64,000 nucleotides of DNA from Blastocatellia bacterium. GTDB taxonomy: Bacteria; Acidobacteriota; Blastocatellia; HR10; J050. Shown here in pieces: positions 1 to 64,000 of this stretch (position 1 is its first letter; the number at the start of each line of letters is the position of its first letter). Below the pieces are notes generated by a model. It was not told the DNA's origin and ran no database searches. It was given only the letters and a program-made list of their open reading frames with translations. A program made the position numbers and the translations under genes. The stretch spans positions 1-64,000 of the forward strand of contig JANWZE010000086.1 of the NCBI GenBank assembly GCA_025054955.1, read 5' to 3'.

Positions 1-67
1 TTTTCACGGATTGATCCGCGTTGATCGGCCAAATCCGCGTCATCCGCGTTCCATGAGCTTGTTCACT
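1..67 (+). repeat. Dispersed repeat R6, copy 1
   Basis: This stretch closely matches 60021-60096 (shared core ACGGATTGATCCGCGTTGATC without its last base, then CCG-rich text and a GAGCTT motif). In both places it lies directly upstream of an R1 element, so the pair behaves as a composite repeat. No coding potential is seen. The copy may continue left of the window. Confidence 0.7.
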
Positions 68-172
68 TCGAGCGATTTTCAATTGCATTTAGCCTGGTTG
101 CCCTGCATCTTGTTGCGGGCTGATGCAGGCTGCAAGCGCGCCCTAGGGTAAACTCATTCACAAATCGCTCTA
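68..172 (+). repeat. MITE-like repeat R1, copy A
   Basis: This is one of five copies of a roughly 100-107 bp element bounded by inverted ends of the form TAGAGCGRTTT and AAAYCGCTCTA. Here the left end is degenerate (CGAGCGATTTT) and the right end is intact. Inside, CCTGCATC and GATGCAGG can form a hairpin arm. There is no open frame of note. The other copies are at 42510, 59522 (inverted), 59875 and 60097. Confidence 0.75.
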
Positions 173-322
173 AATTGGTGACTCGGTGTCTAATTTTGAG
201 CGAACGTCACCAGAGGATTCGCGCTGGCTCCTTCCGCTGACGCTTTGGGAGGCGAACTCATTTCAAACCGCCAAACGTCCGAGCTGTTGACGATCAACTC
301 AGTGACCGAATGATTAAGCGAT

Positions 323-1483
323 TCACTCCTGCGCCACGCAATTTTCTGCGGTGGTTGAGCCATCTTGCTGTTCAGTGGCCGAAAGCGGCACAACGACGGT
401 GCTGAACCCTGATATGCCACGTCGCTGAAAACGAGCGTCACGCAGGATGACGGCTGATGGCTCGTTGCTCTGGTATTGCACTTCGGCGAACAAGTATCGG
501 GAGAAACGCAGCATGATTGCGCCGGCGCATGTGCCCAGCGCGCGCTGCACGAGCGGGTCGCTCAGGTTTTTGTTGTACTGTTGTGGAGACCAGTTTGCAT
601 CGGGCGGGTTGATAAGGGAGACGATCGCGCAATATATGGCGTCTGGTGTTTCAAAGATGGCGTCCCACTCAAGCGGCGTGGCCAGTCTTGGCAGGGCTGC
701 GTGCCCACTCGTTGGTTGATCGCGCATGATGCGTTGACTTGTTGTCATGACCTGTCGCAGCGCGACTTCATGCGCGACTGCCAAGATGCCCCAGTAAGCA
801 ACGGTCATCAACAGCGCCGCAGCCGCAACCTTTGATCCATAGCGGTGAATCCCAGTCCAGCGAGCCAATAGCACGCCAGCCAGCAAAGGTACCCATAGCC
901 AGATTGACGAGCCGGCCCGAAAGCGCGTTTCGACGACGCCGGTTTGTGATCCAATCACCAACAGCGTTAACAATCCCCATAGTCCACACCACAACACCAG
1001 TCGCCATGATGTCTGCGAAGTTAACAGGAAAACGCTGCCACCGAGGATCAGCCACAGCCAGGGGTCCACGATGAAGACGAGGTCGCCGTAATACCATGTA
1101 TTATCCCACGGCGCGAATGGGCGAATCCCGTAGTTATTAGTGAAATCAAGCAGCGGGTGACTGGCCGTGCCAATCAACGAAAGCAACAGCACCCGGCTTG
1201 GCCGCGTCGGTTCGGCATCTGGATGGCGTCGCCGCCGAATCCATCGGTCGTAGCCGGTGACGAGCAGTGTCAGCCCGATGGAAAGTACAATCACGCCAAG
1301 GATCGAATGTGTCACACCGCGATGATACTCCAAGTAGGTCAATTGACCGTGCAGCATGGTGATCACATCAATGTCAGGCAGATTGGCGCTCACCAGCAGT
1401 GTCGGCAGCGCCAATGGCGTCATCCGCTCAAGTCCGGCTTTGGCCAGCGCCGCGCCGGCAAATGTGTGGCAAAGATTTTCCAT
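323..1483 (-). CDS. DUF457 (YdjM-like) membrane-bound metal-dependent hydrolase
   Basis: This 386-residue multi-pass membrane protein has the motif set of the DUF457/YdjM family: His6 near the start, Asp37 and Asp39 in NLPDID, the HRGVTHS block (His54 and His59), and His109/Asp113 in ASHPLLD. These residues could bind metal, although the reaction of the family is not established. Several hydrophobic segments follow the motif region. It is the last gene of the minus-strand polysaccharide operon, 4 bp after the glycosyltransferase, which suggests an envelope role. A hydrolase function is inferred from family naming only. Confidence 0.85.
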   Translation of the reverse strand: MENLCHTFAGAALAKAGLERMTPLALPTLLVSANLPDIDVITMLHGQLTYLEYHRGVTHSILGVIVLSIGLTLLVTGYDRWIRRRRHPDAEPTRPSRVLLLSLIGTASHPLLDFTNNYGIRPFAPWDNTWYYGDLVFIVDPWLWLILGGSVFLLTSQTSWRLVLWCGLWGLLTLLVIGSQTGVVETRFRAGSSIWLWVPLLAGVLLARWTGIHRYGSKVAAAALLMTVAYWGILAVAHEVALRQVMTTSQRIMRDQPTSGHAALPRLATPLEWDAIFETPDAIYCAIVSLINPPDANWSPQQYNKNLSDPLVQRALGTCAGAIMLRFSRYLFAEVQYQSNEPSAVILRDARFQRRGISGFSTVVVPLSATEQQDGSTTAENCVAQE

Positions 1484-1487
1484 CGCT

Positions 1488-2687
1488 TCAACCTCGCGCG
1501 GGGCGGTTGATCAACCGCAAGAAATGAGCTTCCAGATGCTTCATCAGTTGCTCCTGATTCAGTTGCGACAAAACACGGTCGTGGCCGGCATTGCCCATCT
1601 GGTAGCGAAGCTGAGGCTCATCCATCAATTGCTGGATGTGCGCGGCTAGGGCCGCCACGTCGCCCGGTGGAACCAGCCAACCGGTGACGCCGTGATGAAC
1701 GATTTCGGGCACGCCGCCAACCCGCGAAGCGATGACCGGCAAGCGAAAATAGCTTGCTTCCAGATTGGCGACGCCATAGGACTCTCGCAGGCTGGGACAC
1801 ACGTAAATGTCGCTTTCAGCCATGCTGCGAAACACCTGCTCACGCGGCTGAGCGCCTACGAGCGTGACGCGATCAGTCAGTCGGGCTTGACGAATCAATT
1901 CCTCGAGTTTGCTTCGTTCCGGGCCGTCACCGATGATGCGATAGACAAACGAGCCGCGCAGTCGGCAGACCGCCTCAATGCTCAGGTGGAATCCTTTCTC
2001 AGGGACAAGGCGTCCCACAGATAGCAATTTGATGGGCGATTGCTCGCGCTTCGGCGGCGACTCGAGCATGTGGGCAGTTTTTAAACCAATGCGTTGGATG
2101 AGCAGTCGCTCACGCGGGCATCCAAGCCTGAGGAGTTTTTCGGCTAGATACTGACTCGGCGTGCAGCACAGATCGAATGCGGTGAAGACATCGTCGTAGA
2201 CGCCGGGCTTTTCTTCAGGCAGTAACTCGACATCGTATCCCCAAAAGGCGACAACCCAGGGCACGTCCAGATGGGGCGCAAGAAAAGCGAACTCTTTCGC
2301 TGTTGTGCCGAACTGGCAATAGATCACGTCTACGGTGTGTCGAACCAGTGGGATCACTTTTTGTAAGTGGCGTCCGAGCAGAAGGCGAAGTGGGATCGCG
2401 GGGCTCGCCTTTCGAGCCCGGCGCATCAGCGCGGCGGGCAGGTGGCGCGCGCCATACAACCAGCGTTGCATGCGTCCGCGCCATGGTCCCGGCGTGTAGT
2501 GAAGATACTCAGTGCGCTCCGGCAGTTGATAGCGGTTAACATCGTCATGCACCGGTTGAGCGCGGTCCGGTGTCCAGAAAGAAAGAATGACCACCTCGTG
2601 GCCCAGATCCAGAAAGCCGGTGATTTGATCGAGGATGAACGTTTCCGAAACGCGCGGGAAGCACTCAACGATGAAGGCAATTTTCAT
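1488..2687 (-). CDS. GT4-family glycosyltransferase (WcaL-like)
   Basis: The product (399 residues) is a cytoplasmic GT-B fold glycosyltransferase that probably adds a sugar to the growing repeat unit of a surface polysaccharide. The N-terminus (MKIAFIVECFPRVSETFI) resembles colanic-acid-type transferases. The C-terminal half has the GT4 nucleotide-sugar site: KLLSVGRLVPEKGF, then ESYGVANLEA with the paired glutamates, then a VGGVPEIV stretch. It lies between a methyltransferase (9 bp upstream) and DUF457 (4 bp downstream) in one operon. The donor and acceptor sugars cannot be read from the sequence. Confidence 0.92.
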   Translation of the reverse strand: MKIAFIVECFPRVSETFILDQITGFLDLGHEVVILSFWTPDRAQPVHDDVNRYQLPERTEYLHYTPGPWRGRMQRWLYGARHLPAALMRRARKASPAIPLRLLLGRHLQKVIPLVRHTVDVIYCQFGTTAKEFAFLAPHLDVPWVVAFWGYDVELLPEEKPGVYDDVFTAFDLCCTPSQYLAEKLLRLGCPRERLLIQRIGLKTAHMLESPPKREQSPIKLLSVGRLVPEKGFHLSIEAVCRLRGSFVYRIIGDGPERSKLEELIRQARLTDRVTLVGAQPREQVFRSMAESDIYVCPSLRESYGVANLEASYFRLPVIASRVGGVPEIVHHGVTGWLVPPGDVAALAAHIQQLMDEPQLRYQMGNAGHDRVLSQLNQEQLMKHLEAHFLRLINRPARG

Positions 2688-2696
2688 ATCGCATGT

Positions 2697-3521
2697 TCAG
2701 CATGTGATGACCGCCAGGAAGTCAATACAATGAGGCGCATAATCCTCGCGTATGAAAAAGTTGCCAAGCGATAACTTCATGTCAGCGGGTTTGGACGGCG
2801 GTTCAGTGGCCGGCGGCGGAGTAATGGCGCTGGCTCGATACTGGCGCAAACGAGCTTGCCATGACGGTGGCAGAAGCCGACGGGCTACTGCGCCCAACGG
2901 TCGTCGCACATAGACGTGATACGCATCCTGCTTGACTCGTTGCGTCTCAAGCGCAAAGCTGACCGCGTCGCCGCAGATTGAGTACAGACGAACATCCTGA
3001 AAGACCCGGCGCAACAACCGGCGGAACCCGCGATAGGAATACTCGTGAACGTGTTCGGGATTCCAAGGTTTCTGAAAAGGCAACAATCGGATGGCCCGAT
3101 TGGGCGTCGTGATTAGCAAGCGCCCGCCAGGACGCAACACTCGCGCCGCCTCCCGCAGAAAGCCAACAGCATCGTTCATGTGTTCGATAACTTGAAACGA
3201 CAAGATCACCTCAAACGAATGCGCCTGCAATGGCGCGTGCGCGATGTCCGCTGCCAAAAAACTAACTGATGACGCTCCGTTCAGGTAACGACCGCCTAAG
3301 CCGCGCAAGAGTTCCACGTCAATGTCCATGCCGACATAGTGAGCGTATGATTGGTTGAAGTAATCGAGTCCGTAACCGGTGCCGCACCCGATTTCCAGCA
3401 CGCGTTTGCCAGCGACGAACGGTTTGGCAAAATCGTATGCCTTCAAGCAGCGATAGAAGAGCAACTGATCGAAAAGATCGGCGTCAGCGTCAACGGCGCG
3501 AACTCGCTTTATCTCGACCAT
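2697..3521 (-). CDS. Class I SAM-dependent methyltransferase
   Basis: This 274-residue methyltransferase probably modifies the glycan or lipid carrier made by this operon. Motif I is VLEIGCGTGYG at residues 41-51. FQVIEHMNDAV and LRPGGRLLITTPN follow as post-I and motif III regions, the Methyltransf_11/UbiE-like order. The start MVEIKRV was chosen because the longer open frame upstream lies inside the flippase gene. With this start the gene overlaps the flippase stop by 13 bp, typical of translational coupling. The target atom (O- or N-methyl) is unknown. Confidence 0.88.
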   Translation of the reverse strand: MVEIKRVRAVDADADLFDQLLFYRCLKAYDFAKPFVAGKRVLEIGCGTGYGLDYFNQSYAHYVGMDIDVELLRGLGGRYLNGASSVSFLAADIAHAPLQAHSFEVILSFQVIEHMNDAVGFLREAARVLRPGGRLLITTPNRAIRLLPFQKPWNPEHVHEYSYRGFRRLLRRVFQDVRLYSICGDAVSFALETQRVKQDAYHVYVRRPLGAVARRLLPPSWQARLRQYRASAITPPPATEPPSKPADMKLSLGNFFIREDYAPHCIDFLAVITC

Positions 3522-4837
3522 AGCTTCACTCCATTCACTGTGCACGTTCTTAAAAAATAGATGTTGGCGATCAAATTGGCGACGGCGCACAGCACCACTG
3601 CCCAACAAACGCCCAGTAGACCAAATCGGGACGCCAAAGGATAGATGAATGTCGCCAGGACGACAACTTGAATGAGCCCGATTTTGCTGATCGTATCGGA
3701 GCGTCCAATAGCCATCAACAGACTGCCGTTGACGCCAACAATCGCGCGCAGCATGCCGAACAGGCAGAGCACTTGAACCGCCGGCACAATCGGAAGCCAC
3801 CTCGGACCAAACAGAATCGTGACGATGGGCTCCGCCATCAGCAGCAAACCGAGACCAAGCGGAATCGTCGTCAGCGCGACCAGCTTCAAGGTTTTCATGT
3901 ACACTGAACGTAGCCGGAGCGGATCATCTTGCAATCGGCTATAGCCGGCCAACGTCACTGAGGAAATCAGGTGGCTGATGTACGTCGCTGGCGTGTTGGA
4001 GAGAAAATAGGCTCGCGTGTAATATCCCAGCGCCGTGAGTCCTAGGAATTTGCCAACAAACGCATCGTCGCCTTGCGTGACCAGATAGATCAAGATGTTG
4101 GATAAAAAGATGTGCCGCCCAAACTGAAACGCCTCTTTCGCGATCGTTGCATCAAACGCCAGTCGCGGGCGATAAGGCGCGAGTCGGTAGCCCATGATGA
4201 CGGTGGTCACTGAGCTGACTAGGTGAAACATCACCAACGCCCACACATTTCGCATGACGAGGACGAGGATCAAACCGATGACGGCGTTGAGCACGTTGAC
4301 GATCAATCCGTAGAGAGCCGGTTTCTTAAATTCAAGCTCCCGGTTGAGCAACTGCACGCCGAAATTATCCAGCCCGCCGATGATGAATGACAGCGAGATA
4401 ACGCGCAGCAATGGAATCAGCCGCTCATTCTGGTAGAAGCCGGCAACCAGCGGAGCGGTGACAAACACGAGCAAAGCGAGCGCCCAACCTCGTAGGAATT
4501 TGATTGTCCACGCTGTGTTCAGGTAGCGCGTAATGTCGCCCGGTCGCTGGACGATCAGCACATTTACGCCAGTTTCGGAGACGACATTCACGCCAGCCAG
4601 CACCAGCGTCACCACTCCCATCAGTCCAAAGTCATCGGGCTGCAGGAAACGGATGAAAATGACGCTGCGGATGAATTCAGCAGTGGCCGCGCCGAGCCGT
4701 GACAGACCAACCCACATCCCGCCGGTCAGGAGGCGGCGCCGTAGCGACTGGCTCCCGCCCAGGAGGTTGCTTATCGTTCGCCGCATGACATCAATGGCAT
4801 GTACCTCTAGGCTGTCTGGGCTTGGCCGGCTCTCCAC
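3509..4837 (-). CDS. Wzx-type polysaccharide flippase (MOP superfamily)
   Basis: The product (442 residues) is a multi-pass inner-membrane protein of the Wzx/PST flippase family, expected to move lipid-linked repeat units to the periplasm. The N-terminal pattern (GGMWVGLSRLGAATAEF, FLQPDDFGLMG) is typical of this family, and about 10-12 hydrophobic segments follow. The ATG at 4837 overlaps the ligase gene by 31 bp. An alternative ATG at 4786 (MRRTISNLL) gives no overlap and may be the true start. A second, distinct flippase occurs at 38361. Confidence 0.9.
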   Translation of the reverse strand: MESRPSPDSLEVHAIDVMRRTISNLLGGSQSLRRRLLTGGMWVGLSRLGAATAEFIRSVIFIRFLQPDDFGLMGVVTLVLAGVNVVSETGVNVLIVQRPGDITRYLNTAWTIKFLRGWALALLVFVTAPLVAGFYQNERLIPLLRVISLSFIIGGLDNFGVQLLNRELEFKKPALYGLIVNVLNAVIGLILVLVMRNVWALVMFHLVSSVTTVIMGYRLAPYRPRLAFDATIAKEAFQFGRHIFLSNILIYLVTQGDDAFVGKFLGLTALGYYTRAYFLSNTPATYISHLISSVTLAGYSRLQDDPLRLRSVYMKTLKLVALTTIPLGLGLLLMAEPIVTILFGPRWLPIVPAVQVLCLFGMLRAIVGVNGSLLMAIGRSDTISKIGLIQVVVLATFIYPLASRFGLLGVCWAVVLCAVANLIANIYFLRTCTVNGVKLWSR

Positions 4838-6213
4838 TGACTCGTGTCGAGAATAGCCACGAGGATCAGAAAGACGAGCGCATTGGACGTGATCTGCAAG
4901 TTGAAATCCACCAGGCTATGCGCCAGCAGGCCAATGCAGCCGACTGCCGCTGCCAGGCCAGCCGAGCGTTCCCACCGGTCGTTGACCGTTAGGACCCGTT
5001 TGATCAGTCGGGCCAGAGAGTAAAGAAACGCTAGGCCAAGCAGCCCGCCGATGATGCCCATCTCAGCCACTCCTTGAATGTAATCGTTATGAGCGGCATT
5101 GACGAAGAAATAACCGGTCGAGGCGTCGTAATGGGGGAACACAGTGGGATATGCGCCCGCACCCACGCCGAACACGGCATGCGCTTGTATCATGTTCAGC
5201 GAGCTTTTCCAGATGGCAGGTCGTCTTTGTTGCAGGATCGGTCGTGATTGGTTGAATTGGTCGGCCAGCGAAAGTCGGCTCGTGATCGGTTCAGCGCCAA
5301 TCCACCACGTCGCTATGACGATGGATGCTACCAGCAGCGCCGTTCCACCAACGTAGCGCCACCAACTTCCGCTGCGCAGGCTGATTTCTCCTCGCTGCTG
5401 TTGTTGACGTTGTGACCAGGCGTATTGCGCCAGAATGGGCAGAAAGAGCAATTGGGCGACCAATGCCATCAGCCCGCCGCGCGAGCCTGACAACAGAATC
5501 GCCGTACCCATCACCAACGCGCTGAACCCGTAGACGATCCAACGATCACGCTCAACTGCGCGGCCTAAAACGAGCAGCAACGGCAGCGGCAGGATCAGCT
5601 CCATGAAGCCAGCAAAATGATTGCGATTGACAAACGGGCCGAAAGCATCTCTGGCAAAATCGCTGGGACGGAACCATAGGATTTTGCCATTGAAGGTCAG
5701 CTTATTGAAGATTCCCACGAGGGCAACACACAGGCCCACCACGATCAGTGCATTGACCAGAATCTGGAGCCGGCGTGGCGTGTAGAGAAGCTGACTTGCC
5801 AAAAAAAAGTAGCCGACCAGAAGGCTCCACTTGGTGATGGCTTGAAGCGTGGCCGACGGATCGAGACTGATGCGGTGTGATTGCCAAAGCCCACGATGAG
5901 GCGAAAAGGGCAGAGGAACAATCTGCACCAACCCAAGCGCCAGCAGCATTAGCAAGACCCACAGGATCGGCGTCATGCGCACAACCAGCTTCTTGATCGC
6001 TGCCATGTGAAGCGCCCATAATCCTATGAGCAGCAACAACCAAATGGCCAACACATCAATGGCGTAGAATTCCACCGAGCCAAACGGCCACGGCGACGCC
6101 ACGCAGGCCAACACGAGTCCGCCAAAGGCCAGGCGGTCAAAGAGGGTGACCTGATGAGCATCGCTCATCGGGCGTAGCTCAGCTCGTGCTGTATCCTGAG
6201 GCAGGGCATTCAT
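4807..6213 (-). CDS. O-antigen ligase/polymerase (Wzy/WaaL family)
   Basis: This is a 468-residue integral membrane protein with many hydrophobic segments and the O-antigen ligase (Wzy_C) domain. It has an arginine-bearing LLSGSRGGLMALVA segment and the large periplasmic loop ending in AAHNDYIQGVAEMGIIGG, whose His is characteristic of the family. It should polymerise repeat units or ligate them to an acceptor at the periplasmic face. The start overlaps the TPR gene stop as ATGA, and the gene sits between the TPR/CBM protein and the flippase. Polymerase and ligase cannot be separated by sequence alone. Confidence 0.9.
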   Translation of the reverse strand: MNALPQDTARAELRPMSDAHQVTLFDRLAFGGLVLACVASPWPFGSVEFYAIDVLAIWLLLLIGLWALHMAAIKKLVVRMTPILWVLLMLLALGLVQIVPLPFSPHRGLWQSHRISLDPSATLQAITKWSLLVGYFFLASQLLYTPRRLQILVNALIVVGLCVALVGIFNKLTFNGKILWFRPSDFARDAFGPFVNRNHFAGFMELILPLPLLLVLGRAVERDRWIVYGFSALVMGTAILLSGSRGGLMALVAQLLFLPILAQYAWSQRQQQQRGEISLRSGSWWRYVGGTALLVASIVIATWWIGAEPITSRLSLADQFNQSRPILQQRRPAIWKSSLNMIQAHAVFGVGAGAYPTVFPHYDASTGYFFVNAAHNDYIQGVAEMGIIGGLLGLAFLYSLARLIKRVLTVNDRWERSAGLAAAVGCIGLLAHSLVDFNLQITSNALVFLILVAILDTSQWRAGQAQTA

Positions 6214-7547
6214 TGAGCAATCAGCCTGAAGTCATCAAACCAGACGCGACCCGCGATGTAATCATGCAGCGGATTGACCGGTGTTCGCACAATCCGGATG
6301 CGCACGACGCGCGTTTGAGCAGGCGTTGAGAACGAGATGGATCCCATCGTCCATTGATCGGGATTGCCCAGTGGCGCAACGGCCCGAAGGCGGTTGGCAT
6401 CATCAGGGTCAACAACTTCCACCATCAAGCCATTGCGAGGCAATAAGCCTTGGGTTTGATAGAAAAATTCCAGCCGGTACGCCGTTGACGCATTCACAAC
6501 GACATCATGAGAGAGATTGGAAAGGCGCACGCCGTCTGTTTGTCTGAATTCGATGCGCAAGGCACGCGCGCCTGAGCGTTTGACTGTGGCATCCGGTGAG
6601 GTCGAGACGGCCGCTGAGTTTTCCAATCGCCAGTCCAGAGGAGCATCCAGCAGATCATGCTCAAAGCCGCCATTCCACAGCACCAGGTCTTCTGCAGGGA
6701 TTGAACCAATGCGGGCGCGCATGATCTGATGCCAGAGCTGCTGGCTGTCCTCCCACCGGCGCTGCTGCCAGAGCTGCCAGACAAGCTGGAGGCCGGTTTT
6801 GATTCTCAATGTTGAATCGGTCAATTGCTGCCACAGAAGAATGGACTCGTTGGTGTAGTTATGCCGGCTCAGAAACGTGATCACGTCAGCGCGAATTTGA
6901 TCCGAGCGCACTTGTTGCCCCAGTCGGCTCAGCGTTTGTGGGTTGCCGTTGGTGGCTTGCCAGAGGACATCGAGCATGTGCATGGCCAGGTCTGGATCGG
7001 TTTCAATCAATCGGATGAGCTGAGTGACGCCTTCGTCCATGCGATCCTGACGCAGTAGGAAGTTGGCATAGCGCCACTGTGGTCGAAAGTAGGTGGGCGC
7101 CAACGCCATCGCTTTTTGATAAGCTTGCTCAGCGGCGGCCAGTTTGTTTTGCTGTTCCAGAGCTCGTGCCCAATCGAGCTGCAAGTTGTAGTCGAACGGA
7201 GAGAGTTCAACGGCACGTTGCAGATGCCAGGCGGCAGCATCAGGATCATGCTGCAACGGGTCGAGCAAGTATATCAATCCCAGCTCTCGGTGAATTGACG
7301 GCTCGTTGGGCAGGATACGAACGGCCTGTTGGAGGGCGACGGTGTTCTTATCTAATGCTGCGATGGCGCGTCCGCGAAAGTCGTCGGTCAGATATTTGAG
7401 TCCCCAGCCAATGAGCGCGAAACAGAAGACCAACCAGATGCCGGTACGCCAGAGAGAATGCAGTGGAACAACAACAAGGTGATGTGAGCGAGCATGGTTC
7501 ATGAACAGATGAAACGATACCGGAGGCCACATCGGCTGGCGGGGCAC
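6210..7547 (-). CDS. Membrane-anchored TPR protein with C-terminal carbohydrate-binding-like domain
   Basis: This protein of up to 445 residues has one N-terminal membrane segment (TGIWLVFCFALIGWG), then tetratricopeptide-like helices (AWHLQRAVELSPFDYNL, AAEQAYQKAMALAP). It ends in a beta-rich domain that begins LWNGGFEHDLLDAPLDW and ends VWFDDFRLIAQ, resembling CBM4/9-like jelly rolls. It probably scaffolds the polysaccharide machinery at the outer face of the inner membrane and may touch glycan. The start is unclear: GTG at 7547, ATG at 7532 and ATG at 7502 (MNHARSHH) are all possible and none has a clear Shine-Dalgarno site. The stop overlaps the ligase start as ATGA. Confidence 0.8.
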   Translation of the reverse strand: MPRQPMWPPVSFHLFMNHARSHHLVVVPLHSLWRTGIWLVFCFALIGWGLKYLTDDFRGRAIAALDKNTVALQQAVRILPNEPSIHRELGLIYLLDPLQHDPDAAAWHLQRAVELSPFDYNLQLDWARALEQQNKLAAAEQAYQKAMALAPTYFRPQWRYANFLLRQDRMDEGVTQLIRLIETDPDLAMHMLDVLWQATNGNPQTLSRLGQQVRSDQIRADVITFLSRHNYTNESILLWQQLTDSTLRIKTGLQLVWQLWQQRRWEDSQQLWHQIMRARIGSIPAEDLVLWNGGFEHDLLDAPLDWRLENSAAVSTSPDATVKRSGARALRIEFRQTDGVRLSNLSHDVVVNASTAYRLEFFYQTQGLLPRNGLMVEVVDPDDANRLRAVAPLGNPDQWTMGSISFSTPAQTRVVRIRIVRTPVNPLHDYIAGRVWFDDFRLIAQ

Positions 7548-7551
7548 TCGT

Positions 7552-8781
7552 CTAGCGTCGCGGGCTGGTCGGGCTGACCGGCTCTGTTGTATCGCCTCCT
7601 GATGCTGCTAACGCCACCGGCAGTCCGGCGCCGCCAGCCAGCAGTGGAATTAACAGCGCCCACAATGGCAATCTCAGGGCCGTCACTCGTTTGGCTGCTG
7701 GTGGACAGTTATTCAGACAATTGGGCGTTGGCCGAGCCTGGATGTAACGGTCTGTATCTCGCTCACGGCAGGGCGCGCAGTTGCACCGCTGACTCGATTC
7801 AGCCAACATGCGGCCATTAGCATTTTCGTTGACCCACGGTTGATTGGGATTGATCAGTTTGAGCAATCCGGCATCGGCTTGATCGTTCATTGAGTAGACC
7901 ATCGCGTCAATCAGGTTCTTGGTTGTCAGCGGTGTTCCTGGTGGGAACTGAGAGGCCGACCCCTGATAGAGAGCGACGGCTGCCGGGCCATCATGAATCG
8001 TGTTATCGGGGATCACCAGATCAACGCCGCTTACAGCCGCATTCCCTACGATGAAAAAGCCATTGCTGTTGGTTGTTCGACCATCCAGATCATAGGCGGC
8101 GTAGACTGTGTCCGTTTGGCCATCGTACAGCACCAGCACCATGCCATTCAGTGAAGTATTGCCAAATCCGCCATCATAAAGCTCAATGAATTCCATTGCG
8201 TCATAGTCGCCTTGATGAGCGTCTACTTCGCTGATTAACACGCGCTGACAAGGACTGCCGCAGGGCCTAACAACGGTTCCTTGAGCGCTGGAGTAACGCG
8301 CGCCTGCCGGAACCACTGTTGAGCGATGGTTGAGCGCGATCCGCACGGGTCGGGTAATCGCTTCCACTTCCGTGCCGCCGGAAGTAACCGTAACCAGATA
8401 TGCGCTGTCTGCGTCCGCGTTGACCGATAGCTGAGGCGTCAGCAGCTTCGTGGGGGTTTTTGATCGCAGCGTCAACGCGCCGCGTGAAAGTCTGGCCGTG
8501 AGGTGGCCTTCTTCAATGATCAGTCGCAGTCGTGTGCTCGGTTCAATGGATAACACGCCGGCGCCACGCCGCAAGTTGACAACGGCTGTTGCGTTGGGGA
8601 ATGTCTCGATTTCGCTCTCAGAGAAGATCGTATTTCCCGACGCGGCTTTGATGCGATTAACGGTTACATTGCCGGAAATGATGACTTCACCTAAAGCAGC
8701 TTGGGGGAAAACATCCAGTGGCATGAACGTGCTGATGAGGCTCACAATCAAAACAACAGAAAAACCCCCGCGGTAATTCAT
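7552..8781 (-). CDS. Secreted FecR-like / lamin-tail domain protein, first gene of polysaccharide operon
   Basis: The product (409 residues) starts with a signal peptide (MNYRGGFSVVLIVSLISTF). A FecR-like beta region follows (residues about 30-170, TAVVNLRRGAGVLSIEPSTR). Next comes a lamin-tail domain (about 185-300, ISEVDAHQGDYDAMEFIELY) and a Cys-rich stretch (CNCAPC). The C-terminal hydrophobic segment is followed by a Ser/Thr/Pro/Arg tail. It is therefore probably anchored in the envelope. It is the promoter-proximal gene of the operon, with AGGAGG just upstream of the ATG. FecR-like proteins often accompany polysaccharide export, but the function of this combination is unknown. Confidence 0.8.
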   Translation of the reverse strand: MNYRGGFSVVLIVSLISTFMPLDVFPQAALGEVIISGNVTVNRIKAASGNTIFSESEIETFPNATAVVNLRRGAGVLSIEPSTRLRLIIEEGHLTARLSRGALTLRSKTPTKLLTPQLSVNADADSAYLVTVTSGGTEVEAITRPVRIALNHRSTVVPAGARYSSAQGTVVRPCGSPCQRVLISEVDAHQGDYDAMEFIELYDGGFGNTSLNGMVLVLYDGQTDTVYAAYDLDGRTTNSNGFFIVGNAAVSGVDLVIPDNTIHDGPAAVALYQGSASQFPPGTPLTTKNLIDAMVYSMNDQADAGLLKLINPNQPWVNENANGRMLAESSQRCNCAPCRERDTDRYIQARPTPNCLNNCPPAAKRVTALRLPLWALLIPLLAGGAGLPVALAASGGDTTEPVSPTSPRR

Positions 8782-8853
8782 CTGCTTGTCCTCCTGTCAC
8801 AATAAAACCACACCCCACTGGCCCAACTATCTCCCCCTTGTTTGTGAGGCTTG

Positions 8854-8882
8854 ATAGTATTATCAGGACTGAGCAAAGTCAA
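8854..8882 (-). promoter_or_regulatory. Candidate sigma70 promoter for the polysaccharide operon
   Basis: On the minus strand, TTGACT (8877-8882) and TACTAT (8854-8859) are separated by 17 bp. They lie about 75 bp upstream of the first gene of the operon. The -10 matches the consensus at only four of six bases, so the call is moderate. Confidence 0.45.
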
Positions 8883-9010
8883 GTGTGGTCTCGATGAAGC
8901 GTTAGTGACAGACAACCTTTTGCTTGCAGCGGCGGCTGTCTGAGCGACACAGGCTGCGGATGCGTCCTCTTGAATTCACATCTTCGCGTGTGCGCTTGTG
9001 CTCTTGCGTC

Positions 9011-9040
9011 TTGCAGATGGATCGTGACGTGTTATAGAAT
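9011..9040 (+). promoter_or_regulatory. Candidate sigma70 promoter for the secreted protein at 9160
   Basis: TTGCAG (9011-9016) is followed after 16 bp by TATAGA (9033-9038), or after 18 bp by TAGAAT. It lies in the divergent intergenic region 8782-9159, which holds no gene. The GTGTTATA context of the -10 recurs at the candidate promoters for the PEGA and M1 peptidase genes. Confidence 0.45.
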
Positions 9041-9159
9041 GCGGCCAGACATGTGGGGGACTCAGGTTGAGGTCAAGGGGCAAGTCGTTTATCGGTTGTC
9101 TGACAGCTTTCACAGGTTCCTCATGTGATCGTCAAATAGATTAGAGAAGAGGGGTATTC

Positions 9160-10641
9160 ATGATGAGAGACGTCTCCAAGTTGCTTGTTGCAAACATTGT
9201 GCTCAGCCTGCTTGTGGCTGGTTTCCGGCCGGCTGTTCCGGCGGTGGCGACCGCGCAGGACCCGTGTGCCGACCGCCCTGAAGTATTTCGTGTTGCCGGG
9301 ATGCTTCCTGGTACGGCTGCTGTCACCTGTTTTTCGGGCTACATCAATAACAATCCTGGTCAACCCCCCGACCCGAACGGACCGGTCGTCGCCTTGATAG
9401 ACGTGCGTGATCCGTTTAGCAAGGGAGCAGTTCTTGGTCGGAATTATCCGGCGCCGATGTATCACAATCTGATGCCGAATCCGACCAACAATCCTGCTGA
9501 TCAATGGATCGCGCGAAACCTTGGGCAGGTGTTTGGTGTCACGCTTGATGATGCTGAGCCGCCCAACATTTATGTCACCGCAACGACCGTGTATGGTCGG
9601 TTCGCTTTTGGATTGGGTGGGCCGGGCGCTGTCTACCGGTTGGATGGGCGTACCGGTCGTATCAGTGTGTTTGCTCAACTTCCCAACACAGGACCGGCGT
9701 TGGGCAATATCACCTATGACCATACCAATCAACAATTCTTTGTGTCGAATTTTGAAGATGGGAAAATCTATCGAATCCGCGATGTTGGTGGGACGGGTTC
9801 GATTCGGAGTTCTTTCGATCCGTTTAATCCAGATGATGGAACCGCCGGGTTTGCTCCACTCGGAGAGCGCCTCTGGGGCGTTGGCGTATTCCGTAATCGG
9901 TTGTACTTCAGCGTGTGGCGTGAAGACAAGATGCGATTGGCGGCCAATGCCGCCAATGAAGTGTGGTCCGTCGGATTGACGGCGAGCGGCAACTTCGATT
10001 CAAGCACGTTGCGCCGTGAATTTGCCGCGCCGGAGCTGCTGGCGAACAATGGCTTAGGGTTAGGCTACTCCAATCCGATTTCAGACATCACGTTTTCTCC
10101 TAATGAGCCTAGGATGCTAATTGCTGAACGCAGCCGCACAACCGGCCTCGATACCGGAACACTGCTGCCGCGCGGCTCCGACGCTCACGAATCGCGCGTC
10201 ATTGAATACGTGCTGCAAAACGATCGGTGGGTTCGTAGCCAGGCCAACTTCTTCGTTGGGAATCATCCAGGCCGATGTTCGAATTTTGCGCTACCGGTGT
10301 GCGACCCAGGACGACACACTAATGCGGCTGGAGGCGCCAGCTATGATTGTCTGGGCGATGTGTGGGTCACCGGTGATGCCCTGCGGTTTGAAGAACCAAT
10401 TGCTTTCAATGCGCCGCCGTTGGGCAGGCAAGACATTTATGTCTATGGCTTGCAATGGACGCCGGGCAGCGGCAATGGACCCAATGATACTGATCCGCTG
10501 ACGCCGGGGTTCCAACCCGCGCCCAATGCCGTTGCGCTAACCAGCATCTTTATTGATCTGAATTGCCAGTTTACAAAAGACGATAAAGTTCAAATCGGCG
10601 ACGTTGTGGTTTACAACATCCAATGCCTCTGCGACCCGTAG
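9160..10641 (+). CDS. Secreted protein of unknown function, probably beta-propeller
   Basis: This 493-residue protein has an N-terminal signal peptide (MRDVSKLLVANIVLSLLVAG, cleavage likely near ATAQ-DP). The rest looks beta-rich, with propeller-like lines such as GAVYRLDGRTGRISVF and LGNITYDHTNQQFFVSN that recall NHL/SMP-30-type blades. Eight or more Cys residues suggest disulphides and an extracytoplasmic place. The C-terminal line KDDKVQIGDVVVYNIQC ends the protein. It has a purine-rich site (GAGAAGAGGGG) before the ATG, and it is followed by two FG-GAP proteins on the same strand. I do not recognise a specific family. Confidence 0.75.
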   Translation: MMRDVSKLLVANIVLSLLVAGFRPAVPAVATAQDPCADRPEVFRVAGMLPGTAAVTCFSGYINNNPGQPPDPNGPVVALIDVRDPFSKGAVLGRNYPAPMYHNLMPNPTNNPADQWIARNLGQVFGVTLDDAEPPNIYVTATTVYGRFAFGLGGPGAVYRLDGRTGRISVFAQLPNTGPALGNITYDHTNQQFFVSNFEDGKIYRIRDVGGTGSIRSSFDPFNPDDGTAGFAPLGERLWGVGVFRNRLYFSVWREDKMRLAANAANEVWSVGLTASGNFDSSTLRREFAAPELLANNGLGLGYSNPISDITFSPNEPRMLIAERSRTTGLDTGTLLPRGSDAHESRVIEYVLQNDRWVRSQANFFVGNHPGRCSNFALPVCDPGRHTNAAGGASYDCLGDVWVTGDALRFEEPIAFNAPPLGRQDIYVYGLQWTPGSGNGPNDTDPLTPGFQPAPNAVALTSIFIDLNCQFTKDDKVQIGDVVVYNIQCLCDP

Positions 10642-10663
10642 CCTCGCCGCCGACTCCTAATCC

Positions 10664-10710
10664 GCCCAGAGCGCAGCGGATTCTTATGACGTTTTTGCTG
10701 CGCTCTGGGC
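10664..10710 (+). terminator. Strong hairpin after the gene at 9160
   Basis: GCCCAGAGCGCAGC (10664-10677) and its exact complement (10697-10710) form a 14-bp stem with a 19-base loop, 23 bp after the stop. No T-tract follows, so it is terminator-like or an mRNA-stabilising hairpin rather than a textbook intrinsic terminator. Confidence 0.5.
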
Positions 10711-10912
10711 CAGTTTCTCCGAATTTTCTGCCGTGCCGATAACAAAACCTGGTCTCTGTCCGTATGATATGCTCTCGTGTCTATGATTGTTGACGTGGAG
10801 CAAACAGCCTGCTATAAGTGTAGCCGCCCGGTAGACAACATCAGGTTGGCGCACACGCTTGACGCTTTGTTGTAGACACGATGACATGCACGCAATTTTC
10901 CATGGAGGTGTC

Positions 10913-12661
10913 ATGAACCACAGCAAGAGCAAGAAGCATCAGCAGGGGTCCTCTGTGCCCATGCTATTGGGATTATGTTTGACATTGTTCAGCTATTTTA
11001 TCGTGATCGGGCAGGCGCAACCGACGCCTCGGTCAATTGACTTAGCAATGGGCGCTGACATGTCGGTTTTAGGCATGGAATCAGGTGAACCGCTTGACAC
11101 GGTCTCGCCGGGAACCGTGAGCGGCGCCATGCAAGTGCTCTCAGTTGACCTGAATAACGACACGGTAGGCGATATGGTCATCGGATTGCCGTCGGCCAAT
11201 GCGCCGGCAGGGCGAACCGGCGCCGGGCGAGTCTATGTGGTGTTTGGACGAGCTGGGCAGCCCGCGGGCGCCATTCGTGATCTGTTTATGACGCCACCCA
11301 ACATCATCATCTATGGAGCAGCGACCGGCGATCAATTTGGCGCGGCGTTAGCCGCTGGCGACGTCAATGGAGATGGCGTCAAAGACTTGATCATCGGGGC
11401 GCCATTTGCTGACGAGCCTTCAGGGAGTGCCAATCCTGTGCGCCCGAATGTCGGCAAGGTCTACATCATCTTCGGCGGCCCGAATGTTGGTCAGACGGCG
11501 ATACGCGACATGAGTCAGCCGGCCAATACGGGAGGCGCTGATGTGACAATCATTGGATGGGGTGGTGAACCCAATGCGATGATGATCCGAGATGATGCCG
11601 ACCGCGCTGGCATTTCGGTCGCCTCGGGTGACATTAACGGGGACCGCGTGGATGACATCATTGTCGGCGCGCCGGGCAATGACGGGCGTGATGGGCGGCG
11701 GCTGGATGGCGGAGCCGTCTATGTGTTCTTTGGTCAGCGAAACTGGAGCAGTGGCGCCGTGCGTGATGCTGCCATGCCGCTGCCGGCTGGGGTGAATCTG
11801 TTGATTTTTGGCCGGGCTGTGAATTTTCCGGGTCGTGGCGATATCGGTGGAAATTTGGGACGCGTTGTCGCTGTCGGTAACATCGCTGGCGATGCAGCGG
11901 CCGACATCATTACCTCTGCGATGATCATTGATATTCGGAATTTGGACCTGGGGCCAGGCGAGGTCTACGGCGTTGTTGGTTCAACAGCTTTATCTACTAC
12001 ACAGGCGACGGTCTACGATGTGACCAGCGGCAGTGGCCGCTATGGCGGCTCACAGCAGCCGAATTTCACGATCTTCGGCGCGGATGCACAAGACCTCTTT
12101 GACTGCACGCTCGCCGTTGGCAACCTGAATGCTGATGGGTACGAGGACATCATCATCGGAGCTCCGCAAGCTGACGGGCCCAACAATGGCCGGAGCGCCG
12201 CCGGAGAGGTTTATGTGATCAATGGCGCGATGACCGTTGCCAGTCGCAACTTGGCTCAAACGGCCGCTGACGCGACCATCATCGGCGCGTTGGTTGGCGA
12301 CCAGCTCGGTTCATCGGTGGCGCTGGGCGATGTTAACGGGGACCGCATCAAGGATCTCATCCTTGGCTTGCCTCTTGGTCAAGGAGCCGCGTCGCAAAAT
12401 GCAGCCGGGCGCGTGCATGTGCTCTATGGCGGCGCCGGCTTCATTCGGCCCACGCGCGACCTGCGGGTCGAAGCTCAGGCTGCGGACATGACGATCTTCG
12501 GCGGCGGTGTCGGCGATCAAATTGGCTCGTCGGTGAGTGCGGGCGATGTTAATGGTGATCAGATCGAAGACTTGCTCATTGCCAGCCCCTTTGCCGATAC
12601 CTGCACGGCCGGTCAACGTCCAAAAGCCGGCGTCACCTTTGTCGTCTACGGTAGGCGTTAA
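10913..12661 (+). CDS. Secreted FG-GAP repeat (integrin alpha-like) protein, seven repeats
   Basis: The product (582 residues) has a basic start and hydrophobic signal segment (MLLGLCLTLFSYFIVIG). Seven FG-GAP repeats of about 65-80 residues follow, enough for one closed seven-bladed propeller. Each carries a calcium-loop line such as GDVNGDGVKDLIIGAP, GDINGDRVDDIIVGAP or GNLNADGYEDIIIGAP. Repeat 4 (GNIAGDAAADIITSA) is the most degenerate. The start at 10913 has GGAGG four bases upstream; an in-frame TTG at 10859 is less likely. It is probably a surface or secreted adhesion or binding protein. Its nearest relative in the window is the next gene. Confidence 0.88.
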   Translation: MNHSKSKKHQQGSSVPMLLGLCLTLFSYFIVIGQAQPTPRSIDLAMGADMSVLGMESGEPLDTVSPGTVSGAMQVLSVDLNNDTVGDMVIGLPSANAPAGRTGAGRVYVVFGRAGQPAGAIRDLFMTPPNIIIYGAATGDQFGAALAAGDVNGDGVKDLIIGAPFADEPSGSANPVRPNVGKVYIIFGGPNVGQTAIRDMSQPANTGGADVTIIGWGGEPNAMMIRDDADRAGISVASGDINGDRVDDIIVGAPGNDGRDGRRLDGGAVYVFFGQRNWSSGAVRDAAMPLPAGVNLLIFGRAVNFPGRGDIGGNLGRVVAVGNIAGDAAADIITSAMIIDIRNLDLGPGEVYGVVGSTALSTTQATVYDVTSGSGRYGGSQQPNFTIFGADAQDLFDCTLAVGNLNADGYEDIIIGAPQADGPNNGRSAAGEVYVINGAMTVASRNLAQTAADATIIGALVGDQLGSSVALGDVNGDRIKDLILGLPLGQGAASQNAAGRVHVLYGGAGFIRPTRDLRVEAQAADMTIFGGGVGDQIGSSVSAGDVNGDQIEDLLIASPFADTCTAGQRPKAGVTFVVYGRR

Positions 12662-12849
12662 AGGGCGGCAGTTTGCTGAGGGCGTCCGCGCTGACCGGCT
12701 GCACCGGCCTCACCGGCGTTCTGTTATCTGTGTCCTGAGCATGACGTGCTGCGGTCTGTAACAGAAGCCAGCATGGATCAGCACTCAGCAGCGTAGCTGG
12801 TTTGAACCCTGAGGAGTAGCGTTTCAGCTCTGTTCTGCATGGAGGATTC

Positions 12850-14511
12850 ATGTTCAGGAAGTTCGTAGTCGCGGTCGTCACATGTTTTTGGTTGATTCAA
12901 TCTGGTGTCTCGTTGGTATCAGCTTCATTGCCGGCAAAAGTGGACCTATCGGTTGCTGGGGCAGCGGATCAACTCATCTACAATGCCGACAGCGGCGACG
13001 CGCGTTCCGGTCAACAGGTGTGGCAATCGGTGGCCGCTGGCGACGTCAATGGCGACGGCGTCAAAGATATTTTGGTGGGCGTTCCCTACGGGCAAGGACC
13101 CGATAACCGCCGACAACTGAGTGGAGAAGTCTTGATCTTCTTTGGTCGCGTCGGCGCCGATACCATGACGACCGTTCGAGACGCTGCCAGACCATCTCCA
13201 CCGCAAGGAACAGGCGCCGACGTGATTGTGTACGGCCCAAACCGATCGTCATTCGGACATTCGATTGCCTGCGCCGATTTCAACGGAGACCGCGTTGATG
13301 ATTTGCTGGTCGGCGCGTTCACTGCCACCAAGCCAGCCATCGGTGGGAGTCAGCAAGCGGTGTTAGCCGGCGCTGCTTACGTGATCTTGGGGAGCAGTAT
13401 GCTCACGAGCAGGACTCGGATTGACTTGGATCAGAGCAATGCTGCTCGCGCCAACGTGAGAATCTATGGCGCTCATGTGACCTCGCTCACAGGCTATGCT
13501 GTGGCCGCCGGTGACCTCAATGGCGATGGACTGGCGGACGCCATTGTCGGGGCGCCGGGAGCCAATAAGGCCGGCATGGCGCAGGCGTTTGGAGCGGCTT
13601 ACATTTTGCTGGGCCGCGCTTCGCTTGGCGGCGTGGTAGATTTGGCTATCGCGCCCGGTCAGGCCTCTGGTCCGAGCGCTGTTGTGTTCGGTGCAGAGGC
13701 TACCGGTCGGACGGTGGGTGATCAATTGGGCGCGGCGCTTGCGGCGGGCGACGTCAGTGGTGATGGCGTTGACGATTTGATTGTCAGCGCTCCGTTGGCC
13801 GATGGGCCGCAAAATCAACGACGCGATGCTGGTGAAGTTTATGTGATTGCAGGTGGGGCTGGTTTGAGTGCTGGAGCTGTATTTGATCTTGCCACTTCTT
13901 CATCTGCTGTATTGATTCTGGGCGCGGGAGCTGAGGATCAAATCGGGCTGTCGTTGGCATCGGGTGATCTCAACGGTGATGGAATCAGCGATCTGATTAT
14001 CGGCGCGCCCATGAAAGACGGGGCTGCCGGTGATGACGTAGGAGCAGTTTATGTTGTCTTTGGTAGCCGCGCGTTGCTGGCCGGAGTCACTCGCGATCTT
14101 CAATCGAGCATGGGCGGGTATGACCTGTTCATCACTGGGCCTGGCCGGAGAAGCACATTCGGTCAGGCTGTTGCCGCCGGCGATGTCAACGGCGACCGGA
14201 TTGCTGATCTGATTGTCTCGGCGGACGGAGCCGCCAATGAGAAGAATGTGACGAGCGGCATTGTCTCCGTCGTGTTTGGCCGCATGAGCGGCGCAACAGC
14301 CTCGAACTCAGCGTCGCTTGTGCAGCCGACCGGCCCTGATGTGACCATTTTGGGCGTTGATGAAGGCGATCGGCTGGGATTTGCGCTGGCTGCGGGCGAT
14401 GTCAATGGCGACAGGATCGCGGATGTGCTGATGGCTGCGCCGGGAGGTGATGGACCGGCGAACAATCGTTCAAACTGCGGCGAAACCTATGTGGTGTATG
14501 GTGAATCATGA
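12850..14511 (+). CDS. Secreted FG-GAP repeat (integrin alpha-like) protein, seven repeats
   Basis: This 553-residue paralogue of the preceding gene has a signal peptide (FVVAVVTCFWLIQSGVSLV) and seven FG-GAP repeats. Their calcium-loop lines include GDVNGDGVKDILVGVP, GDLNGDGLADAIVGAP and GDLNGDGISDLIIGAP. Repeat 2 is altered to ADFNGDRVDDLLVGAF. GGAGG sits close before the ATG. The seven repeats are expected to close into a single propeller with no other domain. Tandem duplication with the gene at 10913 is inferred from the shared layout and spacing. The ligand is unknown. Confidence 0.88.
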   Translation: MFRKFVVAVVTCFWLIQSGVSLVSASLPAKVDLSVAGAADQLIYNADSGDARSGQQVWQSVAAGDVNGDGVKDILVGVPYGQGPDNRRQLSGEVLIFFGRVGADTMTTVRDAARPSPPQGTGADVIVYGPNRSSFGHSIACADFNGDRVDDLLVGAFTATKPAIGGSQQAVLAGAAYVILGSSMLTSRTRIDLDQSNAARANVRIYGAHVTSLTGYAVAAGDLNGDGLADAIVGAPGANKAGMAQAFGAAYILLGRASLGGVVDLAIAPGQASGPSAVVFGAEATGRTVGDQLGAALAAGDVSGDGVDDLIVSAPLADGPQNQRRDAGEVYVIAGGAGLSAGAVFDLATSSSAVLILGAGAEDQIGLSLASGDLNGDGISDLIIGAPMKDGAAGDDVGAVYVVFGSRALLAGVTRDLQSSMGGYDLFITGPGRRSTFGQAVAAGDVNGDRIADLIVSADGAANEKNVTSGIVSVVFGRMSGATASNSASLVQPTGPDVTILGVDEGDRLGFALAAGDVNGDRIADVLMAAPGGDGPANNRSNCGETYVVYGES

Positions 14512-14654
14512 GCGCCGGGCGGTCATCCCCGATTGACCGAGCGGATTTCGTCAATGAATGAGTTGAAGTTGTGAAGAAATCGCCCATGCGCTCCGGGCGC
14601 ACCACGTTGGATGAGAATGCCTTTTCGTTAGTGTGTTTCGCGGGCCTATTTCCC

Positions 14655-14730
14655 CGTGGGCCTATTCCCCAAGGAATCACCCTTATGCTCCTCGCTCGCC
14701 ACGAAGCATGAAAATGGTTATCTCCAGAGG
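14655..14730 (+). repeat. Dispersed repeat R5, copy 1
   Basis: The text around CCACGAAGCATGAAAATGG recurs at 36200-36236 and 37085-37137, and in degenerate form at 48727-48766. The longer upstream part (AAGGAATCACCCTTATGC) is shared with the copy near 37090. It lies in the gene-free stretch 14512-15015. Confidence 0.65.
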
Positions 14731-15002
14731 GGCGCCGTCGGCGCTTGGCTCTGCCGGCGCACTCCAAGAGAGAGTCAGGAGCGTATGAGGATGCGTTTTG
14801 GAGTGCGGTGGCAAGCCCGCGGGGCGCGACGCCGCTTTGGTCTGGTGCGGCGTGTCAGGGCAGAAAGCGCCGTCGGCGCTTGGCTCTGCCGGCGCACTCA
14901 AGATAAAGTCAGGAATCGCCCATGAGCTCTGCGCTGACCACGAACGATGGAAATACAATTCTTTCGTGAGCTTCGTGTGTTTCGTGGGCTATTTTCAGAG
15001 GA
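14729..15002 (+). repeat. Dispersed repeat R4 with internal direct repeats
   Basis: A 33-34 bp unit (GCGCCGTCGGCGCTTGGCTC and following) occurs at 14729 and again at 14867. The second unit, with its downstream part up to TTTCGTGGGCTATTTTCAG at 15002, matches 49641-49774 over about 135 bp in the same orientation. A related part lies inverted at 29160-29300. The stretch 14512-15015 holds no gene; the open frames across it are repeat translations. Confidence 0.7.
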
Positions 15003-15015
15003 GCGATGGCCTCGA

Positions 15016-17817
15016 TCACGGATTGATTTTTCCTTTTACTTCCTCAATCGTGCAGAGCACATCGTAGTTGGCGCAGAGTTTCACACCCGTCGGTTTCTCC
15101 GGCATAGGAATCTCCGCACTGGTTGAGCTATTGCCTGTGATACGCCCTGTCAATCGCATGGTGCGGCCTTTGCCGAACTCAACATAGATCGGCAATGGCA
15201 TGACGAAATCAGGGGAGACATTGCTCTGTTCAATTTTGATCTTCAGCACTGGCTTTCCGCCGGCGCCGGCGTCCACGTTGTATTGGAGCTTGTAATGCGG
15301 CAGGTCAGTGCCGTAGACCCACTGGTTGAAGAACCAATCCATGCGGCCATTACCGGCTTGATCCATGTCAGGCGTCATGTGTTTTTCAACGATACGTTTG
15401 AAGTCTTCAGTTGAGGCTGCCTGGTGCAGGTGGGATTGCACAAAATCCCGCATCATGGCGATGAAGCGGTCGTCCTGGCGTCCGGCCGGCGCCCTGGTGT
15501 CCATCATCATCATGCGCAGCATGTGGAGAATGAACGCGCCTTTACGGTAGACCAAAAACGCGTAGGCGCCGGCTGTTCGCGCCGTATCCATACGGCTGCC
15601 CAACCAAATTGGAGCCACATCGTTGGGTCGCATGGAGACATTGTTAAGCCCGAGCGGATATTTTTTGGTGATGTAGTTGTGTTCTTCTTGCCAGAATTTC
15701 AAGAACCGTTCTTGCCGGCGCTGCGGATCTTTGTGGAAAGCATATTGCAGGTAGAGCGAGGCAGAGAATTCGGCGAATCCCTCTGAGAGCCATTGATCGT
15801 GGTACGTTTTCCAACTGACCAGGTGACCCCACCATTGGTGTGCGACTTCATGCGGGCCGACGACATCCGTGAACTTGGTCACCGTTGCGCCCATGCCTAA
15901 CACTTTCCGTTGCGTTGCGTCGAGGAAGGCGATGTAGGGCATGTAGACGAGCATCGGCCAACTTTGTCCGAAAAATGCGGCAGGTTGCTGAGACATGACG
16001 ATGCGGCCATAGGGATTGACGCCGAAATATTGATTAAAAATTCGGATGGAGTTCAATGCCTCAACCAACGAACTATTGGCCAATCCGGCGGTTGACAAAT
16101 TGCCGACCGGCATTTCTTTGCCGATGTCTTCTTCTTTTTCCATCTGCTCATAGATTTGGCGTATTTCTTTCAGTTCATTAGGCTCATCTTTGTTGGTGAA
16201 CACACTGATTGTGAATCCTTGGTCTTGCCTCTCCAGCACGCGGAAGTCGCCGTAGTTGAATCCGGCAACGGCCAGCGGAAATTCGCTGATCCACTGTGAG
16301 CAGGCGTATTTTCCATCTTTCCATTCCCGGACTTTTTTTCCGGTAGCGACCATTTGCAAATTGGACGGAATCCGAAACGTCATATCAAACGTCGCGCGGT
16401 CGCCGAACGTGGTTTGCCAGTTATTGGGATACCAGGTGTCGCGGCAAGCCGGATTCAGGATGTAGTTGCCGCCGCCGCTATCTTGCACCGCTTCGGGTCC
16501 GCGATACTCGATCGTCAGCGTGTAGGCGCGTTGTGTGAGAGCTTCAGGATAAACGACGCCGAATGCGCCGCCTTCTTCATGCTCAACGTGAATGAATGGA
16601 AGCGTCGCCCCATTGTCATCCAGCACGCGACTGACGCGGAGCCGCGGGAAGAGCGCCATTTGAATCAGGCGCAAGCCCGGCATGCGAGGCACAAACGTCA
16701 CCTGAGCGGAGGCCGTCAGTTGTTCGTTGCGTTCGATCAATGAATCAATGCGAACGTGGGTGATGTCATACTCCAGATGATTTTCGTTGGATGAAGCGGT
16801 GCCCCGTTTGTAGTCGTCTTCAAAGTGACAGAGCGACCAGATGCCTTGTGTATTGCGGTCGTAGCTGATGAGCGCCACTTCCTCAGGGCTCGGCAGATTC
16901 GGAACGGCTCCCAATGGGTCAACCACGTAGATCAGCTTCTTGAGCTTCTGGCCTTTGATGAACGCGGTGAAGAACCCTTTGTCTTTTCGTGTGGGGGTGT
17001 AGAGGTCTGAGAGAATGCGCAATTCAATGGTCGCGCGCAGTTGGCGGCGGAGTTCGCGTTGATGGTTTTTGAAATCATCTTTGACGCTCTCGGGCGCAGG
17101 TCGGCTCGCCGGAGTCAATTTCGTCTTGAGTTCATCGAAGGTGGCATCGGTGAAGTAGAGGATGAGTTGCTCAAACGGCTCGTTGATCTGTGTCGGGTCT
17201 TCAGCGTCCTGAAGCAGATGGCGTAGGAAATTGCGATCGGTTTGAGTTGATGGTCGCATGGTGAATCGCCCACGCCCGACGAACACGGCGCCGGTAACGC
17301 GCTCCATGACCGGATTGAAGAAGTAGAATGTGCCTTCATCGAAGCGGAATCGTCCGACATCCCGTTTCAGTTCAACGTTGGAGGCAACCATGGAATTATC
17401 GCTGAAGCCGATCTCGCGCAGTTGCGTGAAGATGGGATCGCCGGGGGGCTTGCCGCCCACGTCAATTTGTTCGATCAGGCGGGCGATTTGTAGTTTGATG
17501 TCAACCGTCAGTTTTTGTCCCTCACGGAGTTGAACGACCTGTTGCCCGCCGGAGTCCATGCCGGGGGCCCAGGCGCGCAGACCGTATGTGCCCGGTCGCA
17601 AGCCGGTGAAAGCATAAGCGCCCTTGCCATCACAGAGGCTTGTTTGAGCGGCGCCCGTCTGTTGATTGATCAGCGTGACCGTTGCCTGTGCAACGACAGC
17701 TCCTTGCGGGTCGGTGACAACGCCTGAGAGTTCCGAAACGACAGTTCCGGCAGTGCGGTCAGCGGCCAACGAGGGCATCAAAAGGAGGCCGATGAGCATC
17801 AGCGATTTCAGTTTCAT
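15016..17817 (-). CDS. Exported M1-type zinc peptidase with N-terminal carboxypeptidase-regulatory-like domain
   Basis: The product (933 residues) carries a signal peptide (MKLKSLMLIGLLLMPSLA). A Cna-B/CarboxypepD_reg-like domain follows at about residues 30-115 (ELSGVVTDPQGAVVAQATVT). The M1 peptidase core has the zinc motif HEVAHQWWGH near residue 655 and the third ligand in WLSEGFAEF about 20 residues on. The usual substrate-binding GxMEN is not seen; its place is taken by a FFGQSWPMLVY stretch. It therefore probably cleaves peptides outside the cytoplasm but may differ in exopeptidase specificity. It has its own candidate promoter and no operon partner. Confidence 0.87.
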   Translation of the reverse strand: MKLKSLMLIGLLLMPSLAADRTAGTVVSELSGVVTDPQGAVVAQATVTLINQQTGAAQTSLCDGKGAYAFTGLRPGTYGLRAWAPGMDSGGQQVVQLREGQKLTVDIKLQIARLIEQIDVGGKPPGDPIFTQLREIGFSDNSMVASNVELKRDVGRFRFDEGTFYFFNPVMERVTGAVFVGRGRFTMRPSTQTDRNFLRHLLQDAEDPTQINEPFEQLILYFTDATFDELKTKLTPASRPAPESVKDDFKNHQRELRRQLRATIELRILSDLYTPTRKDKGFFTAFIKGQKLKKLIYVVDPLGAVPNLPSPEEVALISYDRNTQGIWSLCHFEDDYKRGTASSNENHLEYDITHVRIDSLIERNEQLTASAQVTFVPRMPGLRLIQMALFPRLRVSRVLDDNGATLPFIHVEHEEGGAFGVVYPEALTQRAYTLTIEYRGPEAVQDSGGGNYILNPACRDTWYPNNWQTTFGDRATFDMTFRIPSNLQMVATGKKVREWKDGKYACSQWISEFPLAVAGFNYGDFRVLERQDQGFTISVFTNKDEPNELKEIRQIYEQMEKEEDIGKEMPVGNLSTAGLANSSLVEALNSIRIFNQYFGVNPYGRIVMSQQPAAFFGQSWPMLVYMPYIAFLDATQRKVLGMGATVTKFTDVVGPHEVAHQWWGHLVSWKTYHDQWLSEGFAEFSASLYLQYAFHKDPQRRQERFLKFWQEEHNYITKKYPLGLNNVSMRPNDVAPIWLGSRMDTARTAGAYAFLVYRKGAFILHMLRMMMMDTRAPAGRQDDRFIAMMRDFVQSHLHQAASTEDFKRIVEKHMTPDMDQAGNGRMDWFFNQWVYGTDLPHYKLQYNVDAGAGGKPVLKIKIEQSNVSPDFVMPLPIYVEFGKGRTMRLTGRITGNSSTSAEIPMPEKPTGVKLCANYDVLCTIEEVKGKINP

Positions 17818-17848
17818 AAATCTACCCCCGCTCTAACATGAGCGCGGA

Positions 17849-17876
17849 AGTATAACACACCATCCGACGCCCACAA
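17849..17876 (-). promoter_or_regulatory. Candidate sigma70 promoter for the M1 peptidase gene
   Basis: On the minus strand, TTGTGG (17871-17876) and TATACT (17849-17854) are spaced by 16 bp. They lie about 30 bp before the ATG at 17817. The -10 matches the consensus at five of six bases. Confidence 0.55.
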
Positions 17877-17927
17877 GTTTGCTCCCTTTCGACATTCCCG
17901 CCGATGAGCTATCATTAGATGCCCTGT

Positions 17928-18128
17928 ATGCAAGTTCGCTGTCCTCAATGTGGCAAGCAAACACCCTGGGAAGGCAACCAGTTTCGCCCGTTTTGTTCTG
18001 AACGATGTCGGCTGATTGATTTAGGCAAGTGGGCCGATGGTCAATATGTGATTGCCGGTGAACGGGCAAGTTCGTCGGATGTCCCCGGCAAGGAGCAGTC
18101 GGATGTGGATTCCTCATTGATTCATTGA
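17928..18128 (+). CDS. yacG: YacG-type zinc-binding protein (DNA gyrase inhibitor family)
   Basis: This small protein (66 residues from ATG 17928; an in-frame ATG at 17919 adds three) has the four-Cys YacG zinc site: CPQC near the start and FCSERC about 15 residues later, followed by [12 protein letters not shown]. YacG of E. coli binds GyrB and inhibits gyrase; the same role here is by homology. The later ATG fits the usual family N-terminus. It is the first gene of a short plus-strand run with a thioredoxin 9 bp downstream. Confidence 0.88.
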
Positions 18129-18137
18129 GGCAGGGCT

Positions 18138-18746
18138 ATGATGCAATCGGAGCGTCGAGCGTTAGAGTCACGTTCATCCACCTCGACCCGATGGCTCGCG
18201 GCCATCGTGGTGGTGGGCATGATTGCTGCGGCTGGATATTTGATCTTCAGCCGCGAATCCTCGTTCGCGCCGTCACGGGCAATGGTTGACGGATTGCCGG
18301 GAACGATTGGGGTGGCTCGCGCCGCGCCTGATTTGCCGGCGCGAACGCTGGATGGCCAACCGTTACGACTAAGCGAGCTAAAAGGAAAAGTTGTCATCCT
18401 GAATTTCTGGGCGACGTGGTGCGCCAGTTGTCGGAGCGAGATTCCGCACCTGGCCAGCCTCGCCGAGAAATATGGCAAACAAGGCGTCGAGGTAGTCGGT
18501 TTATCTGTTGAAGACCCAAGCGCTGACCGAGACAAAGTGCAACGATTCAAAGAGCGGTTCCGCATGGGGTACACGGTGGGCTTCAGCTCACAGGAACTGC
18601 TGGAAGCCTATGTTGGCCCTGGTCAGCAGCCCATTCCGCAATCACTGGTGTTTGACCGGCAAGGACGATTGCAAGCGCACCTGGTCGGTTTTGATCCACG
18701 TCGTGATCCACCCCGCTTGGAAAGCCTGATTACACGCTTGCTGTGA
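18138..18746 (+). CDS. TlpA-like membrane-anchored thioredoxin
   Basis: This 202-residue protein has an N-terminal membrane anchor (LAAIVVVGMIAAAGYLIF) and a periplasmic thioredoxin-fold domain of the TlpA/ResA/AhpC-TSA type. The redox site is WATWCASC in a NFWATWCASCRSEIPHL line, and the cis-Pro region is QPIPQSLVFD. It probably reduces disulphides in exported proteins or cytochrome c maturation, but no partner gene is nearby. GAGGCAGGG precedes the ATG. The spacing to yacG (9 bp) suggests co-transcription. Confidence 0.88.
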   Translation: MMQSERRALESRSSTSTRWLAAIVVVGMIAAAGYLIFSRESSFAPSRAMVDGLPGTIGVARAAPDLPARTLDGQPLRLSELKGKVVILNFWATWCASCRSEIPHLASLAEKYGKQGVEVVGLSVEDPSADRDKVQRFKERFRMGYTVGFSSQELLEAYVGPGQQPIPQSLVFDRQGRLQAHLVGFDPRRDPPRLESLITRLL

Positions 18747-18753
18747 GGTGGTC

Positions 18754-18783
18754 TTGTCGGACGGGAAGCGCGAGTGTTATAGT
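18754..18783 (+). promoter_or_regulatory. Candidate promoter for the PEGA gene, possibly leaderless
   Basis: TTGTCG (18754-18759) and TATAGT (18778-18783) are spaced by 18 bp. The -10 ends only 8 bp before the ATG at 18792, and no Shine-Dalgarno site is seen. Transcription would begin at or within a few bases of the start codon. Confidence 0.5.
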
Positions 18784-18791
18784 ACAAAGCG

Positions 18792-19373
18792 ATGCGATTG
18801 GGAAAATTCAAACTGCCGACTGAGCCGCGCGGCTGGCTCTCGCAATTGACGCTTGCTGCGGTGTTCATGGCGCTGCTGTTGGGCGGCATTGGTCTCCTGT
18901 TGACAGTTCCCGACCAAGAGCGAGCGGTCATTGAAATTATCACCGATCCCGATGGCGCCACCGTTCAAATTGACGGCACGACGATTGGTCAAACACCGAT
19001 TCGTTACTTGCTCCCGGAAGGTGAACACGAAATCATCATCTCCAAGGATGGCTACCAGGTAGTGAGTCGCCGTATCTTTGCCGAAGCACGCTCGCTCACC
19101 GGTAACAAGTACACATTTGGGTTAGTGCCTACAGCGGCGATGCTCGCCGGACAGGAGAAGGCTGAACGGATTCGCACACTAAAACGACAGATCGAAGAGG
19201 CGCTCAAGCGCGGCGACTTTATCGTGCCGGAAAATGCTAGCGCCTGGTATTACCTGAATCAGCTTCAGGAATTGGACCCCTCTGACCCGATGATCGGCAA
19301 GCTTCGTGAAAGCATTCGCCGGTTTCTCAAACAACAGGCCACGACTCCCCAACTGCGGAGACACTTGTCGTAG
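18792..19373 (+). CDS. Membrane-anchored PEGA-domain protein
   Basis: The product (193 residues) has one N-terminal membrane segment (LTLAAVFMALLLGGIGLLL). A PEGA domain follows (about residues 45-95, PDGATVQIDGTTIGQTPIR), then a charged helical region with a TPR-like line (YYLNQLQELDPSDP). PEGA domains are common in surface-layer and kinase-linked proteins; the role here is unknown. A candidate promoter sits immediately upstream, so it may be transcribed apart from the TlpA-like gene. Confidence 0.82.
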   Translation: MRLGKFKLPTEPRGWLSQLTLAAVFMALLLGGIGLLLTVPDQERAVIEIITDPDGATVQIDGTTIGQTPIRYLLPEGEHEIIISKDGYQVVSRRIFAEARSLTGNKYTFGLVPTAAMLAGQEKAERIRTLKRQIEEALKRGDFIVPENASAWYYLNQLQELDPSDPMIGKLRESIRRFLKQQATTPQLRRHLS

Positions 19374-19515
19374 ACCGATCTTCAGGGAGTAGTTTGTTTG
19401 CGAAAATCGCCGACGAGCATCCCTGTGTCGGAAGCAGAGCAGCCAGAGCACTCGCTCCCTGATCAATGAAGTCCTTTGCGCTCTTGGCTTCTTAGTGAAC
19501 GTGCGCCATACGGAA

Positions 19516-20418
19516 TCAAGGCTCGATGATCGTTGATGGTGTCTTCTGAGCAAACGCTAGCATGATGTCGCCGAGGTTTAAGTGAAGTGTTCGATCTTGT
19601 AGGCGCAGAGCGTGTATGAGATGCGTGAGGATTTTGCCGAGCGGAGGACTCATTCGTCTCAGACGGTCTGTGAACAAGCGGACGCTCATGGGCTTGCCAA
19701 CAGATGTGATCTGAAGCGGGCGAAAGCCTGTCAGCTCCAGCAAGCGACTCAACGTGTGCGGCGTGAAAAAGAAGTAGTGGTCAGGGATCAACTGTCGCCA
19801 CCGCGTCTTTAAGAGTCGAAACCAAATCGTTTGAATGTTAGGCGTCTCGATGAGTAGGATGCCGCCGGAGTTGAGCAGCCGATGAACCTCGTGCAACGTT
19901 TGACGCGGCGAATCCAGATGCTCAAGCACGTGGAGCATGACCACTACATCAAACCGGTTGGCCGGGTAAGCTGCTTCGGGCAGTGTGCCTGTTGTGACAT
20001 CGAGCCGATGGCGGTCGCGGGCCAGGGCGCTGGTCTGAGGATCAGGCTCGACGCCGGCCACCTGGAATCCGGCCTGCGCCGCCAATTGTAGGAATTCGCC
20101 TGTGGCGCAGCCGATTTCCAGCAGGCGGCCATGCCGGATGAACCGTTGTAACCGCCGCAGCCGATCAGCAAACAGCTTTTCTCGCCAAGGCCCTTCAGCC
20201 GCTTCAACTGATGCGTCAACCAGGCCAAGCGCCTCAACACGCGCGGCCAGCGCCCGCGACTTTCCTTGGTCCGTCGTAGCGAAGGTGAAATCGTGGCGCC
20301 GCTGCCCGACATACATCAAGCCACACTGTTGACAACGCACCAGCGGGCCGTCGAGTCGTTCGCAGGTGAGCACAAGCCTCGCCTGAGTGCTGCCACAGAG
20401 GTCACAAGGCCGAATCAT
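19516..20418 (-). CDS. SAM-dependent methyltransferase with N-terminal zinc ribbon
   Basis: This protein (300 residues) opens with a four-Cys ribbon, CDLC then CQQCGLMYVG, typical of one class of methyltransferases of glycan or secondary metabolism. Motif I is LLEIGCATGEFLQLA, followed by VVMLHVLEHLDSPRQ and LNSGGILLIETPN. The start MIRPCDLC was chosen because it begins the conserved ribbon; the frame stays open for 59 more codons upstream without homology. It is transcribed alone. It resembles the gene at 24290 in layout. The substrate is unknown. Confidence 0.87.
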   Translation of the reverse strand: MIRPCDLCGSTQARLVLTCERLDGPLVRCQQCGLMYVGQRRHDFTFATTDQGKSRALAARVEALGLVDASVEAAEGPWREKLFADRLRRLQRFIRHGRLLEIGCATGEFLQLAAQAGFQVAGVEPDPQTSALARDRHRLDVTTGTLPEAAYPANRFDVVVMLHVLEHLDSPRQTLHEVHRLLNSGGILLIETPNIQTIWFRLLKTRWRQLIPDHYFFFTPHTLSRLLELTGFRPLQITSVGKPMSVRLFTDRLRRMSPPLGKILTHLIHALRLQDRTLHLNLGDIMLAFAQKTPSTIIEP

Positions 20419-20756
20419 CACGGCACAGTTGTATCGCACGCTGGGACGAGATTCAAGACTCGTAGGCTTTGAGTACCAACGCAGGCAACCGAGGGGCGGG
20501 GCCTTGAAGGAAAAGACGGCGGGAAGAACAAGCCACAACGCCGCATTCGATAGACCTTGTCCGCATAATGCCAAAATCGTCTCGTGAAAAGACACGCTGC
20601 TTGTGCGCCACCTCTTGCACGCCTGGCAGCGATGAGCCAGAGCCTCACACGTTTGCGATCTCTGGCGCGCTGTCTGCCATCTTGAGTCTTCGAGGGAACT
20701 TCACTACACTTTCCGCGTGTCAACGAGTGACATGACTTGGAGGAGATGCAAGTAGT
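20419..20756 (+). other. Intergenic region between divergent genes
   Basis: This 338-bp stretch separates the methyltransferase (minus) and the secreted Ig-like protein (plus). Apart from a purine-rich GGAGGAG site just before 20757, I see no gene, repeat or clear promoter in it. Confidence 0.5.
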
Positions 20757-22802
20757 ATGGCACGATCTCGGCTCAGCACCATCGTTCAAGTGACAGGTAT
20801 TGCGCTGGCCTGTGTGTTCGTCTTTGGCGCAGACCTCGTCTGGTTAACTGATGAGGCGCCGGCGCAAGATCAAAATAGGATCATCATCGGGGCTCCGCTC
20901 AGTGGCGATGATTGGCCTATTGGCACGTCGCAATCCATTCGATGGGCAACGAATTTTTCGCCGTCGCATGGTTCGTTGTCTGATGTGAGAATAACGGTGG
21001 AATTACTGGGCGAGGCCGGTTCACAGGAACTGCTGCTGGATGATGGCGAGCAAGATTTGTCATTCGATCAAGGTGATCGGATTGTGGTGTTGCGGATCAC
21101 GCCGCCGAGCTATCCGGCGACGTTGGAAGCGATCCGCGTGCTTGTGCCGGCGATCACAGGGCAACCTGAACGTGAACGCGACATCACGCTCTACTATTTC
21201 GCCGACGAGCAAGGCAGCGGCTCGCCGCCATCGCCGCAACGATTTCTGACCCAGCCGGCGCGTGTCCGAACCAGCGGCAGCTTCACCGAGATTCGCGTTG
21301 AGCAAGCCACGCTGCCCACCTTACGGCAGGGCGATTTCTACATCGGTTATTTGATTGAGGCACCGACAGGTGGATTCGTTTATCCGATTGATCGCGATAA
21401 TACGCAGCGCCGCACCTTCATTGCGGACCGAGGTGGAGACCAGTTTCGTGATGCCACGTTTCCTGATCCCAATGGATTTCAGGTTTCCGGCAATCTGATG
21501 GTTCGCGCCCGCGTCAATGTATTGGCCACCCGCATTCCGTTGACGCCTCCCGGCGGCGTGCCCAACACGGGTGAATTCTGCTGGAAAGTCAGGTTGTCGG
21601 AAGGCCAGGAACCGATGATGGGATCGGAGCGGCGACCGGCTCGCATCAAAGTCTCGGCCACCATCAATGGGCAAGAAGTGGCCAGCAGCAACGAAGTGCA
21701 ATTTAGTATCAGCCGGGCATTGCAATCCATTCGTGTGACCTCACCATCGTCCGGTGAGATCTGGCGCGATCAAGAGGAACGGATCATTCGCTGGGATGCC
21801 GAACGGTTGGTCGGCGATGTGCGCATCGAATTATTGCGGTTTACCGATTCGGCCACGCAACCTTCAGAAGTCTTTTGTTTGTTCGATGGCGAAGACGTAT
21901 TGGCCAGGCAACGCTCCTGGCAGGTTGGGCAGCGCACGCCAGGATTCTACAAGATCAGAGTCTCCAGCAGTCTGGATCATCGCATATTCGATGACAGCGA
22001 CTTTTTCGTCATTGATCAACGCGCCAAACGGTCGCTCACCTGGGAAGATTGGGCCCCGTTGATGCCACAAGGCGGCGACTTGGCTCTCTCGGCTTCAAGC
22101 GCGGGCACGTGCGGCATTCACTTTGTGCCCGATGCCTCTGGCGCTTCGCTTCAAATTGTCGCGCCCAATGGCGGCGAAGTGTTTCGGCCAGGTGATCGCG
22201 TCAATATCGTGTGGGGTTCGCAAAAGCTTCGCGCGGGCACAAAGGTGCGCATTGTCTTGTTCGATTACACCAAGAATCCGGTCGTTCAAGAAACGCTCTT
22301 TAGTGGCGTGGAAAACACGGGCTTGATGGTCTGGACGGTGCCGTTCCGTTTGTCGGAAGCGGTCAAGGTCGGCGTCGTGAGTGAGTATAATCCCAATGTG
22401 GCGGATGTCAGTGATGGCACTTTCTCCATCGGCATTCCCAATCAAGGTCGGATTCGAATCCTGATGCCTGATGGCGGCGAAGAGTTTCAGGTCGGTCAGG
22501 AAACGCGCTTGGTCTGGATCTCTGAAGGTAATGATGTAGGCAGCCAGGTGCGCATTGATATTTCGTTCGACAACGGGATCAGTTGGCGCGTCTTGTGCAA
22601 CGACGTGCGCTGCACGCAGGCTGCCAATAATGGAGATTTTCGCTTAGGTCTCAACTTCCCACCGAGCGATTGTGTTAAAGTGCGTGTGGTCAGTCGCAGT
22701 CGTCCACAGATTTCAGATACGTCGAATTGTAGCTTCCGCATCGTCCCGCCGCGCCCGCCTGATCCCAATGCGCCTAAGTGCCCACCGAAACCGCAGCGAT
22801 AA
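20757..22802 (+). CDS. Secreted multidomain protein with Ig-like (Kre9/Knh1-type) repeats
   Basis: The product (681 residues) has a signal peptide (VTGIALACVFVFGADLVWL). It contains at least four beta-sandwich modules of the Ser-Thr-rich/Kre9-Knh1-like kind, with lines such as APNGGEVFRPGDRVNIVWGS and MPDGGEEFQVGQETRLVW. The same module type ends the metalloprotease at 33215. It ends with a Pro-rich, Cys-bearing tail. It is presumably an extracellular structural or binding protein. GGAGGAG precedes the ATG. The exact function is unknown. Confidence 0.8.
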   Translation: MARSRLSTIVQVTGIALACVFVFGADLVWLTDEAPAQDQNRIIIGAPLSGDDWPIGTSQSIRWATNFSPSHGSLSDVRITVELLGEAGSQELLLDDGEQDLSFDQGDRIVVLRITPPSYPATLEAIRVLVPAITGQPERERDITLYYFADEQGSGSPPSPQRFLTQPARVRTSGSFTEIRVEQATLPTLRQGDFYIGYLIEAPTGGFVYPIDRDNTQRRTFIADRGGDQFRDATFPDPNGFQVSGNLMVRARVNVLATRIPLTPPGGVPNTGEFCWKVRLSEGQEPMMGSERRPARIKVSATINGQEVASSNEVQFSISRALQSIRVTSPSSGEIWRDQEERIIRWDAERLVGDVRIELLRFTDSATQPSEVFCLFDGEDVLARQRSWQVGQRTPGFYKIRVSSSLDHRIFDDSDFFVIDQRAKRSLTWEDWAPLMPQGGDLALSASSAGTCGIHFVPDASGASLQIVAPNGGEVFRPGDRVNIVWGSQKLRAGTKVRIVLFDYTKNPVVQETLFSGVENTGLMVWTVPFRLSEAVKVGVVSEYNPNVADVSDGTFSIGIPNQGRIRILMPDGGEEFQVGQETRLVWISEGNDVGSQVRIDISFDNGISWRVLCNDVRCTQAANNGDFRLGLNFPPSDCVKVRVVSRSRPQISDTSNCSFRIVPPRPPDPNAPKCPPKPQR

Positions 22803-22884
22803 CCTGCTGAAGCGCGGGTTGCGCAGACTGAACTCCAGCGGCGGTCATTGCGGGAGCGAAGGACGCTGGCGATGATCTGATTGA

Positions 22885-22927
22885 AGCGCGGGTCGCGCGG
22901 ATTGACCGGATCAGTCCGACCCGCGCT
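22885..22927 (+). terminator. Hairpin downstream of the secreted Ig-like gene
   Basis: AGCGCGGGTCG (22885-22895) and CGACCCGCGCT (22917-22927) form a perfect 11-bp stem, 83 bp after the stop at 22802. It is not followed by a T-tract. A degenerate copy of the left arm lies at about 22809. Confidence 0.45.
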
Positions 22928-22938
22928 CTGTGCTCATT

Positions 22939-23080
22939 CTAAGTAACGTGACAAAAGTTCGTGGCGTTTTTCGAGTGCTGCGACGTGTCGCAGCTTTGAC
23001 CGGAAAGCGGTGACACGTCACCGCACGCCAAAACGTCCCGTCCCTGCAAAATCTCCCAGACCTTTTGTCCATCTCCTTAG
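22939..23080 (+). repeat. MITE-like repeat R2, copy 1 (142 bp)
   Basis: The element begins CTAAGTAACGTGACAAAAG and ends CTTTTGTCCATCTCCTTAG, giving imperfect terminal inverted repeats of about 19 bp. Inside are two perfect hairpins, GCTGCGAC/GTCGCAGC (22977-22994) and GCGGTGAC/GTCACCGC (23007-23024). A second copy of identical length is at 59736, and a left-end fragment is at 59626. No protein is encoded. Confidence 0.75.
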
Positions 23081-23088
23081 GGAGCCGT

Positions 23089-24276
23089 CTACTTACTCTG
23101 AAGCAGGGCCTGATAGAGACGCTCTGTTTCTGTCACCATCCGTTCTTGGTTGAATAGGGCTTCAACGCGGCGGCGACCGGCCTGCCCCATTATCTGCGCC
23201 TCAAGTGGATTGCGCGCGAGCCGGAGCATCGCGTTGGCGAGCGCCTGCGGCTCGTTCGGTGCAATGAGCAGTCCCGTCTCGCCATCTACAACGACTTCGG
23301 GGATGCCATCAACGGCGCTGGCAATGACCGGCTTGCCGGCAGCCATCGCTTCTAAGATGGAGAGCGGCAATCCTTCAAACCGCGAAGGCAAGACAAAAAC
23401 ATCGAATATACGAAGCAACGCCGGAACGTCCCGCCGATAGCCAGTGAAAATCACCTCCTCGGTCAGATGTAGCTCACGGGCTAGCCGCTGCAACGCCCCG
23501 CGCATCGGGCCATCGCCGACAATGACGCATTTGAGCGAAGCAAATTCCTTTCTAGCAATGGCGGCTGCTGCCAGCAAAACATCGTATGCTTTCTGAGCGG
23601 TGAGTCGTCCCACAGCGCCAATAACCATGTCCCCGGATGTCAAACCGAGCGCGCATCGCGTCTGTTGATCATCCACTCCTGCATCGAATCGTCGTAAATC
23701 AATGCCGTGATAAATCGTCACTGTGCGATGTGGATCAAGCTTGTAATGCTTCAAAGCCACTTGCCGGTTCAATTCTGATTCAACAATCGTCATGTCAATG
23801 TACTGTTGAGCGAGCAGCAACATGGCCTGTCCTTTCCAGGTAAAACGACGTGGATCGAGGGTCGGCAGATGATTGGTAGTCACGATCACAGGGGCGCCAG
23901 CCCATTTGGCAGCGATGATGGCGAATCGGCAGGAGTAGGGGTCAGGCATGTTGACGTGGAGAATATCTGTTGGGTGCCGGCGCAGATGTTGCATCAGGCT
24001 GATGAGCTGGCGAGAGTCAAACCGTCCGGCGCGGCTTGCCTTGCCCGTTTCAAGCACGTGAACCTGGATGCCAAGTTGAGCCATCCGGTCGAGCAACGGA
24101 GCCAACGCCTGCTCATCAACGCAGACGAATCGAATGTCGTACCGGCGTTGATCCAACCCACTGATGAGCAAGTAGAGGTATTCTTCGGCGCCGCCCAGCT
24201 CGTGCGCGTCGCTGAAGTAGGTAAGGCGAATGCGTTCGCGCTCAGTTGTTCGTTGTTGCTCCTGCGTCACGCTCAC
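23089..24276 (-). CDS. GT4-family glycosyltransferase
   Basis: This cytoplasmic GT-B transferase (about 395 residues) has the N-terminal line RIRLTYFSDAHELGGAEEYL, an acceptor-side domain, and the C-terminal GT4 site: GAVGRLTAQKAYDVLL, then PSRFEGLPLSILEAMAAGKP with paired Glu. It should transfer a sugar in polysaccharide or glycolipid synthesis. The GTG at 24276, with AAGG a few bases upstream, avoids the overlap given by an in-frame ATG at 24342. It is the last gene of the yceH operon. Confidence 0.9.
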   Translation of the reverse strand: MSVTQEQQRTTERERIRLTYFSDAHELGGAEEYLYLLISGLDQRRYDIRFVCVDEQALAPLLDRMAQLGIQVHVLETGKASRAGRFDSRQLISLMQHLRRHPTDILHVNMPDPYSCRFAIIAAKWAGAPVIVTTNHLPTLDPRRFTWKGQAMLLLAQQYIDMTIVESELNRQVALKHYKLDPHRTVTIYHGIDLRRFDAGVDDQQTRCALGLTSGDMVIGAVGRLTAQKAYDVLLAAAAIARKEFASLKCVIVGDGPMRGALQRLARELHLTEEVIFTGYRRDVPALLRIFDVFVLPSRFEGLPLSILEAMAAGKPVIASAVDGIPEVVVDGETGLLIAPNEPQALANAMLRLARNPLEAQIMGQAGRRRVEALFNQERMVTETERLYQALLQSK

Positions 24277-24289
24277 TACCTTATGATCG

Positions 24290-25195
24290 TTATGCTTTTC
24301 TGGCGTAGACTTCAATTCCCAAGCAGTAGTCAGCCGGCGCATGCAGCAGTGTGTGATAGAGTTGAGCTGGCATCAGGGCAATGCGGCGAGTGATTGAATA
24401 CATCCACCAAAAAGGCGAGCGTTTTGTATGAACATCGCCAAGCTGCTGGCGCAGCCGCTCCAGCCAGCCTTGCAGTGGTCCGGGCAGGTGAATATCCGGT
24501 GAAATGAACGTCAGCAACACAGGCTGAAAGCCGCATGCGCGAAGCAATCGCGTCAACGTTTCGGCGGTGAAAAAACTCAGATGCTCAGGCGGCTTAAATT
24601 CTCGCCATTGGTCGGGCTGCCGCCGGGCGCGAAGATGGCCGGTGTTGGGCGTAGAGATGGCCAGCAAACCGCCCGGTTTGAGCAGCCGATGCGCTTGTTG
24701 CAATTGACGGCGCGGGTCCACCACATGCTCAATATATTCCCACATGGTGATGACGTCGAAGAGGTCTGATTCAGCAGCAAAAGCGTCGAGGCTTGAGTGA
24801 ATCGGTTGCCCCAGCAACGCTTCAGCCGTCATGACGACGGCCGGAGCGATTTCCACGCCCTCAACGGACCAGCCGCGCGTCTGAGCCACATGCAAGAAAT
24901 AGCCGGCTGCGCAGCCTACATCGAGCAATCGGCCAGGCCGGCAGTAGGTCTCCAACAAGCTTAATCGAGCTGAGGCTTGCTGCTCGATCCAGGGTCGCTC
25001 GGCTGCGTAGTCAGCGTAGCCGTGCGCATCGGCGCTGTGAAAGTAATTAGGATTTTGGTAAATCGCCATCACGCATTCGGCGCTCGGTGGCGGATGGACG
25101 TAGATGAAGCCGCAGCGTTGGCAGCGGACGATGTCGTATCCATTCTTGTGCAACACGTGATGAGGTTGATGTTCCAGACAGACAGCGCAGCTCAT
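24290..25195 (-). CDS. SAM-dependent methyltransferase with N-terminal zinc ribbon
   Basis: The product (301 residues) starts with a Cys ribbon (CAVC, then CQRCGFIYVHPP). Motif I is LLDVGCAAGYFLHVA, then ITMWEYIEHVVDPRR and LKPGGLLAISTPN, the Methyltransf_23 order. The ATG at 25195 overlaps the stop of the upstream glycosyltransferase as ATGA, which decides the start and shows translational coupling. It shares its layout with the gene at 19516. It probably methylates the glycan built by its neighbours; this is inference. Confidence 0.9.
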   Translation of the reverse strand: MSCAVCLEHQPHHVLHKNGYDIVRCQRCGFIYVHPPPSAECVMAIYQNPNYFHSADAHGYADYAAERPWIEQQASARLSLLETYCRPGRLLDVGCAAGYFLHVAQTRGWSVEGVEIAPAVVMTAEALLGQPIHSSLDAFAAESDLFDVITMWEYIEHVVDPRRQLQQAHRLLKPGGLLAISTPNTGHLRARRQPDQWREFKPPEHLSFFTAETLTRLLRACGFQPVLLTFISPDIHLPGPLQGWLERLRQQLGDVHTKRSPFWWMYSITRRIALMPAQLYHTLLHAPADYCLGIEVYARKA

Positions 25196-26436
25196 TGTCG
25201 CACCGGGCGGTTGACCTGATAGTGGTCGAGTTGATCCACCAGGTGTTGTCCAATCGCTCTCCAAGCATATTGCTGCACGTGTTGAAAAGCGGCTCTGCTC
25301 AGGCGCTCGCGCAGAGTCGCATCCGAGAGCAAATAGACGACGGCCGTGGCAAAATCATTCGGCGTATCAGCAATCCAGATGTTTTCCATGTGCGTGTAAT
25401 CGAGCCCTTCAGCTCCTTTCGATGTTGAGATGACAGGGATACCATGCGCCCATGCCTCCAGGATTTTGATGCGTGTGCCGCTGCCATGTCGCAGTGGGAC
25501 GACCATGACGGCAATTCGATTTAGGTAAGGCGCCAGATCAGGCACAAAGCCCGCCACGCGAATTTGCTCATCGCTCTGGCACTGTTGAACCAGTTTTGGT
25601 GGAGCGCCGCGCCCGATGATTAAGCATTGAGCATGGGGAGCGCGTGGTTTGATCTGGGGCCAAATCTCCGTCAAGAACCATCCCAGACCGAGCGCATTGG
25701 GCGGATAGTCGAGCGAGCCAATGAAGCCGATAATCGGCAATCGGTCGGCAGATGCCGGTTGCTTGGACAGGTCCACTTCGATGCCGTTGGGAACTCGCAG
25801 AATGGTCGTCTGAGGCGCGAGGCGTTGAATGTCAGCAGCATCCGATGCGGAAATGGCGAGCACCACATCGAAGCGGGGCAGATAGGTTCGTTCATGTTTC
25901 TCGGCGGCGCGCCAGTAGCGGTAGAGCGCCGGTTTGTGATACCAACGCGCCGGTTGCTGATAGTATTGGCGCCAGAGGTTTGAGTTCACGTCAACAGCAT
26001 CCAGCACCGAGAGCGCGGCGCGATTCGGGCTAGCGCGGATGTCGTCAATGTAATGAGCGATCCAGGAGTGCTCCAGCACAATGAGGTCATACGAATTTGT
26101 TTGCAGGTGATGACGCACAGCGTGACGGACCGGTCGCTCGGAGAAGCGATCCATCAACGGATTGACGCCCCGGAGAGCGCGTGAGAGATTCCTCCGGATG
26201 AACGCGCCGAGGGTCTTTGCATGATAGGGCAAGCGAATGACGTGGACACGCGCGCCCATCGCTTCGAGCGCCGCTTCTGCTTCAGGCTGCGGTTGCTCAC
26301 TGAATGTCAACAAGTCGGCGCGATAGCGTTCGGTGAGCGCGCGCAGCAGATAGAAGCTCCGTTGCGTGCCACCACTGATGGGCGGGTAAGGAAACTCCGG
26401 TGAGATCATCAGTGCGCGTGGCTGTGGAGCCCTCAT
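25192..26436 (-). CDS. GT4-family glycosyltransferase
   Basis: This 414-residue transferase has an N-terminal line ALMISPEFPYPPISGGTQRS typical of GT4 enzymes. Its donor-binding region is IIGFIGSLDYPPNALGLG, and then VVPLRHGSGTRIKILEAWAHG, which carries the conserved Glu. It is translationally coupled on both sides: the start overlaps the yceH stop by 4 bp and the stop overlaps the methyltransferase start by 4 bp. Its sugar and acceptor are unknown. Confidence 0.9.
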   Translation of the reverse strand: MRAPQPRALMISPEFPYPPISGGTQRSFYLLRALTERYRADLLTFSEQPQPEAEAALEAMGARVHVIRLPYHAKTLGAFIRRNLSRALRGVNPLMDRFSERPVRHAVRHHLQTNSYDLIVLEHSWIAHYIDDIRASPNRAALSVLDAVDVNSNLWRQYYQQPARWYHKPALYRYWRAAEKHERTYLPRFDVVLAISASDAADIQRLAPQTTILRVPNGIEVDLSKQPASADRLPIIGFIGSLDYPPNALGLGWFLTEIWPQIKPRAPHAQCLIIGRGAPPKLVQQCQSDEQIRVAGFVPDLAPYLNRIAVMVVPLRHGSGTRIKILEAWAHGIPVISTSKGAEGLDYTHMENIWIADTPNDFATAVVYLLSDATLRERLSRAAFQHVQQYAWRAIGQHLVDQLDHYQVNRPVRQ

Positions 26437-27110
26437 GTGGGTGGTTCTTCTTCGTTCAACTGCCGGCGAAAATCGTTGAGTTGCTCGGTTAATTCTTCGA
26501 GCGCGCGTCGCAGCGCCTGAATCTCGTGTTCCAGTTTGATGATGCGATCATCATCAACCAGAACGGCAGTCCTCATCGCTTCCGCGCCAGTGACTCGTTC
26601 CTCTTTGTCAAAGCTTGGCTCGCCGGATAAGAGATGAGCATACCGCGATTCTTTCTGTCCTGGTTGACGAGGCAGCTTGACGACCAACGGCTCATCGCGG
26701 TTGATGAGGCAATGGAGCGTCATTTCCACGTCATTCAATTCCTTGAATGGAAAGAGTCGCTGAGCATGCCCACGCAGCTCGCCCAGTGTTTGCGGACCGC
26801 GCAGCATCAATTCGCATAAGACAGCCAGTTCGGCAGCCGATAAGCTGAATGCGTATGCCAGTCGGTGCTTGATTTTCGGAACGCGACCTTCGCTGGTGGT
26901 CGTCCAGGCCAACTCTTTTTCGCGTAGTCGGTCAAGGGCGGCTAGCACCGTCGTTTCGTCAAACGAGGTCACCGGATGACGATTTGATTTCTGATTGCAC
27001 GCTGCGATGAGCGCGTTGACTGTTAGCGGGTAGTATTCAGGCGTGGTCATCTCTTTCTCGACCAGCGCCCCCAGGACGCGAACTTCAACAGCATCTAATG
27101 TGACATTCAT
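26433..27110 (-). CDS. YceH/DUF480 winged-helix protein
   Basis: This protein (225 residues) matches the DUF480/YceH family. The N-terminal line VEVRVLGALVEKEMTTPEYY is highly typical, followed by ALIAACNQKSNRHP and LMLRGPQTLGELRG. The fold is two winged-helix domains, so DNA binding is likely, but the family role is poorly known. The C-terminal 40 residues form a coiled coil (RALEELTEQLNDFRRQL). The ATG at 27110 was chosen because it begins the conserved part. It leads the operon and has a good promoter just upstream. Confidence 0.9.
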   Translation of the reverse strand: MNVTLDAVEVRVLGALVEKEMTTPEYYPLTVNALIAACNQKSNRHPVTSFDETTVLAALDRLREKELAWTTTSEGRVPKIKHRLAYAFSLSAAELAVLCELMLRGPQTLGELRGHAQRLFPFKELNDVEMTLHCLINRDEPLVVKLPRQPGQKESRYAHLLSGEPSFDKEERVTGAEAMRTAVLVDDDRIIKLEHEIQALRRALEELTEQLNDFRRQLNEEEPPT

Positions 27111-27131
27111 ACTTTCGCTACAACGGCGGGC

Positions 27132-27160
27132 AGTATATACGTTCCACAAAGGGGCATCAA
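27132..27160 (-). promoter_or_regulatory. Candidate sigma70 promoter for the yceH operon
   Basis: On the minus strand, TTGATG (27155-27160) and TATACT (27132-27137) are separated by exactly 17 bp. They lie 22 bp upstream of the ATG at 27110. This is one of the best consensus matches in the window. Confidence 0.65.
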
Positions 27161-27375
27161 GAGTTATACCACGAAGGAGACATCAAGGATTATACCGATT
27201 GCCGACGGCGTATTGCCGACGGCGAATTGCGGATGGGTAAGACGCAACATGAACAAGCCACAGGCAACTGATCACGGCGCTCTCGAAGGTAATAGGAATT
27301 AAATAGGAATTATCTAAGTCGTGGTGTGATGCTTGATCGGCTCAAGCGCGTGACGTAAACTCAACCAGCTTTTTA

Positions 27376-28173
27376 ATGATGAGTCGTTGGAAAATGAACA
27401 TGTTCTCAGCGATGGGAGCGCTTCTGTGCGGAGCGATCGTAGTCTATGCGGTCTGGATTGAGCCGTACTGGATCGAAGTGACGCATCATCGAATCAGCGC
27501 CCCATTATCGTCGCCGTTGAAGCTCGTCCACCTGAGCGATATTCACGCGCGCGATGTTGGTCGCCGCGAGCGGCGGTTGGTGGAGATTCTCCGCGCCGAG
27601 AAGCCTGACATAATCGTGATCACAGGCGACACCGTCATCAGGGGGTACACGCCGGAAGGTTTGAGCCGCGTGCTTGAACAATTTGACGCGCCATTAGGAA
27701 TTTGGTTCGTGTTTGGGAATTGGGAGCACTGGGAAGGCGCGCCCATGAATCCGTCATTTTATGAGGCGGCCGGCGTTCGTTTGCTGCTCAATCGAGGTCA
27801 GCTTGTGCGGGGCGATGTATGGCTGGCCGGTTTCGACGACCTATCAGCCGGGCGGCCCAATATGCAGGCGGCGCTCAATGGTCGTCCGGCAGATGTATTC
27901 ACCATCGCTCTGTTTCATTCGCCGGCTTATTTCGATCAAGTTGCAGGCCAATGTCATCTGGCGTTAGCCGGCCACACGCATGGCGGGCAAGTACGATTGC
28001 CTCTGTTGCCGCCGCTGTGGTTGCCCCCTGGTTGTGGACCTTATGCCGAAGGCTGGTATGAACGGAATGGATCACGTCTGTACGTGAGCCGTGGCGTCGG
28101 GACGGCCGTGGTGAATGTAAGGTTTTTTTGCCGGCCCGAAGTAGCTGTGATCACCATCGGCCCAACTCCTTGA
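27376..28173 (+). CDS. Membrane-anchored metallophosphoesterase (YkuE/YaeI-like)
   Basis: The product (265 residues) has an N-terminal membrane segment (FSAMGALLCGAIVVYAVW) and a calcineurin-like phosphoesterase domain: HLSDIH (Asp55, His57), ITGDT (Asp85), a GNWEHW motif (Asn115), an LFHSP His, and GHTHGG near residue 215. The usual GNHE/GNHD motif reads GNWEHW, so the catalytic His position is Trp116. Relatives include lipid A-modifying and UDP-diacylglucosamine-like hydrolases, but the substrate is not determinable. It is transcribed alone. Confidence 0.87.
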   Translation: MMSRWKMNMFSAMGALLCGAIVVYAVWIEPYWIEVTHHRISAPLSSPLKLVHLSDIHARDVGRRERRLVEILRAEKPDIIVITGDTVIRGYTPEGLSRVLEQFDAPLGIWFVFGNWEHWEGAPMNPSFYEAAGVRLLLNRGQLVRGDVWLAGFDDLSAGRPNMQAALNGRPADVFTIALFHSPAYFDQVAGQCHLALAGHTHGGQVRLPLLPPLWLPPGCGPYAEGWYERNGSRLYVSRGVGTAVVNVRFFCRPEVAVITIGPTP

Positions 28174-28264
28174 GGTTTGAACGTGTGTGGCAGAGCGGTT
28201 GCCGCTGGAGTCGGCAGCTTGACGGAGCAAATCGCCGTTTGGGGCTATCGTTCCTTTTCAACCC

Positions 28265-28603
28265 TCAGGATGTTCCACTGCGATAGAAGTGAATATGTGC
28301 TTTCTCCAGCGTGGCCAGTCCTTCCTGAATTTCACCGTCAATCAGGTCGAGGAAGGCTTCTAGCTTGTCGCGCGTGTCAACGATCTCGATGATGATGGGC
28401 ATGTCTTCAGACAGACGCTCGATTTTGAACGTGTGAATGCGACTGTGCGCGCCATAGCCCATGATCCCGCGCAGAACCGTCGCGCCGGCCAATCCACGTT
28501 CGCGGGCTTGTAGTACGATCCATTCATAAAGCAACTGACCATGCCGTCTATCACTTTCACCGATAAAAATGCGGAGCAAGTAACCTTCTTGTGGAAGCAT
28601 CAT
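28265..28603 (-). CDS. DUF190 domain protein
   Basis: This 112-residue cytoplasmic protein has the DUF190 pattern: LLRIFIGESDRRHGQLLYEW, then LAGATVLRGIMGYG and MPIIIEIVDTRDKLEAFL. The family has a PII-like ferredoxin fold and is often next to crcB, as here. The start at 28603 (MMLPQEG) places it 4 bp after the crcB stop. A regulatory or accessory role in fluoride export is inferred from adjacency. Confidence 0.9.
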   Translation of the reverse strand: MMLPQEGYLLRIFIGESDRRHGQLLYEWIVLQARERGLAGATVLRGIMGYGAHSRIHTFKIERLSEDMPIIIEIVDTRDKLEAFLDLIDGEIQEGLATLEKAHIHFYRSGTS

Positions 28604-28607
28604 GCTG

Positions 28608-28979
28608 TCATCCCCAAATTGTATGCGCCAGCGCGCGCCCGCCCCATACGGCCGCCAGCCCAACCAAAACATGGGCTGCAATGTTGATCAAGGCATAAGA
28701 GTTCTCGCCGTCGCGCCAGAGGTTGATCGTTTCGTTGCCAAACGTTGAAAACGTTGTGAAGCCGCCAAGCACGCCAATGAACACGAATGCTCGCGCCTCA
28801 GCCGTGAACAGACCACGCGCCTCAACCAATTCAAATAAGAGACCGATCGCAAAACAGCCTGTCAGATTGACGGCCAGCGTGCCCAGCGGAAATAGAATGT
28901 TTTTCGCCCAGTCTTGAACGAAGCCGCTCACGACGTATCTCAAGATTGAGCCGATGAACCCACCGATGCCGACAAGCAA
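28608..28979 (-). CDS. crcB: CrcB fluoride channel (Fluc)
   Basis: The product (123 residues) is a four-helix membrane protein of the CrcB/Fluc family, which exports fluoride as a dual-topology dimer. Family signatures are GGFIGSILRYV, NLTGCFAIG and GGFTTFSTFGNE. The best start in frame is a TTG at 28979; the frame extends upstream (residues NLTRI) without an ATG. It is followed by DUF190 in a two-gene unit. No fluoride riboswitch was recognisable upstream. Confidence 0.9.
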   Translation of the reverse strand: MLVGIGGFIGSILRYVVSGFVQDWAKNILFPLGTLAVNLTGCFAIGLLFELVEARGLFTAEARAFVFIGVLGGFTTFSTFGNETINLWRDGENSYALINIAAHVLVGLAAVWGGRALAHTIWG

Positions 28980-29089
28980 TATCCTAGTCAGATTCGATTC
29001 TCTCCCGTTACGTGGTGGAGCCTGGATTTTATCCCAGCGAGTTCAGCAGAGACAAGTCATCGCGGTTTTGCCCTCCTCTGAAAGAGTGG

Positions 29090-29109
29090 CACAGGCATTC
29101 CTGCCTGTG
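29090..29109 (+). repeat. REP-like hairpin, copy 1
   Basis: CACAGGCA and TGCCTGTG form a perfect 8-bp stem with a four-base loop. Related hairpins with compensating base changes are at 37139-37160 and 49597-49616, each inside gene-free repeat-rich DNA. Confidence 0.6.
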
Positions 29110-29159
29110 GCGTTTTCATCGTTTCTCTCGTGTCGTCCCGCACGACATGAACAACTCCT

Positions 29160-29405
29160 CTGAAAATAAAATAGCCCACGAAACACACGAACCTCACGAA
29201 AGAATGTCTTTTCATCGTTCGTGGCGTGCTGTTTCATAGGAGCGATTTCCTTGAAAATAGCCCACGAAACACACGAATCTCCCGAAAGATTTGTTTTTTC
29301 ATGGTTCGTGGCGTGCGATAGCACATCGGCGATTCCTCGGAGAATCGGTGTGGCGCAAGTTGGCAACTTGCGCTACGTCTCTGTCCTCGTTCGTGGCGTG
29401 CTTGG
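29160..29405 (-). repeat. Local array of dispersed repeat R4 fragments
   Basis: The text TAGCCCACGAAACACACGAA occurs at 29172 and 29258 (86 bp apart). TTCGTGGCGTGC recurs three times (about 29217, 29305 and 29392). In the opposite orientation the same text appears at 14965-15002 and 49736-49774. The gene-free region 28980-29657 holds this array and nothing else that I can support. Confidence 0.65.
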
Positions 29406-29657
29406 CAACGCGAGCGATTTCTCTTGAAATCCGCGCCACCCGATGAAAAGCTCCAACGGATAGAGAATCGTGGGTACTTCTCATCCGTGAAAGCAGTTCA
29501 TTCTATCAAGACGGCGCCGCCGGCCAGATGAACCAATCCGGCAGATGCGCGATCCGTCTCGATACGGCTGTGCTCCAGCGCATCTGCCGGTGAAGCAGGA
29601 CTACTGCGTTGATTGCAATTGGTCAGGCCAATCATTACAATGCCTGTGTGTTGGATT

Positions 29658-32099
29658 ATGAACAGGATCGTTTCCCACTATCGTTTGGAAAAAGAGCTGG
29701 GGCGGGGCGGTGGCGGAACGGTGTACAAGGCCTACGACCTGACCTTGAACCGGGATGTAGTGGTGAAATTGCTCGCTCCTGATCTGACTGCCGACCGGGA
29801 ATCCCGCGCGCGATTCCTTCGAGAGGCGCAGTTAGCCTCGTCGCTCGATCATCCGAACATTTGCACCATTTATGAAATCGGGCAAACGGAGGATCAGCAT
29901 TTCATCGCCATGCAGTATGTGCCGGGACAGACGCTGTCGCGGTTGCTCGACGGCCGGCCGTTGAGTCTTGACAGTCTGTTGTCTATTGGCTTGCAAGTGG
30001 CTGATGCGTTGGCCACGGCGCATGCTCACCACATTGTGCACCGCGACATCAAAGCTGCGAACATCATTGTCACGCCGCGCGGGCAAGCCAAAGTCTTGGA
30101 TTTCGGACTGGCCAAGATTGTCTCCGAGAAGCGGAGTCCGTCGGATGTGGAATTGACGCGGATGGGCGCTTCGCTTGGCACGCCGTCGTATATGTCGCCG
30201 GAGCAGGCGCGTGGCGAACGTGTTGATCATCGAAGCGACATCTTTTCGTTTGGTGTTGTCCTCTATGAGATGGCGACTGGACAGAGTCCGTTCAAGCGAA
30301 GAACCCCGATTGAGACCATGAACGCTGTCATCAATGAGCGGCATCGTCCCGTCAGCGAATTGAATAAAAGCATTCCGCCGCCACTGGTAGCCATCATTGA
30401 TCGAATGCTGGCCAAAGCGCCGGCCGAGCGCTACCAATCCATGCAACAAGTGGTTGAGGAGTTGCGCGCCGTGGCGCAGACCTATGGGCGTAGCGTGGGC
30501 ATTCCTGACGGCGTCTCTGTGCCGTATGTGGTGCCTCAACGGCAGTCAGCGCTTGGCGGCGTCGGACGTTGGGTCAAACGGTTTCTCAATCGCGAATCGC
30601 GTTCGGGCGCGACATCGAGCCGAATGGGAAGATCGGGCTTGCGCGTGACCCAGGCGGCTGCCGATCAGTTGCCGGAACCGACCATCGAGACGACTCAGGC
30701 CGCTGTGACCTTCATGCACACCGCGCCTTCGATCATTGTGTTGCCGTTCGTCAATATGAGCGCCGATCAGGAGAACGAATACTTCTGCGATGGCATGACC
30801 GAAGAGCTGATTGATGCGCTGGCCAAGATTGATGGACTGCGCGTCGTCTCACGCAGTTCGTCTTTTCAATATAAAGGTGTCGCCCATAACATCCGCGAGC
30901 TGGCTGAACAACTGAACGTGACGCACGTGCTCGAAGGCAGCGTCCGGCAATCAGGTTCGCGCATTCGCATTACAGCCCAGCTCATCAACGCAGCGGATGG
31001 GTATCACTTGTGGTCGGAAAAATATGATCGCGAGATGGCCGACGTCTTCTCCGTTCAGGATGAGATCGCCGGGAAGATCGTTGAACAACTCAAACTCAAG
31101 CTCACGACCGAACAAGCTACGCAATTGATGAAACCTTCGACCCACAACCTCGAAGCCTACACCTTGTATCTCAAAGGGCGATTCTATTGGAATAAGCGAA
31201 CCGAAGAAGGGCTTCGCAAGGGTATCGAATGTTTTCAGTCGGCGATCGCCACTGATCCTAATTACGCGCTGGCCTATGCTGGTCTGGCTGATTGTTACAA
31301 TATCCTGGCTATTACCGGCGCCGACCCGTCGAGCGACGCCTTTCGGCAGGCCAAGGCGGCGGCGCTACAGGCATTAGCTCTGGATGAGCGTTTAGCTGAG
31401 GCACATGCCTCGCTTGCCCTGGCAAAAACATTTTATGATTGGGATTGGCCCGGCGCTGAACAAGGATTCAGGCAAGCCATCCAGTACAATCCTAACTATC
31501 CAACAGCACACCAATGGTACGCCGAGTATTTGTCAGCCATGAGCCGATTCGATGAGGCTTTAACGGAAATCAAACGAGCGCTCGAACTAGACCCGCTCTC
31601 ACTAATGATCATCACCGCCGTTGGGCTCGTGTTTTACTATGGACGGCAATACGATCAAGCGATTGAGCCGCTCCGCCGTGTACTGGAAATGGACCCGAAT
31701 TTCCCGCCGGCGCTGCGCGTGCTGGGCTGGGCCTATGAGCAAAAAGGGATGATGGAAGAAGCCGTCGGCCAGTATCAGCGAGCCGTGAGCGCATCGGGCG
31801 GGAACGTCAGCATGCTGGCTGATCTGGGGCGCGCCTACGGGTTGATCGGTTGGCAGGACAAGGCCCAGCAGGCGCTTGACGAGTTACAACAGATCGCTCA
31901 TCGGTGCTACGTCTCGCCATACGAATTTGCGTTGATCTATGCTGGACTGGATGATAAGGATCGCGCCCTGGAAAAATTGTACGAGGCAGCCGAGGAACGC
32001 TACTGGCTGATGGTCAATCTCAATGCTCATGCTACGTGGGACGGCTTGCGCGATGAGCCGAGATTTATTCAGTTGCTCAACAGGATGGGATTGGCATGA
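29658..32099 (+). CDS. Serine/threonine protein kinase with TolB-like and TPR domains
   Basis: This protein (813 residues from ATG 29658) has an N-terminal Hanks-type kinase domain (about 1-270): glycine loop GRGGGGTVYKA, the Lys in VVVKLLAP, HRDIKAANI, DFGLAK and MSPEQARG. A linker follows, then a TolB-like/FlgO-type domain starting VLPFVNMSADQEN and including THVLEGSVRQSG. The C-terminal half is TPR repeats (AIATDPNYALAYAGLADCYN, ALELDPLSLMI). No membrane segment is seen, so it appears cytoplasmic. It is probably an environmental or developmental signalling kinase; the targets are unknown. It is transcribed alone. Confidence 0.92.
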   Translation: MNRIVSHYRLEKELGRGGGGTVYKAYDLTLNRDVVVKLLAPDLTADRESRARFLREAQLASSLDHPNICTIYEIGQTEDQHFIAMQYVPGQTLSRLLDGRPLSLDSLLSIGLQVADALATAHAHHIVHRDIKAANIIVTPRGQAKVLDFGLAKIVSEKRSPSDVELTRMGASLGTPSYMSPEQARGERVDHRSDIFSFGVVLYEMATGQSPFKRRTPIETMNAVINERHRPVSELNKSIPPPLVAIIDRMLAKAPAERYQSMQQVVEELRAVAQTYGRSVGIPDGVSVPYVVPQRQSALGGVGRWVKRFLNRESRSGATSSRMGRSGLRVTQAAADQLPEPTIETTQAAVTFMHTAPSIIVLPFVNMSADQENEYFCDGMTEELIDALAKIDGLRVVSRSSSFQYKGVAHNIRELAEQLNVTHVLEGSVRQSGSRIRITAQLINAADGYHLWSEKYDREMADVFSVQDEIAGKIVEQLKLKLTTEQATQLMKPSTHNLEAYTLYLKGRFYWNKRTEEGLRKGIECFQSAIATDPNYALAYAGLADCYNILAITGADPSSDAFRQAKAAALQALALDERLAEAHASLALAKTFYDWDWPGAEQGFRQAIQYNPNYPTAHQWYAEYLSAMSRFDEALTEIKRALELDPLSLMIITAVGLVFYYGRQYDQAIEPLRRVLEMDPNFPPALRVLGWAYEQKGMMEEAVGQYQRAVSASGGNVSMLADLGRAYGLIGWQDKAQQALDELQQIAHRCYVSPYEFALIYAGLDDKDRALEKLYEAAEERYWLMVNLNAHATWDGLRDEPRFIQLLNRMGLA

Positions 32100-32265
32100 A
32101 CTGGTCAGTGTCGGTCGCTACCGTCGCCGTTAGCTGAACGCACAGCATCTGGGGGCACAATCGCCCTCCACCTATTCATGCTGAGAAGGCCCATCACCAA
32201 GTAATGCCGGCAAACGCCTCCACCGAAGAGAGCCAGACACGTCCGGGAACTGCCAGGCACGACGG

Positions 32266-32784
32266 CTACTTCGGTTCTGCTGGCTTAAAATCCAAACTGG
32301 CCGAGTTGATGCAATAACGCAGGCCGGTCGGTCGAGGACCATCATCAAAGACGTGCCCCAAATGACCATCGCAGCGGCTACACACGACCTCAATGCGGTG
32401 CATGCCATAGCTGTAGTCGTCTTTCAATTCGACCCTGCTCTTATCAATCACGTCATAGAAGCTCGGCCAGCCCGTGCCCGAATCAAATTTAGTCTTCGAG
32501 CTGAAGAGCTCCTGCCCACAGCCGGCGCAGACATACGTGCCCGGTTCCTTGTTATTCCAGTACTTGCCGGTGAAGGCTCGTTCTGTGCCTTTCTCGCGCA
32601 GAATGTGATATTGTTCAGGCGTTAGAATTTGTTTCCATTCTTGCTCTGTCTTCACAACTTTCTCCTTGGATGTCACTTTTCTTTTTTGTGCTTCAGCAAT
32701 CGCTGGTGAATGATCCGGTGACGCAAACTGCGCGCAACCGGCCATGATGAGGCTCGCGGCGAGCCACAGTAAACGTAATTGCAT
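32266..32784 (-). CDS. msrB: Peptide-methionine (R)-S-oxide reductase MsrB, lipoprotein form
   Basis: The product (172 residues) has a lipoprotein signal with lipobox LIMAGC near residue 17, so it should be exported and lipidated. The MsrB domain follows: [18 protein letters not shown], zinc pairs CAGC and [23 protein letters not shown] with the catalytic Cys in RYCIN. It reduces methionine R-sulfoxide in envelope proteins. A Lys/Glu-rich linker separates signal and domain. No msrA is adjacent. Confidence 0.93.
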
Positions 32785-33214
32785 AATGCTCTCCTTGCTG
32801 ACTCATTGCAACTGGAACGTGGCAAGTTTAGCACGTTTGCCGTGATTGAGGCAGTGGTAAGATGTGAACTCACCCACCGGCAACTGAGGTGTATCGAGCA
32901 TTTGTGGCGTCGGTGTGTCAACAAGCGGGCGGGGGCCCGTCTGGCTTTCCAGGCAGCACAAGCTGGCAACGGGCGCAACCGTGTCCATCAGCGGTGATGA
33001 TGATTTCGTCCGCGCTGCATTCTTCGGGTCAGTTAATCGAACGAACTGTGACCTGCATGTCGGTGATCATTTGAAGAGGTTTATTGATCTTCCGTTGAGG
33101 CATAGTCTGGTTTTTGGTTGAAATGTTGACATACCTATGCTAAGGTGCAAACTCCCATGATGTGCAGTGAGGCTCAATGGGCAACGTCATTCCTGAGAGA
33201 GGGAGGTCTTCATC
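32785..33214 (+). other. Intergenic region upstream of the metalloprotease
   Basis: This stretch of 430 bp lies between divergent genes. A TTGACA (33126-33131) is present but has no good -10 at standard spacing. GAGAGGGAGG lies about 10 bp before the ATG at 33215. I see no gene in it. Confidence 0.4.
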
Positions 33215-35989
33215 ATGAAAATCATCAGATGGGTATTCTGCTTGGTGATCGTGGTTTTGATCGCCGGTGTGGTTATCTTATATCGAAATGCAAATGCTGC
33301 TGTTTCCTCAACCAATCCTTCGCCGACTCAAAAGATAAAACACATCACAGACGATGGCCTCTGGCAGGACGCCGATGAAGCGGACGTTCTGGCGTTCAGC
33401 AAAGGGCCAGTGGAGCGACGCATTGTGCCGCAAACGTACCGTCTCGTGCGACTCAATGTGGACGCATTCAAACGACTGCAACAGACAATTCCTAAAGAGT
33501 TCAGCGCCGAGGCGCGGAATCTCTCTGTGATAATCACGTTGCCCTTGCCCGATGGGACAGACGCGCGGTTTCATATCGAAGAGTCATCCATCATGGCGCC
33601 GGAACTGGCCGCGCAATTTCCCGAAATCAAATCCTACATCGGGCAGGGCATTGATGACCCGACGGCCACCTTGCGCGCGGATTGGACAATCTTCGGGTTT
33701 CACGCGCAGATTTTGACGCCACGCGATGCCATTTATATTGATCCCTATGCCCATCGTGACATCGAGCACTACGTCAGCTACTACAAGCGAGATTACCGCA
33801 AACAGGGAGCGCCGTTTCAGTGTTTTTTTGAAGAAGCCGACCAGCCGGCTGCTGCACCGCCGCGAGAAACCGTGAGCAATGGCGGCACGCTTCGCACGTT
33901 CCGTCTGGCTATGGCCGCCACGGTCGAATACACGCAGTTTCACGGCGGCACAGTCGCTGGGGCGCTGGCGGCTATCAATACCTCCATGACACGGGTCAAT
34001 GGCGTTTACGAGCGGGACGTCGGCGTGCGCATGATATTGATTCCTAACAATGCGAACATCATCTACACAACACATCCTGATCCCTATTCACATGGCAACC
34101 CCGGCGCGATGATTAACCAGAATCAAACCAATCTGGATACCGTGATCGGCAGCGCCAATTACGACATCGGCCACGTTGTTGATACGGCCGGTGGCGGCAT
34201 TGCCGGCCTCGGCGTGATCTGCATCAACGGCAGCAAGGCTCGCGGTGTTACTGGTCTCAGTCCGCCGGTTGGCGACCCGTTCGACATTGATTACTTGGCC
34301 CATGAAATGGGACATCAGTATGGCGCTAACCATACTTTCAATAGCAATGTGAGTTCATGCTCTGGCAACCGCGTTTCTTCGGCGGCCTACGAACCAGGCA
34401 GTGGCGCAACGATCATGGCCTACGCTGGCATCTGTGGGAACACCAATCTGCAGCCCAATAGCATGGCCATCTTTCACATAAAGAGTTTGGAGGAAATCGT
34501 GGCGCGGTTGGCTTCGGCCACATGTTCGGTGAATATCCCGACGGGTCATCCGGCGCCCACGGCTGATGCCGGCGGAAGCTTCACCATTCCCATTCAAACG
34601 CCGTTCACATTGACAGGCAGCGGCGGCGGTTCAGGTACGTTGACGTATAGCTGGGAACAATATGACCTCGGACCGGCGCAAGGTTTTCCGCTCACCGATA
34701 ACGGGTCGAGTCCGATTTTCCGCACCTACGACGCGGTGGAGACTCCCTCTCGAACGTTCCCGTCGCTGCAATACATTTTGAACAATGCCAACGTGCCGCC
34801 AGCCAGCTATCCATGCGGGACGGGCAATTGCATGACTGGCGAAATCCTACCCTCGACCAGTCGCACGATGAACTTCCAGATTGTGGTACGCGATAATCGC
34901 GCCGGTGGCGGCGGCGTTGCCTCCGCGCAGACTCAAATCACCTCGACCACGGCGGCTGGCCCATTTCAAGTCACGCAGCCCAACACGAATCTAACCTGGC
35001 CGGCGGGTTCCACCCAGACCGTCACATGGAATGTGGCCAACACGTCCTCGCCGCCGGTCAATACAGCCAATGTGACCATACGGCTCTCAACCGATGGCGG
35101 CAATACGTTTCCGACGGTGCTGGCGGCCAACACGCCGAACGACGGTTCACAGGCAGTCACCTTGCCTTCCATCACCACTTCCACCGCGCGCATTAAGGTC
35201 GAAGCAGTCGGCAATATCTTCTTTGATGTGAGCGATGTCAATTTCACCATTGGCGGTGGACCGTCGCCGACAATCACAGTGACCGCGCCTAACGGCGGCG
35301 AAACATGGCAGGTTGGAACGATTCAAACGATCAGTTGGACAAGCACTGGTTCGATTGCCAATGTGAGAATTGAATTGTCGCGTGATGGCGGCAGCACCTA
35401 TTCCACGTTGTTCACCAGCACGCCCAATGATGGATCAGAGTCATGGACGGTGACTGGACCAGCGACGACGCAAGCCCGGGTCAGGATTTCCGATGCCGGC
35501 AACGCGGCGATCAATGACACGAGCAACAACAGCTTCACCATCCAGGATGCGCCGCCGCCACCGCCACCACCACCGCCCGGCGGCTGCGCAGCCACGCGAG
35601 CAGTTGAAGGTCGAGCCGATGCGCCATCGCTGCTGAGGCTGTTGTATCAACTGCGCGATGGCGTTCTGTCGCAGAGTGAAATCGGGTTGCGATACACCGA
35701 TCTGTTCTATCAGTTTTCGCCTGAGCTGACGCGGATCATGATCTCCAGTCCGAGTGTGTTGTTGGCGACGCAAGACTGGTTGGTGCGTGTCAGACCGATT
35801 ATTGAGTCATTGGTGGAGATGGGGCAGGCCGAAGTCACAATGACAGAGCTGGAGCAAACAGATCGTTTGTTGCTGGCCTACAGGGCACAGGCGAGTCCGG
35901 CATTGAGGGTAGTGCTGGATCAATTGCGACGCGATCTGCGTGACCCCCTCATTCAAGCGCAACTGGGTATCCGCATCATCCGGCGATAG
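33215..35989 (+). CDS. Secreted reprolysin-like (M12B-type) metalloprotease with Ig-like domains
   Basis: The product (924 residues) has an N-terminal signal/anchor (VFCLVIVVLIAGVVILY), a propeptide-like region and a metzincin-type catalytic domain. Its zinc motif HEMGHQYGANH (HExxHxxxxxH) starts near residue 363. PKD/Ig-like modules follow (GSGGGSGTLTYSWEQYD), then two Kre9/Knh1-like repeats (APNGGETWQVGTIQTISW), a run of nine prolines, and a Cys-led alpha-helical tail of about 130 residues. The tail resembles CFI-box-type C-terminal regions in its YQFSPELTRIMI line. It probably degrades extracellular protein. Confidence 0.88.
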   Translation: MKIIRWVFCLVIVVLIAGVVILYRNANAAVSSTNPSPTQKIKHITDDGLWQDADEADVLAFSKGPVERRIVPQTYRLVRLNVDAFKRLQQTIPKEFSAEARNLSVIITLPLPDGTDARFHIEESSIMAPELAAQFPEIKSYIGQGIDDPTATLRADWTIFGFHAQILTPRDAIYIDPYAHRDIEHYVSYYKRDYRKQGAPFQCFFEEADQPAAAPPRETVSNGGTLRTFRLAMAATVEYTQFHGGTVAGALAAINTSMTRVNGVYERDVGVRMILIPNNANIIYTTHPDPYSHGNPGAMINQNQTNLDTVIGSANYDIGHVVDTAGGGIAGLGVICINGSKARGVTGLSPPVGDPFDIDYLAHEMGHQYGANHTFNSNVSSCSGNRVSSAAYEPGSGATIMAYAGICGNTNLQPNSMAIFHIKSLEEIVARLASATCSVNIPTGHPAPTADAGGSFTIPIQTPFTLTGSGGGSGTLTYSWEQYDLGPAQGFPLTDNGSSPIFRTYDAVETPSRTFPSLQYILNNANVPPASYPCGTGNCMTGEILPSTSRTMNFQIVVRDNRAGGGGVASAQTQITSTTAAGPFQVTQPNTNLTWPAGSTQTVTWNVANTSSPPVNTANVTIRLSTDGGNTFPTVLAANTPNDGSQAVTLPSITTSTARIKVEAVGNIFFDVSDVNFTIGGGPSPTITVTAPNGGETWQVGTIQTISWTSTGSIANVRIELSRDGGSTYSTLFTSTPNDGSESWTVTGPATTQARVRISDAGNAAINDTSNNSFTIQDAPPPPPPPPPGGCAATRAVEGRADAPSLLRLLYQLRDGVLSQSEIGLRYTDLFYQFSPELTRIMISSPSVLLATQDWLVRVRPIIESLVEMGQAEVTMTELEQTDRLLLAYRAQASPALRVVLDQLRRDLRDPLIQAQLGIRIIRR

Positions 35990-36199
35990 GCTGCCTAGTT
36001 GGTCTGGCAGGTTGGCTGACTGTGTTGTGCCACCTGCGCAGACCAACCGGATTGCTGATTGCGCTGGGTTCCGAGTGTGCAAATTCAAGGACTCACACGG
36101 AGACACGGAGAGCACGGAGAGGCTCAGTTGGCCGGTCTTTGTGTTCTTGGTGTCTCCGTGAGGAAATGATTTTCACGGAAATCGCTTATATGCGTGAGC

Positions 36200-36236
36200 C
36201 ACGCCACGAAGCATGAAAATGGTTATTTAGAGGAGA
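36200..36236 (+). repeat. Dispersed repeat R5, copy 2
   Basis: It carries the CCACGAAGCATGAAAATGG core followed by TTATTTAGAGGAG, as at 14698-14730. It lies in the gene-free stretch 35990-36465, which also contains an R3 copy. I see no gene there. Confidence 0.6.
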
Positions 36237-36386
36237 AATCAGAGACGGCCGCTTGAGACGTTCTACTTCGCTCTCCATGTCACTTCGTCAAACACGACCT
36301 TTCTCTGAACGATTGGTATGATGCCCCTGGCTTCTGGCTCCTGACTCCCGGCTCACATAGGGCCTTTCTCGGACTATTCGTATTAC
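36236..36386 (-). repeat. Dispersed repeat R3, copy 1 (inverted)
   Basis: Read on the minus strand it matches 42234-42424: GAGAAAGGCCCTATGTG, then a CAGGAGCCAGAAGCCAGG run, ATACCAAT, and GAGAAAGGTCGTGTTTGA, ending in an AAGCGGCCGTCTC line. The 42234 copy has an expanded run of the CCAGGAGTCAGAAG unit. It is non-coding. Confidence 0.65.
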
Positions 36387-36465
36387 TGCGCTTGTTTACC
36401 TCGAGGCTCAGTGAGTATCATAGACGAGCTTTTAATAAAGCATTTCAGCCGTGCGGAGCTGGCTG

Positions 36466-36747
36466 ATGGCACAGTTGATTATGGAAGCACAGGCAAAACG
36501 TCGTTATGCAGCCTTGACGCGACGTATCTGGCTCTATGGCGCGTTGGCGATAGCTGCGTTCGTCATTGGCAGTCTCAACCTGATTGTCCTGCTGAGCGCG
36601 TTTTGGCGACCAAGACTGCTGTTGTTTTCGCCTCTCTGGATGATGTTCACCGCCGCAGGTTTTTTGGCGTGCGCTAGTTTTCTGCGCACTCGTTCCCGAT
36701 TATTATGCCTACGTGATGATTTCGATGAAATAGAGACGAACCCGTGA
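36466..36747 (+). CDS. Small membrane protein, unknown
   Basis: This 93-residue protein has a basic start (EAQAKRRYAALTRR), two hydrophobic segments (LYGALAIAAFVIGSLNLIVL and FSPLWMMFTAAGFLACASF) and a charged tail (LRDDFDEIETNP). The ATG at 36466 has GGAG seven bases upstream; the GTG at 36451 in the same frame is less likely. No family is recognised. It converges with a 50-residue gene on the other strand. The two membrane segments support it as real over an overlapping frame at 36411. Confidence 0.6.
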   Translation: MAQLIMEAQAKRRYAALTRRIWLYGALAIAAFVIGSLNLIVLLSAFWRPRLLLFSPLWMMFTAAGFLACASFLRTRSRLLCLRDDFDEIETNP

Positions 36748-36770
36748 GAGATTCGCTCACGCGATTCGGT

Positions 36771-36923
36771 TTACTTATCCCGCAACCGGCTGCCGCGATC
36801 CACCTTCCATGCTTTGGCTAATCGGTCGGCCATGCGTTGCAGCTCTTTTTCATCGTAAACCTTGTCCACCTCAGGGGCTTTCGCTTGTGCTTGGTCCTTT
36901 TTCTTGATCAATCGAATTGTCAC
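36771..36923 (-). CDS. Small charged protein (50 residues, GTG start), unknown
   Basis: The frame starts with GTG at 36921-36923, preceded by AGGGAG about seven bases upstream, and ends with TAA. The product is rich in Lys, Asp and Glu. It starts (V/M)TIRLIKKKDQAQAKAP and has a helix-forming second half (DEKELQRMADRLAKAWKVD). It has no signal or membrane segment. The clear start site and amphipathic helix support a real small protein. No family is recognised. Confidence 0.55.
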   Translation of the reverse strand: MTIRLIKKKDQAQAKAPEVDKVYDEKELQRMADRLAKAWKVDRGSRLRDK

Positions 36924-37084
36924 TTCGTCACTCCCTGATTGAGTTTTGGTTGGAAAACCGATTGCTCAGATGCAGCTAGACTGTGATCGGATGCCTCAGA
37001 ATTTTCAAAGAGGAGTTGTTCGTGTTGCTCAGCCGACGCCCAGAAACGATGAGGATAGAGCACAGCCGGGAACGCCTGTGTTCC

Positions 37085-37137
37085 ATCCCCAAGGGAATCG
37101 CCCTTATGCGACTGCACGCCACGAAGCATGAAAATGG
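37085..37137 (+). repeat. Dispersed repeat R5, copy 3
   Basis: It shares AAGGGAATCGCCCTTATGCG and the CCACGAAGCATGAAAATGG core with the copy near 14670-14717, covering about 50 bp. It lies in the gene-free stretch 36924-37344. Confidence 0.6.
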
Positions 37138-37138
37138 C

Positions 37139-37160
37139 GCACAGGCGCCAGCGCCTGTGC
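37139..37160 (+). repeat. REP-like hairpin, copy 2
   Basis: GCACAGGCGC and GCGCCTGTGC form a perfect 10-bp stem with a two-base loop. Compared with the copy at 29090, the pair next to the loop is G-C instead of A-T, a compensating change. Confidence 0.6.
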
Positions 37161-37344
37161 CAAACATTCTCAGAGGATTTTCAGGCAAGTGACCGGTTAT
37201 CACATGCAGAATCACGGGCAGCAAGAAGACGGTTGTCGCCACTCACACGAGCCATCACCGGTTGCCTCATAGAGGGGTCCCGTGTCTGTTCTAAACATTT
37301 CGGCAGAGCGCGCAGTCAAGATGCGTGAATCCGGCCAATGCGGG

Positions 37345-38220
37345 CTAGGGAACTGCGCTGAACGTAGCGCCGAACGTGAGTGGGTTAACGGGCCGATCCT
37401 TGATGCGGATTTCGTAGTGGACGTGAGGAGAGGTTGAGCGACCCGTGCTGCCGACACGTCCGATTTGTTCACCTTGCTGAATGTACTGACCAGTTCTCAC
37501 CTCAATGCGTGAGAGGTGGCCGTAGTAAGTTTCGATCTCGCGTCCGTGGTCAATGACAACGAGTTGCCCATAGCCGCCCTGATAACCGGCGAAGGTGACT
37601 GCGCCAGCGGCCGTAGCGTAGACGGGAAGACCGTGATTGGCTCCAAGGTCAATGCCAGAGTGGAATTGATAGCCGCCGCCAAACGGATCACGCCGCATCC
37701 CAAAGCCGGAATTTAAGCGCCCCACCACCGGCCAACCCGTTGGCGTCGTCGCGAGTCGCAATTTTTCTTCGTTCAGGTTGTCCCGCAGAAGTTGAATGTT
37801 GAATGAAACACGATCCAGCCGCTTTGACAGCACCTCCAGTTGATGAGGCCCGCCCACGCCTTCCAATGTGCTCGTGGTATTGCTCTGGGTATTTATGGGC
37901 AGATGAAGCCCTATTTCCTGAGCTGTGTGCAGTAGTTGTTGCGATTGAGCTTCGACAGATGTCAAGCGAGCTTGCAATTGTTCGAGCATCACGGACTGTT
38001 TCTGTTTGAGAATTTTGTTTTCACTCTGTATGCGATGATAATTCAGAAGCAGTGCCGCCTGTTTGAACACCCAGATGGAGGTGAACACGAGCAACGAAAG
38101 GCCGGCTAGGCTGCCAAGAATAATGGCATACACGTGCCGATAATGAAGGATAACCTTATAGAAACGGGAACTCGTTGTCGGTGCAATGATGAGTGTGTAA
38201 AACTGATTACCCTCACGCAT
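37345..38220 (-). CDS. M23-family (LytM/NlpD-like) membrane-anchored peptidase
   Basis: The product (291 residues) has an N-terminal cytoplasmic stretch, one membrane segment (AIILGSLAGLSLLVFTSIWV), a coiled coil (residues about 70-150) and a C-terminal M23 domain. The domain has the zinc ligands in FHSGIDLG and HVHYEIR and a YYGHLSRIEV line. It probably cleaves peptidoglycan cross-bridges or activates amidases. GGGGGAG lies before the ATG. It diverges from the flippase at 38361. Confidence 0.92.
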   Translation of the reverse strand: MREGNQFYTLIIAPTTSSRFYKVILHYRHVYAIILGSLAGLSLLVFTSIWVFKQAALLLNYHRIQSENKILKQKQSVMLEQLQARLTSVEAQSQQLLHTAQEIGLHLPINTQSNTTSTLEGVGGPHQLEVLSKRLDRVSFNIQLLRDNLNEEKLRLATTPTGWPVVGRLNSGFGMRRDPFGGGYQFHSGIDLGANHGLPVYATAAGAVTFAGYQGGYGQLVVIDHGREIETYYGHLSRIEVRTGQYIQQGEQIGRVGSTGRSTSPHVHYEIRIKDRPVNPLTFGATFSAVP

Positions 38221-38360
38221 AGTCTCCCCCTTAGGTTACAAACCTCGTACCTAAAACAAATTTTTATTTTTGAGCCGGCAAATTAACACAAAAATCTGAT
38301 GGTGGCAAGCTAAGATTTTGTTTCCGATGAGATGCGATCGGGCTAACGGGAGATGAATTT

Positions 38361-39890
38361 TTGAGCTACACTCTGGCCTCGATCATGGCCAAGCCCGACG
38401 TTGAAGTAACGCCGCCGCCGTTTGTTCCCGTGCGGGATCGAACCATCAAAGGCGTTGTGGCGATGCTGCTTCGCCAGTTCATCGTGATGCCGGTCAGTTT
38501 TGCCGCCAGCATCTGGCTGGCGCGGCTCTTGCAGCCGAGCGACTTTGGCCTCTATGCCGTTGCCAGTTTCTGGATTTCGATCATCGTCGGGTTCAGGGAC
38601 ATGGGATTTGCTGCCGCCTTGATCCAGCAGCCGGATGAACCGCGTCAGCACGAATGGAACACGATATTTACATTTCAATTGGCGCTGGTCTCTGTCACCG
38701 TCGCATTGCTCTATCTATTGGCCGAGCCGCTCACGAGGCTCTATCAGATGGACCCGCGCATGACATGGGTCATTCGCGGCCTTTCATTGATTTTGTTTAT
38801 CGGATTGCTCGGATCAATGCCCCATGTGATGTTGGAGCGCCGGCTGGCTTATGACGTGATCGCCAGGATTGATGTGATTGCCACGCTGGCGTTTCATAGT
38901 TGCGCGGTCACGTTAGCCTTATTGGGATTCAGTGTTTGGAGCTTCATTGTGGCAGCCCTTCTCAATGAGCTCATTCGTGGCGGATTATTGTTCCGACATG
39001 CCTCATGGCGCGTTGGGTTTTGCTGGAACAATGCGTTCTTGAAGTCAGCGCTGAGGTTTGGTGGATTGTATCAACTGGGCGGTTTCACATCGCTGCTACG
39101 CGATAATATCCCGTCGCTGCTGGCCGGGCCGTTATTCGGGTTGACGGCGGTGGGCTACTTGCAATGGGCTGAACGAACCGCTTATTTGACCAGTCAGGTG
39201 TTCACGCAGATCGTCACGCGCGTCAGTTTTCCGACGGTTTCGCGGATACAACAGCAGCCGGAGCGCATCGGTCCAGCAGTCGAAAAAATGCTGCGCTATT
39301 TGATGCTGGCCACGGTTCCCACGTTGGCCATTGGGGCGGCGCTGATCCCGTGGATCATTCAGTTTGTCTTCACCAATAAATGGGCGCCGGCCACATTCGC
39401 TTTCTACATGCTCACCGTTCGCATGTTGGGCGGGAACATTACAACGCCGTTCATTGGTGTGTTGAATGCGACAGGTCAGGTGACGACCAGTTTGCGCATT
39501 CTTGTCGCTTGGACGGCCGTTGATTGGGTGTTGGCACTGGTGCTGACTCGCCTGTGGGGATTCAATGGAGTCGCCATCGCGTATGCGGTGGGTGTTGGGC
39601 TGCCGGTGATCTGGTTGTTGTGGGCATTTGGTCGCCGGAGTTCGCTGAACCTGGGCTACGCTATAGGCCGTCCGCTCATCGCAGGGATCATGGCCGGCGT
39701 GATGACGTGGGGCCTTGGACGCCTGTGGATCACAAATCTCACATCACTGGCGGGCGTGGTGGCGCTGGGGTTGATCCAGTACCTGCTTGTGATGACCGTG
39801 CTGGAACGGGGACGCTTCCTGCAAGAGATCAAACAGGAAGCTCGGTTGGTGAAATCCATCATGACGGCGCAAAAAGGAGAGAGCAGGTGA
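38361..39890 (+). CDS. Wzx-type polysaccharide flippase (second copy)
   Basis: This 509-residue multi-pass membrane protein of the MOP/PST family shows the family N-terminus (FAASIWLARLLQPSDFGLYA) and RFGGLYQLGGFTSLLRDNIP. It would flip a lipid-linked glycan. The start is taken as TTG at 38361 because GGGAGA lies eight bases upstream; an ATG at 38385 has no such site. Its stop overlaps the next methyltransferase as GTGA, so the two are coupled. It is a different gene from the flippase at 3509. Confidence 0.9.
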   Translation: MSYTLASIMAKPDVEVTPPPFVPVRDRTIKGVVAMLLRQFIVMPVSFAASIWLARLLQPSDFGLYAVASFWISIIVGFRDMGFAAALIQQPDEPRQHEWNTIFTFQLALVSVTVALLYLLAEPLTRLYQMDPRMTWVIRGLSLILFIGLLGSMPHVMLERRLAYDVIARIDVIATLAFHSCAVTLALLGFSVWSFIVAALLNELIRGGLLFRHASWRVGFCWNNAFLKSALRFGGLYQLGGFTSLLRDNIPSLLAGPLFGLTAVGYLQWAERTAYLTSQVFTQIVTRVSFPTVSRIQQQPERIGPAVEKMLRYLMLATVPTLAIGAALIPWIIQFVFTNKWAPATFAFYMLTVRMLGGNITTPFIGVLNATGQVTTSLRILVAWTAVDWVLALVLTRLWGFNGVAIAYAVGVGLPVIWLLWAFGRRSSLNLGYAIGRPLIAGIMAGVMTWGLGRLWITNLTSLAGVVALGLIQYLLVMTVLERGRFLQEIKQEARLVKSIMTAQKGESR

Positions 39891-40558
39891 CAGGTTCCTA
39901 TCCGGATCGGCCAATGGAACGCATCCGGCGCGCGCACGTGCACTGGCGCGATGCTGATTATTTGGCCAGGCGCGAAATGATTGCCGATTTGATCGAATGT
40001 CGTCGCTTTGCCAACGGGCGACTGCTCGATGTGGGATGCGGCAATCAACCTTATCGAGATGTGTTTGCTTCGTGTGTGGAGGCGCATATCGGTATTGATC
40101 CTGATGCACACTACAGTCAGCCGGATGTGGTTGGGCTTGCCCTCGAGTTGCCGTTTGTCTCAGCTTCGTTTGAGACGGTGCTGGCCACGCAAGTCATCGA
40201 ACATGTCCCCGAGCCGGATCGCCTACTTCAGGAAATTAATCGTGTGCTCAAGCCAGGTGGACATCTAATTCTCACAGCGCCGCAATACTGGCGATTGCAT
40301 GAGGTCCCGCATGATTATTATCGTTTCACGCCGTATGGGTTGAGGCACCTGGTGGAAGCTTCTGGACTGGCGCCGGTGCTGGTCAAACAACAGGGCGCAG
40401 CGTGGGCGTTGGTTGGGCAGGCAATTTGTAACACGCTGATAGGCCGGCGTGGCTGGCATCGGCTCATCCCACTGGTCAATCTGTTGTTCGGTTGGGCTGA
40501 TCGCCGTTGGCGTGACACAGGCGATGCGTTGAATCTGCTGATCGTAGCGCGAAAATGA
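39887..40558 (+). CDS. SAM-dependent methyltransferase coupled to the flippase
   Basis: The product (223 residues) has motif I LLDVGCGNQPYRDVF, then FETVLATQVIEHVPEPDRLL and LKPGGHLILTAPQYW, as in Methyltransf_11. The start is the GTG at 39887, which overlaps the flippase stop by 4 bp and has AAGGAG seven bases upstream. The pairing suggests modification of the lipid-linked unit before or after flipping. The substrate is unknown. Confidence 0.9.
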   Translation: MTGSYPDRPMERIRRAHVHWRDADYLARREMIADLIECRRFANGRLLDVGCGNQPYRDVFASCVEAHIGIDPDAHYSQPDVVGLALELPFVSASFETVLATQVIEHVPEPDRLLQEINRVLKPGGHLILTAPQYWRLHEVPHDYYRFTPYGLRHLVEASGLAPVLVKQQGAAWALVGQAICNTLIGRRGWHRLIPLVNLLFGWADRRWRDTGDALNLLIVARK

Positions 40559-40654
40559 ATCAGCCCACAGATGACCTGCCGCTCTGCGGCCTGCGATTGA
40601 TGGTGTGACGTCGGTTAGCTGTAAGCCGGGATGCTTGACCCGAACAAACAATCT

Positions 40655-41503
40655 CTATATGAGGAACTCGCGAACGGCCTGTTGGTGGGCTGTCCAGAAT
40701 AATTCATCGGGCGCCTCGATCAGGATGCGACCTTGAGAGAGCAACATGATTTTCGTATGGATCAGGCAGAAGTCCTTCCTCTCCCGCTCAAAGACAATCC
40801 GGCCATCGTTCGTGCGACGGTAGATGCCTGAGCAGAGATATTTGACTTCGTCCATGTTTTGCGTGACGAACAGAGAAGTCGTCTCATTCAGGTCGCGCAA
40901 TTGCATGATCACTCGCAGGGCTCTTTTCTCGTTGACCGGGTCAAGGCCGGCGCAAGGGGAATCATAGAGAATGATTTTGGGTTGGCCGATCAACGCGCGA
41001 GCCAGCGCCGTGCGGCGACTCATGCCACCGGACAGTTCGGCGGGCATCATATCAATTGCGTGTTCGAGGTTGATCAAGCGTAACACACGTGCCACCTGTG
41101 ATCGTACCTGCTCGACAGGTTCTCCTTGTTGAAGCAATCGGTAGCCGACGTTTTCCCACACCGGCATCGAGGTAAATAGCGCGTCCTCCTGAAAGACGAT
41201 GCCGACGTGTTGTCGTAGCTCCAGGAGCTCATCTTCAGATTTTCTTGTGATCTCTTGACCGTTGATGAAAATCTCTCCTTCGTCCGGTTTCAATAGACCA
41301 ATGGCCAGGCGCAACAGTGTGGATTTACCGGACCCAGCCAACCCAAGGATGATGCGCATCTGTCCTGGAAGCACCTTGAAGCTGACTCGATCCAGCACAA
41401 CGTTGTCGTCGAACGAGATTGAAACATTACGGAATTCGATCGCCGGCGCGAGCAAACCGTCTTGGGGCGACTGCACACTCATACGTGTGTATCCAGGCTT
41501 CAC
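40655..41503 (-). CDS. MlaF-like ABC transporter ATP-binding protein with altered catalytic residues
   Basis: This 282-residue ATPase is closest to MlaF/organic-solvent-tolerance ATPases: Walker A GLAGSGKST, Q-loop VFQEDALF, and signature LSGGMSRRTALARAL. The Walker B line reads IILYDSPCAGLDP, so the catalytic Glu is Ser. The switch line reads LFVTQNMDEV, so the H-loop His is Gln. Between switch and C-terminus is an insert (IYRRTNDGRIVFERERKDF). No MlaE or MlaD gene is adjacent. The GTG start overlaps the kptA stop as GTGA. Confidence 0.87.
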   Translation of the reverse strand: MKPGYTRMSVQSPQDGLLAPAIEFRNVSISFDDNVVLDRVSFKVLPGQMRIILGLAGSGKSTLLRLAIGLLKPDEGEIFINGQEITRKSEDELLELRQHVGIVFQEDALFTSMPVWENVGYRLLQQGEPVEQVRSQVARVLRLINLEHAIDMMPAELSGGMSRRTALARALIGQPKIILYDSPCAGLDPVNEKRALRVIMQLRDLNETTSLFVTQNMDEVKYLCSGIYRRTNDGRIVFERERKDFCLIHTKIMLLSQGRILIEAPDELFWTAHQQAVREFLI

Positions 41504-42111
41504 TTCTGATGTTCAATCGTAGCCGGCGGTGAGGTTGATGAATCCGGTGTATCGGCTAATGGTTCGATGTACTGTCGAGCGACGCGCTTGGTGAGGTAAA
41601 TCCGAGGGTCAGCCTGGAAAAAGCGGGCGCCGGCAGCCTGTGCTTCGCGCGCTCGAATGCGCAGAATCACCGGATGGGCTGTGCGTCGCATACCGACTTG
41701 GCGAGCGTCTTCCGGTGTGGCGGATAAATGGACGTATTGGCGTTCCATCGGCAACAAGCCTTCTACGGTGATTCGTTTGAGCGAGGCTGGAGTTGTGCCG
41801 TGATACAGGTACTCAGGCGGATCAGTTTCTGTATATTCGATCCGTTGGGGCACGCTGTGTCCATACAGAGCGCGGATGTAGTCGCCTTTCAGTTCGAATC
41901 GCGGCCGATCTTGTCGTTGGATCACTTCCAGGATCGCATCGCGCGTGGCTCGCGCCCACTGCGGTCGGGATCGTATGGCCTCCAACAGATCATCAATGTG
42001 CGCGAACCCGTGAGCATCCAGTGCTACGCCAAACTGTTCAGGACGATGCCTCAAGATGAGCGCCATGAAACGGCTCAGTTGAACCCATTGCGGTGGCGTG
42101 TTCGATTCCAT
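41500..42111 (-). CDS. kptA: RNA 2'-phosphotransferase (KptA/Tpt1 family)
   Basis: This protein (203 residues) matches KptA/Tpt1, which moves a 2'-phosphate from RNA to NAD. The family line LSRFMALILRHRPEQFG holds the catalytic Arg-His pair. IRALYGHS corresponds to the IRAxQGHS motif, and YHGTT follows. A His-Leu-Ser block (YVHLSATPEDARQVG) is also present. The bacterial substrate is not known. A 4-bp overlap links it to the ABC ATPase downstream, which has no obvious functional tie. Confidence 0.92.
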   Translation of the reverse strand: MESNTPPQWVQLSRFMALILRHRPEQFGVALDAHGFAHIDDLLEAIRSRPQWARATRDAILEVIQRQDRPRFELKGDYIRALYGHSVPQRIEYTETDPPEYLYHGTTPASLKRITVEGLLPMERQYVHLSATPEDARQVGMRRTAHPVILRIRAREAQAAGARFFQADPRIYLTKRVARQYIEPLADTPDSSTSPPATIEHQK

Positions 42112-42233
42112 AGACTCCGCACAGATGATAGAGACTGCGCCGTGACGTGTAAAGGCTTTGGGTTATTGTGATCATTTCACCCTTGATGCTCAGAAGAGGT
42201 TTGCCCTGCCAAGCTGTGGTGAGTATGCCACTC

Positions 42234-42424
42234 GTCCGAAGAAAGGCCCTATGTGGGTCGGCAGTCAGAAGCCAGGAGCCAGAAGCCAGGAGTCAGAAGC
42301 CAGCAGGAGTCAGGGAACCAGCAGCCAGGGACATAATACCAATCGCACAGAGAAAGGTTGTGTTTGATGAACCGACATGGAGAGCAGCAGCAGAACGCCC
42401 GAAGCGGCCGTCTCCGATTTTCTG
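42234..42424 (+). repeat. Dispersed repeat R3, copy 2
   Basis: It is the direct-orientation partner of 36236-36386. The central run has several imperfect copies of a CCAGGAGTCAGAAG unit, like the run at 56945-57055. It lies in the gene-free stretch 42112-42608. Confidence 0.65.
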
Positions 42425-42509
42425 ATGGCAGTTGGGATGACTCGTGCTACGCGCCTTTCTGCTAAGCCGCGCAAGCGGCGCATGCGAAGGGAGCCAGACG
42501 TGCAACCTC

Positions 42510-42611
42510 TAGAGCGATTTTCAATTGCCTTAGCCGGGGAGCGCCTGCCTTGCGGGCTCATGCACGCTGGAAGTGCGCGCCCCAGGGTAGATTGATTCGC
42601 AAACCGCTCTA
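42510..42611 (+). repeat. MITE-like repeat R1, copy B
   Basis: This is an intact copy with ends TAGAGCGATTTT and CAAACCGCTCTA, flanked by C and G so that both ends read CTAG. It ends inside the last codons of the rluB gene on the other strand (stop at 42609). Confidence 0.78.
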
Positions 42612-43358
42612 GTCAGGCTTTCTGGTGGCAGAGCCTGAATAGTGAAAGAATCGCCGAACTTCTGCGCTGGACAGATGACGATACTGGCCCGGCTTCAATT
42701 TGCCGATGGTTAAGAACCCAATGGCCACGCGCTTGAGCTTGACAACCGAGTGGCCGATTTTGTCGAACATCAAGCGGATTTGGTGATGGCGGCCTTCAAT
42801 GATCGTGACTTCGTACCATGCGTTCGAGGCCGTTTGTCTGAGCTCACGGATCGTTGCCGGGGCCGTGCGCCGTCCTTCGATGACGACGCCGGAGCGCAGC
42901 AAGTTGAGTTGTTTCTCGCCGGGTATGCCTTTGACCTTCACATGATAGGTTTTAGGAATTTGGTTTTTGGCTGAAGCGATCAAGTTAGCAAATTCACCGT
43001 CATTCGTCAGCAACAGCAGCCCCTCCGAGTTGAAGTCCAATCGTCCCACCGGGTAGACCTTCGTTTTGGGGTCTGGCAGCAAGTCGGTCACTAACGGTCG
43101 TCGGGCTGGGTCTGACAGGCTCGATAAGTATCCGGCTGGCTTGTTCAGTAGGATGTAGACCTTTTGCCGCGCGGCCAGCCGGGGATTGATCAGCTTGCCG
43201 CTGACTTTGATGTGATCGCGTTCAGGGTCAGCCTTCGTGCCTAACGCAGTGACTACCTGACCGTTGACCGTGACCTGTCCCGCCAAGATGAGTTCTTCAG
43301 CCTTGCGCCGCGAGGCGATGCCCGCCTGCGCGATGATCTTTTGCAAACGCTCTTGCAT
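42609..43358 (-). CDS. rluB: Pseudouridine synthase RluB/RsuA family
   Basis: The product (249 residues) has an N-terminal S4 RNA-binding domain (QERLQKIIAQAGIASRRKAE) and a pseudouridine synthase domain with LLNKPAGYLSSL and the catalytic GRLDFNSEG. It should make a pseudouridine in 23S rRNA. It abuts scpB. The last three bases of the gene lie within an R1 element end, which makes the C-terminus partly repeat-derived. Confidence 0.9.
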   Translation of the reverse strand: MQERLQKIIAQAGIASRRKAEELILAGQVTVNGQVVTALGTKADPERDHIKVSGKLINPRLAARQKVYILLNKPAGYLSSLSDPARRPLVTDLLPDPKTKVYPVGRLDFNSEGLLLLTNDGEFANLIASAKNQIPKTYHVKVKGIPGEKQLNLLRSGVVIEGRRTAPATIRELRQTASNAWYEVTIIEGRHHQIRLMFDKIGHSVVKLKRVAIGFLTIGKLKPGQYRHLSSAEVRRFFHYSGSATRKPD

Positions 43359-43961
43359 TTATTCGACGGTGAGGTCCTCGAAGTCTTCGATGCTGGGCAG
43401 TTCCGAAAGATCATTCAAGCCGAATTGCACGAGAAATTCTTTCGATGTGCCGTATAGAATCGGGCGACCGACGACCATCTTTCTGCCCTTGGGGACGATG
43501 AGCCGTTTTTCCAGCAGCGTTTTGATGGACGAGATCGAGCTTTTGCCGCGAATCTCCTGAATCTCAGGCACGGTGATTGGCTGCTTGTAGGCGATGACGG
43601 CCAGTGTTTCCAATGAAGCCAGTGACAATCGCGCCGATGGTTGCAAGCGCAGATACCGACGAATCTGTTCGTGAAATTGCGGTCGAGTCGAGAGACGATA
43701 GCCGCCGGCGATTTTACGAATCTCTGTGCCGCCATCGCGTGCGTTGAATTCATCCATCAGCTCATCAGCCCATCGAGCCACCTGTTGGGTGTCGCCACAC
43801 TGTAAAATCTCAGCCAGTTGTTTGACAGTGAGCGGTTCTTCAGCAACCAACAGTAGCGCTTCGATCGCGGCTTTCCAATAATGCGATTGGTGTTCCTGTT
43901 GGGTGTGAGCGGATGTTGCCGAGTGTTCCTGTTGGGCGTGAGCGGATGTTTCTGCGTTCAT
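43359..43961 (-). CDS. scpB: Segregation and condensation protein ScpB
   Basis: This winged-helix protein (200 residues) joins Smc and ScpA in chromosome condensation. The ScpB lines are EALLLVAEEPLTVKQLAEIL, LETLAVIAYKQPIT and IRGKSSISSIKTLLEK. An N-terminal extension has two near-identical HAQQEHSATSAH-type units, a small coding repeat. The start overlaps the scpA stop by 4 bp. Confidence 0.95.
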   Translation of the reverse strand: MNAETSAHAQQEHSATSAHTQQEHQSHYWKAAIEALLLVAEEPLTVKQLAEILQCGDTQQVARWADELMDEFNARDGGTEIRKIAGGYRLSTRPQFHEQIRRYLRLQPSARLSLASLETLAVIAYKQPITVPEIQEIRGKSSISSIKTLLEKRLIVPKGRKMVVGRPILYGTSKEFLVQFGLNDLSELPSIEDFEDLTVE

Positions 43962-44752
43962 ACGATCACTTCAGCCTGTATTGGTTGAGCGTTTCTGACG
44001 GCAATGATTTGACCGAACGCCGTCTGTTGGATCAGTTGAATGACCGATTGTTTGACCAATTCCAAAACGGCCAGAAAAATCGCGATCAACTCCGATGTGG
44101 ATCGCGCTTCCTCTAACATTCGAGTGATGTCCAGCCGTGCCTCTGTTTTCAGGCGATGGCGCAGTTCGGCGATTTTCTCCGCCATGGTGACTTCTTCGCG
44201 TTCAATCTCCAGAGCGATCGTGGCTTTCAACCGTTCCATCGTTCTGCGGAAAGCTTCAAACAGATCGTAGACGGTCGCCGCCACTTCGTGTTCAGAGCCT
44301 TCCACCTGCGTGGATGATCTGACAAAGATCGCTTGTTCCACTTCTGCTTTGGACCAGAGCATTTCGGCGGCTGCTTTGTATTTCTGATATTCGAGCAATT
44401 GCTGAACGAGTTGCTGGCGGGGGTCCTCCGCTTCTTCGCCCTCTTCCAGGTCAGGCGCGCGCGGCAAGAGCATTTTGGTCTTGATGTAAATCAGCGTGGC
44501 CGCCATGACCAGAAAATCGCTCGCCACCGCGATGTCCATCTCCTGCATCAGGCGTAAATACTCCAGATATTGTTCGGTGATGCGGGCAATCGGAATGTCG
44601 TAGATACTGACTTGCTCACGTTTGATCAGGTGCAGCAGCAGATCGAGCGGTCCTTCAAAAATCTCCAGTTTGACCGTATAGGAGCTGGAGAGTTGATCGA
44701 GTTCCTCCCAGCCCTGTGCATCGTCACGGTAAGCTAACGGCGCTTGAGTCAT
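43958..44752 (-). CDS. scpA: Segregation and condensation protein ScpA
   Basis: The product (264 residues) is the kleisin partner of Smc: VKLEIFEGPLDLLLHLIKRE at the N-terminus and LRLMQEMDIAVASDFLVMA. The C-terminal winged helix is LELVKQSVIQLIQ. The start at 44752 (MTQAPLAYRDD) was chosen because the same N-terminal coding text is duplicated 79 bp upstream in a short frame that stops just before this ATG. It is in one operon with trpS and scpB. Confidence 0.92.
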   Translation of the reverse strand: MTQAPLAYRDDAQGWEELDQLSSSYTVKLEIFEGPLDLLLHLIKREQVSIYDIPIARITEQYLEYLRLMQEMDIAVASDFLVMAATLIYIKTKMLLPRAPDLEEGEEAEDPRQQLVQQLLEYQKYKAAAEMLWSKAEVEQAIFVRSSTQVEGSEHEVAATVYDLFEAFRRTMERLKATIALEIEREEVTMAEKIAELRHRLKTEARLDITRMLEEARSTSELIAIFLAVLELVKQSVIQLIQQTAFGQIIAVRNAQPIQAEVIV

Positions 44753-44840
44753 GTCACGCTCCGATGGAGAGTTGATCACGTGCTTCCCAGTTCTGTGCAT
44801 CCTCGCGGTGAGAGAGCGGCGTTTGAGTCATGTCACACTC
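44714..44840 (-). repeat. 79-bp-period duplication of the scpA 5' end, with a 25-codon upstream frame
   Basis: The text around the scpA start (CGGAGYGTGACATGACTCAA) occurs twice, at ATG 44752 and at ATG 44831. The upstream copy encodes MTQTPLSHREDAQNWEARDQ and ends with TGA at 44754-44756. The 79-bp period is not a multiple of three, so the copies cannot fuse. The upstream frame begins within 5 bp of the trpS stop and could act as a leader peptide. Confidence 0.75.
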
Positions 44841-45816
44841 CGATGCGGACGGCCTCGCGGACTTGGCGCATTGTAGCTTCCGCTTCTTCACGCGCGCGAC
44901 GCGAGCCTTCGATTAAAATCTGCGTGACGGCGTCCAGATTCTGCTCATACTGGCGACTCCGTTGGGCGATCGGTTCCAGACGCTGGATCACCGGCTCATA
45001 GAGTAGCTTCTTGCAATCAATGCACCCAATGCCGGCCCGCCGGCACTCGATGTTCACATGGGCGATTGTTTCTGGCGGACTATACAGATGGTGTAACGCG
45101 AAGACCGGACACACGTCTGGATTGCCCGGATCATGGCGTCGCACGCGGGCTGGATCGGTCACCATGGTGCGCAGTTTTTCCCAAATCTGCTCCGGCGGAT
45201 CAGTGATCTTGATGTCATTGCGATAACTCTTACTCATGCGCCGCCCATCAGTGCCGACGACGCGCGGGTCGGGCGCCAGCATAGCCTCTGGTTCAGGGAA
45301 AATGGGCGAGTAGAAATGATTAAATCGCCGAGCGATTTCCCGTGTCAGCTCCAAGTGCGGCACTTGATCCTCGCCAACAGGCACGCATTCGCCTTTGTAA
45401 ATCAAGATGTCGGCTGCCTGCAACACGGGATAACCAAGGAACGCATAGTTGTTGAGGTCCTTGTCCTTGATTTGCTCTTTCGCTTCCTTATAGGTTGGCA
45501 CACGTTCCAGCCAGCCAAGCGGCGTGACTGCCGACAGCAGCAGGTGCAATTCAGCATGCTGCGGCACAAGCGACTGGACGAAGATCGTCGAGCGATTGGG
45601 GTCGAGTCCGGCGCCCAGCCAATCGCAGACCATCGCCAGTGTGTTAGCGCGGATTTGTGATGTATCAGCGTAATCGCTGGTCAGCGCGTGCCAGTCAGCC
45701 ACGAAGAAAAAGCATTGATATTCGTCTTGCAGGTTGACCCAATTTTTCAGCACTGCTTCCAGGTGGCCCAAATGTAACTTACCAGTTGGTCGCATGCCGC
45801 TGACGACTCGTTTCAT
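44833..45816 (-). CDS. trpS: Tryptophan--tRNA ligase
   Basis: This class I synthetase (327 residues) has KLHLGHLEAV in place of HIGH and RRMSKSYRN as the KMSKS motif. It charges tRNA-Trp. It has the usual bacterial TrpS length. It sits between the M50 protease and scpA in the conserved block; it lies 11 bp from the M50 stop. No odd residues were seen in the motifs. Confidence 0.96.
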   Translation of the reverse strand: MKRVVSGMRPTGKLHLGHLEAVLKNWVNLQDEYQCFFFVADWHALTSDYADTSQIRANTLAMVCDWLGAGLDPNRSTIFVQSLVPQHAELHLLLSAVTPLGWLERVPTYKEAKEQIKDKDLNNYAFLGYPVLQAADILIYKGECVPVGEDQVPHLELTREIARRFNHFYSPIFPEPEAMLAPDPRVVGTDGRRMSKSYRNDIKITDPPEQIWEKLRTMVTDPARVRRHDPGNPDVCPVFALHHLYSPPETIAHVNIECRRAGIGCIDCKKLLYEPVIQRLEPIAQRSRQYEQNLDAVTQILIEGSRRAREEAEATMRQVREAVRIGV

Positions 45817-45827
45817 AGTGCTTGAAC

Positions 45828-46472
45828 TCAGTTGAGGAAGTACCTGACCACAACGTAAGCGGGCAGGAAGAAGTATTGCAGCACCCCCGTGAGCATCAGC
45901 GCGTAGAGGATCAAAAATCCGTAGGGACGAATCTGATCCATCACCTGCGCAGCGTGATTAGGCAACAGGTGGTAAAGCACCCAGTGCCCATCCAGCGGAG
46001 GAATGGGGATGATGTTGAAGATAGCCAGCGCGATGTTCATCAGCAGGCCGATCTGCAACAGCTTGAATGTCGGTTCGGCCAAGCTGCCGAGCAGCCCGAT
46101 GCTGGAATCGGCGTAAACCAGCAGCAGCTTCAGGATCACGAGGAACAACGCGGCCAGCAGCAAGTTGCTGCCAGGCCCAGCTAGGGAAATCAGCATGTGT
46201 CCCTTGCGCACATCGCGCAGATGCACGGGATTGACCGGCACCGGCTTGGCCCAGCCAATGAACGGCAGTCCGGTGAAGAAACCAAGAACAGGGAACAGCA
46301 GCGTTCCAATCGGATCAATGTGTGGAATCGGACTCAATGAAACACGACCCAGCAGGTAACCTGTGTCATCGCCCATTCGGTGGGCGACCCAGGCATGCGA
46401 GGCTTCATGAAATGACAACGATAGCAAGAGCATCGGGAAATACAGAATGAAATCACCAACATGTCGTTCCAA
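45828..46472 (-). CDS. M50-family (site-2 protease-like) membrane peptidase
   Basis: The product (214 residues) is an all-membrane site-2-type protease with the zinc motif HEASH in LLSLSFHEASHAWVAHRM and a third ligand in PIPPLDGHWVL. It lacks a PDZ domain, like the short YwhC-type group next to trpS/scpA in many genomes. Its substrate is unknown. It lies 4 bp after the NHL-like gene. Confidence 0.92.
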   Translation of the reverse strand: MERHVGDFILYFPMLLLSLSFHEASHAWVAHRMGDDTGYLLGRVSLSPIPHIDPIGTLLFPVLGFFTGLPFIGWAKPVPVNPVHLRDVRKGHMLISLAGPGSNLLLAALFLVILKLLLVYADSSIGLLGSLAEPTFKLLQIGLLMNIALAIFNIIPIPPLDGHWVLYHLLPNHAAQVMDQIRPYGFLILYALMLTGVLQYFFLPAYVVVRYFLN

Positions 46473-46476
46473 GGTG

Positions 46477-47526
46477 TCATGCCCCCATTTCGTTGAAGAT
46501 GTCGAGTAAATAACCGCGAATTCCCAATGGCAAGCGATAGATCTCTCCTTCGGTAGAAGCCAGGATCATGTTGCCAGCATCGTCAAACACCAGCCCTACC
46601 AATGTTCGCCCACTGACAAACAGGGAGACGTCTCGCGCTGGTGTAATCCGAAAGATTCCGCGACGTCCACGCCAACTCGCAGCAACATACAGATTGCCGT
46701 CCGTGTCAAACGCCAAGCCTTGCGGGCGGCCCAGTCCGGTGAAGAACGGTTCGACAATCCCGTCAGGAGAGATGCGATAAATCGTTTCGTTGCTCGAAGC
46801 CGTTGGCCCGGTGACGTACAAGTGATCGTCAGGCCCAAACGCTAGATGGTAAGCCGAAACGCTCGGTTCCAATTCAACAAAGGTGCGCGCTTCCCCCATC
46901 TCGTTGACCTGAAAAATCACGCCCGTTCGGTCCCCGACATACAGCAGGCCCTGCCGATCAAATGCCAGACCGGTGGCCACGCCAAGGTCTTGCACGAATG
47001 GTTCTGCTTCCTTAAACGGTGAGATGCGATAAATCGTCCCATCATACCGGCTGGAGACGAACATCGTTCCATGAGGATCAAAGGCAATCCCCGTGGCATT
47101 CATAATATCGTGTAGGAACTCGCTTTTCTCGCCCATGGGCGAGATGCTATAGATGGAACATGGGGTTTTTTGTCCGCGACTGCCGCTATAGGTGACATAC
47201 AGGTTGCCGCTCTCCGGATCGAATGCCGGGTTGGTCACCGGGTGCAATTGATCGGTCACAAACATGGCGACGGCGAAATAAACCGGGTCGCTCTGTTGGC
47301 CCCGCGCTTCGATGGTCAGCGAATCGGGATGGTCAAAGCTGCCGGTGATTTTTGGCACAGCGGCAATGATGCGATGGGGCGAGGCGCTGATGATCCGGCC
47401 TTCATGTTCACCGAACCATACGTGACACTGTTTGAAGTCACTCGTGTCAAAGTTTTCACAGGCGATGATAATTTCACCCTGCTGCACTCCCGCTGTTGGT
47501 GACACACTGCGAATGATCGGTCTCAT
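46477..47526 (-). CDS. IPT/TIG plus NHL-like beta-propeller protein
   Basis: This protein (349 residues) has an N-terminal IPT/TIG domain (RSVSPTAGVQQGEIIIACEN). A six-bladed-type propeller follows with repeating lines IYRISPFKEAEPFVQDLG, GLAFDRQGLLYVGDRTG and GIFRITPARDVSLFVSG, as in NHL/SMP-30 proteins. No signal peptide is seen, so it may be cytoplasmic or exported by another route. It is the first gene of the minus-strand block leading to rluB. The function is unknown. Confidence 0.83.
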   Translation of the reverse strand: MRPIIRSVSPTAGVQQGEIIIACENFDTSDFKQCHVWFGEHEGRIISASPHRIIAAVPKITGSFDHPDSLTIEARGQQSDPVYFAVAMFVTDQLHPVTNPAFDPESGNLYVTYSGSRGQKTPCSIYSISPMGEKSEFLHDIMNATGIAFDPHGTMFVSSRYDGTIYRISPFKEAEPFVQDLGVATGLAFDRQGLLYVGDRTGVIFQVNEMGEARTFVELEPSVSAYHLAFGPDDHLYVTGPTASSNETIYRISPDGIVEPFFTGLGRPQGLAFDTDGNLYVAASWRGRRGIFRITPARDVSLFVSGRTLVGLVFDDAGNMILASTEGEIYRLPLGIRGYLLDIFNEMGA

Positions 47527-47692
47527 ACGTGATACTGAACAATGCCTATTGACCGGAGGGTTATACCATAACGATGTTCTTACTGGCTAGTGGGTCGTGA
47601 AACTTGCTTCGCATCAGCGCTGGTCAATACCTCCGTTGGCGCGTTGATTGAAACGTTTCAGCCTCATGAACCAGCCATCGCCGTTTTCCAGG

Positions 47693-48766
47693 ATCACCGA
47701 TCCGGTTGGCAGAAAGAAGCGGGAGGTGCGCGACGGGCTGGGCCGGTTGATCCGCGTGGACGAACCGAACGACAACGGTAATCTGGGCACGATCACAGCG
47801 CCAACGCAACCGGCGTATTAGAGCTACAACGTGCTGGACACGATGACACAGAGTAATCAGGGCGGGCAATTGCGCTCATTCCAGTTTGATGCGCTCATGC
47901 GCCTGACCAGCCAAACGACGCCGGAAGCGGGCACGGTCATCTATCAGTAGAACCATTTCAATCAGGTCACGCGCAAACGTGATGCGCGCGGCGTGGAAAT
48001 GCATATCGAGTACGATGGTCGTAATCAGGTCAAGCGGGTGTTTTAGGCCGGTACAGGTGGCGGCCCGTTGCCTTCCGGTGTGATTGCGACAGGCGAAACC
48101 AATTACACTATTCAACGACAATTCCAGCACAGCTCATGCAAGTCAGCGACGAGCTTGGCACGGAGAGTTACAGCTATGATACACTTGGGCGCGTGACGTC
48201 GGTGACGCGGGGCATGGAGAACGTCAGCTACACGACGCAGTACGTGTAGGACGAAGCCAATCAACAGGTCGAGACGATTTACCCCAGTGGCCGGCGCGTC
48301 AAGAGGTTCCGCGACAGCGTGGGTCGGCTCACGCGGTGTGAAACGTGTCAACGCTGGTGGTGGCGTGATCAACACGTATGTGTCGAATGTGACGTATCAA
48401 GTGGGCACGGGGTTGGTGTCGCAGGTTGTGTTGGGGAACAACACGCGAGAAGAGTTCACCTTCAACAGCCAGCGCTTTCAGTTGACCAACAAGATAGCGG
48501 TCAAGACGAGCAACAATAGCACGCTGTTTGAGGTCAGTTACGGGTATGAGGCCTCAGCGGGGCAAGCTGGGCCGCAGGCTGGCAACGCTGGGCAGATCGT
48601 ATGGATGTGGGACACGCAACAACCGGCGGAATGGTATGCCTACGACGCGCTGGGGCGATTGACAGATGAGATGGCCGCCGGCGTTCGTTACACGTATGAC
48701 CGGTGGGGGAGAATCGCCTATGTGCTATCGCACGCCACGAGGCATAAGAATGCTTATTTTCGAAGG
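47693..48766 (+). pseudogene. RHS/YD-repeat protein fragment, pseudogene with in-frame TAG codons and frameshifts
   Basis: Translated text is clearly RHS: ITDPVGRKKREVRDGLGRLI, DARGVEMHIEYDGRNQVKRV, SYDTLGRVTSVTRGM, DEANQQVETIYPSGRR, WYAYDALGRLTDEM, YTYDRWGRIAYV. In-frame stops at 47819, 47948, 48044 and, after a frameshift near 48130, 48247 are all TAG and sit where Tyr would be expected. A second frameshift lies near 48340. There is no start, and the C-terminus is cut by an R5-like repeat near 48727. It is therefore a decayed fragment of a secreted or polymorphic-toxin-type protein. Confidence 0.85.
48727..48766 (+). repeat. Dispersed repeat R5, degenerate copy
   Basis: The text CACGCCACGAGGCATAAGAA and the following TATTTTCGAAGGAGG matches the R5 core with several changes. 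It interrupts the RHS coding text. Confidence 0.5.
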
Positions 48767-48872
48767 AGGCGTCGGCCACAGATTGCACCGATTGTCACCG
48801 AGAGAACCATCGGTGTGAATCTGTGCAATCTGGTACGCCAGGCCAAGCCTGGCCGATCTAGTCAACTGAGAG

Positions 48873-49533
<661 letters not shown>

Positions 49534-49596
49534 TGGCTATTTTCAGAGGAGTTGTTCATGTCGTGCGGGACGACGCCCAGAAACGATGAAAAACGC

Positions 49597-49616
49597 CACA
49601 GGCGGGAACGCCTGCG
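49597..49616 (+). repeat. REP-like hairpin, copy 3
   Basis: CACAGGCG and CGCCTGCG around a GGAA loop form a mostly paired stem. It belongs with the hairpins at 29090 and 37139. Confidence 0.5.
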
Positions 49617-49640
49617 CCACTTTTTCTGACGAGAAAGCGC

Positions 49641-49774
49641 CGTCGCCGCTTCGCTCTGCCGGCGCACTCCAAGATAAAGTCGGGAATCGCCCATCTGCTC
49701 CGCGCTCACCAGGAACGATGAAAATACAATTCTTTCGTGAGGTTCGTGTGTTTCGTGGGCGATTTTTAGAGGAG
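49641..49774 (+). repeat. Dispersed repeat R4, second copy
   Basis: It matches 14864-15002 in the same orientation, from AAAGCGCCGTCG through AATACAATTCTTTCGTGAG to TTTCGTGGGC. The stretch 49534-50206 holds this repeat, a minisatellite and no gene that I can support. Confidence 0.7.
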
Positions 49775-49777
49775 ACT

Positions 49778-49890
49778 ATGTGCATTTGGCTGGGGAACAT
49801 TGTGTCCACTTGGCTGAAGAGCACTATGTGCAGTTGGCTGGGAGCACTGTGTGCAGTTGGCTGGGGGCACCACGTGCGCTTGGCTGCCGA
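49778..49890 (+). repeat. Short tandem repeat (about 22-26 bp unit, five degenerate units)
   Basis: Units share the core TGTGCANTTGGCTGGG, with starts near 49779, 49800, 49826, 49849 and 49872. Unit length varies, so it is a degenerate minisatellite. Reading it as protein gives a repetitive frame without other support. Confidence 0.6.
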
Positions 49891-50206
49891 TCTTTCGCTA
49901 GTGAGCCGGCCCTTCCTTTTCATTCGCTTGCTTGCCTTGCGCCGATGGATATACAATGCCCACTCTCGGCAAGATTGGTAGCTCAATCACACGGCGGCGC
50001 TAACGAGTCTGTTTTTCACAATTCGCTCGTGGTAAGCATCAGCAAGCGGAGGCTGCTCTCTGACACGTAGCCCTTCTGGGTCAGGCCAATGATGAGCGGC
50101 AATCTCGATCCGAACTCAATCGGAAGAGTTGCTCGCTTTTGCTCTTTGGCCGAGATGAACGATGAATGAAGCGTCGTAGGTTTGTGCGTGGGTATCGAAA
50201 TTGGCC

Positions 50207-51985
50207 ATGAACTTTGAAACTCTATTCGTCATAGCGGTATTGCTGCTGGCCGTTGTTTTGTTTGTCACGGAAAAGCTGTCTGTTGATCTCGTTAGCCTGC
50301 TCGTGATGGCCCTGCTTTTACTGAGCGGCATTATCACACCGGCAGAAGGGCTTTCAGGCTTTAGCAACGCAGCCACGATCACCGTCGGCGCAATGTTTGT
50401 GCTGAGCGCAGGATTGTTTCGAACCGGCGCCGTCAACTCGCTCGGCGTGTTTGTCAGTCAGGTTTTCCAAAAAAATTTTTTGATCGCCATGCTCGCGGTG
50501 ATGGTGCTGGTCGGGCTGCTGTCAGCGTTTATCAATAACACGCCGGTGATCGCGATTTTTCTGCCAATCCTTTTGGGCGTGGCCAAAGAGATGCACATCA
50601 GCGCGTCGAAGATTTTAATGCCGATTTCATTTGCTTCGATGTTCGGCGGCGTGTGTACCCTGATTGGGACTTCGACCAACATCCTGGTCAGCTCAATCGC
50701 CGAGAGTCATGGGCTTGCGCCGTTTTCGATGTTCGAGTTGACGCCGCTCGGCTTGATCATGTTCATCGTCGGCGCTACCTACATGCTGTTGGTCGGCATT
50801 CGACTCATTCCCAATCGGCGCGGGGAAGGGGATTTGACCGAAGCGTTTTCGTTGAACGAATACCTGACGGAAATCGTGCTGTTGCCCGATGGGCCGTCGG
50901 TCGGGCAACCCATAAAAGACACGCCGCTCGTTCATGATTTGGATATTACGATTGTGCAAATTCGCCGCGACAGCGTGGTGATCCATCAGCCCACTGGCGA
51001 CGTGCCACTGCGCGCTGGCGATGTGTTGCTCGTCCGTTGCAATCTGGAAAAGATTCGCGCATTGCAGGAACGCGAAGGCATCAAACTCAAACCGGAAGCG
51101 AAGTGGGACGACGAACACCTCATGTCAGATGAGTACCGACTGCTCGAAGTTGTGGTTGCTCCCAATTCCCCGCTGGTAGGCAGCACACTGCAACGCTCCA
51201 ACTTCCGCGAGAACTACGGTGGAACGGTGCTGGCGATCAGGCATCACCAGCAATTGTTGCGGGAAAAAATTTCCGACACCGTGTTGCGTGCCGGCGATGT
51301 TTTGTTGGTGGCCATCCATCGCGCGCGACTCAATGCGTTCAAGCGAAGCGGGCATTTTATTACGGTCAGCGAGCAGCAGACAGTCGAGTTTCGCCGCGAT
51401 AAAAGCATTGTGGCGGTCGCCATTGTGTTTGGCGTTGTGTTAGCCGCCACGGTGAAGTTGTCGCCAATCGTCGTGGCGGCTGTCAGCGGCGCGATTCTCC
51501 TGGTGTTGCTTGGCTGTCTCACGATGGAGGAAGCCTATCAGGCAATTGAATGGAGAATTCTTTTCCTGCTGGCCGGCGTTTTGTCGTTAGGGACGGCCCT
51601 GGAAAAGACCGGCGCTGCCCAGCTCATCTCGTCATACCTTGTTTCGACGGTTGGCGATCTTGGATTGGTCGCACTGGTCTCGGCGTTTTATTTGCTGACA
51701 TCGCTGCTGACCGAAACTATGTCGAACAACGCCACGGCGGCGCTGCTGGCCCCGATTGCGATTTCAACAGCCGCAGCCTTGGATGTCAATCCGCGTCCGT
51801 TTCTGATGGCGATCACATTTGCCGCCTCGGCCAGTTTCATGACGCCGGTTGGCTATCAAACCAACACGATGATCTACGGACCCGGACAATACAAATTCAT
51901 TGATTTTGTCAAAGTCGGAGGGCCGCTCAATCTGCTGTTTTGGCTCTTGGCGACGCTTTTGATTCCGCTGATCTGGCCGTTCTAG
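50207..51985 (+). CDS. SLC13/DASS-like permease with two RCK_C (TrkA-C) domains
   Basis: This 592-residue transporter has an N-terminal set of membrane helices ([19 protein letters not shown], then [14 protein letters not shown]). Two cytosolic RCK_C domains (about residues 210-290 and 300-380, [18 protein letters not shown]) are followed by a second helical set with [16 protein letters not shown] and [17 protein letters not shown], the family signature. It is likely a sodium-coupled anion (sulfate or dicarboxylate) importer. Start at ATG 50207. Confidence 0.88.
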
Positions 51986-52203
51986 TCGTTGATCAGGTGG
52001 TCGGATTGAAGCCGTGAGTTTCGGCAAGAGCACCTGTCAGCCTCCGGTTGGTTGCACGTTTGGGCGCTTGGAAATCGCTCAAAGGCGCAGCTAACATTCC
52101 GTAATCTCTAGCCGGTGTGTTACCATTTGCTGGCGGCACGGGTTTATGAGCGATGCAAGGCAGGGGCATAGCCTGTGCCGACATCGAAGGAGTGGAGGCA
52201 AGG

Positions 52204-52776
52204 ATGAGCGTCAATGTGTCTATTATGCAATTGGTCGAAGACATGGGGAGATTGTTGGGTGGTGAGCATACGAATCAGAGCGTGACAAGTTACCTGCGGG
52301 ATCATCCCGTCATACTGGCATCGCTGGAGCCATATATTCGTTTCAATGAACGCACCTATACGCGTAATCTAATTCATAAAGACAATCTCTTTGAAGCGGT
52401 TCTGCTGTGTTGGGAACCAGGGCAGCGTTCGATGGTTCACCGACATCGTGATCAAGTGGGGTGGTTGACGGTCATTCAAGGTCAATTGACCATTATCACC
52501 TTCATCAAACTCCGAAGTGGAGCTGTTGAGCAGCATGAACCGGACATCAACTGGAGTCCAATCAATTCGGTTTATTTGAAAGAGACGCACCGTTACACTA
52601 TATCAGCCGGCGAAGTATTTCAAGAAGTGAATGAGCCAGAAACGATCCATCGGACGGAAAATACCGGTTCGCAACAAGCGATCAGCTTACATATCTGTAC
52701 GCATCCGTCCGAGACGTCGGTGATCTACGACGTTGAGAATCATCGTTGCCGAACCGTTCGCATGGGGTATGTGTGA
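52204..52776 (+). CDS. Cysteine dioxygenase-family cupin
   Basis: The product (190 residues) is a type I cysteine dioxygenase-like cupin that would oxidise cysteine to cysteine sulfinate with Fe and O2. Metal ligands are HRH in QRSMVHRHRDQVGW and a later His in EPETIHRTEN. Five residues after the second ligand is Gly, where mammalian enzymes carry the cross-linked Cys, as in other bacterial homologues. The ATG at 52204 has GGAGGCAAGG directly upstream. It lies 218 bp after the SLC13 permease on the same strand. Confidence 0.9.
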   Translation: MSVNVSIMQLVEDMGRLLGGEHTNQSVTSYLRDHPVILASLEPYIRFNERTYTRNLIHKDNLFEAVLLCWEPGQRSMVHRHRDQVGWLTVIQGQLTIITFIKLRSGAVEQHEPDINWSPINSVYLKETHRYTISAGEVFQEVNEPETIHRTENTGSQQAISLHICTHPSETSVIYDVENHRCRTVRMGYV

Positions 52777-52868
52777 TTGGCAGTCGAGTTGATGACATGA
52801 GGGGAATGGATGCAACAGAATGACGTCTGGCCGTATCAAGTGCTTGCCGTCAGTGAGGTGAATCGAGT

Positions 52869-54464
52869 ATGAGCAAACGCAATCAGCGCATAGCCTGGCC
52901 TATCGTCGCAGTGTTATCGGTGATGCTCAGTGTCAGTTCGACGATGGGCATGCAACAGCCCAAAGGCCGGATTTCCGGCACCGTCGTCTCAGACCGGGGG
53001 CGACCGGTCAAGTTTGCCACCGTGCAACTGTATTTGGAGTCGCCGTCCACGCATGGCGAGGCCACTCCCAGTACGGTGACCGACCGAAAAGGCAAATTCG
53101 TGCTAGATAATCTGCGGCCCGGTGTCTATCGCCTGCAAGTCTATCAAGTGGGATACCTCGGCACTCAATCCGGGGGCGACTCCTCCATGCAGCTCACGCT
53201 GGAGGAAGGGCAAGAGATCACCGACCTACACATCGAGCTGACCAGCGGCGGCGCCATCACCGGCAAAGTGACCGATGAAGACGGTGATCCGCTCGTCAAT
53301 GTATCGGTCACCGCGTGGCAAAAAGATCAACAGGGCTACCTGCGCCAGGTCAATCAAGCACAAACGGACGATCGCGGTGTCTACCGCATTTTCGGACTGC
53401 CGGCAGGTGAATACGTGATGAGTTGTCATGTGCCGCAGAATATGAGTCGGCAGGCGTCTTACGGCGTGCTCTATTATCCCGACGCGATCCTGCAGAAAGA
53501 AGCGACCGTGCTTTCATTGAGCAGCGGCAGTGAATTAACAGGCATTGATTTTCAACTCCAATCCAATCGTGGCGTGACGTTGACCGGCAAGGTGACCATC
53601 GGCTCGTCAGGTCAGCCGGTCGCCGGTCTTCATCTCACGCTGTATGGCGAGCAGCTCTCGTTGAGCACAATGACCGGACCTGACGGCCAGTATGAATTCA
53701 CTGATCTGCCGCCCGGACGGTTCTACTTGCAGAGTTTTCCCACCACACAGAACGTCACGCCGATCCAACAACAAATAAACGTCGCCTCCAAAGGGACAGT
53801 CCAACATGACATTCAATTGCCGGAAGGCGGCCAGATTGTTGGTCGCATCGAGCTGATCGGTGGCCGTCCCATCAGTCACCCCGATCAGATTTATGCCACC
53901 ATTGAACTAACGCCGACCAATCCACAGGTACCATCGGGCATTGGTTCGCTGCGGATCAAGATCGAGCCTGATGGAACGTTTATCCTCGGCGGGCTGCCAT
54001 CGGCCCGCGTGCGGTTTACAGCGCAGGCCATCAATCACAGGTACTTCTTGCAAGGCGTCTATCGTGGGGACGTCGAATTGCCGCGCAACGAGGTGTTGGT
54101 GGAAGCCGGCAAGAAGCTTTCTAATATTCGGTTGGTCTTTTCCGACCAGGTCGGAACTGTTCGCGGCCATGTTCGTCAGTCTGATGGGCAGTCTACGTCG
54201 TATCAGGTGATCTTGGTTCCCGCCGATCCTGCATTGTGGGCCGATCAGCGAAACTATCGCTTCGGCTGGAGCGATGGTCAGCAACCGTTTCATATCGAAG
54301 GCGTGCCTGCCGGTCGCTACTTAGTCTTCACGATTGATGGCACGGTCGGATTCGGCGGCGAATCCTGGGTACGGAAATACCGTTCGCGGGCCGGCGACCT
54401 CAGCGTGCGGGCTGGAGAAATTGAGGACATCGAAGTCACGCCCCTGGAGATACACAAGCGGTGA
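52869..54464 (+). CDS. Secreted protein with repeated carboxypeptidase-regulatory-like domains
   Basis: The product (531 residues) has a signal peptide (WPIVAVLSVMLSVSSTMG). Several CarboxypepD_reg/Cna-B-like modules follow, each with a line such as GRISGTVVSDRGRPVKFATV, GAITGKVTDEDGDPLVNVSV or VTLTGKVTIGSSGQPVAGLH. The closing lines are of the GVYRLQVYQVGY and GEYVMSCHV type. No enzyme domain is seen, so it is likely a surface or periplasmic structural protein. Its stop codon region is duplicated 72 bp downstream. Confidence 0.82.
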   Translation: MSKRNQRIAWPIVAVLSVMLSVSSTMGMQQPKGRISGTVVSDRGRPVKFATVQLYLESPSTHGEATPSTVTDRKGKFVLDNLRPGVYRLQVYQVGYLGTQSGGDSSMQLTLEEGQEITDLHIELTSGGAITGKVTDEDGDPLVNVSVTAWQKDQQGYLRQVNQAQTDDRGVYRIFGLPAGEYVMSCHVPQNMSRQASYGVLYYPDAILQKEATVLSLSSGSELTGIDFQLQSNRGVTLTGKVTIGSSGQPVAGLHLTLYGEQLSLSTMTGPDGQYEFTDLPPGRFYLQSFPTTQNVTPIQQQINVASKGTVQHDIQLPEGGQIVGRIELIGGRPISHPDQIYATIELTPTNPQVPSGIGSLRIKIEPDGTFILGGLPSARVRFTAQAINHRYFLQGVYRGDVELPRNEVLVEAGKKLSNIRLVFSDQVGTVRGHVRQSDGQSTSYQVILVPADPALWADQRNYRFGWSDGQQPFHIEGVPAGRYLVFTIDGTVGFGGESWVRKYRSRAGDLSVRAGEIEDIEVTPLEIHKR

Positions 54465-54566
54465 CGGCTTGGTGCTGCGCATCGTCGCCGAGAGACGCAA
54501 GCTGCTGAAGCCGTCGAGTTGGACAACAAGCGGTGACGGCTTGGTGCTGCACATCGTCGCCCAGAG
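54454..54566 (+). repeat. Two-copy direct repeat, 72-bp period
   Basis: A 41-bp unit (ACAAGCGGTGACGGCTTGGT and on) occurs at 54454-54494 and 54526-54566 with two mismatches, around a 31-bp spacer. The first copy holds the stop codon of the upstream gene. Confidence 0.75.
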
Positions 54567-54646
54567 CCTCGGCGCTTGATGGATATTGGCCGAGACCTCA
54601 CTTTGACAAGCTCCTGACGCATCATTACAATCTGGCCTTCTTTTTT

Positions 54647-55504
54647 ATGCCGTTATTCAAACGAAAGGAACGACTGCAACGCATTGAGCCGTCACACGAG
54701 CGCACGGTGAAGACCGAAGGTGTCTTCATCAAGTGTGAAGGTTGTCAGGCCATCCTCTACCGCAAAGATGTGGAGGAGAACCTGCGCGTGTGCACCAAAT
54801 GCGGGTATCACTTCAAGGTGAGCGCACGACAACGCTTGGCTATGTTGTTTGACGCGGGTCAATACGTTGAACTCAACAGCAACTTGGCTTCCACCGACCC
54901 GCTTAAGTTTGTTGACAAAAAGAGCTATCGGCAGCGGCTCGCAGAGATGCAAAAAAGCGTCGGCTTACTGGATGCCGTCATTACCGGCGAAGGGCGGGTT
55001 GGCGGCTATCGGACGATTATCTCAGCCATGGAATATAACTTCATTGGCGGCAGCATGGGCTCGGTTGTTGGCGAGAACATCACACGGGCGATTGAGTCAG
55101 CGATTGAACGGCGCGCGGCGCTGATCATCGTCTCCTGCTCAGGCGGCGCTCGCATGATGGAAGGTGTGTATAGCCTGATGCAACTGGCCAAAATTTCTGC
55201 CGCCTTAGCTCGGCTCGATGAGGCACGATTGCCCTACATCTCGGTGCTGACAGACCCGACCACCGGCGGCGTCACTGCCAGCTTTGCCATGTTAGGTGAT
55301 TTGAATATTGCTGAGCCGGGCGCGCTGATTGGGTTTGCCGGACCGCGCGTCATCGAACAGACGATCCGCCAGAAACTCCCCGAAGGCTTTCAACGCGCCG
55401 AGTTTTTGCTGAAGCACGGCATGCTCGATGCAGTCGTCAAACGTCAGGAACTACGCTCCTACCTGATTCAGGCGCTCGGCTTCATGATGGATGGGCGGCC
55501 GTGA
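54647..55504 (+). CDS. accD: Acetyl-CoA carboxylase carboxyltransferase subunit beta
   Basis: This subunit (285 residues) carries the four-Cys zinc ribbon of AccD (Cys30, Cys33, Cys49, Cys52; CEGCQ and CTKCGYHF). The crotonase-like core has MGSVVGENITRAIE, SGGARMMEGVYSLMQL and LTDPTTGGVTASFAMLGD. With AccA it transfers the carboxyl from carboxybiotin to acetyl-CoA. The start MPLFKRKERL at 54647 fits the family. Its stop overlaps the folC start as GTGA. Confidence 0.96.
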   Translation: MPLFKRKERLQRIEPSHERTVKTEGVFIKCEGCQAILYRKDVEENLRVCTKCGYHFKVSARQRLAMLFDAGQYVELNSNLASTDPLKFVDKKSYRQRLAEMQKSVGLLDAVITGEGRVGGYRTIISAMEYNFIGGSMGSVVGENITRAIESAIERRAALIIVSCSGGARMMEGVYSLMQLAKISAALARLDEARLPYISVLTDPTTGGVTASFAMLGDLNIAEPGALIGFAGPRVIEQTIRQKLPEGFQRAEFLLKHGMLDAVVKRQELRSYLIQALGFMMDGRP

Positions 55505-56940
55505 ACTATCAGCAAATCGTTGACTATTTGATTCGACGTGGCAACGAGCTTGTCACGGCCGATTTTCGCCTGGAGCGCATGCAGCGGTTGTTAACCTGCT
55601 TAGGTCAACCGCAGGACGCTGTGCCCTCGATCATCGTTGCCGGCACAAACGGCAAAGGTTCTGTCTCAGCCATGATGGAATCGGTGCTGCGCCAGGCTGG
55701 ATGGCGAACGGGATTATACACATCGCCTCATCTGGTCAGCATCTGCGAGCGCATTCAAGTGGGTGGCCGACTCATTACGCCGGAAGAGTTTGCCGCGCAC
55801 GCATCGCGTGTGTGGGAGGTTGGCTCAACGTTAGTCTCGCGCGGTGAATTGAGTTCGATGCCGACTTTCTTTGAACACGTGACGGCGGTGGGCTTTTTAC
55901 ATTTTTGCCAACAGCGTGTAGACGTTGCCGTGTTGGAAGTGGGTTTGGGCGGCCGGCTTGATGCCACGAACGTCGCTCCTTCATTCATGGCTCTGATCAG
56001 TCAGATTGATTTCGATCATCAAGACATTTTGGGGGACACGATTGAGGCCATTGCCAGAGAGAAGAGTGGCGTCATCAAAAATTCGACGAAGGCTGTCGTC
56101 GTCGCGCCGCAGCGGCCGGCCGCCAGCTCAGTCATCGAGCAACGTTGTCAACTGTTTGGGCTCCAGCCTCAATGGACACAGCATCTCAGAGAGCGTGTCT
56201 GTGTGGATCAAATTGACGCCGATGGGTGTGTCCGGTTCAGTCTTCGCACCGACGAGCGCGAGTATCGCGGCATTCGATTGAGCCTGCCGGGCGATCATCA
56301 GATTGAGAACGCCGTTGTGGTGATTCGCGCCGCTGAGATGCTGAACCAATTAGGAATTTGCGTGCCCGCGGATGCCGTGATTGCTGGTTTGCAAGTAGTG
56401 CAGTGGCCTGGACGGTTGGAGTGGCTCGTCCCATTTCAATCCTCAACAGACGCCGGACTGAACGGCGGGCGTCGCGCTTCATCCAATGGCGGTCGAGGCC
56501 GACCTGCGATTCTGCTGGACGGCGCTCATAATCGAGCCGGCGCGGTGGCGCTGCGCAGCTTCTTAGAGCGTTTCTTGTCTGTGCCCATCACCTTTGTGTT
56601 CGGCGTGATGCGCGATAAACAGATTGCAGAGATGGCTCAACTGCTATTTCCGCCGGCACGCCATGTGATCTTGACGCGTGTGGAGAATGAGCGGTCGGCA
56701 GACCCAGATGAGATTGAGCCGCTTGTATCGCCGTTTTGCCGCCACGTTCTGACCACGCGAACTGTTGAGCAGGCGATGCGGCAGGCGCTAGCTCTGACGC
56801 CACCCAATGGCCTGATTTGTGTGGCCGGTTCACTCTATCTGGTTGGCGCCGTCAAACAGCTCTGGCCAACGGTCAGTCGCCGACTCGCGGCCATTGGCCG
56901 TTCATCGCCGGCGCTCGCCCCTCATGTGTCTGAAGTCTAA
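55501..56940 (+). CDS. folC: Bifunctional folylpolyglutamate synthase/dihydrofolate synthase
   Basis: The product (479 residues) is a Mur-ligase-type enzyme that adds glutamate to (dihydro)folate. It has the P-loop VAGTNGKGSVSAMM, LEVGLGGRLDATNV, ISQIDFDHQDILGDT and LLDGAHNRAGA. The GTG at 55501 overlaps the accD stop by 4 bp, a coupling seen in many genomes. The length is slightly above the usual 420-430 because of an insert near residues 320-340. Confidence 0.95.
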   Translation: MNYQQIVDYLIRRGNELVTADFRLERMQRLLTCLGQPQDAVPSIIVAGTNGKGSVSAMMESVLRQAGWRTGLYTSPHLVSICERIQVGGRLITPEEFAAHASRVWEVGSTLVSRGELSSMPTFFEHVTAVGFLHFCQQRVDVAVLEVGLGGRLDATNVAPSFMALISQIDFDHQDILGDTIEAIAREKSGVIKNSTKAVVVAPQRPAASSVIEQRCQLFGLQPQWTQHLRERVCVDQIDADGCVRFSLRTDEREYRGIRLSLPGDHQIENAVVVIRAAEMLNQLGICVPADAVIAGLQVVQWPGRLEWLVPFQSSTDAGLNGGRRASSNGGRGRPAILLDGAHNRAGAVALRSFLERFLSVPITFVFGVMRDKQIAEMAQLLFPPARHVILTRVENERSADPDEIEPLVSPFCRHVLTTRTVEQAMRQALALTPPNGLICVAGSLYLVGAVKQLWPTVSRRLAAIGRSSPALAPHVSEV

Positions 56941-56944
56941 TGGC

Positions 56945-57055
56945 AGGAGGGAGGAGTCAGGAGTCAGAAGCCAGGAGTCAGGGGTTAGAAGACAGAAGGC
57001 AGAAGGTAGGGGTCGGGAAGCAGGAGCCTGAAGGCAGGAGGCAGAAATCTGAGGT
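56945..57055 (+). repeat. Low-complexity direct repeats (CAGGAGTCAGAAG-like)
   Basis: The folC-LD-carboxypeptidase gap is filled by imperfect 7-14 bp units such as GGAGTCAGGAGTCAGAAG and AGAAGGCAGAAGG. The same unit type lies inside the R3 copies at 36325 and 42265. Confidence 0.65.
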
Positions 57056-57068
57056 GTGAAGTCCGAAG

Positions 57069-57998
57069 ATGATGACGAAACCGCCTCGATTACAACTGGG
57101 CAACACTATCGGCGTTGTCGCTCCAGCCAGCAATATCCAGCCGGCGCTATTGGAGGCTGGCATCCGCGAATTGGAGCGATTGGGGTTCCGGACAAAATTT
57201 TTCGATTCCATCTTCGATAAATGGCGGTATACGGCTGGCTCGGACGAGCGGCGCGCAGGAGAGTTGAACGCGATGTTTGCTGATCCTGACGTCAACGCCA
57301 TCATTGCGGCGCGAGGCGGGTATGGTACAGTGCGGTTGTTGCCCTTGCTGGATCGGGATGTGATTCGGGCCAATCCCAAAATTTTCATGGGCTACAGCGA
57401 CATCAGCACGTTATTGATCTACTTTCAGCGCATGTTCCATTGGGTTACGTTTCATGGGCCGATGATCACACGTGAATTTGCCGGCGGCAGCCCTTATTAC
57501 GATGGGGATTTGCTGGATCGCGTGCTATGTCGCGCCGAGCCTGCCGGTAACGTTGATACAAGCGGCACACAGATTCTGCGCGGCGGCATAGCGCAAGGCC
57601 GACTCGTTGGCGGCTGCTTGCCGATGGTCACATGTAGCCTGGCAACAGAATACGAGCTTGATACCCGCGATACGATTTTGTTTCTCGAAGATTATGCCTC
57701 CAAGCCATATCAAATTGACCGCATGCTGACCCATTTGCGACTAGCTGGCAAATTGGAGCACGTGCGCGGGCTGATCTTCGGTGAGATGACCGATTGCGTG
57801 CAGCATCCTGACCAAGGTTATACCATCATTGAGGTGATTCACTCGTGCCTTGAAGGATTGTCTGTGCCGGTCCTGTTTGGCTTGCGCTCCGGACATAGCG
57901 ACGTGGGTAATCTGGTACTGCCCTTGGGCGTTCAGGTGCGACTGGATTGTTCAGGCGCGCAGGCTGTGCTCTCCATCGAAGAAGCGGCTGTCAGTTGA
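57069..57998 (+). CDS. LD-carboxypeptidase (S66 / MccF-like)
   Basis: This 309-residue peptidase of the S66 family trims the terminal D-Ala from murein tetrapeptides during recycling, or cleaves a peptide-nucleotide. The nucleophile is the Ser in FMGYSDIS. The Glu lies in LFLEDYASKPYQIDRML and the His in GLRSGHSDVGN. The N-terminal line IGVVAPASNIQPA is typical. It lies 8 bp upstream of argH. Confidence 0.92.
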   Translation: MMTKPPRLQLGNTIGVVAPASNIQPALLEAGIRELERLGFRTKFFDSIFDKWRYTAGSDERRAGELNAMFADPDVNAIIAARGGYGTVRLLPLLDRDVIRANPKIFMGYSDISTLLIYFQRMFHWVTFHGPMITREFAGGSPYYDGDLLDRVLCRAEPAGNVDTSGTQILRGGIAQGRLVGGCLPMVTCSLATEYELDTRDTILFLEDYASKPYQIDRMLTHLRLAGKLEHVRGLIFGEMTDCVQHPDQGYTIIEVIHSCLEGLSVPVLFGLRSGHSDVGNLVLPLGVQVRLDCSGAQAVLSIEEAAVS

Positions 57999-58006
57999 GG
58001 AGAGGT

Positions 58007-59395
58007 ATGACGAAACTATGGGGCGGACGATTCACCGGCCACACTGATGAACAATTCGCGCGGTTCAATGCTTCTTTTCGATTTGATCGGCGGCTGTTCG
58101 TTGCCGACGTTCGCGCAAGCTTGGCCTATGCCGAGGCGTTGCGACAGGCCGGCGTGTTGACCGATGAAGACGCCGGCAAGATTCGGACCGGTTTAGAGGT
58201 CATCCTTCAACGGGGCCAGAACGAACCGCAATGGATTGACGCAGGCATCGAGCAGGGCGTCGAGGATGTGCACAGCTTCGTTGAAGCTGAGCTGGTGAAA
58301 TTGGTCGGCGAGGTCGGTTACAAGCTGCACACCGGGCGCAGCCGAAATGATCAAGTTGCCACTGATCTGCGACTCTATTTGAGAGAGGCAATTGATGAGG
58401 CGCAAGCGCAGCTCCGAAACTTACAGCAAGCGCTAATAGCGTTGGCCGAAGCGCATAAGGATGTGGCCATCGCCGGTTACACGCATTTGCAGAAAGCGCA
58501 GCCGGTGCTGTTGGCGCATTACTGGCTCGCCTATTTTGAAATGTTCGCGCGTGACCGGCAACGGCTTGCCGATGCGCGCACGCGCGTGAATGTGTTGCCG
58601 CTCGGTTCAGGCGCATTGGCCGGGACCAATTATCCGATTGATCGGCAATTGCTGGCACGGCTGCTGGAGTTTGGTGAGATTTCTCGCAACAGCCTGGATG
58701 CCGTCAGCGACCGGGACTTCGTCATCGAGTTTATCGGCGCAGCGGCGCTCATCATGATGCACCTGAGCCGATTGTCTGAGGATTTGATCCTCTACTCGAC
58801 AGCGGAGTTTGGGTTCATCGAACTTGGCGACACAGTGGCCACCGGCTCTTCGCTCATGCCGCAGAAAAAGAACCCGGACGCGCTGGAGCTGATTCGCGGC
58901 AAGGCCGGTCGCATCTTTGGCCATCACGTCGCATTACTCACAGTCATGAAAGGACTGCCGCTCAGCTACAATAAAGACCTTCAAGAAGACAAGGAGCCGC
59001 TCTTTGATACGATTGATACAGTGACAGACTGCTTGTCAGTGATGAGAACAGTTTTGGATAGCATCAAAATTCACCCGGAGCGCATGATTGCCGCTGCGAG
59101 CCGAGATTACCTGAACGCGACCGAGCTGGCTGACTATCTCGTGCGCAAAGGCATACCATTTCGCCAAGCGCATGAGTTGGTCGGGCGAGTCATTCTGTCT
59201 GCCTTGGAGCAGGGCAAACAGCTTGACGAAATTTCACTGGACGAGTACAGGCAATTTTCCTCGCTATTTGACGACGATGTGTATCAAGTTCTGTCACTCG
59301 ATGCTGTGCTGGCCGGCAAGGCTGTAGCGGGCGGCACAGCTCCAGAACGTGTGACCGAAGCTGTGGAGGAAGCCAAACGGCGCTTGAGTCAGTAG
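58007..59395 (+). CDS. argH: Argininosuccinate lyase
   Basis: The enzyme (462 residues) splits argininosuccinate into arginine and fumarate. It has KLWGGRFTGHTDEQFARFNA, the TGRSRNDQVATDLR block and the signature GSSLMPQKKNPDALELIRGK. GAGGAGAG before the ATG at 58007 decides the start. It is coupled by 8 bp to an LD-carboxypeptidase, an unusual partner; the other arg genes lie 1.6 kb away on the other strand. Confidence 0.96.
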   Translation: MTKLWGGRFTGHTDEQFARFNASFRFDRRLFVADVRASLAYAEALRQAGVLTDEDAGKIRTGLEVILQRGQNEPQWIDAGIEQGVEDVHSFVEAELVKLVGEVGYKLHTGRSRNDQVATDLRLYLREAIDEAQAQLRNLQQALIALAEAHKDVAIAGYTHLQKAQPVLLAHYWLAYFEMFARDRQRLADARTRVNVLPLGSGALAGTNYPIDRQLLARLLEFGEISRNSLDAVSDRDFVIEFIGAAALIMMHLSRLSEDLILYSTAEFGFIELGDTVATGSSLMPQKKNPDALELIRGKAGRIFGHHVALLTVMKGLPLSYNKDLQEDKEPLFDTIDTVTDCLSVMRTVLDSIKIHPERMIAAASRDYLNATELADYLVRKGIPFRQAHELVGRVILSALEQGKQLDEISLDEYRQFSSLFDDDVYQVLSLDAVLAGKAVAGGTAPERVTEAVEEAKRRLSQ

Positions 59396-59521
59396 CTCGA
59401 TCCATCGAGAGCCTTCTGCCCTCTCTGTGCTCTCCGTGACCATTTTCAGCGAAGGAACTAAAGAATCCGGATGTTATCCACCGAAGTCACCTCGCAAGAT
59501 TCTATCTTCGAGAGCATGCTC

Positions 59522-59628
59522 TAGAGCGATTTGTGAATGAGTTTACCCTAGGGCGCGCGCTCGCAGCGTGCGTCAGCCCGCAACAAGATGCGGGGCAACC
59601 AGGCTAAATGCAATTGAAAATCGCTCTA
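59522..59628 (-). repeat. MITE-like repeat R1, copy C (inverted)
   Basis: It is the same element as the other R1 copies but in opposite orientation, with intact ends TAGAGCGATTTG and AAATCGCTCTA. Its right end shares CTA with the left-end fragment of R2 that follows. The gene-free region 59396-60970 contains three R1 copies, one full and one partial R2, and R6. Confidence 0.78.
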
Positions 59629-59670
59629 CGTAACGTGACAAAAGTTGGTGGCGTTATTGGAGTGCTGCGG
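59626..59670 (+). repeat. MITE-like repeat R2, left-end fragment
   Basis: The text CTACGTAACGTGACAAAAGT and the following GGTGGCG line matches the first 45 bp of R2 copies and then diverges. The right end is missing. Confidence 0.6.
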
Positions 59671-59735
59671 AAAGAGGTCTCAGGCATTGAAGTATCCCGG
59701 CAGGATGAGAGCATGCGGGAAGCAGTGATATGAGG

Positions 59736-59877
59736 CTAAGTAACTTGACAAAAGTTAGTGGCGTTTTTGGAGTGCTGCGACGTGTCGCAGCTTTCGCCGG
59801 AAAGCGGTGACACCTCACCGCACGCCAAAACGTCCCGTCCCCCCAAAATGTCCCAGAGCGTTTGTCCACCTACTTAG
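59736..59877 (+). repeat. MITE-like repeat R2, copy 2 (142 bp)
   Basis: It has the same 142-bp length as the copy at 22939, and the same ends CTAAGTAACTTGACAAAAG and a TTTGTCCACCTACTTAG right end. The first inner hairpin is intact and the second has one mismatch. The last TAG is shared with the start of R1 copy D. Confidence 0.75.
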
Positions 59878-59978
59878 AGCGATTTTCAGTTGCGTTTAGC
59901 TGGGGCCCCACATCTTGCGGACTAATGCATGTTGGAACCGTGCGTTCCCCAGGGTAAACTCATTCACAAACCGCTCTA
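59875..59978 (+). repeat. MITE-like repeat R1, copy D
   Basis: The ends are TAGAGCGATTTT and CAAACCGCTCTA. The inner text is more diverged than in copies B and E. It directly follows, and overlaps by 3 bp, R2 copy 2. Confidence 0.78.
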
Positions 59979-60002
59979 AGCTCGTGGAGTTTGGATAGAA
60001 CG

Positions 60003-60096
60003 CGGATGCGGCGGATGCGGCGGATTTTCACGGATTGATCCGCGTTGATCAGCCGAATCCGTGTCATCCATGTTCCGTGAGCTTCTTATTAACTTC
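60003..60096 (+). repeat. Dispersed repeat R6, copy 2
   Basis: It begins with three GCGGATGCG-type units and then matches window positions 1-67. R1 copy E follows directly, as R1 copy A does at the window start. Confidence 0.7.
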
Positions 60097-60196
60097 TAGC
60101 GATCTTCCATTGCCTTTACCCGGGCAGCGCCGGCCTGCGGGCTCATGCACGCTGCAAGTGCGCGCCCCAGGGTAGATTGATTCGCAAACCGCTCTA
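60097..60196 (+). repeat. MITE-like repeat R1, copy E
   Basis: Its left end is degenerate (TAGCGATCTT) and the right end intact (CAAACCGCTCTA). The inner text from CGGGCTCATGCACGCTG onward is nearly identical to copy B at 42560-42611. Confidence 0.75.
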
Positions 60197-60494
60197 GTGT
60201 GGCTCGTACAGCGCGGTCGAAACAGTTGAGTGGGCTAATCCAATTTCGTGATAGATGGGGTGAGCCTACCCTTCCATGCGCAAGTGGAGGCGGTTGTTTT
60301 GTTGTTCTGAGACGTGCGCGTTTGTGGCCAGTGATCGGAGAGCTTGAACAAGCCAGTGAAAGAACGGGCGGCGCTGTTGAAGGCGTGAGGAATTGAGGAT
60401 GATAGCTCCGCGAGGTTGCACGTCTGGCTACCTTCTGGTGGACGGCTACTGCTGCCGCCGCCGAAGTAAATCCCGAGTGAATATCTCAGGTTGT

Positions 60495-60522
60495 CGCTCA
60501 GTCAGTCTGAGCTGACTGAGCG
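60495..60522 (+). terminator. Perfect hairpin in the argH-argB intergenic region
   Basis: CGCTCAGTCAG and CTGACTGAGCG form a perfect 11-bp stem with a six-base loop. No T-tract follows. It may be a terminator for the argB transcript, whose stop is at 60971 on the minus strand, or part of an unrecognised repeat. Confidence 0.35.
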
Positions 60523-60726
60523 GGGATGTGCGATCCTCACTCGCCATTTGACATGATCCGTGTCCTTCAACAAACGTGCCCGGCACGTCCCGATTCAAGC
60601 GCTGAAAAGGGCTCCAGTCAATATGCGTGAGTGCGACTACGGAATCCAGCGTGGAAGGGTCGCACTGCTCCAGGACTTCAACCGCTTCAGGGTTGGGCTG
60701 GAAGGTACTGCCCATCCGGTGGCGTT

Positions 60727-60838
60727 GTCACCGGCCATTAACTCAGTCCCCTTCGGGGATCCGAGCCAGTCGTCTGCGGGAACAGGCAGAGTGGCGTGTC
60801 ACCGGCCATTGACTCGGTTCCCTATGGGGACTCCTTCT
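60727..60838 (+). repeat. Two-copy direct repeat, about 71-72-bp period
   Basis: GTCACCGGCCATT followed by ACTCRGTYCCCTWYGGGGA occurs at 60727 and 60798. It is non-coding. It is followed by a short R3-like fragment (60862-60893, inverted). Confidence 0.6.
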
Positions 60839-60970
60839 ACCATAGGCGGTTGGCTTCATCAAACATCGCCTTTCTCCGGACTATTGGTATCAGTCACGTT
60901 TTCCTTGTTGATCATTGTGCCCATGCCCAGAGGTTGCTTGGCGAAGCACAATTCTACAATCTCACGCTCC

Positions 60971-61858
60971 CTACGACGTGATCATCGTGCCCATGCCTTC
61001 GTCGGTGAAGACTTCTTGCAGCAGCGCATTGCGTCGAGAGCCGTTGATGATATGCGCGCTTTTGACGCCTCGACGCAGCAGCGAAATGACCGATGCCAGC
61101 TTCGGAATCATGCCCGCGCCAATGCACGCTGACTCGACCAGTTGTTCAGCTTCGGCCAGCGTCAATCGCGAAATCTTACTATGTGGGTCGTTCACGTCAC
61201 GATAAATCCCATCCACGTTCGTCATGTTGACGAGCTTTTCCGCCTGAAGCGAGACGGCAATTTCAGCCGCAATGGTATCAGCATTGATGTTGTAGACATT
61301 CCCTTCATCGTCAGCGCCGAGCGATGAGATGACAGGGACATAGCCATGATTGAGTAAGAGTCGAAGTAACTGCGCGTCAATCTCGACTATGTCTCCCACA
61401 TGACCGTAATCTACCAGTTGAACGGCGCCCGTTTCGCGGTTGACGATCCGTTGAATCTCGCGGCGCCGCGCGCGAATAATGTTGCCATCGAGCCCGGAGA
61501 GCCCGACCGTTGGCACGCCCAGCCGACGCAGCACCGATAAGATGTCTGTGTTGATCTTGCCAGCGAAGACCATCTTCGCAATTTCCAATGTGCTGCTATC
61601 AGTGATGCGGCGACCATTGATGATGGTTTGAGGCACGCCGAGCCGTTCAGCCAGTTCGGTCAGTTGCTTGCCGCCGCCATGCACCACGAGCATGCGGAAG
61701 CCGACCTGATGGCACAGCGCAATCTCTTCGGCCAACGATTCGAGAATGCTCGGCTCTTCGGTGACATGCCCGCTCAGTTTAATGACAAACGTCTTTCCTT
61801 TGAATCGTTGGATATAGGGAAGCGCTTCCCGGAGCAGATCAAGTTGTTTGCTATCCAT
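60971..61858 (-). CDS. argB: Acetylglutamate kinase
   Basis: This amino-acid kinase (295 residues) phosphorylates N-acetylglutamate, the second arginine step. It shows FVIKLSGHVTEE in place of the more common KxGG line, VVHGGGKQLTELAERLG, and NADTIAAEIAVSLQAEKLV. The start MDSKQLDLL at 61858 has GAGG upstream. It is the last of three arg genes on this strand. Confidence 0.93.
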   Translation of the reverse strand: MDSKQLDLLREALPYIQRFKGKTFVIKLSGHVTEEPSILESLAEEIALCHQVGFRMLVVHGGGKQLTELAERLGVPQTIINGRRITDSSTLEIAKMVFAGKINTDILSVLRRLGVPTVGLSGLDGNIIRARRREIQRIVNRETGAVQLVDYGHVGDIVEIDAQLLRLLLNHGYVPVISSLGADDEGNVYNINADTIAAEIAVSLQAEKLVNMTNVDGIYRDVNDPHSKISRLTLAEAEQLVESACIGAGMIPKLASVISLLRRGVKSAHIINGSRRNALLQEVFTDEGMGTMITS

Positions 61859-61954
61859 ACAACCTCGATGATCGGTGGTGAGTTGCTGCGCCGAACGCTG
61901 TCGCACGATACGCGAAAGCATCCCGCTCGTGAGCGATCCGGCCGATGGTCAGTT

Positions 61955-62063
61955 GTGCGCGCTCCATGCTGAGGCCACCGTTCACTGCGACTACGGATGA
62001 CTGAATATCGCGACGCGGTTTGATAGTGCGCGCTCCATGCTGAGGCCACCGTTCACTGCAACA
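61955..62063 (+). repeat. Two-copy direct repeat, 71-bp period
   Basis: A 38-bp unit (GTGCGCGCTCCATGCTGAGG and on) occurs at 61955-61992 and 62026-62063 around a 33-bp spacer. The second copy contains the stop codon of the carbamoyltransferase gene on the minus strand. Confidence 0.75.
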
Positions 62064-63111
62064 ACAATGAGAGGAGCGTTTTTTGAATGTGCAATCGGTT
62101 TGAGGCCTGATGCACAACGATTGAGCGCGGGCTATCCAAGACCTCATCGGCGACGACGACGTTGCGCCGCACCGGCAGACAGTGCATGAAGTAGCCGTTA
62201 TTGGTTCGTGCCATGATCTCAGGTGTGACGATCCAGTGTTTGTATTGTTGTCGCATCTGCCGTTCTTCGTCCAGGCGCCCATAGTAATGTCGGCTGCCCC
62301 AGCTCTTGGCATAGACGACCTCAGCGCCCCGGCAGGCTTCGGCCATATCATGCACGACGCGGACGCGACTCTGATTGAGCGCGGCCTGTCGCTGGACTTC
62401 AGCCATGATGTCCGGATCGAGTTCGTATTCCGGTGGATGAGCAATCGTCAGGTCCATGCCATATTGCGCCGTGACCAGCGCGAAGGTGTTAGGCACGGCC
62501 ATCGGCAGCGGCTTGGGATGATAAGCCCACGTCAATACGACTTTGCGCTGGTCAACCGTGCCGAACTTCTCCTTGATCGTCATCACATCAGCCAGCCCCT
62601 GCAAGGGATGGTGCATGCTTGATTCGAGATTGAGAATCGGGACGTGGCTGTAGCGCTTGAAGGCGTTGATGACCAACTCCGCTTTGTCTTCGTCATAATC
62701 CTGCATCCGCGGAAACGACCGCACTCCGATGGCGTGGACATACGTGCCGAGCACCGCTGCCGCTTCTTTGATGTGTTCGGTTTTGTCGCCGTCCATGACC
62801 ACACCCTCACGGTATTCCAGCGACCATGTGCCTTGGCCAACGTCAAGCACGACCGGCACGCCGCCCAATTGCTGAATCGCCACAATCATCGAAGCGCGCG
62901 TTCGCAGCGATGGATTGAAGAAGACCAACGCCACACTTTTGCCGGCCAGTGGCAGTCCAGGCGTGATCCATCCATGCTTGTGTTGAATGGCCAGGTCCAA
63001 CAGCGCCGACAATTCAGGACGACTAAAATCGGTTGTCGCCAGAAATGAACGACCTTTCAACGACGCCAGTATCGGCGGCGCCGCTTGCGCAAAATCGGTG
63101 GCCTGTTTCAT
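62053..63111 (-). CDS. argF': N-acetyl- or N-succinylornithine carbamoyltransferase (ArgF'-type)
   Basis: This transcarbamylase (352 residues) has the carbamoyl-phosphate site FFNPSLRTR and HCLPVRRN. It also has lines specific to acylornithine enzymes: GVVMDGDKTEHIKEAA, LTWAYHPKPLPMAVPN and VYAKSWGS. It would carbamoylate N-acylornithine rather than ornithine. The residue set resembles succinylornithine enzymes in places (HPLQGLAD, NGYFMHCLPVRRN). A key position before EH is Thr, so the acyl group is uncertain. The start overlaps argD as ATGA. Confidence 0.9.
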   Translation of the reverse strand: MKQATDFAQAAPPILASLKGRSFLATTDFSRPELSALLDLAIQHKHGWITPGLPLAGKSVALVFFNPSLRTRASMIVAIQQLGGVPVVLDVGQGTWSLEYREGVVMDGDKTEHIKEAAAVLGTYVHAIGVRSFPRMQDYDEDKAELVINAFKRYSHVPILNLESSMHHPLQGLADVMTIKEKFGTVDQRKVVLTWAYHPKPLPMAVPNTFALVTAQYGMDLTIAHPPEYELDPDIMAEVQRQAALNQSRVRVVHDMAEACRGAEVVYAKSWGSRHYYGRLDEERQMRQQYKHWIVTPEIMARTNNGYFMHCLPVRRNVVVADEVLDSPRSIVVHQASNRLHIQKTLLSLLLQ

Positions 63112-64000
63112 AGCAACTCCTCCTCTACCTGTGACAGGGCATTGATGAAGAGATCAATCTCTGGTTGACGAAGCGTCAGCGGCGGCAACACCCGCAACAC
63201 ATGCGGGTCATCGGCCAATCCGGTGAGGATACGACGCTGGAGCAAGCCTTGCTGGAACGCCGCTGCCGGTTGCTTGAAGCGAATTCCTAAAAGGAATCCC
63301 AGCCCGGTGATCTGCTCAACGCTGGACAGTGCTTGACAGCGTTCCATCAAGTAACGGCTCTGCTGGCGCACGTTGTCCAACAATTGTTCCTGCGCGATGA
63401 CCTCAAGTGTGGCCGTCAACGCCGCGCAAGCCAGCGGCCCGCCACCAAACGTCGTTCCAAAGTCGCCATAGCCGACGCGCGACGCGATGGCCTCGGTGAC
63501 CAGCACGGCGCCCATCGGCACGCCGCTGGCGATGCCTTTGGCCAATGTCATAATGTCGGGCGTGACGCCCCAGCGTGGCGCAAAGAAAAATTCGCCGGTG
63601 CGCCCCATGCCGGTCTGGACCTCATCGTAGATCAACAGCGCGCCATATTGATTACACAGCCGCCGCAATCCTTGGTAGAACTCGGCTGACGCCATGCGAA
63701 CGCCAGCCATGCTTTGAATCGGCTCCAGAAGAACGCCGGCCACGGTCTCATTCATCTTGGCGGCGACGGCCTGCAAATCGCCAAACGGAACGTGATGGTG
63801 ATCAGGCACGAGCGGGGCAATGCCCTTGTGATATTTGCTTGAGCCGGTAGCGCTCAGCGCCGCCATCGTTCGCCCGTGAAAACCGCCTTCAAACGAGATG
63901 ATGCCTGTTCGGCCGGTCAGTTTTCGCGCCAGCTTGATCGCGTTTTCATTGGCCTCAGCGCCCGAGTTCACAAAAAAGACTTTGCTCAATCCGACGGGGG
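63108..64000 (-). CDS. argD: Acetylornithine aminotransferase (5' end outside window)
   Basis: This is the C-terminal part of a class III PLP aminotransferase. It has VFFVNSGAEANENAIKLAR, FEGGFHGRTMAALSATGS, LLIYDEVQTGMGRTG and the PLP Lys in LAKGIASGVPMGA. It makes N-acetylornithine from the semialdehyde. The gene continues beyond 64000, so roughly the first 90-100 residues are not seen. It overlaps argF' by 4 bp, giving an argD-argF'-argB order. Confidence 0.94.
   Translation of the reverse strand, partial: PVGLSKVFFVNSGAEANENAIKLARKLTGRTGIISFEGGFHGRTMAALSATGSSKYHKGIAPLVPDHHHVPFGDLQAVAAKMNETVAGVLLEPIQSMAGVRMASAEFYQGLRRLCNQYGALLIYDEVQTGMGRTGEFFFAPRWGVTPDIMTLAKGIASGVPMGAVLVTEAIASRVGYGDFGTTFGGGPLACAALTATLEVIAQEQLLDNVRQQSRYLMERCQALSSVEQITGLGFLLGIRFKQPAAAFQQGLLQRRILTGLADDPHVLRVLPPLTLRQPEIDLFINALSQVEEELL

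Follow-up and report, generated by a model that had tools for sequence, protein, structure and literature searches.

The prevailing view is that REP and REPIN populations rely on a RAYT, a REP-associated transposase, encoded in the same genome. The Correia elements of Neisseria and the RUP elements of pneumococcus are described as MITEs derived from insertion sequences of the IS630 family (PMC2817692). We analyzed a stretch of 64,000 nucleotides from a Blastocatellia bacterium (the window), in which a short repeat, R2, combines features of both kinds. As R2 has ends of the IS630 type and encloses a separate REP module with its own RAYT clade, we interpret it, with a probability of about 0.85, as a non-autonomous IS630-family (Tc1/mariner-type) MITE with a captured REPIN of the RAYT/TnpA-REP kind. 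The first-pass annotation had called R2 MITE-like and transposable, which is borne out and can be made more precise as an IS630-family MITE with a 2-bp target duplication.

Copies of R2 in the window

The window holds two 142-bp copies and a left-end fragment of R2, as first annotated (Table 1). Copies A and B are 91% identical without gaps, and the fragment matches the left 44 bp of R2 at 91%. Two ORFs, at 20757-22802 and 23089-24342, converge on copy A. The ends of R2 had been described as complementary over about 19 bp; they are complementary, but this length is slightly generous, with 14 of 19 bp pairing in copy A and 15 of 19 in copy B (counted by eye). Both internal hairpins, described as perfect, are so in copy A, whereas the second hairpin of copy B has one broken pair.

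Table 1. Coordinates of R2, its parts, and the adjoining R1 elements in the window
Feature	Position	Strand	Remark
R2 copy A, including CTA..TAG target letters	22939-23080	+	mobile core 22942-23077
Left 2-bp target duplication (TA), copy A	22940-22941	none
Right 2-bp target duplication (TA), copy A	23078-23079	none
Left terminal inverted repeat AGTAACGTGACAAAAG, copy A	22942-22957	+	same end type bounds IS630 elements L084 and L086
Right terminal inverted repeat, copy A	23062-23077	-	reverse complement AGGAGATGGACAAAAG
REPIN cargo, copy A	22969-23031	+	two inverted REP hairpins
First REP hairpin, copy A	22977-22994	+	GCTGCGAC-GT-GTCGCAGC
Second REP hairpin, copy A	23007-23024	-	minus strand reads GCGGTGAC-GT-GTCACCGC
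R2 copy B	59736-59877	+	core 59739-59874; inserted at terminal CTAG of R1 element
First REP hairpin, copy B	59774-59791	+
Second REP hairpin, copy B	59804-59821	-	one pair broken
Third R2 copy, left-end fragment only	59626-59669	+	abuts R1 element end
R1 element (TIR GAGCGATTT)	59524-59626	+	joined on the right to the truncated R2 copy
R1 element	59877-59976	-	copy B inserted at its end
R1 places in the window	70-170, 42510-42619, 59524-59626, 59877-59976, 60095-60204

Ends and target-site duplication

The consensus ends of R2 are AGTAACGTGACAAAAGTTC and AGTAGGTGGACAAAAGTTC. The core runs from AGTAACGTGACAAAAGTTC to CTACT, and the letters adjacent to it are direct 2-bp repeats, not inverted ones. 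The letters CTA and TAG, previously taken as the ends of the element, are therefore mostly target site, namely a C, the 2-bp duplication and a G. We considered the outer C and G as part of R2 and rejected this, since R2 copies inserted in R1 ends share this letter with R1, whose final letter it is, and since the flanking letters vary in the related elements L084 to L088.

For the target-site tally, 60 copies were laid out with their flanks, 52 of them two-ended. An identical 2-bp duplication flanks 46 of the 52, and TA/TA flanks 36; these counts include two copies (L018 and L032 4531-4684) that were shifted by one base at the right end after inspection, without which they are 44/52 and 35. When the comparison was moved 1 to 7 bases outward as a register control, identity dropped to only 0 to 7 of 52. 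The outer letters are C..G in 44 of the 46 copies with identical duplications, so that the site is usually CTAG, a tetranucleotide about six-fold depleted in the window (40 sites, where its base composition would give 243). A 1991 title by Tenzen and Ohtsubo reportedly gives a preference of IS630 for 5'-CTAG-3'.

Identical duplications other than TA occur in 10 of the 52 copies (AA and TC three times each, and CA, TT, AC and AT), all between C and G. Sixteen copies have flanks other than TA/TA, and in 10 of them the two dinucleotides are still identical, which at a chance of 1/16 each gives P of about 5e-9, and mutation after insertion cannot easily yield the same change at both ends. Decay looks like the four copies changed at one end only (TG/TA, GA/TA and AA/TA twice), while the flanks of two more (L013 and L038) fit neither duplication nor one-end decay. 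Non-TA duplications are in excess in the copies of 152 to 156 bp (4/7 against 6/45, Fisher p 0.02), a post hoc comparison on which we do not rely.

Copy number and placement in the genome

The genome containing the window (G000) is a draft of 4.69 Mb in 152 contigs. BLAST gave at least 42 R2 matches in it, with 40 of 74 candidates scored, and the R2 end pattern was counted 49+41 times, compared with 4+1 in the reversed control, which is far beyond chance. The check proposed by the first-pass annotation, a genome-wide search with the 142-bp sequence, thus revealed dozens of additional copies with conserved ends. Trained on 48 copies, a covariance model matched at least 64 rows at 61 bits or more and at least 50 at 145 bits or more, a lower bound with 150 of 1495 candidates scored and hits at the same place on the opposite strand left out. 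Of the 64 rows, two belong to a single 284-bp element, each covering half of it, the row at C71 is half a copy, and the row at C118:760 shares the core but is a different element. Altogether the genome has at least about 62 R2-derived places, of which at least about 50 approach full length, and the mean divergence between copies is 11%.

Placement is mostly intergenic: ORFs of at least 150 aa enclose only 6 of 60 copies, compared with 714 of 1200 random windows. R2 therefore shows the traits of an IS630-family MITE, as it lacks a transposase gene, has a high copy number, is mostly intergenic and carries the 2-bp target duplication. Across the genome contig collection, the TIR pattern of R2 had a single match, in a Shimia MAG, which has no R2-like right end within 320 bases and was taken as chance. 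No R2 with a REPIN was found in the other genomes searched, so the capture event itself is unseen.

Folding and covariation

R2 folds more strongly than its shuffles (z from -4.9 to -6.4 for four R2 strands), and its lowest-energy fold is not the two small hairpins of the original description but a single long stem, where one REP pairs with the other. This folding, the mostly intergenic placement and a lower rate of change in the stems (4.4%) than in most other columns (7.4%) would be compatible with a structured RNA under selection, either an sRNA or an mRNA-stability element, and the first-pass annotation had left room for an RNA-coding element. We judge this very improbable. Folding is stronger still in a REP-free deletion MITE from another genome (L087; z -10.6) and is to be expected of any inverted-repeat element, and in the 48 copies the stems carry 65 one-sided changes (44 broken pairs and 21 G-U) against one two-sided change. 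The hairpin covariation proposed as a check is therefore lacking, and the RNAalifold consensus is weak, with compensation at 0 of 19 pairs. Loops change at 8.9%, the left TIR at 4.3% and the right TIR at 7.9%; we rejected selection on the stems, as their rate equals that of the left TIR and the remaining columns include subfamily differences. No Rfam family matched R2 at the gathering threshold, and within 22600-23400 there was no terminator-like site and a single promoter-like site, which lies outside R2. There is no sign of a kept RNA structure in R2. The first-pass annotation had named, as the combination that would count against it, uncompensated hairpin changes and a lack of conserved ends; the hairpins are indeed uncompensated, yet the ends are conserved in dozens of copies.

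The REPIN cargo and its RAYT clade

The original description missed that the hairpin pair is independent of R2 as a REP/REPIN module. The REP unit reads TTTGGAGTGC-hairpin-GCTTT, with a GGAGTGC head and a GCTTT tail around an 8-bp stem, and it often occurs in inverted pairs (L065 and L072), that is, as inverted palindromes with a fixed head like those of REPINs. Such pairs also stand alone outside R2, at these two loci and, in G000, at L075 and L076, and the REPIN is found again in the same genome inside another inverted-repeat element, R3 (L077 and L079). In a search of 20 genomes, 7 had matches: G000 contains full copies, and six relatives of the class match the hairpins only, in pieces of about 30 to 60 bp.

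Near the RAYT loci of G000 and of six class relatives, no REP of the GGAG type was found. This apparent negative was overturned by a divergent RAYT in another genome (G016:C86) and a search of its clade. There, inverted REPs flank a protein of 178 aa (L127) with NHYH and YVHQNP motifs, a motif type listed for TnpA-REP in PMC6006769. This REP type is present at 9 of the 15 loci that encode relatives of this RAYT (identity of about 50% or higher), with 26 REPs in 49.7 kb, compared with 0 of 45 other RAYT loci in 147 kb and 0 in the reversed-sequence control. The same REP type thus flanks a RAYT gene, as expected of a REPIN. In the class genomes (L128 to L142), GGAG-headed REPs flank one RAYT clade; the stem varies between genomes and the head and tail are nearly constant. 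The canonical GT[AG]G tetranucleotide is absent, the head being GGAG followed by T, and the string "ggag" occurs 0 times in the available main texts of PMC3733652 and PMC6006769.

In G000, the search for a cognate RAYT gave only a 31% partial match, so a resident RAYT of this clade was not found, and the two Y1 loci of this genome (L073 and L074) have no such REP nearby. The second of these (G000:C75:22380-22652) is a Y1 transposase-like domain in an open frame of 1324 aa, a possible fusion; the RAYT search found frames of similar length in some class genomes.

The RAYT type of the core could suggest that R2 is a BIME or REPIN variant moved whole by RAYT, with the outer arms as mere conserved flanks. 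We regard this as very unlikely, since R2 has 19-bp inverted ends and a precise 2-bp duplication, neither of which is expected from the single-strand HUH mechanism. The failure to find the cognate clade in G000 argues against it as well, as does the scarcity of REPs outside R2: among 61 REP-pattern hits in the genome, only about half a dozen lie off R2 or R2-derived places, by our own comparison with the covariance places.

Probable IS630 parent elements in other genomes

A class-wide search with the R2 ends gave matches in 13 of 162 genomes, G000 included, and places from 10 of the other 12 were inspected. Two genomes, G032 (L084) and G014 (L086), have two R2-type ends 1154 bp apart with TA on both sides, enclosing two ORFs, of which the first has HTH_23/HTH_29/HTH_33 domains and the other DDE_3 (PF13358, 8.6e-9 for L084 and 1.9e-12 for L086). 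Both elements carry AGTA-N4-GACAAAAGTTC at each end, and R2 thus shares terminal inverted repeats with autonomous IS630 elements. Beyond GACAAAAGTTC, the subterminal sequence of R2 is unlike that of the sequenced IS630 parents. G014 also contains two TA-flanked elements of 144 bp (L087 and L088) built of both ends of its IS, and this pair of IS and derivative is the IS-to-MITE relation expected of the IS630 family. A TA-flanked element of 161 bp is found in G151, and single R2-type ends that continue like the IS in G074, G135 and G139; the matches in G041, G052, G089 and G161 look like chance.

The DDE ORF of the parent IS is present in 16 of the 162 class genomes and, in this search, absent from G000, its family and its order; nor was an autonomous element with R2 ends found in the 152-contig draft of G000. 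For this reason, the parent is deduced from elements in other families of this class. A DDE_3 profile search of G000 likewise had no match. Together with the ten identical non-TA duplications, which are unusual for IS630 as a family with nearly strict TA, this leaves some room for a MITE of another DDE family with a 2-bp duplication (IS5/IS427-like or IS30-like), whose ends would resemble those of IS630 by chance or convergence. IS427- and IS30-like elements make duplications of 2 to 3 bp. We nevertheless consider such an origin improbable, as ends of the form AGTA-N4-GACAAAAGTTC with flanking TA bound the 1154-bp DDE_3 elements, and as ISY100, a member of IS630, yielded the AA/TT type of duplication twice among 39 sequenced products (PMC2170065).

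R2 would then be mobilised as an IS630-family MITE. An IS630-type DDE transposase acting in trans would bind the ends of about 19 bp, cut R2 out and paste it into C-TA-G sites with duplication of 2 bp, and the REPIN, captured into the MITE before amplification, would be multiplied as passive cargo. The shared ends point to that IS630 group as the probable source of the enzyme, and R2 is presumably immobile at present.

R1, R3 and hybrid elements

R1 is a MITE-like repeat of about 100 bp, usually flanked by TA. R2 often lies at the end of an R1 element, by hand count at 13 places, among them 59626 and 59877 in the window, and R1 ends hold 5 of the 40 CTAG sites of the window, so that they form a ready supply of targets. 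R3 (AATGGCATTAAGTTA...) is rarer, its left-arm pattern occurring at only four places in the genome, and also contains a REPIN (L077, at G000:C152:153877-154014, L079, L052 and L059).

Three elements (L053, L060 and L063) consist of the R2 left arm and the REPIN followed by other sequence that ends like R1, and L052 has two REPINs between R2 ends. The shared REPIN may have been the recombination point of these three hybrids. A bolder reading, which we judge less likely than not as a whole, is that R2 was moved by an IS630-type transposase aimed at C-N-N-G instead of TA alone, and that the REPIN hitch-hiked in a DDE-type MITE, its repeated core perhaps serving as a recombination hinge, so that the REP population survived the loss of its RAYT.

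Elsewhere in the window, at 14732-15003 and 49637-49774, there are repeats with a GCACTCC-tagged palindromic stretch (D6 and D8). One GCACTCC-tagged repeat copy adjoins a match to the group II intron RF00029 (49443-49533).

Comparison with known systems

The identity of R2 as a chimeric MITE is the part of this analysis of which we are confident. In this genome a REPIN occurs for the most part within a cut-and-paste transposon that belongs to a different class, and no matching RAYT was found. If the hitch-hiking reading is true, REPs may spread and persist by means of a second, unrelated transposase. The C-NN-G duplications offer a natural test of how strict TA is for enzymes of the IS630/Tc1/mariner type, and the GGAG-headed REP and its RAYT clade widen the REP catalogue beyond GT[AG]G heads. 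Among the results of literature searches for REPIN, REP or RAYT with MITE or IS630, to which most subscription papers did not belong, there was no report of a REPIN in an IS630 MITE.

Like the Correia and RUP elements, R2 is short and non-coding, with inverted ends, a duplication that is TA in most copies, and related IS630 elements, in its case in the same class. It differs from them in its REPIN, a strong preference for CTAG, the ten non-TA duplications and the lack of a parent IS found in its genome. In target choice it resembles IS630/ISY100 in that most of its duplications are TA; ISY100 has AA/TT in 2 of 39 products (PMC2170065), whereas about one two-ended R2 copy in five (10/52) is non-TA, always within C..G.

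The cargo is comparable to the REPINs and BIMEs mobilised by RAYT in the accounts of PMC3116915 and PMC6006769, with two inverted REPs, a heterodimer, one long hairpin and a RAYT clade with NHYH and YVHQNP. In contrast to these, it has a GGAG-T head in place of GT[AG]G and occurs mostly within a DDE-type MITE, and no RAYT of its own was found in the genome.

Two further systems combine REPs with other repeats. In Anabaena variabilis, GTAG-15 dimers are likewise REP dimers within long, regular palindromes; the section of PMC3733652 that treats them states that empty palindromes were not found, assigns the palindromes to no transposon family and gives no target duplication. QMITE2 of Coxiella burnetii is, like R2, a MITE containing a REP, there of the GTAG type; as described in PMC5896051, it has duplications of 7 to 11 bp and its REP is the target of IS1111, whereas the duplications of R2 are 2 bp long and its REPs form an inverted pair.
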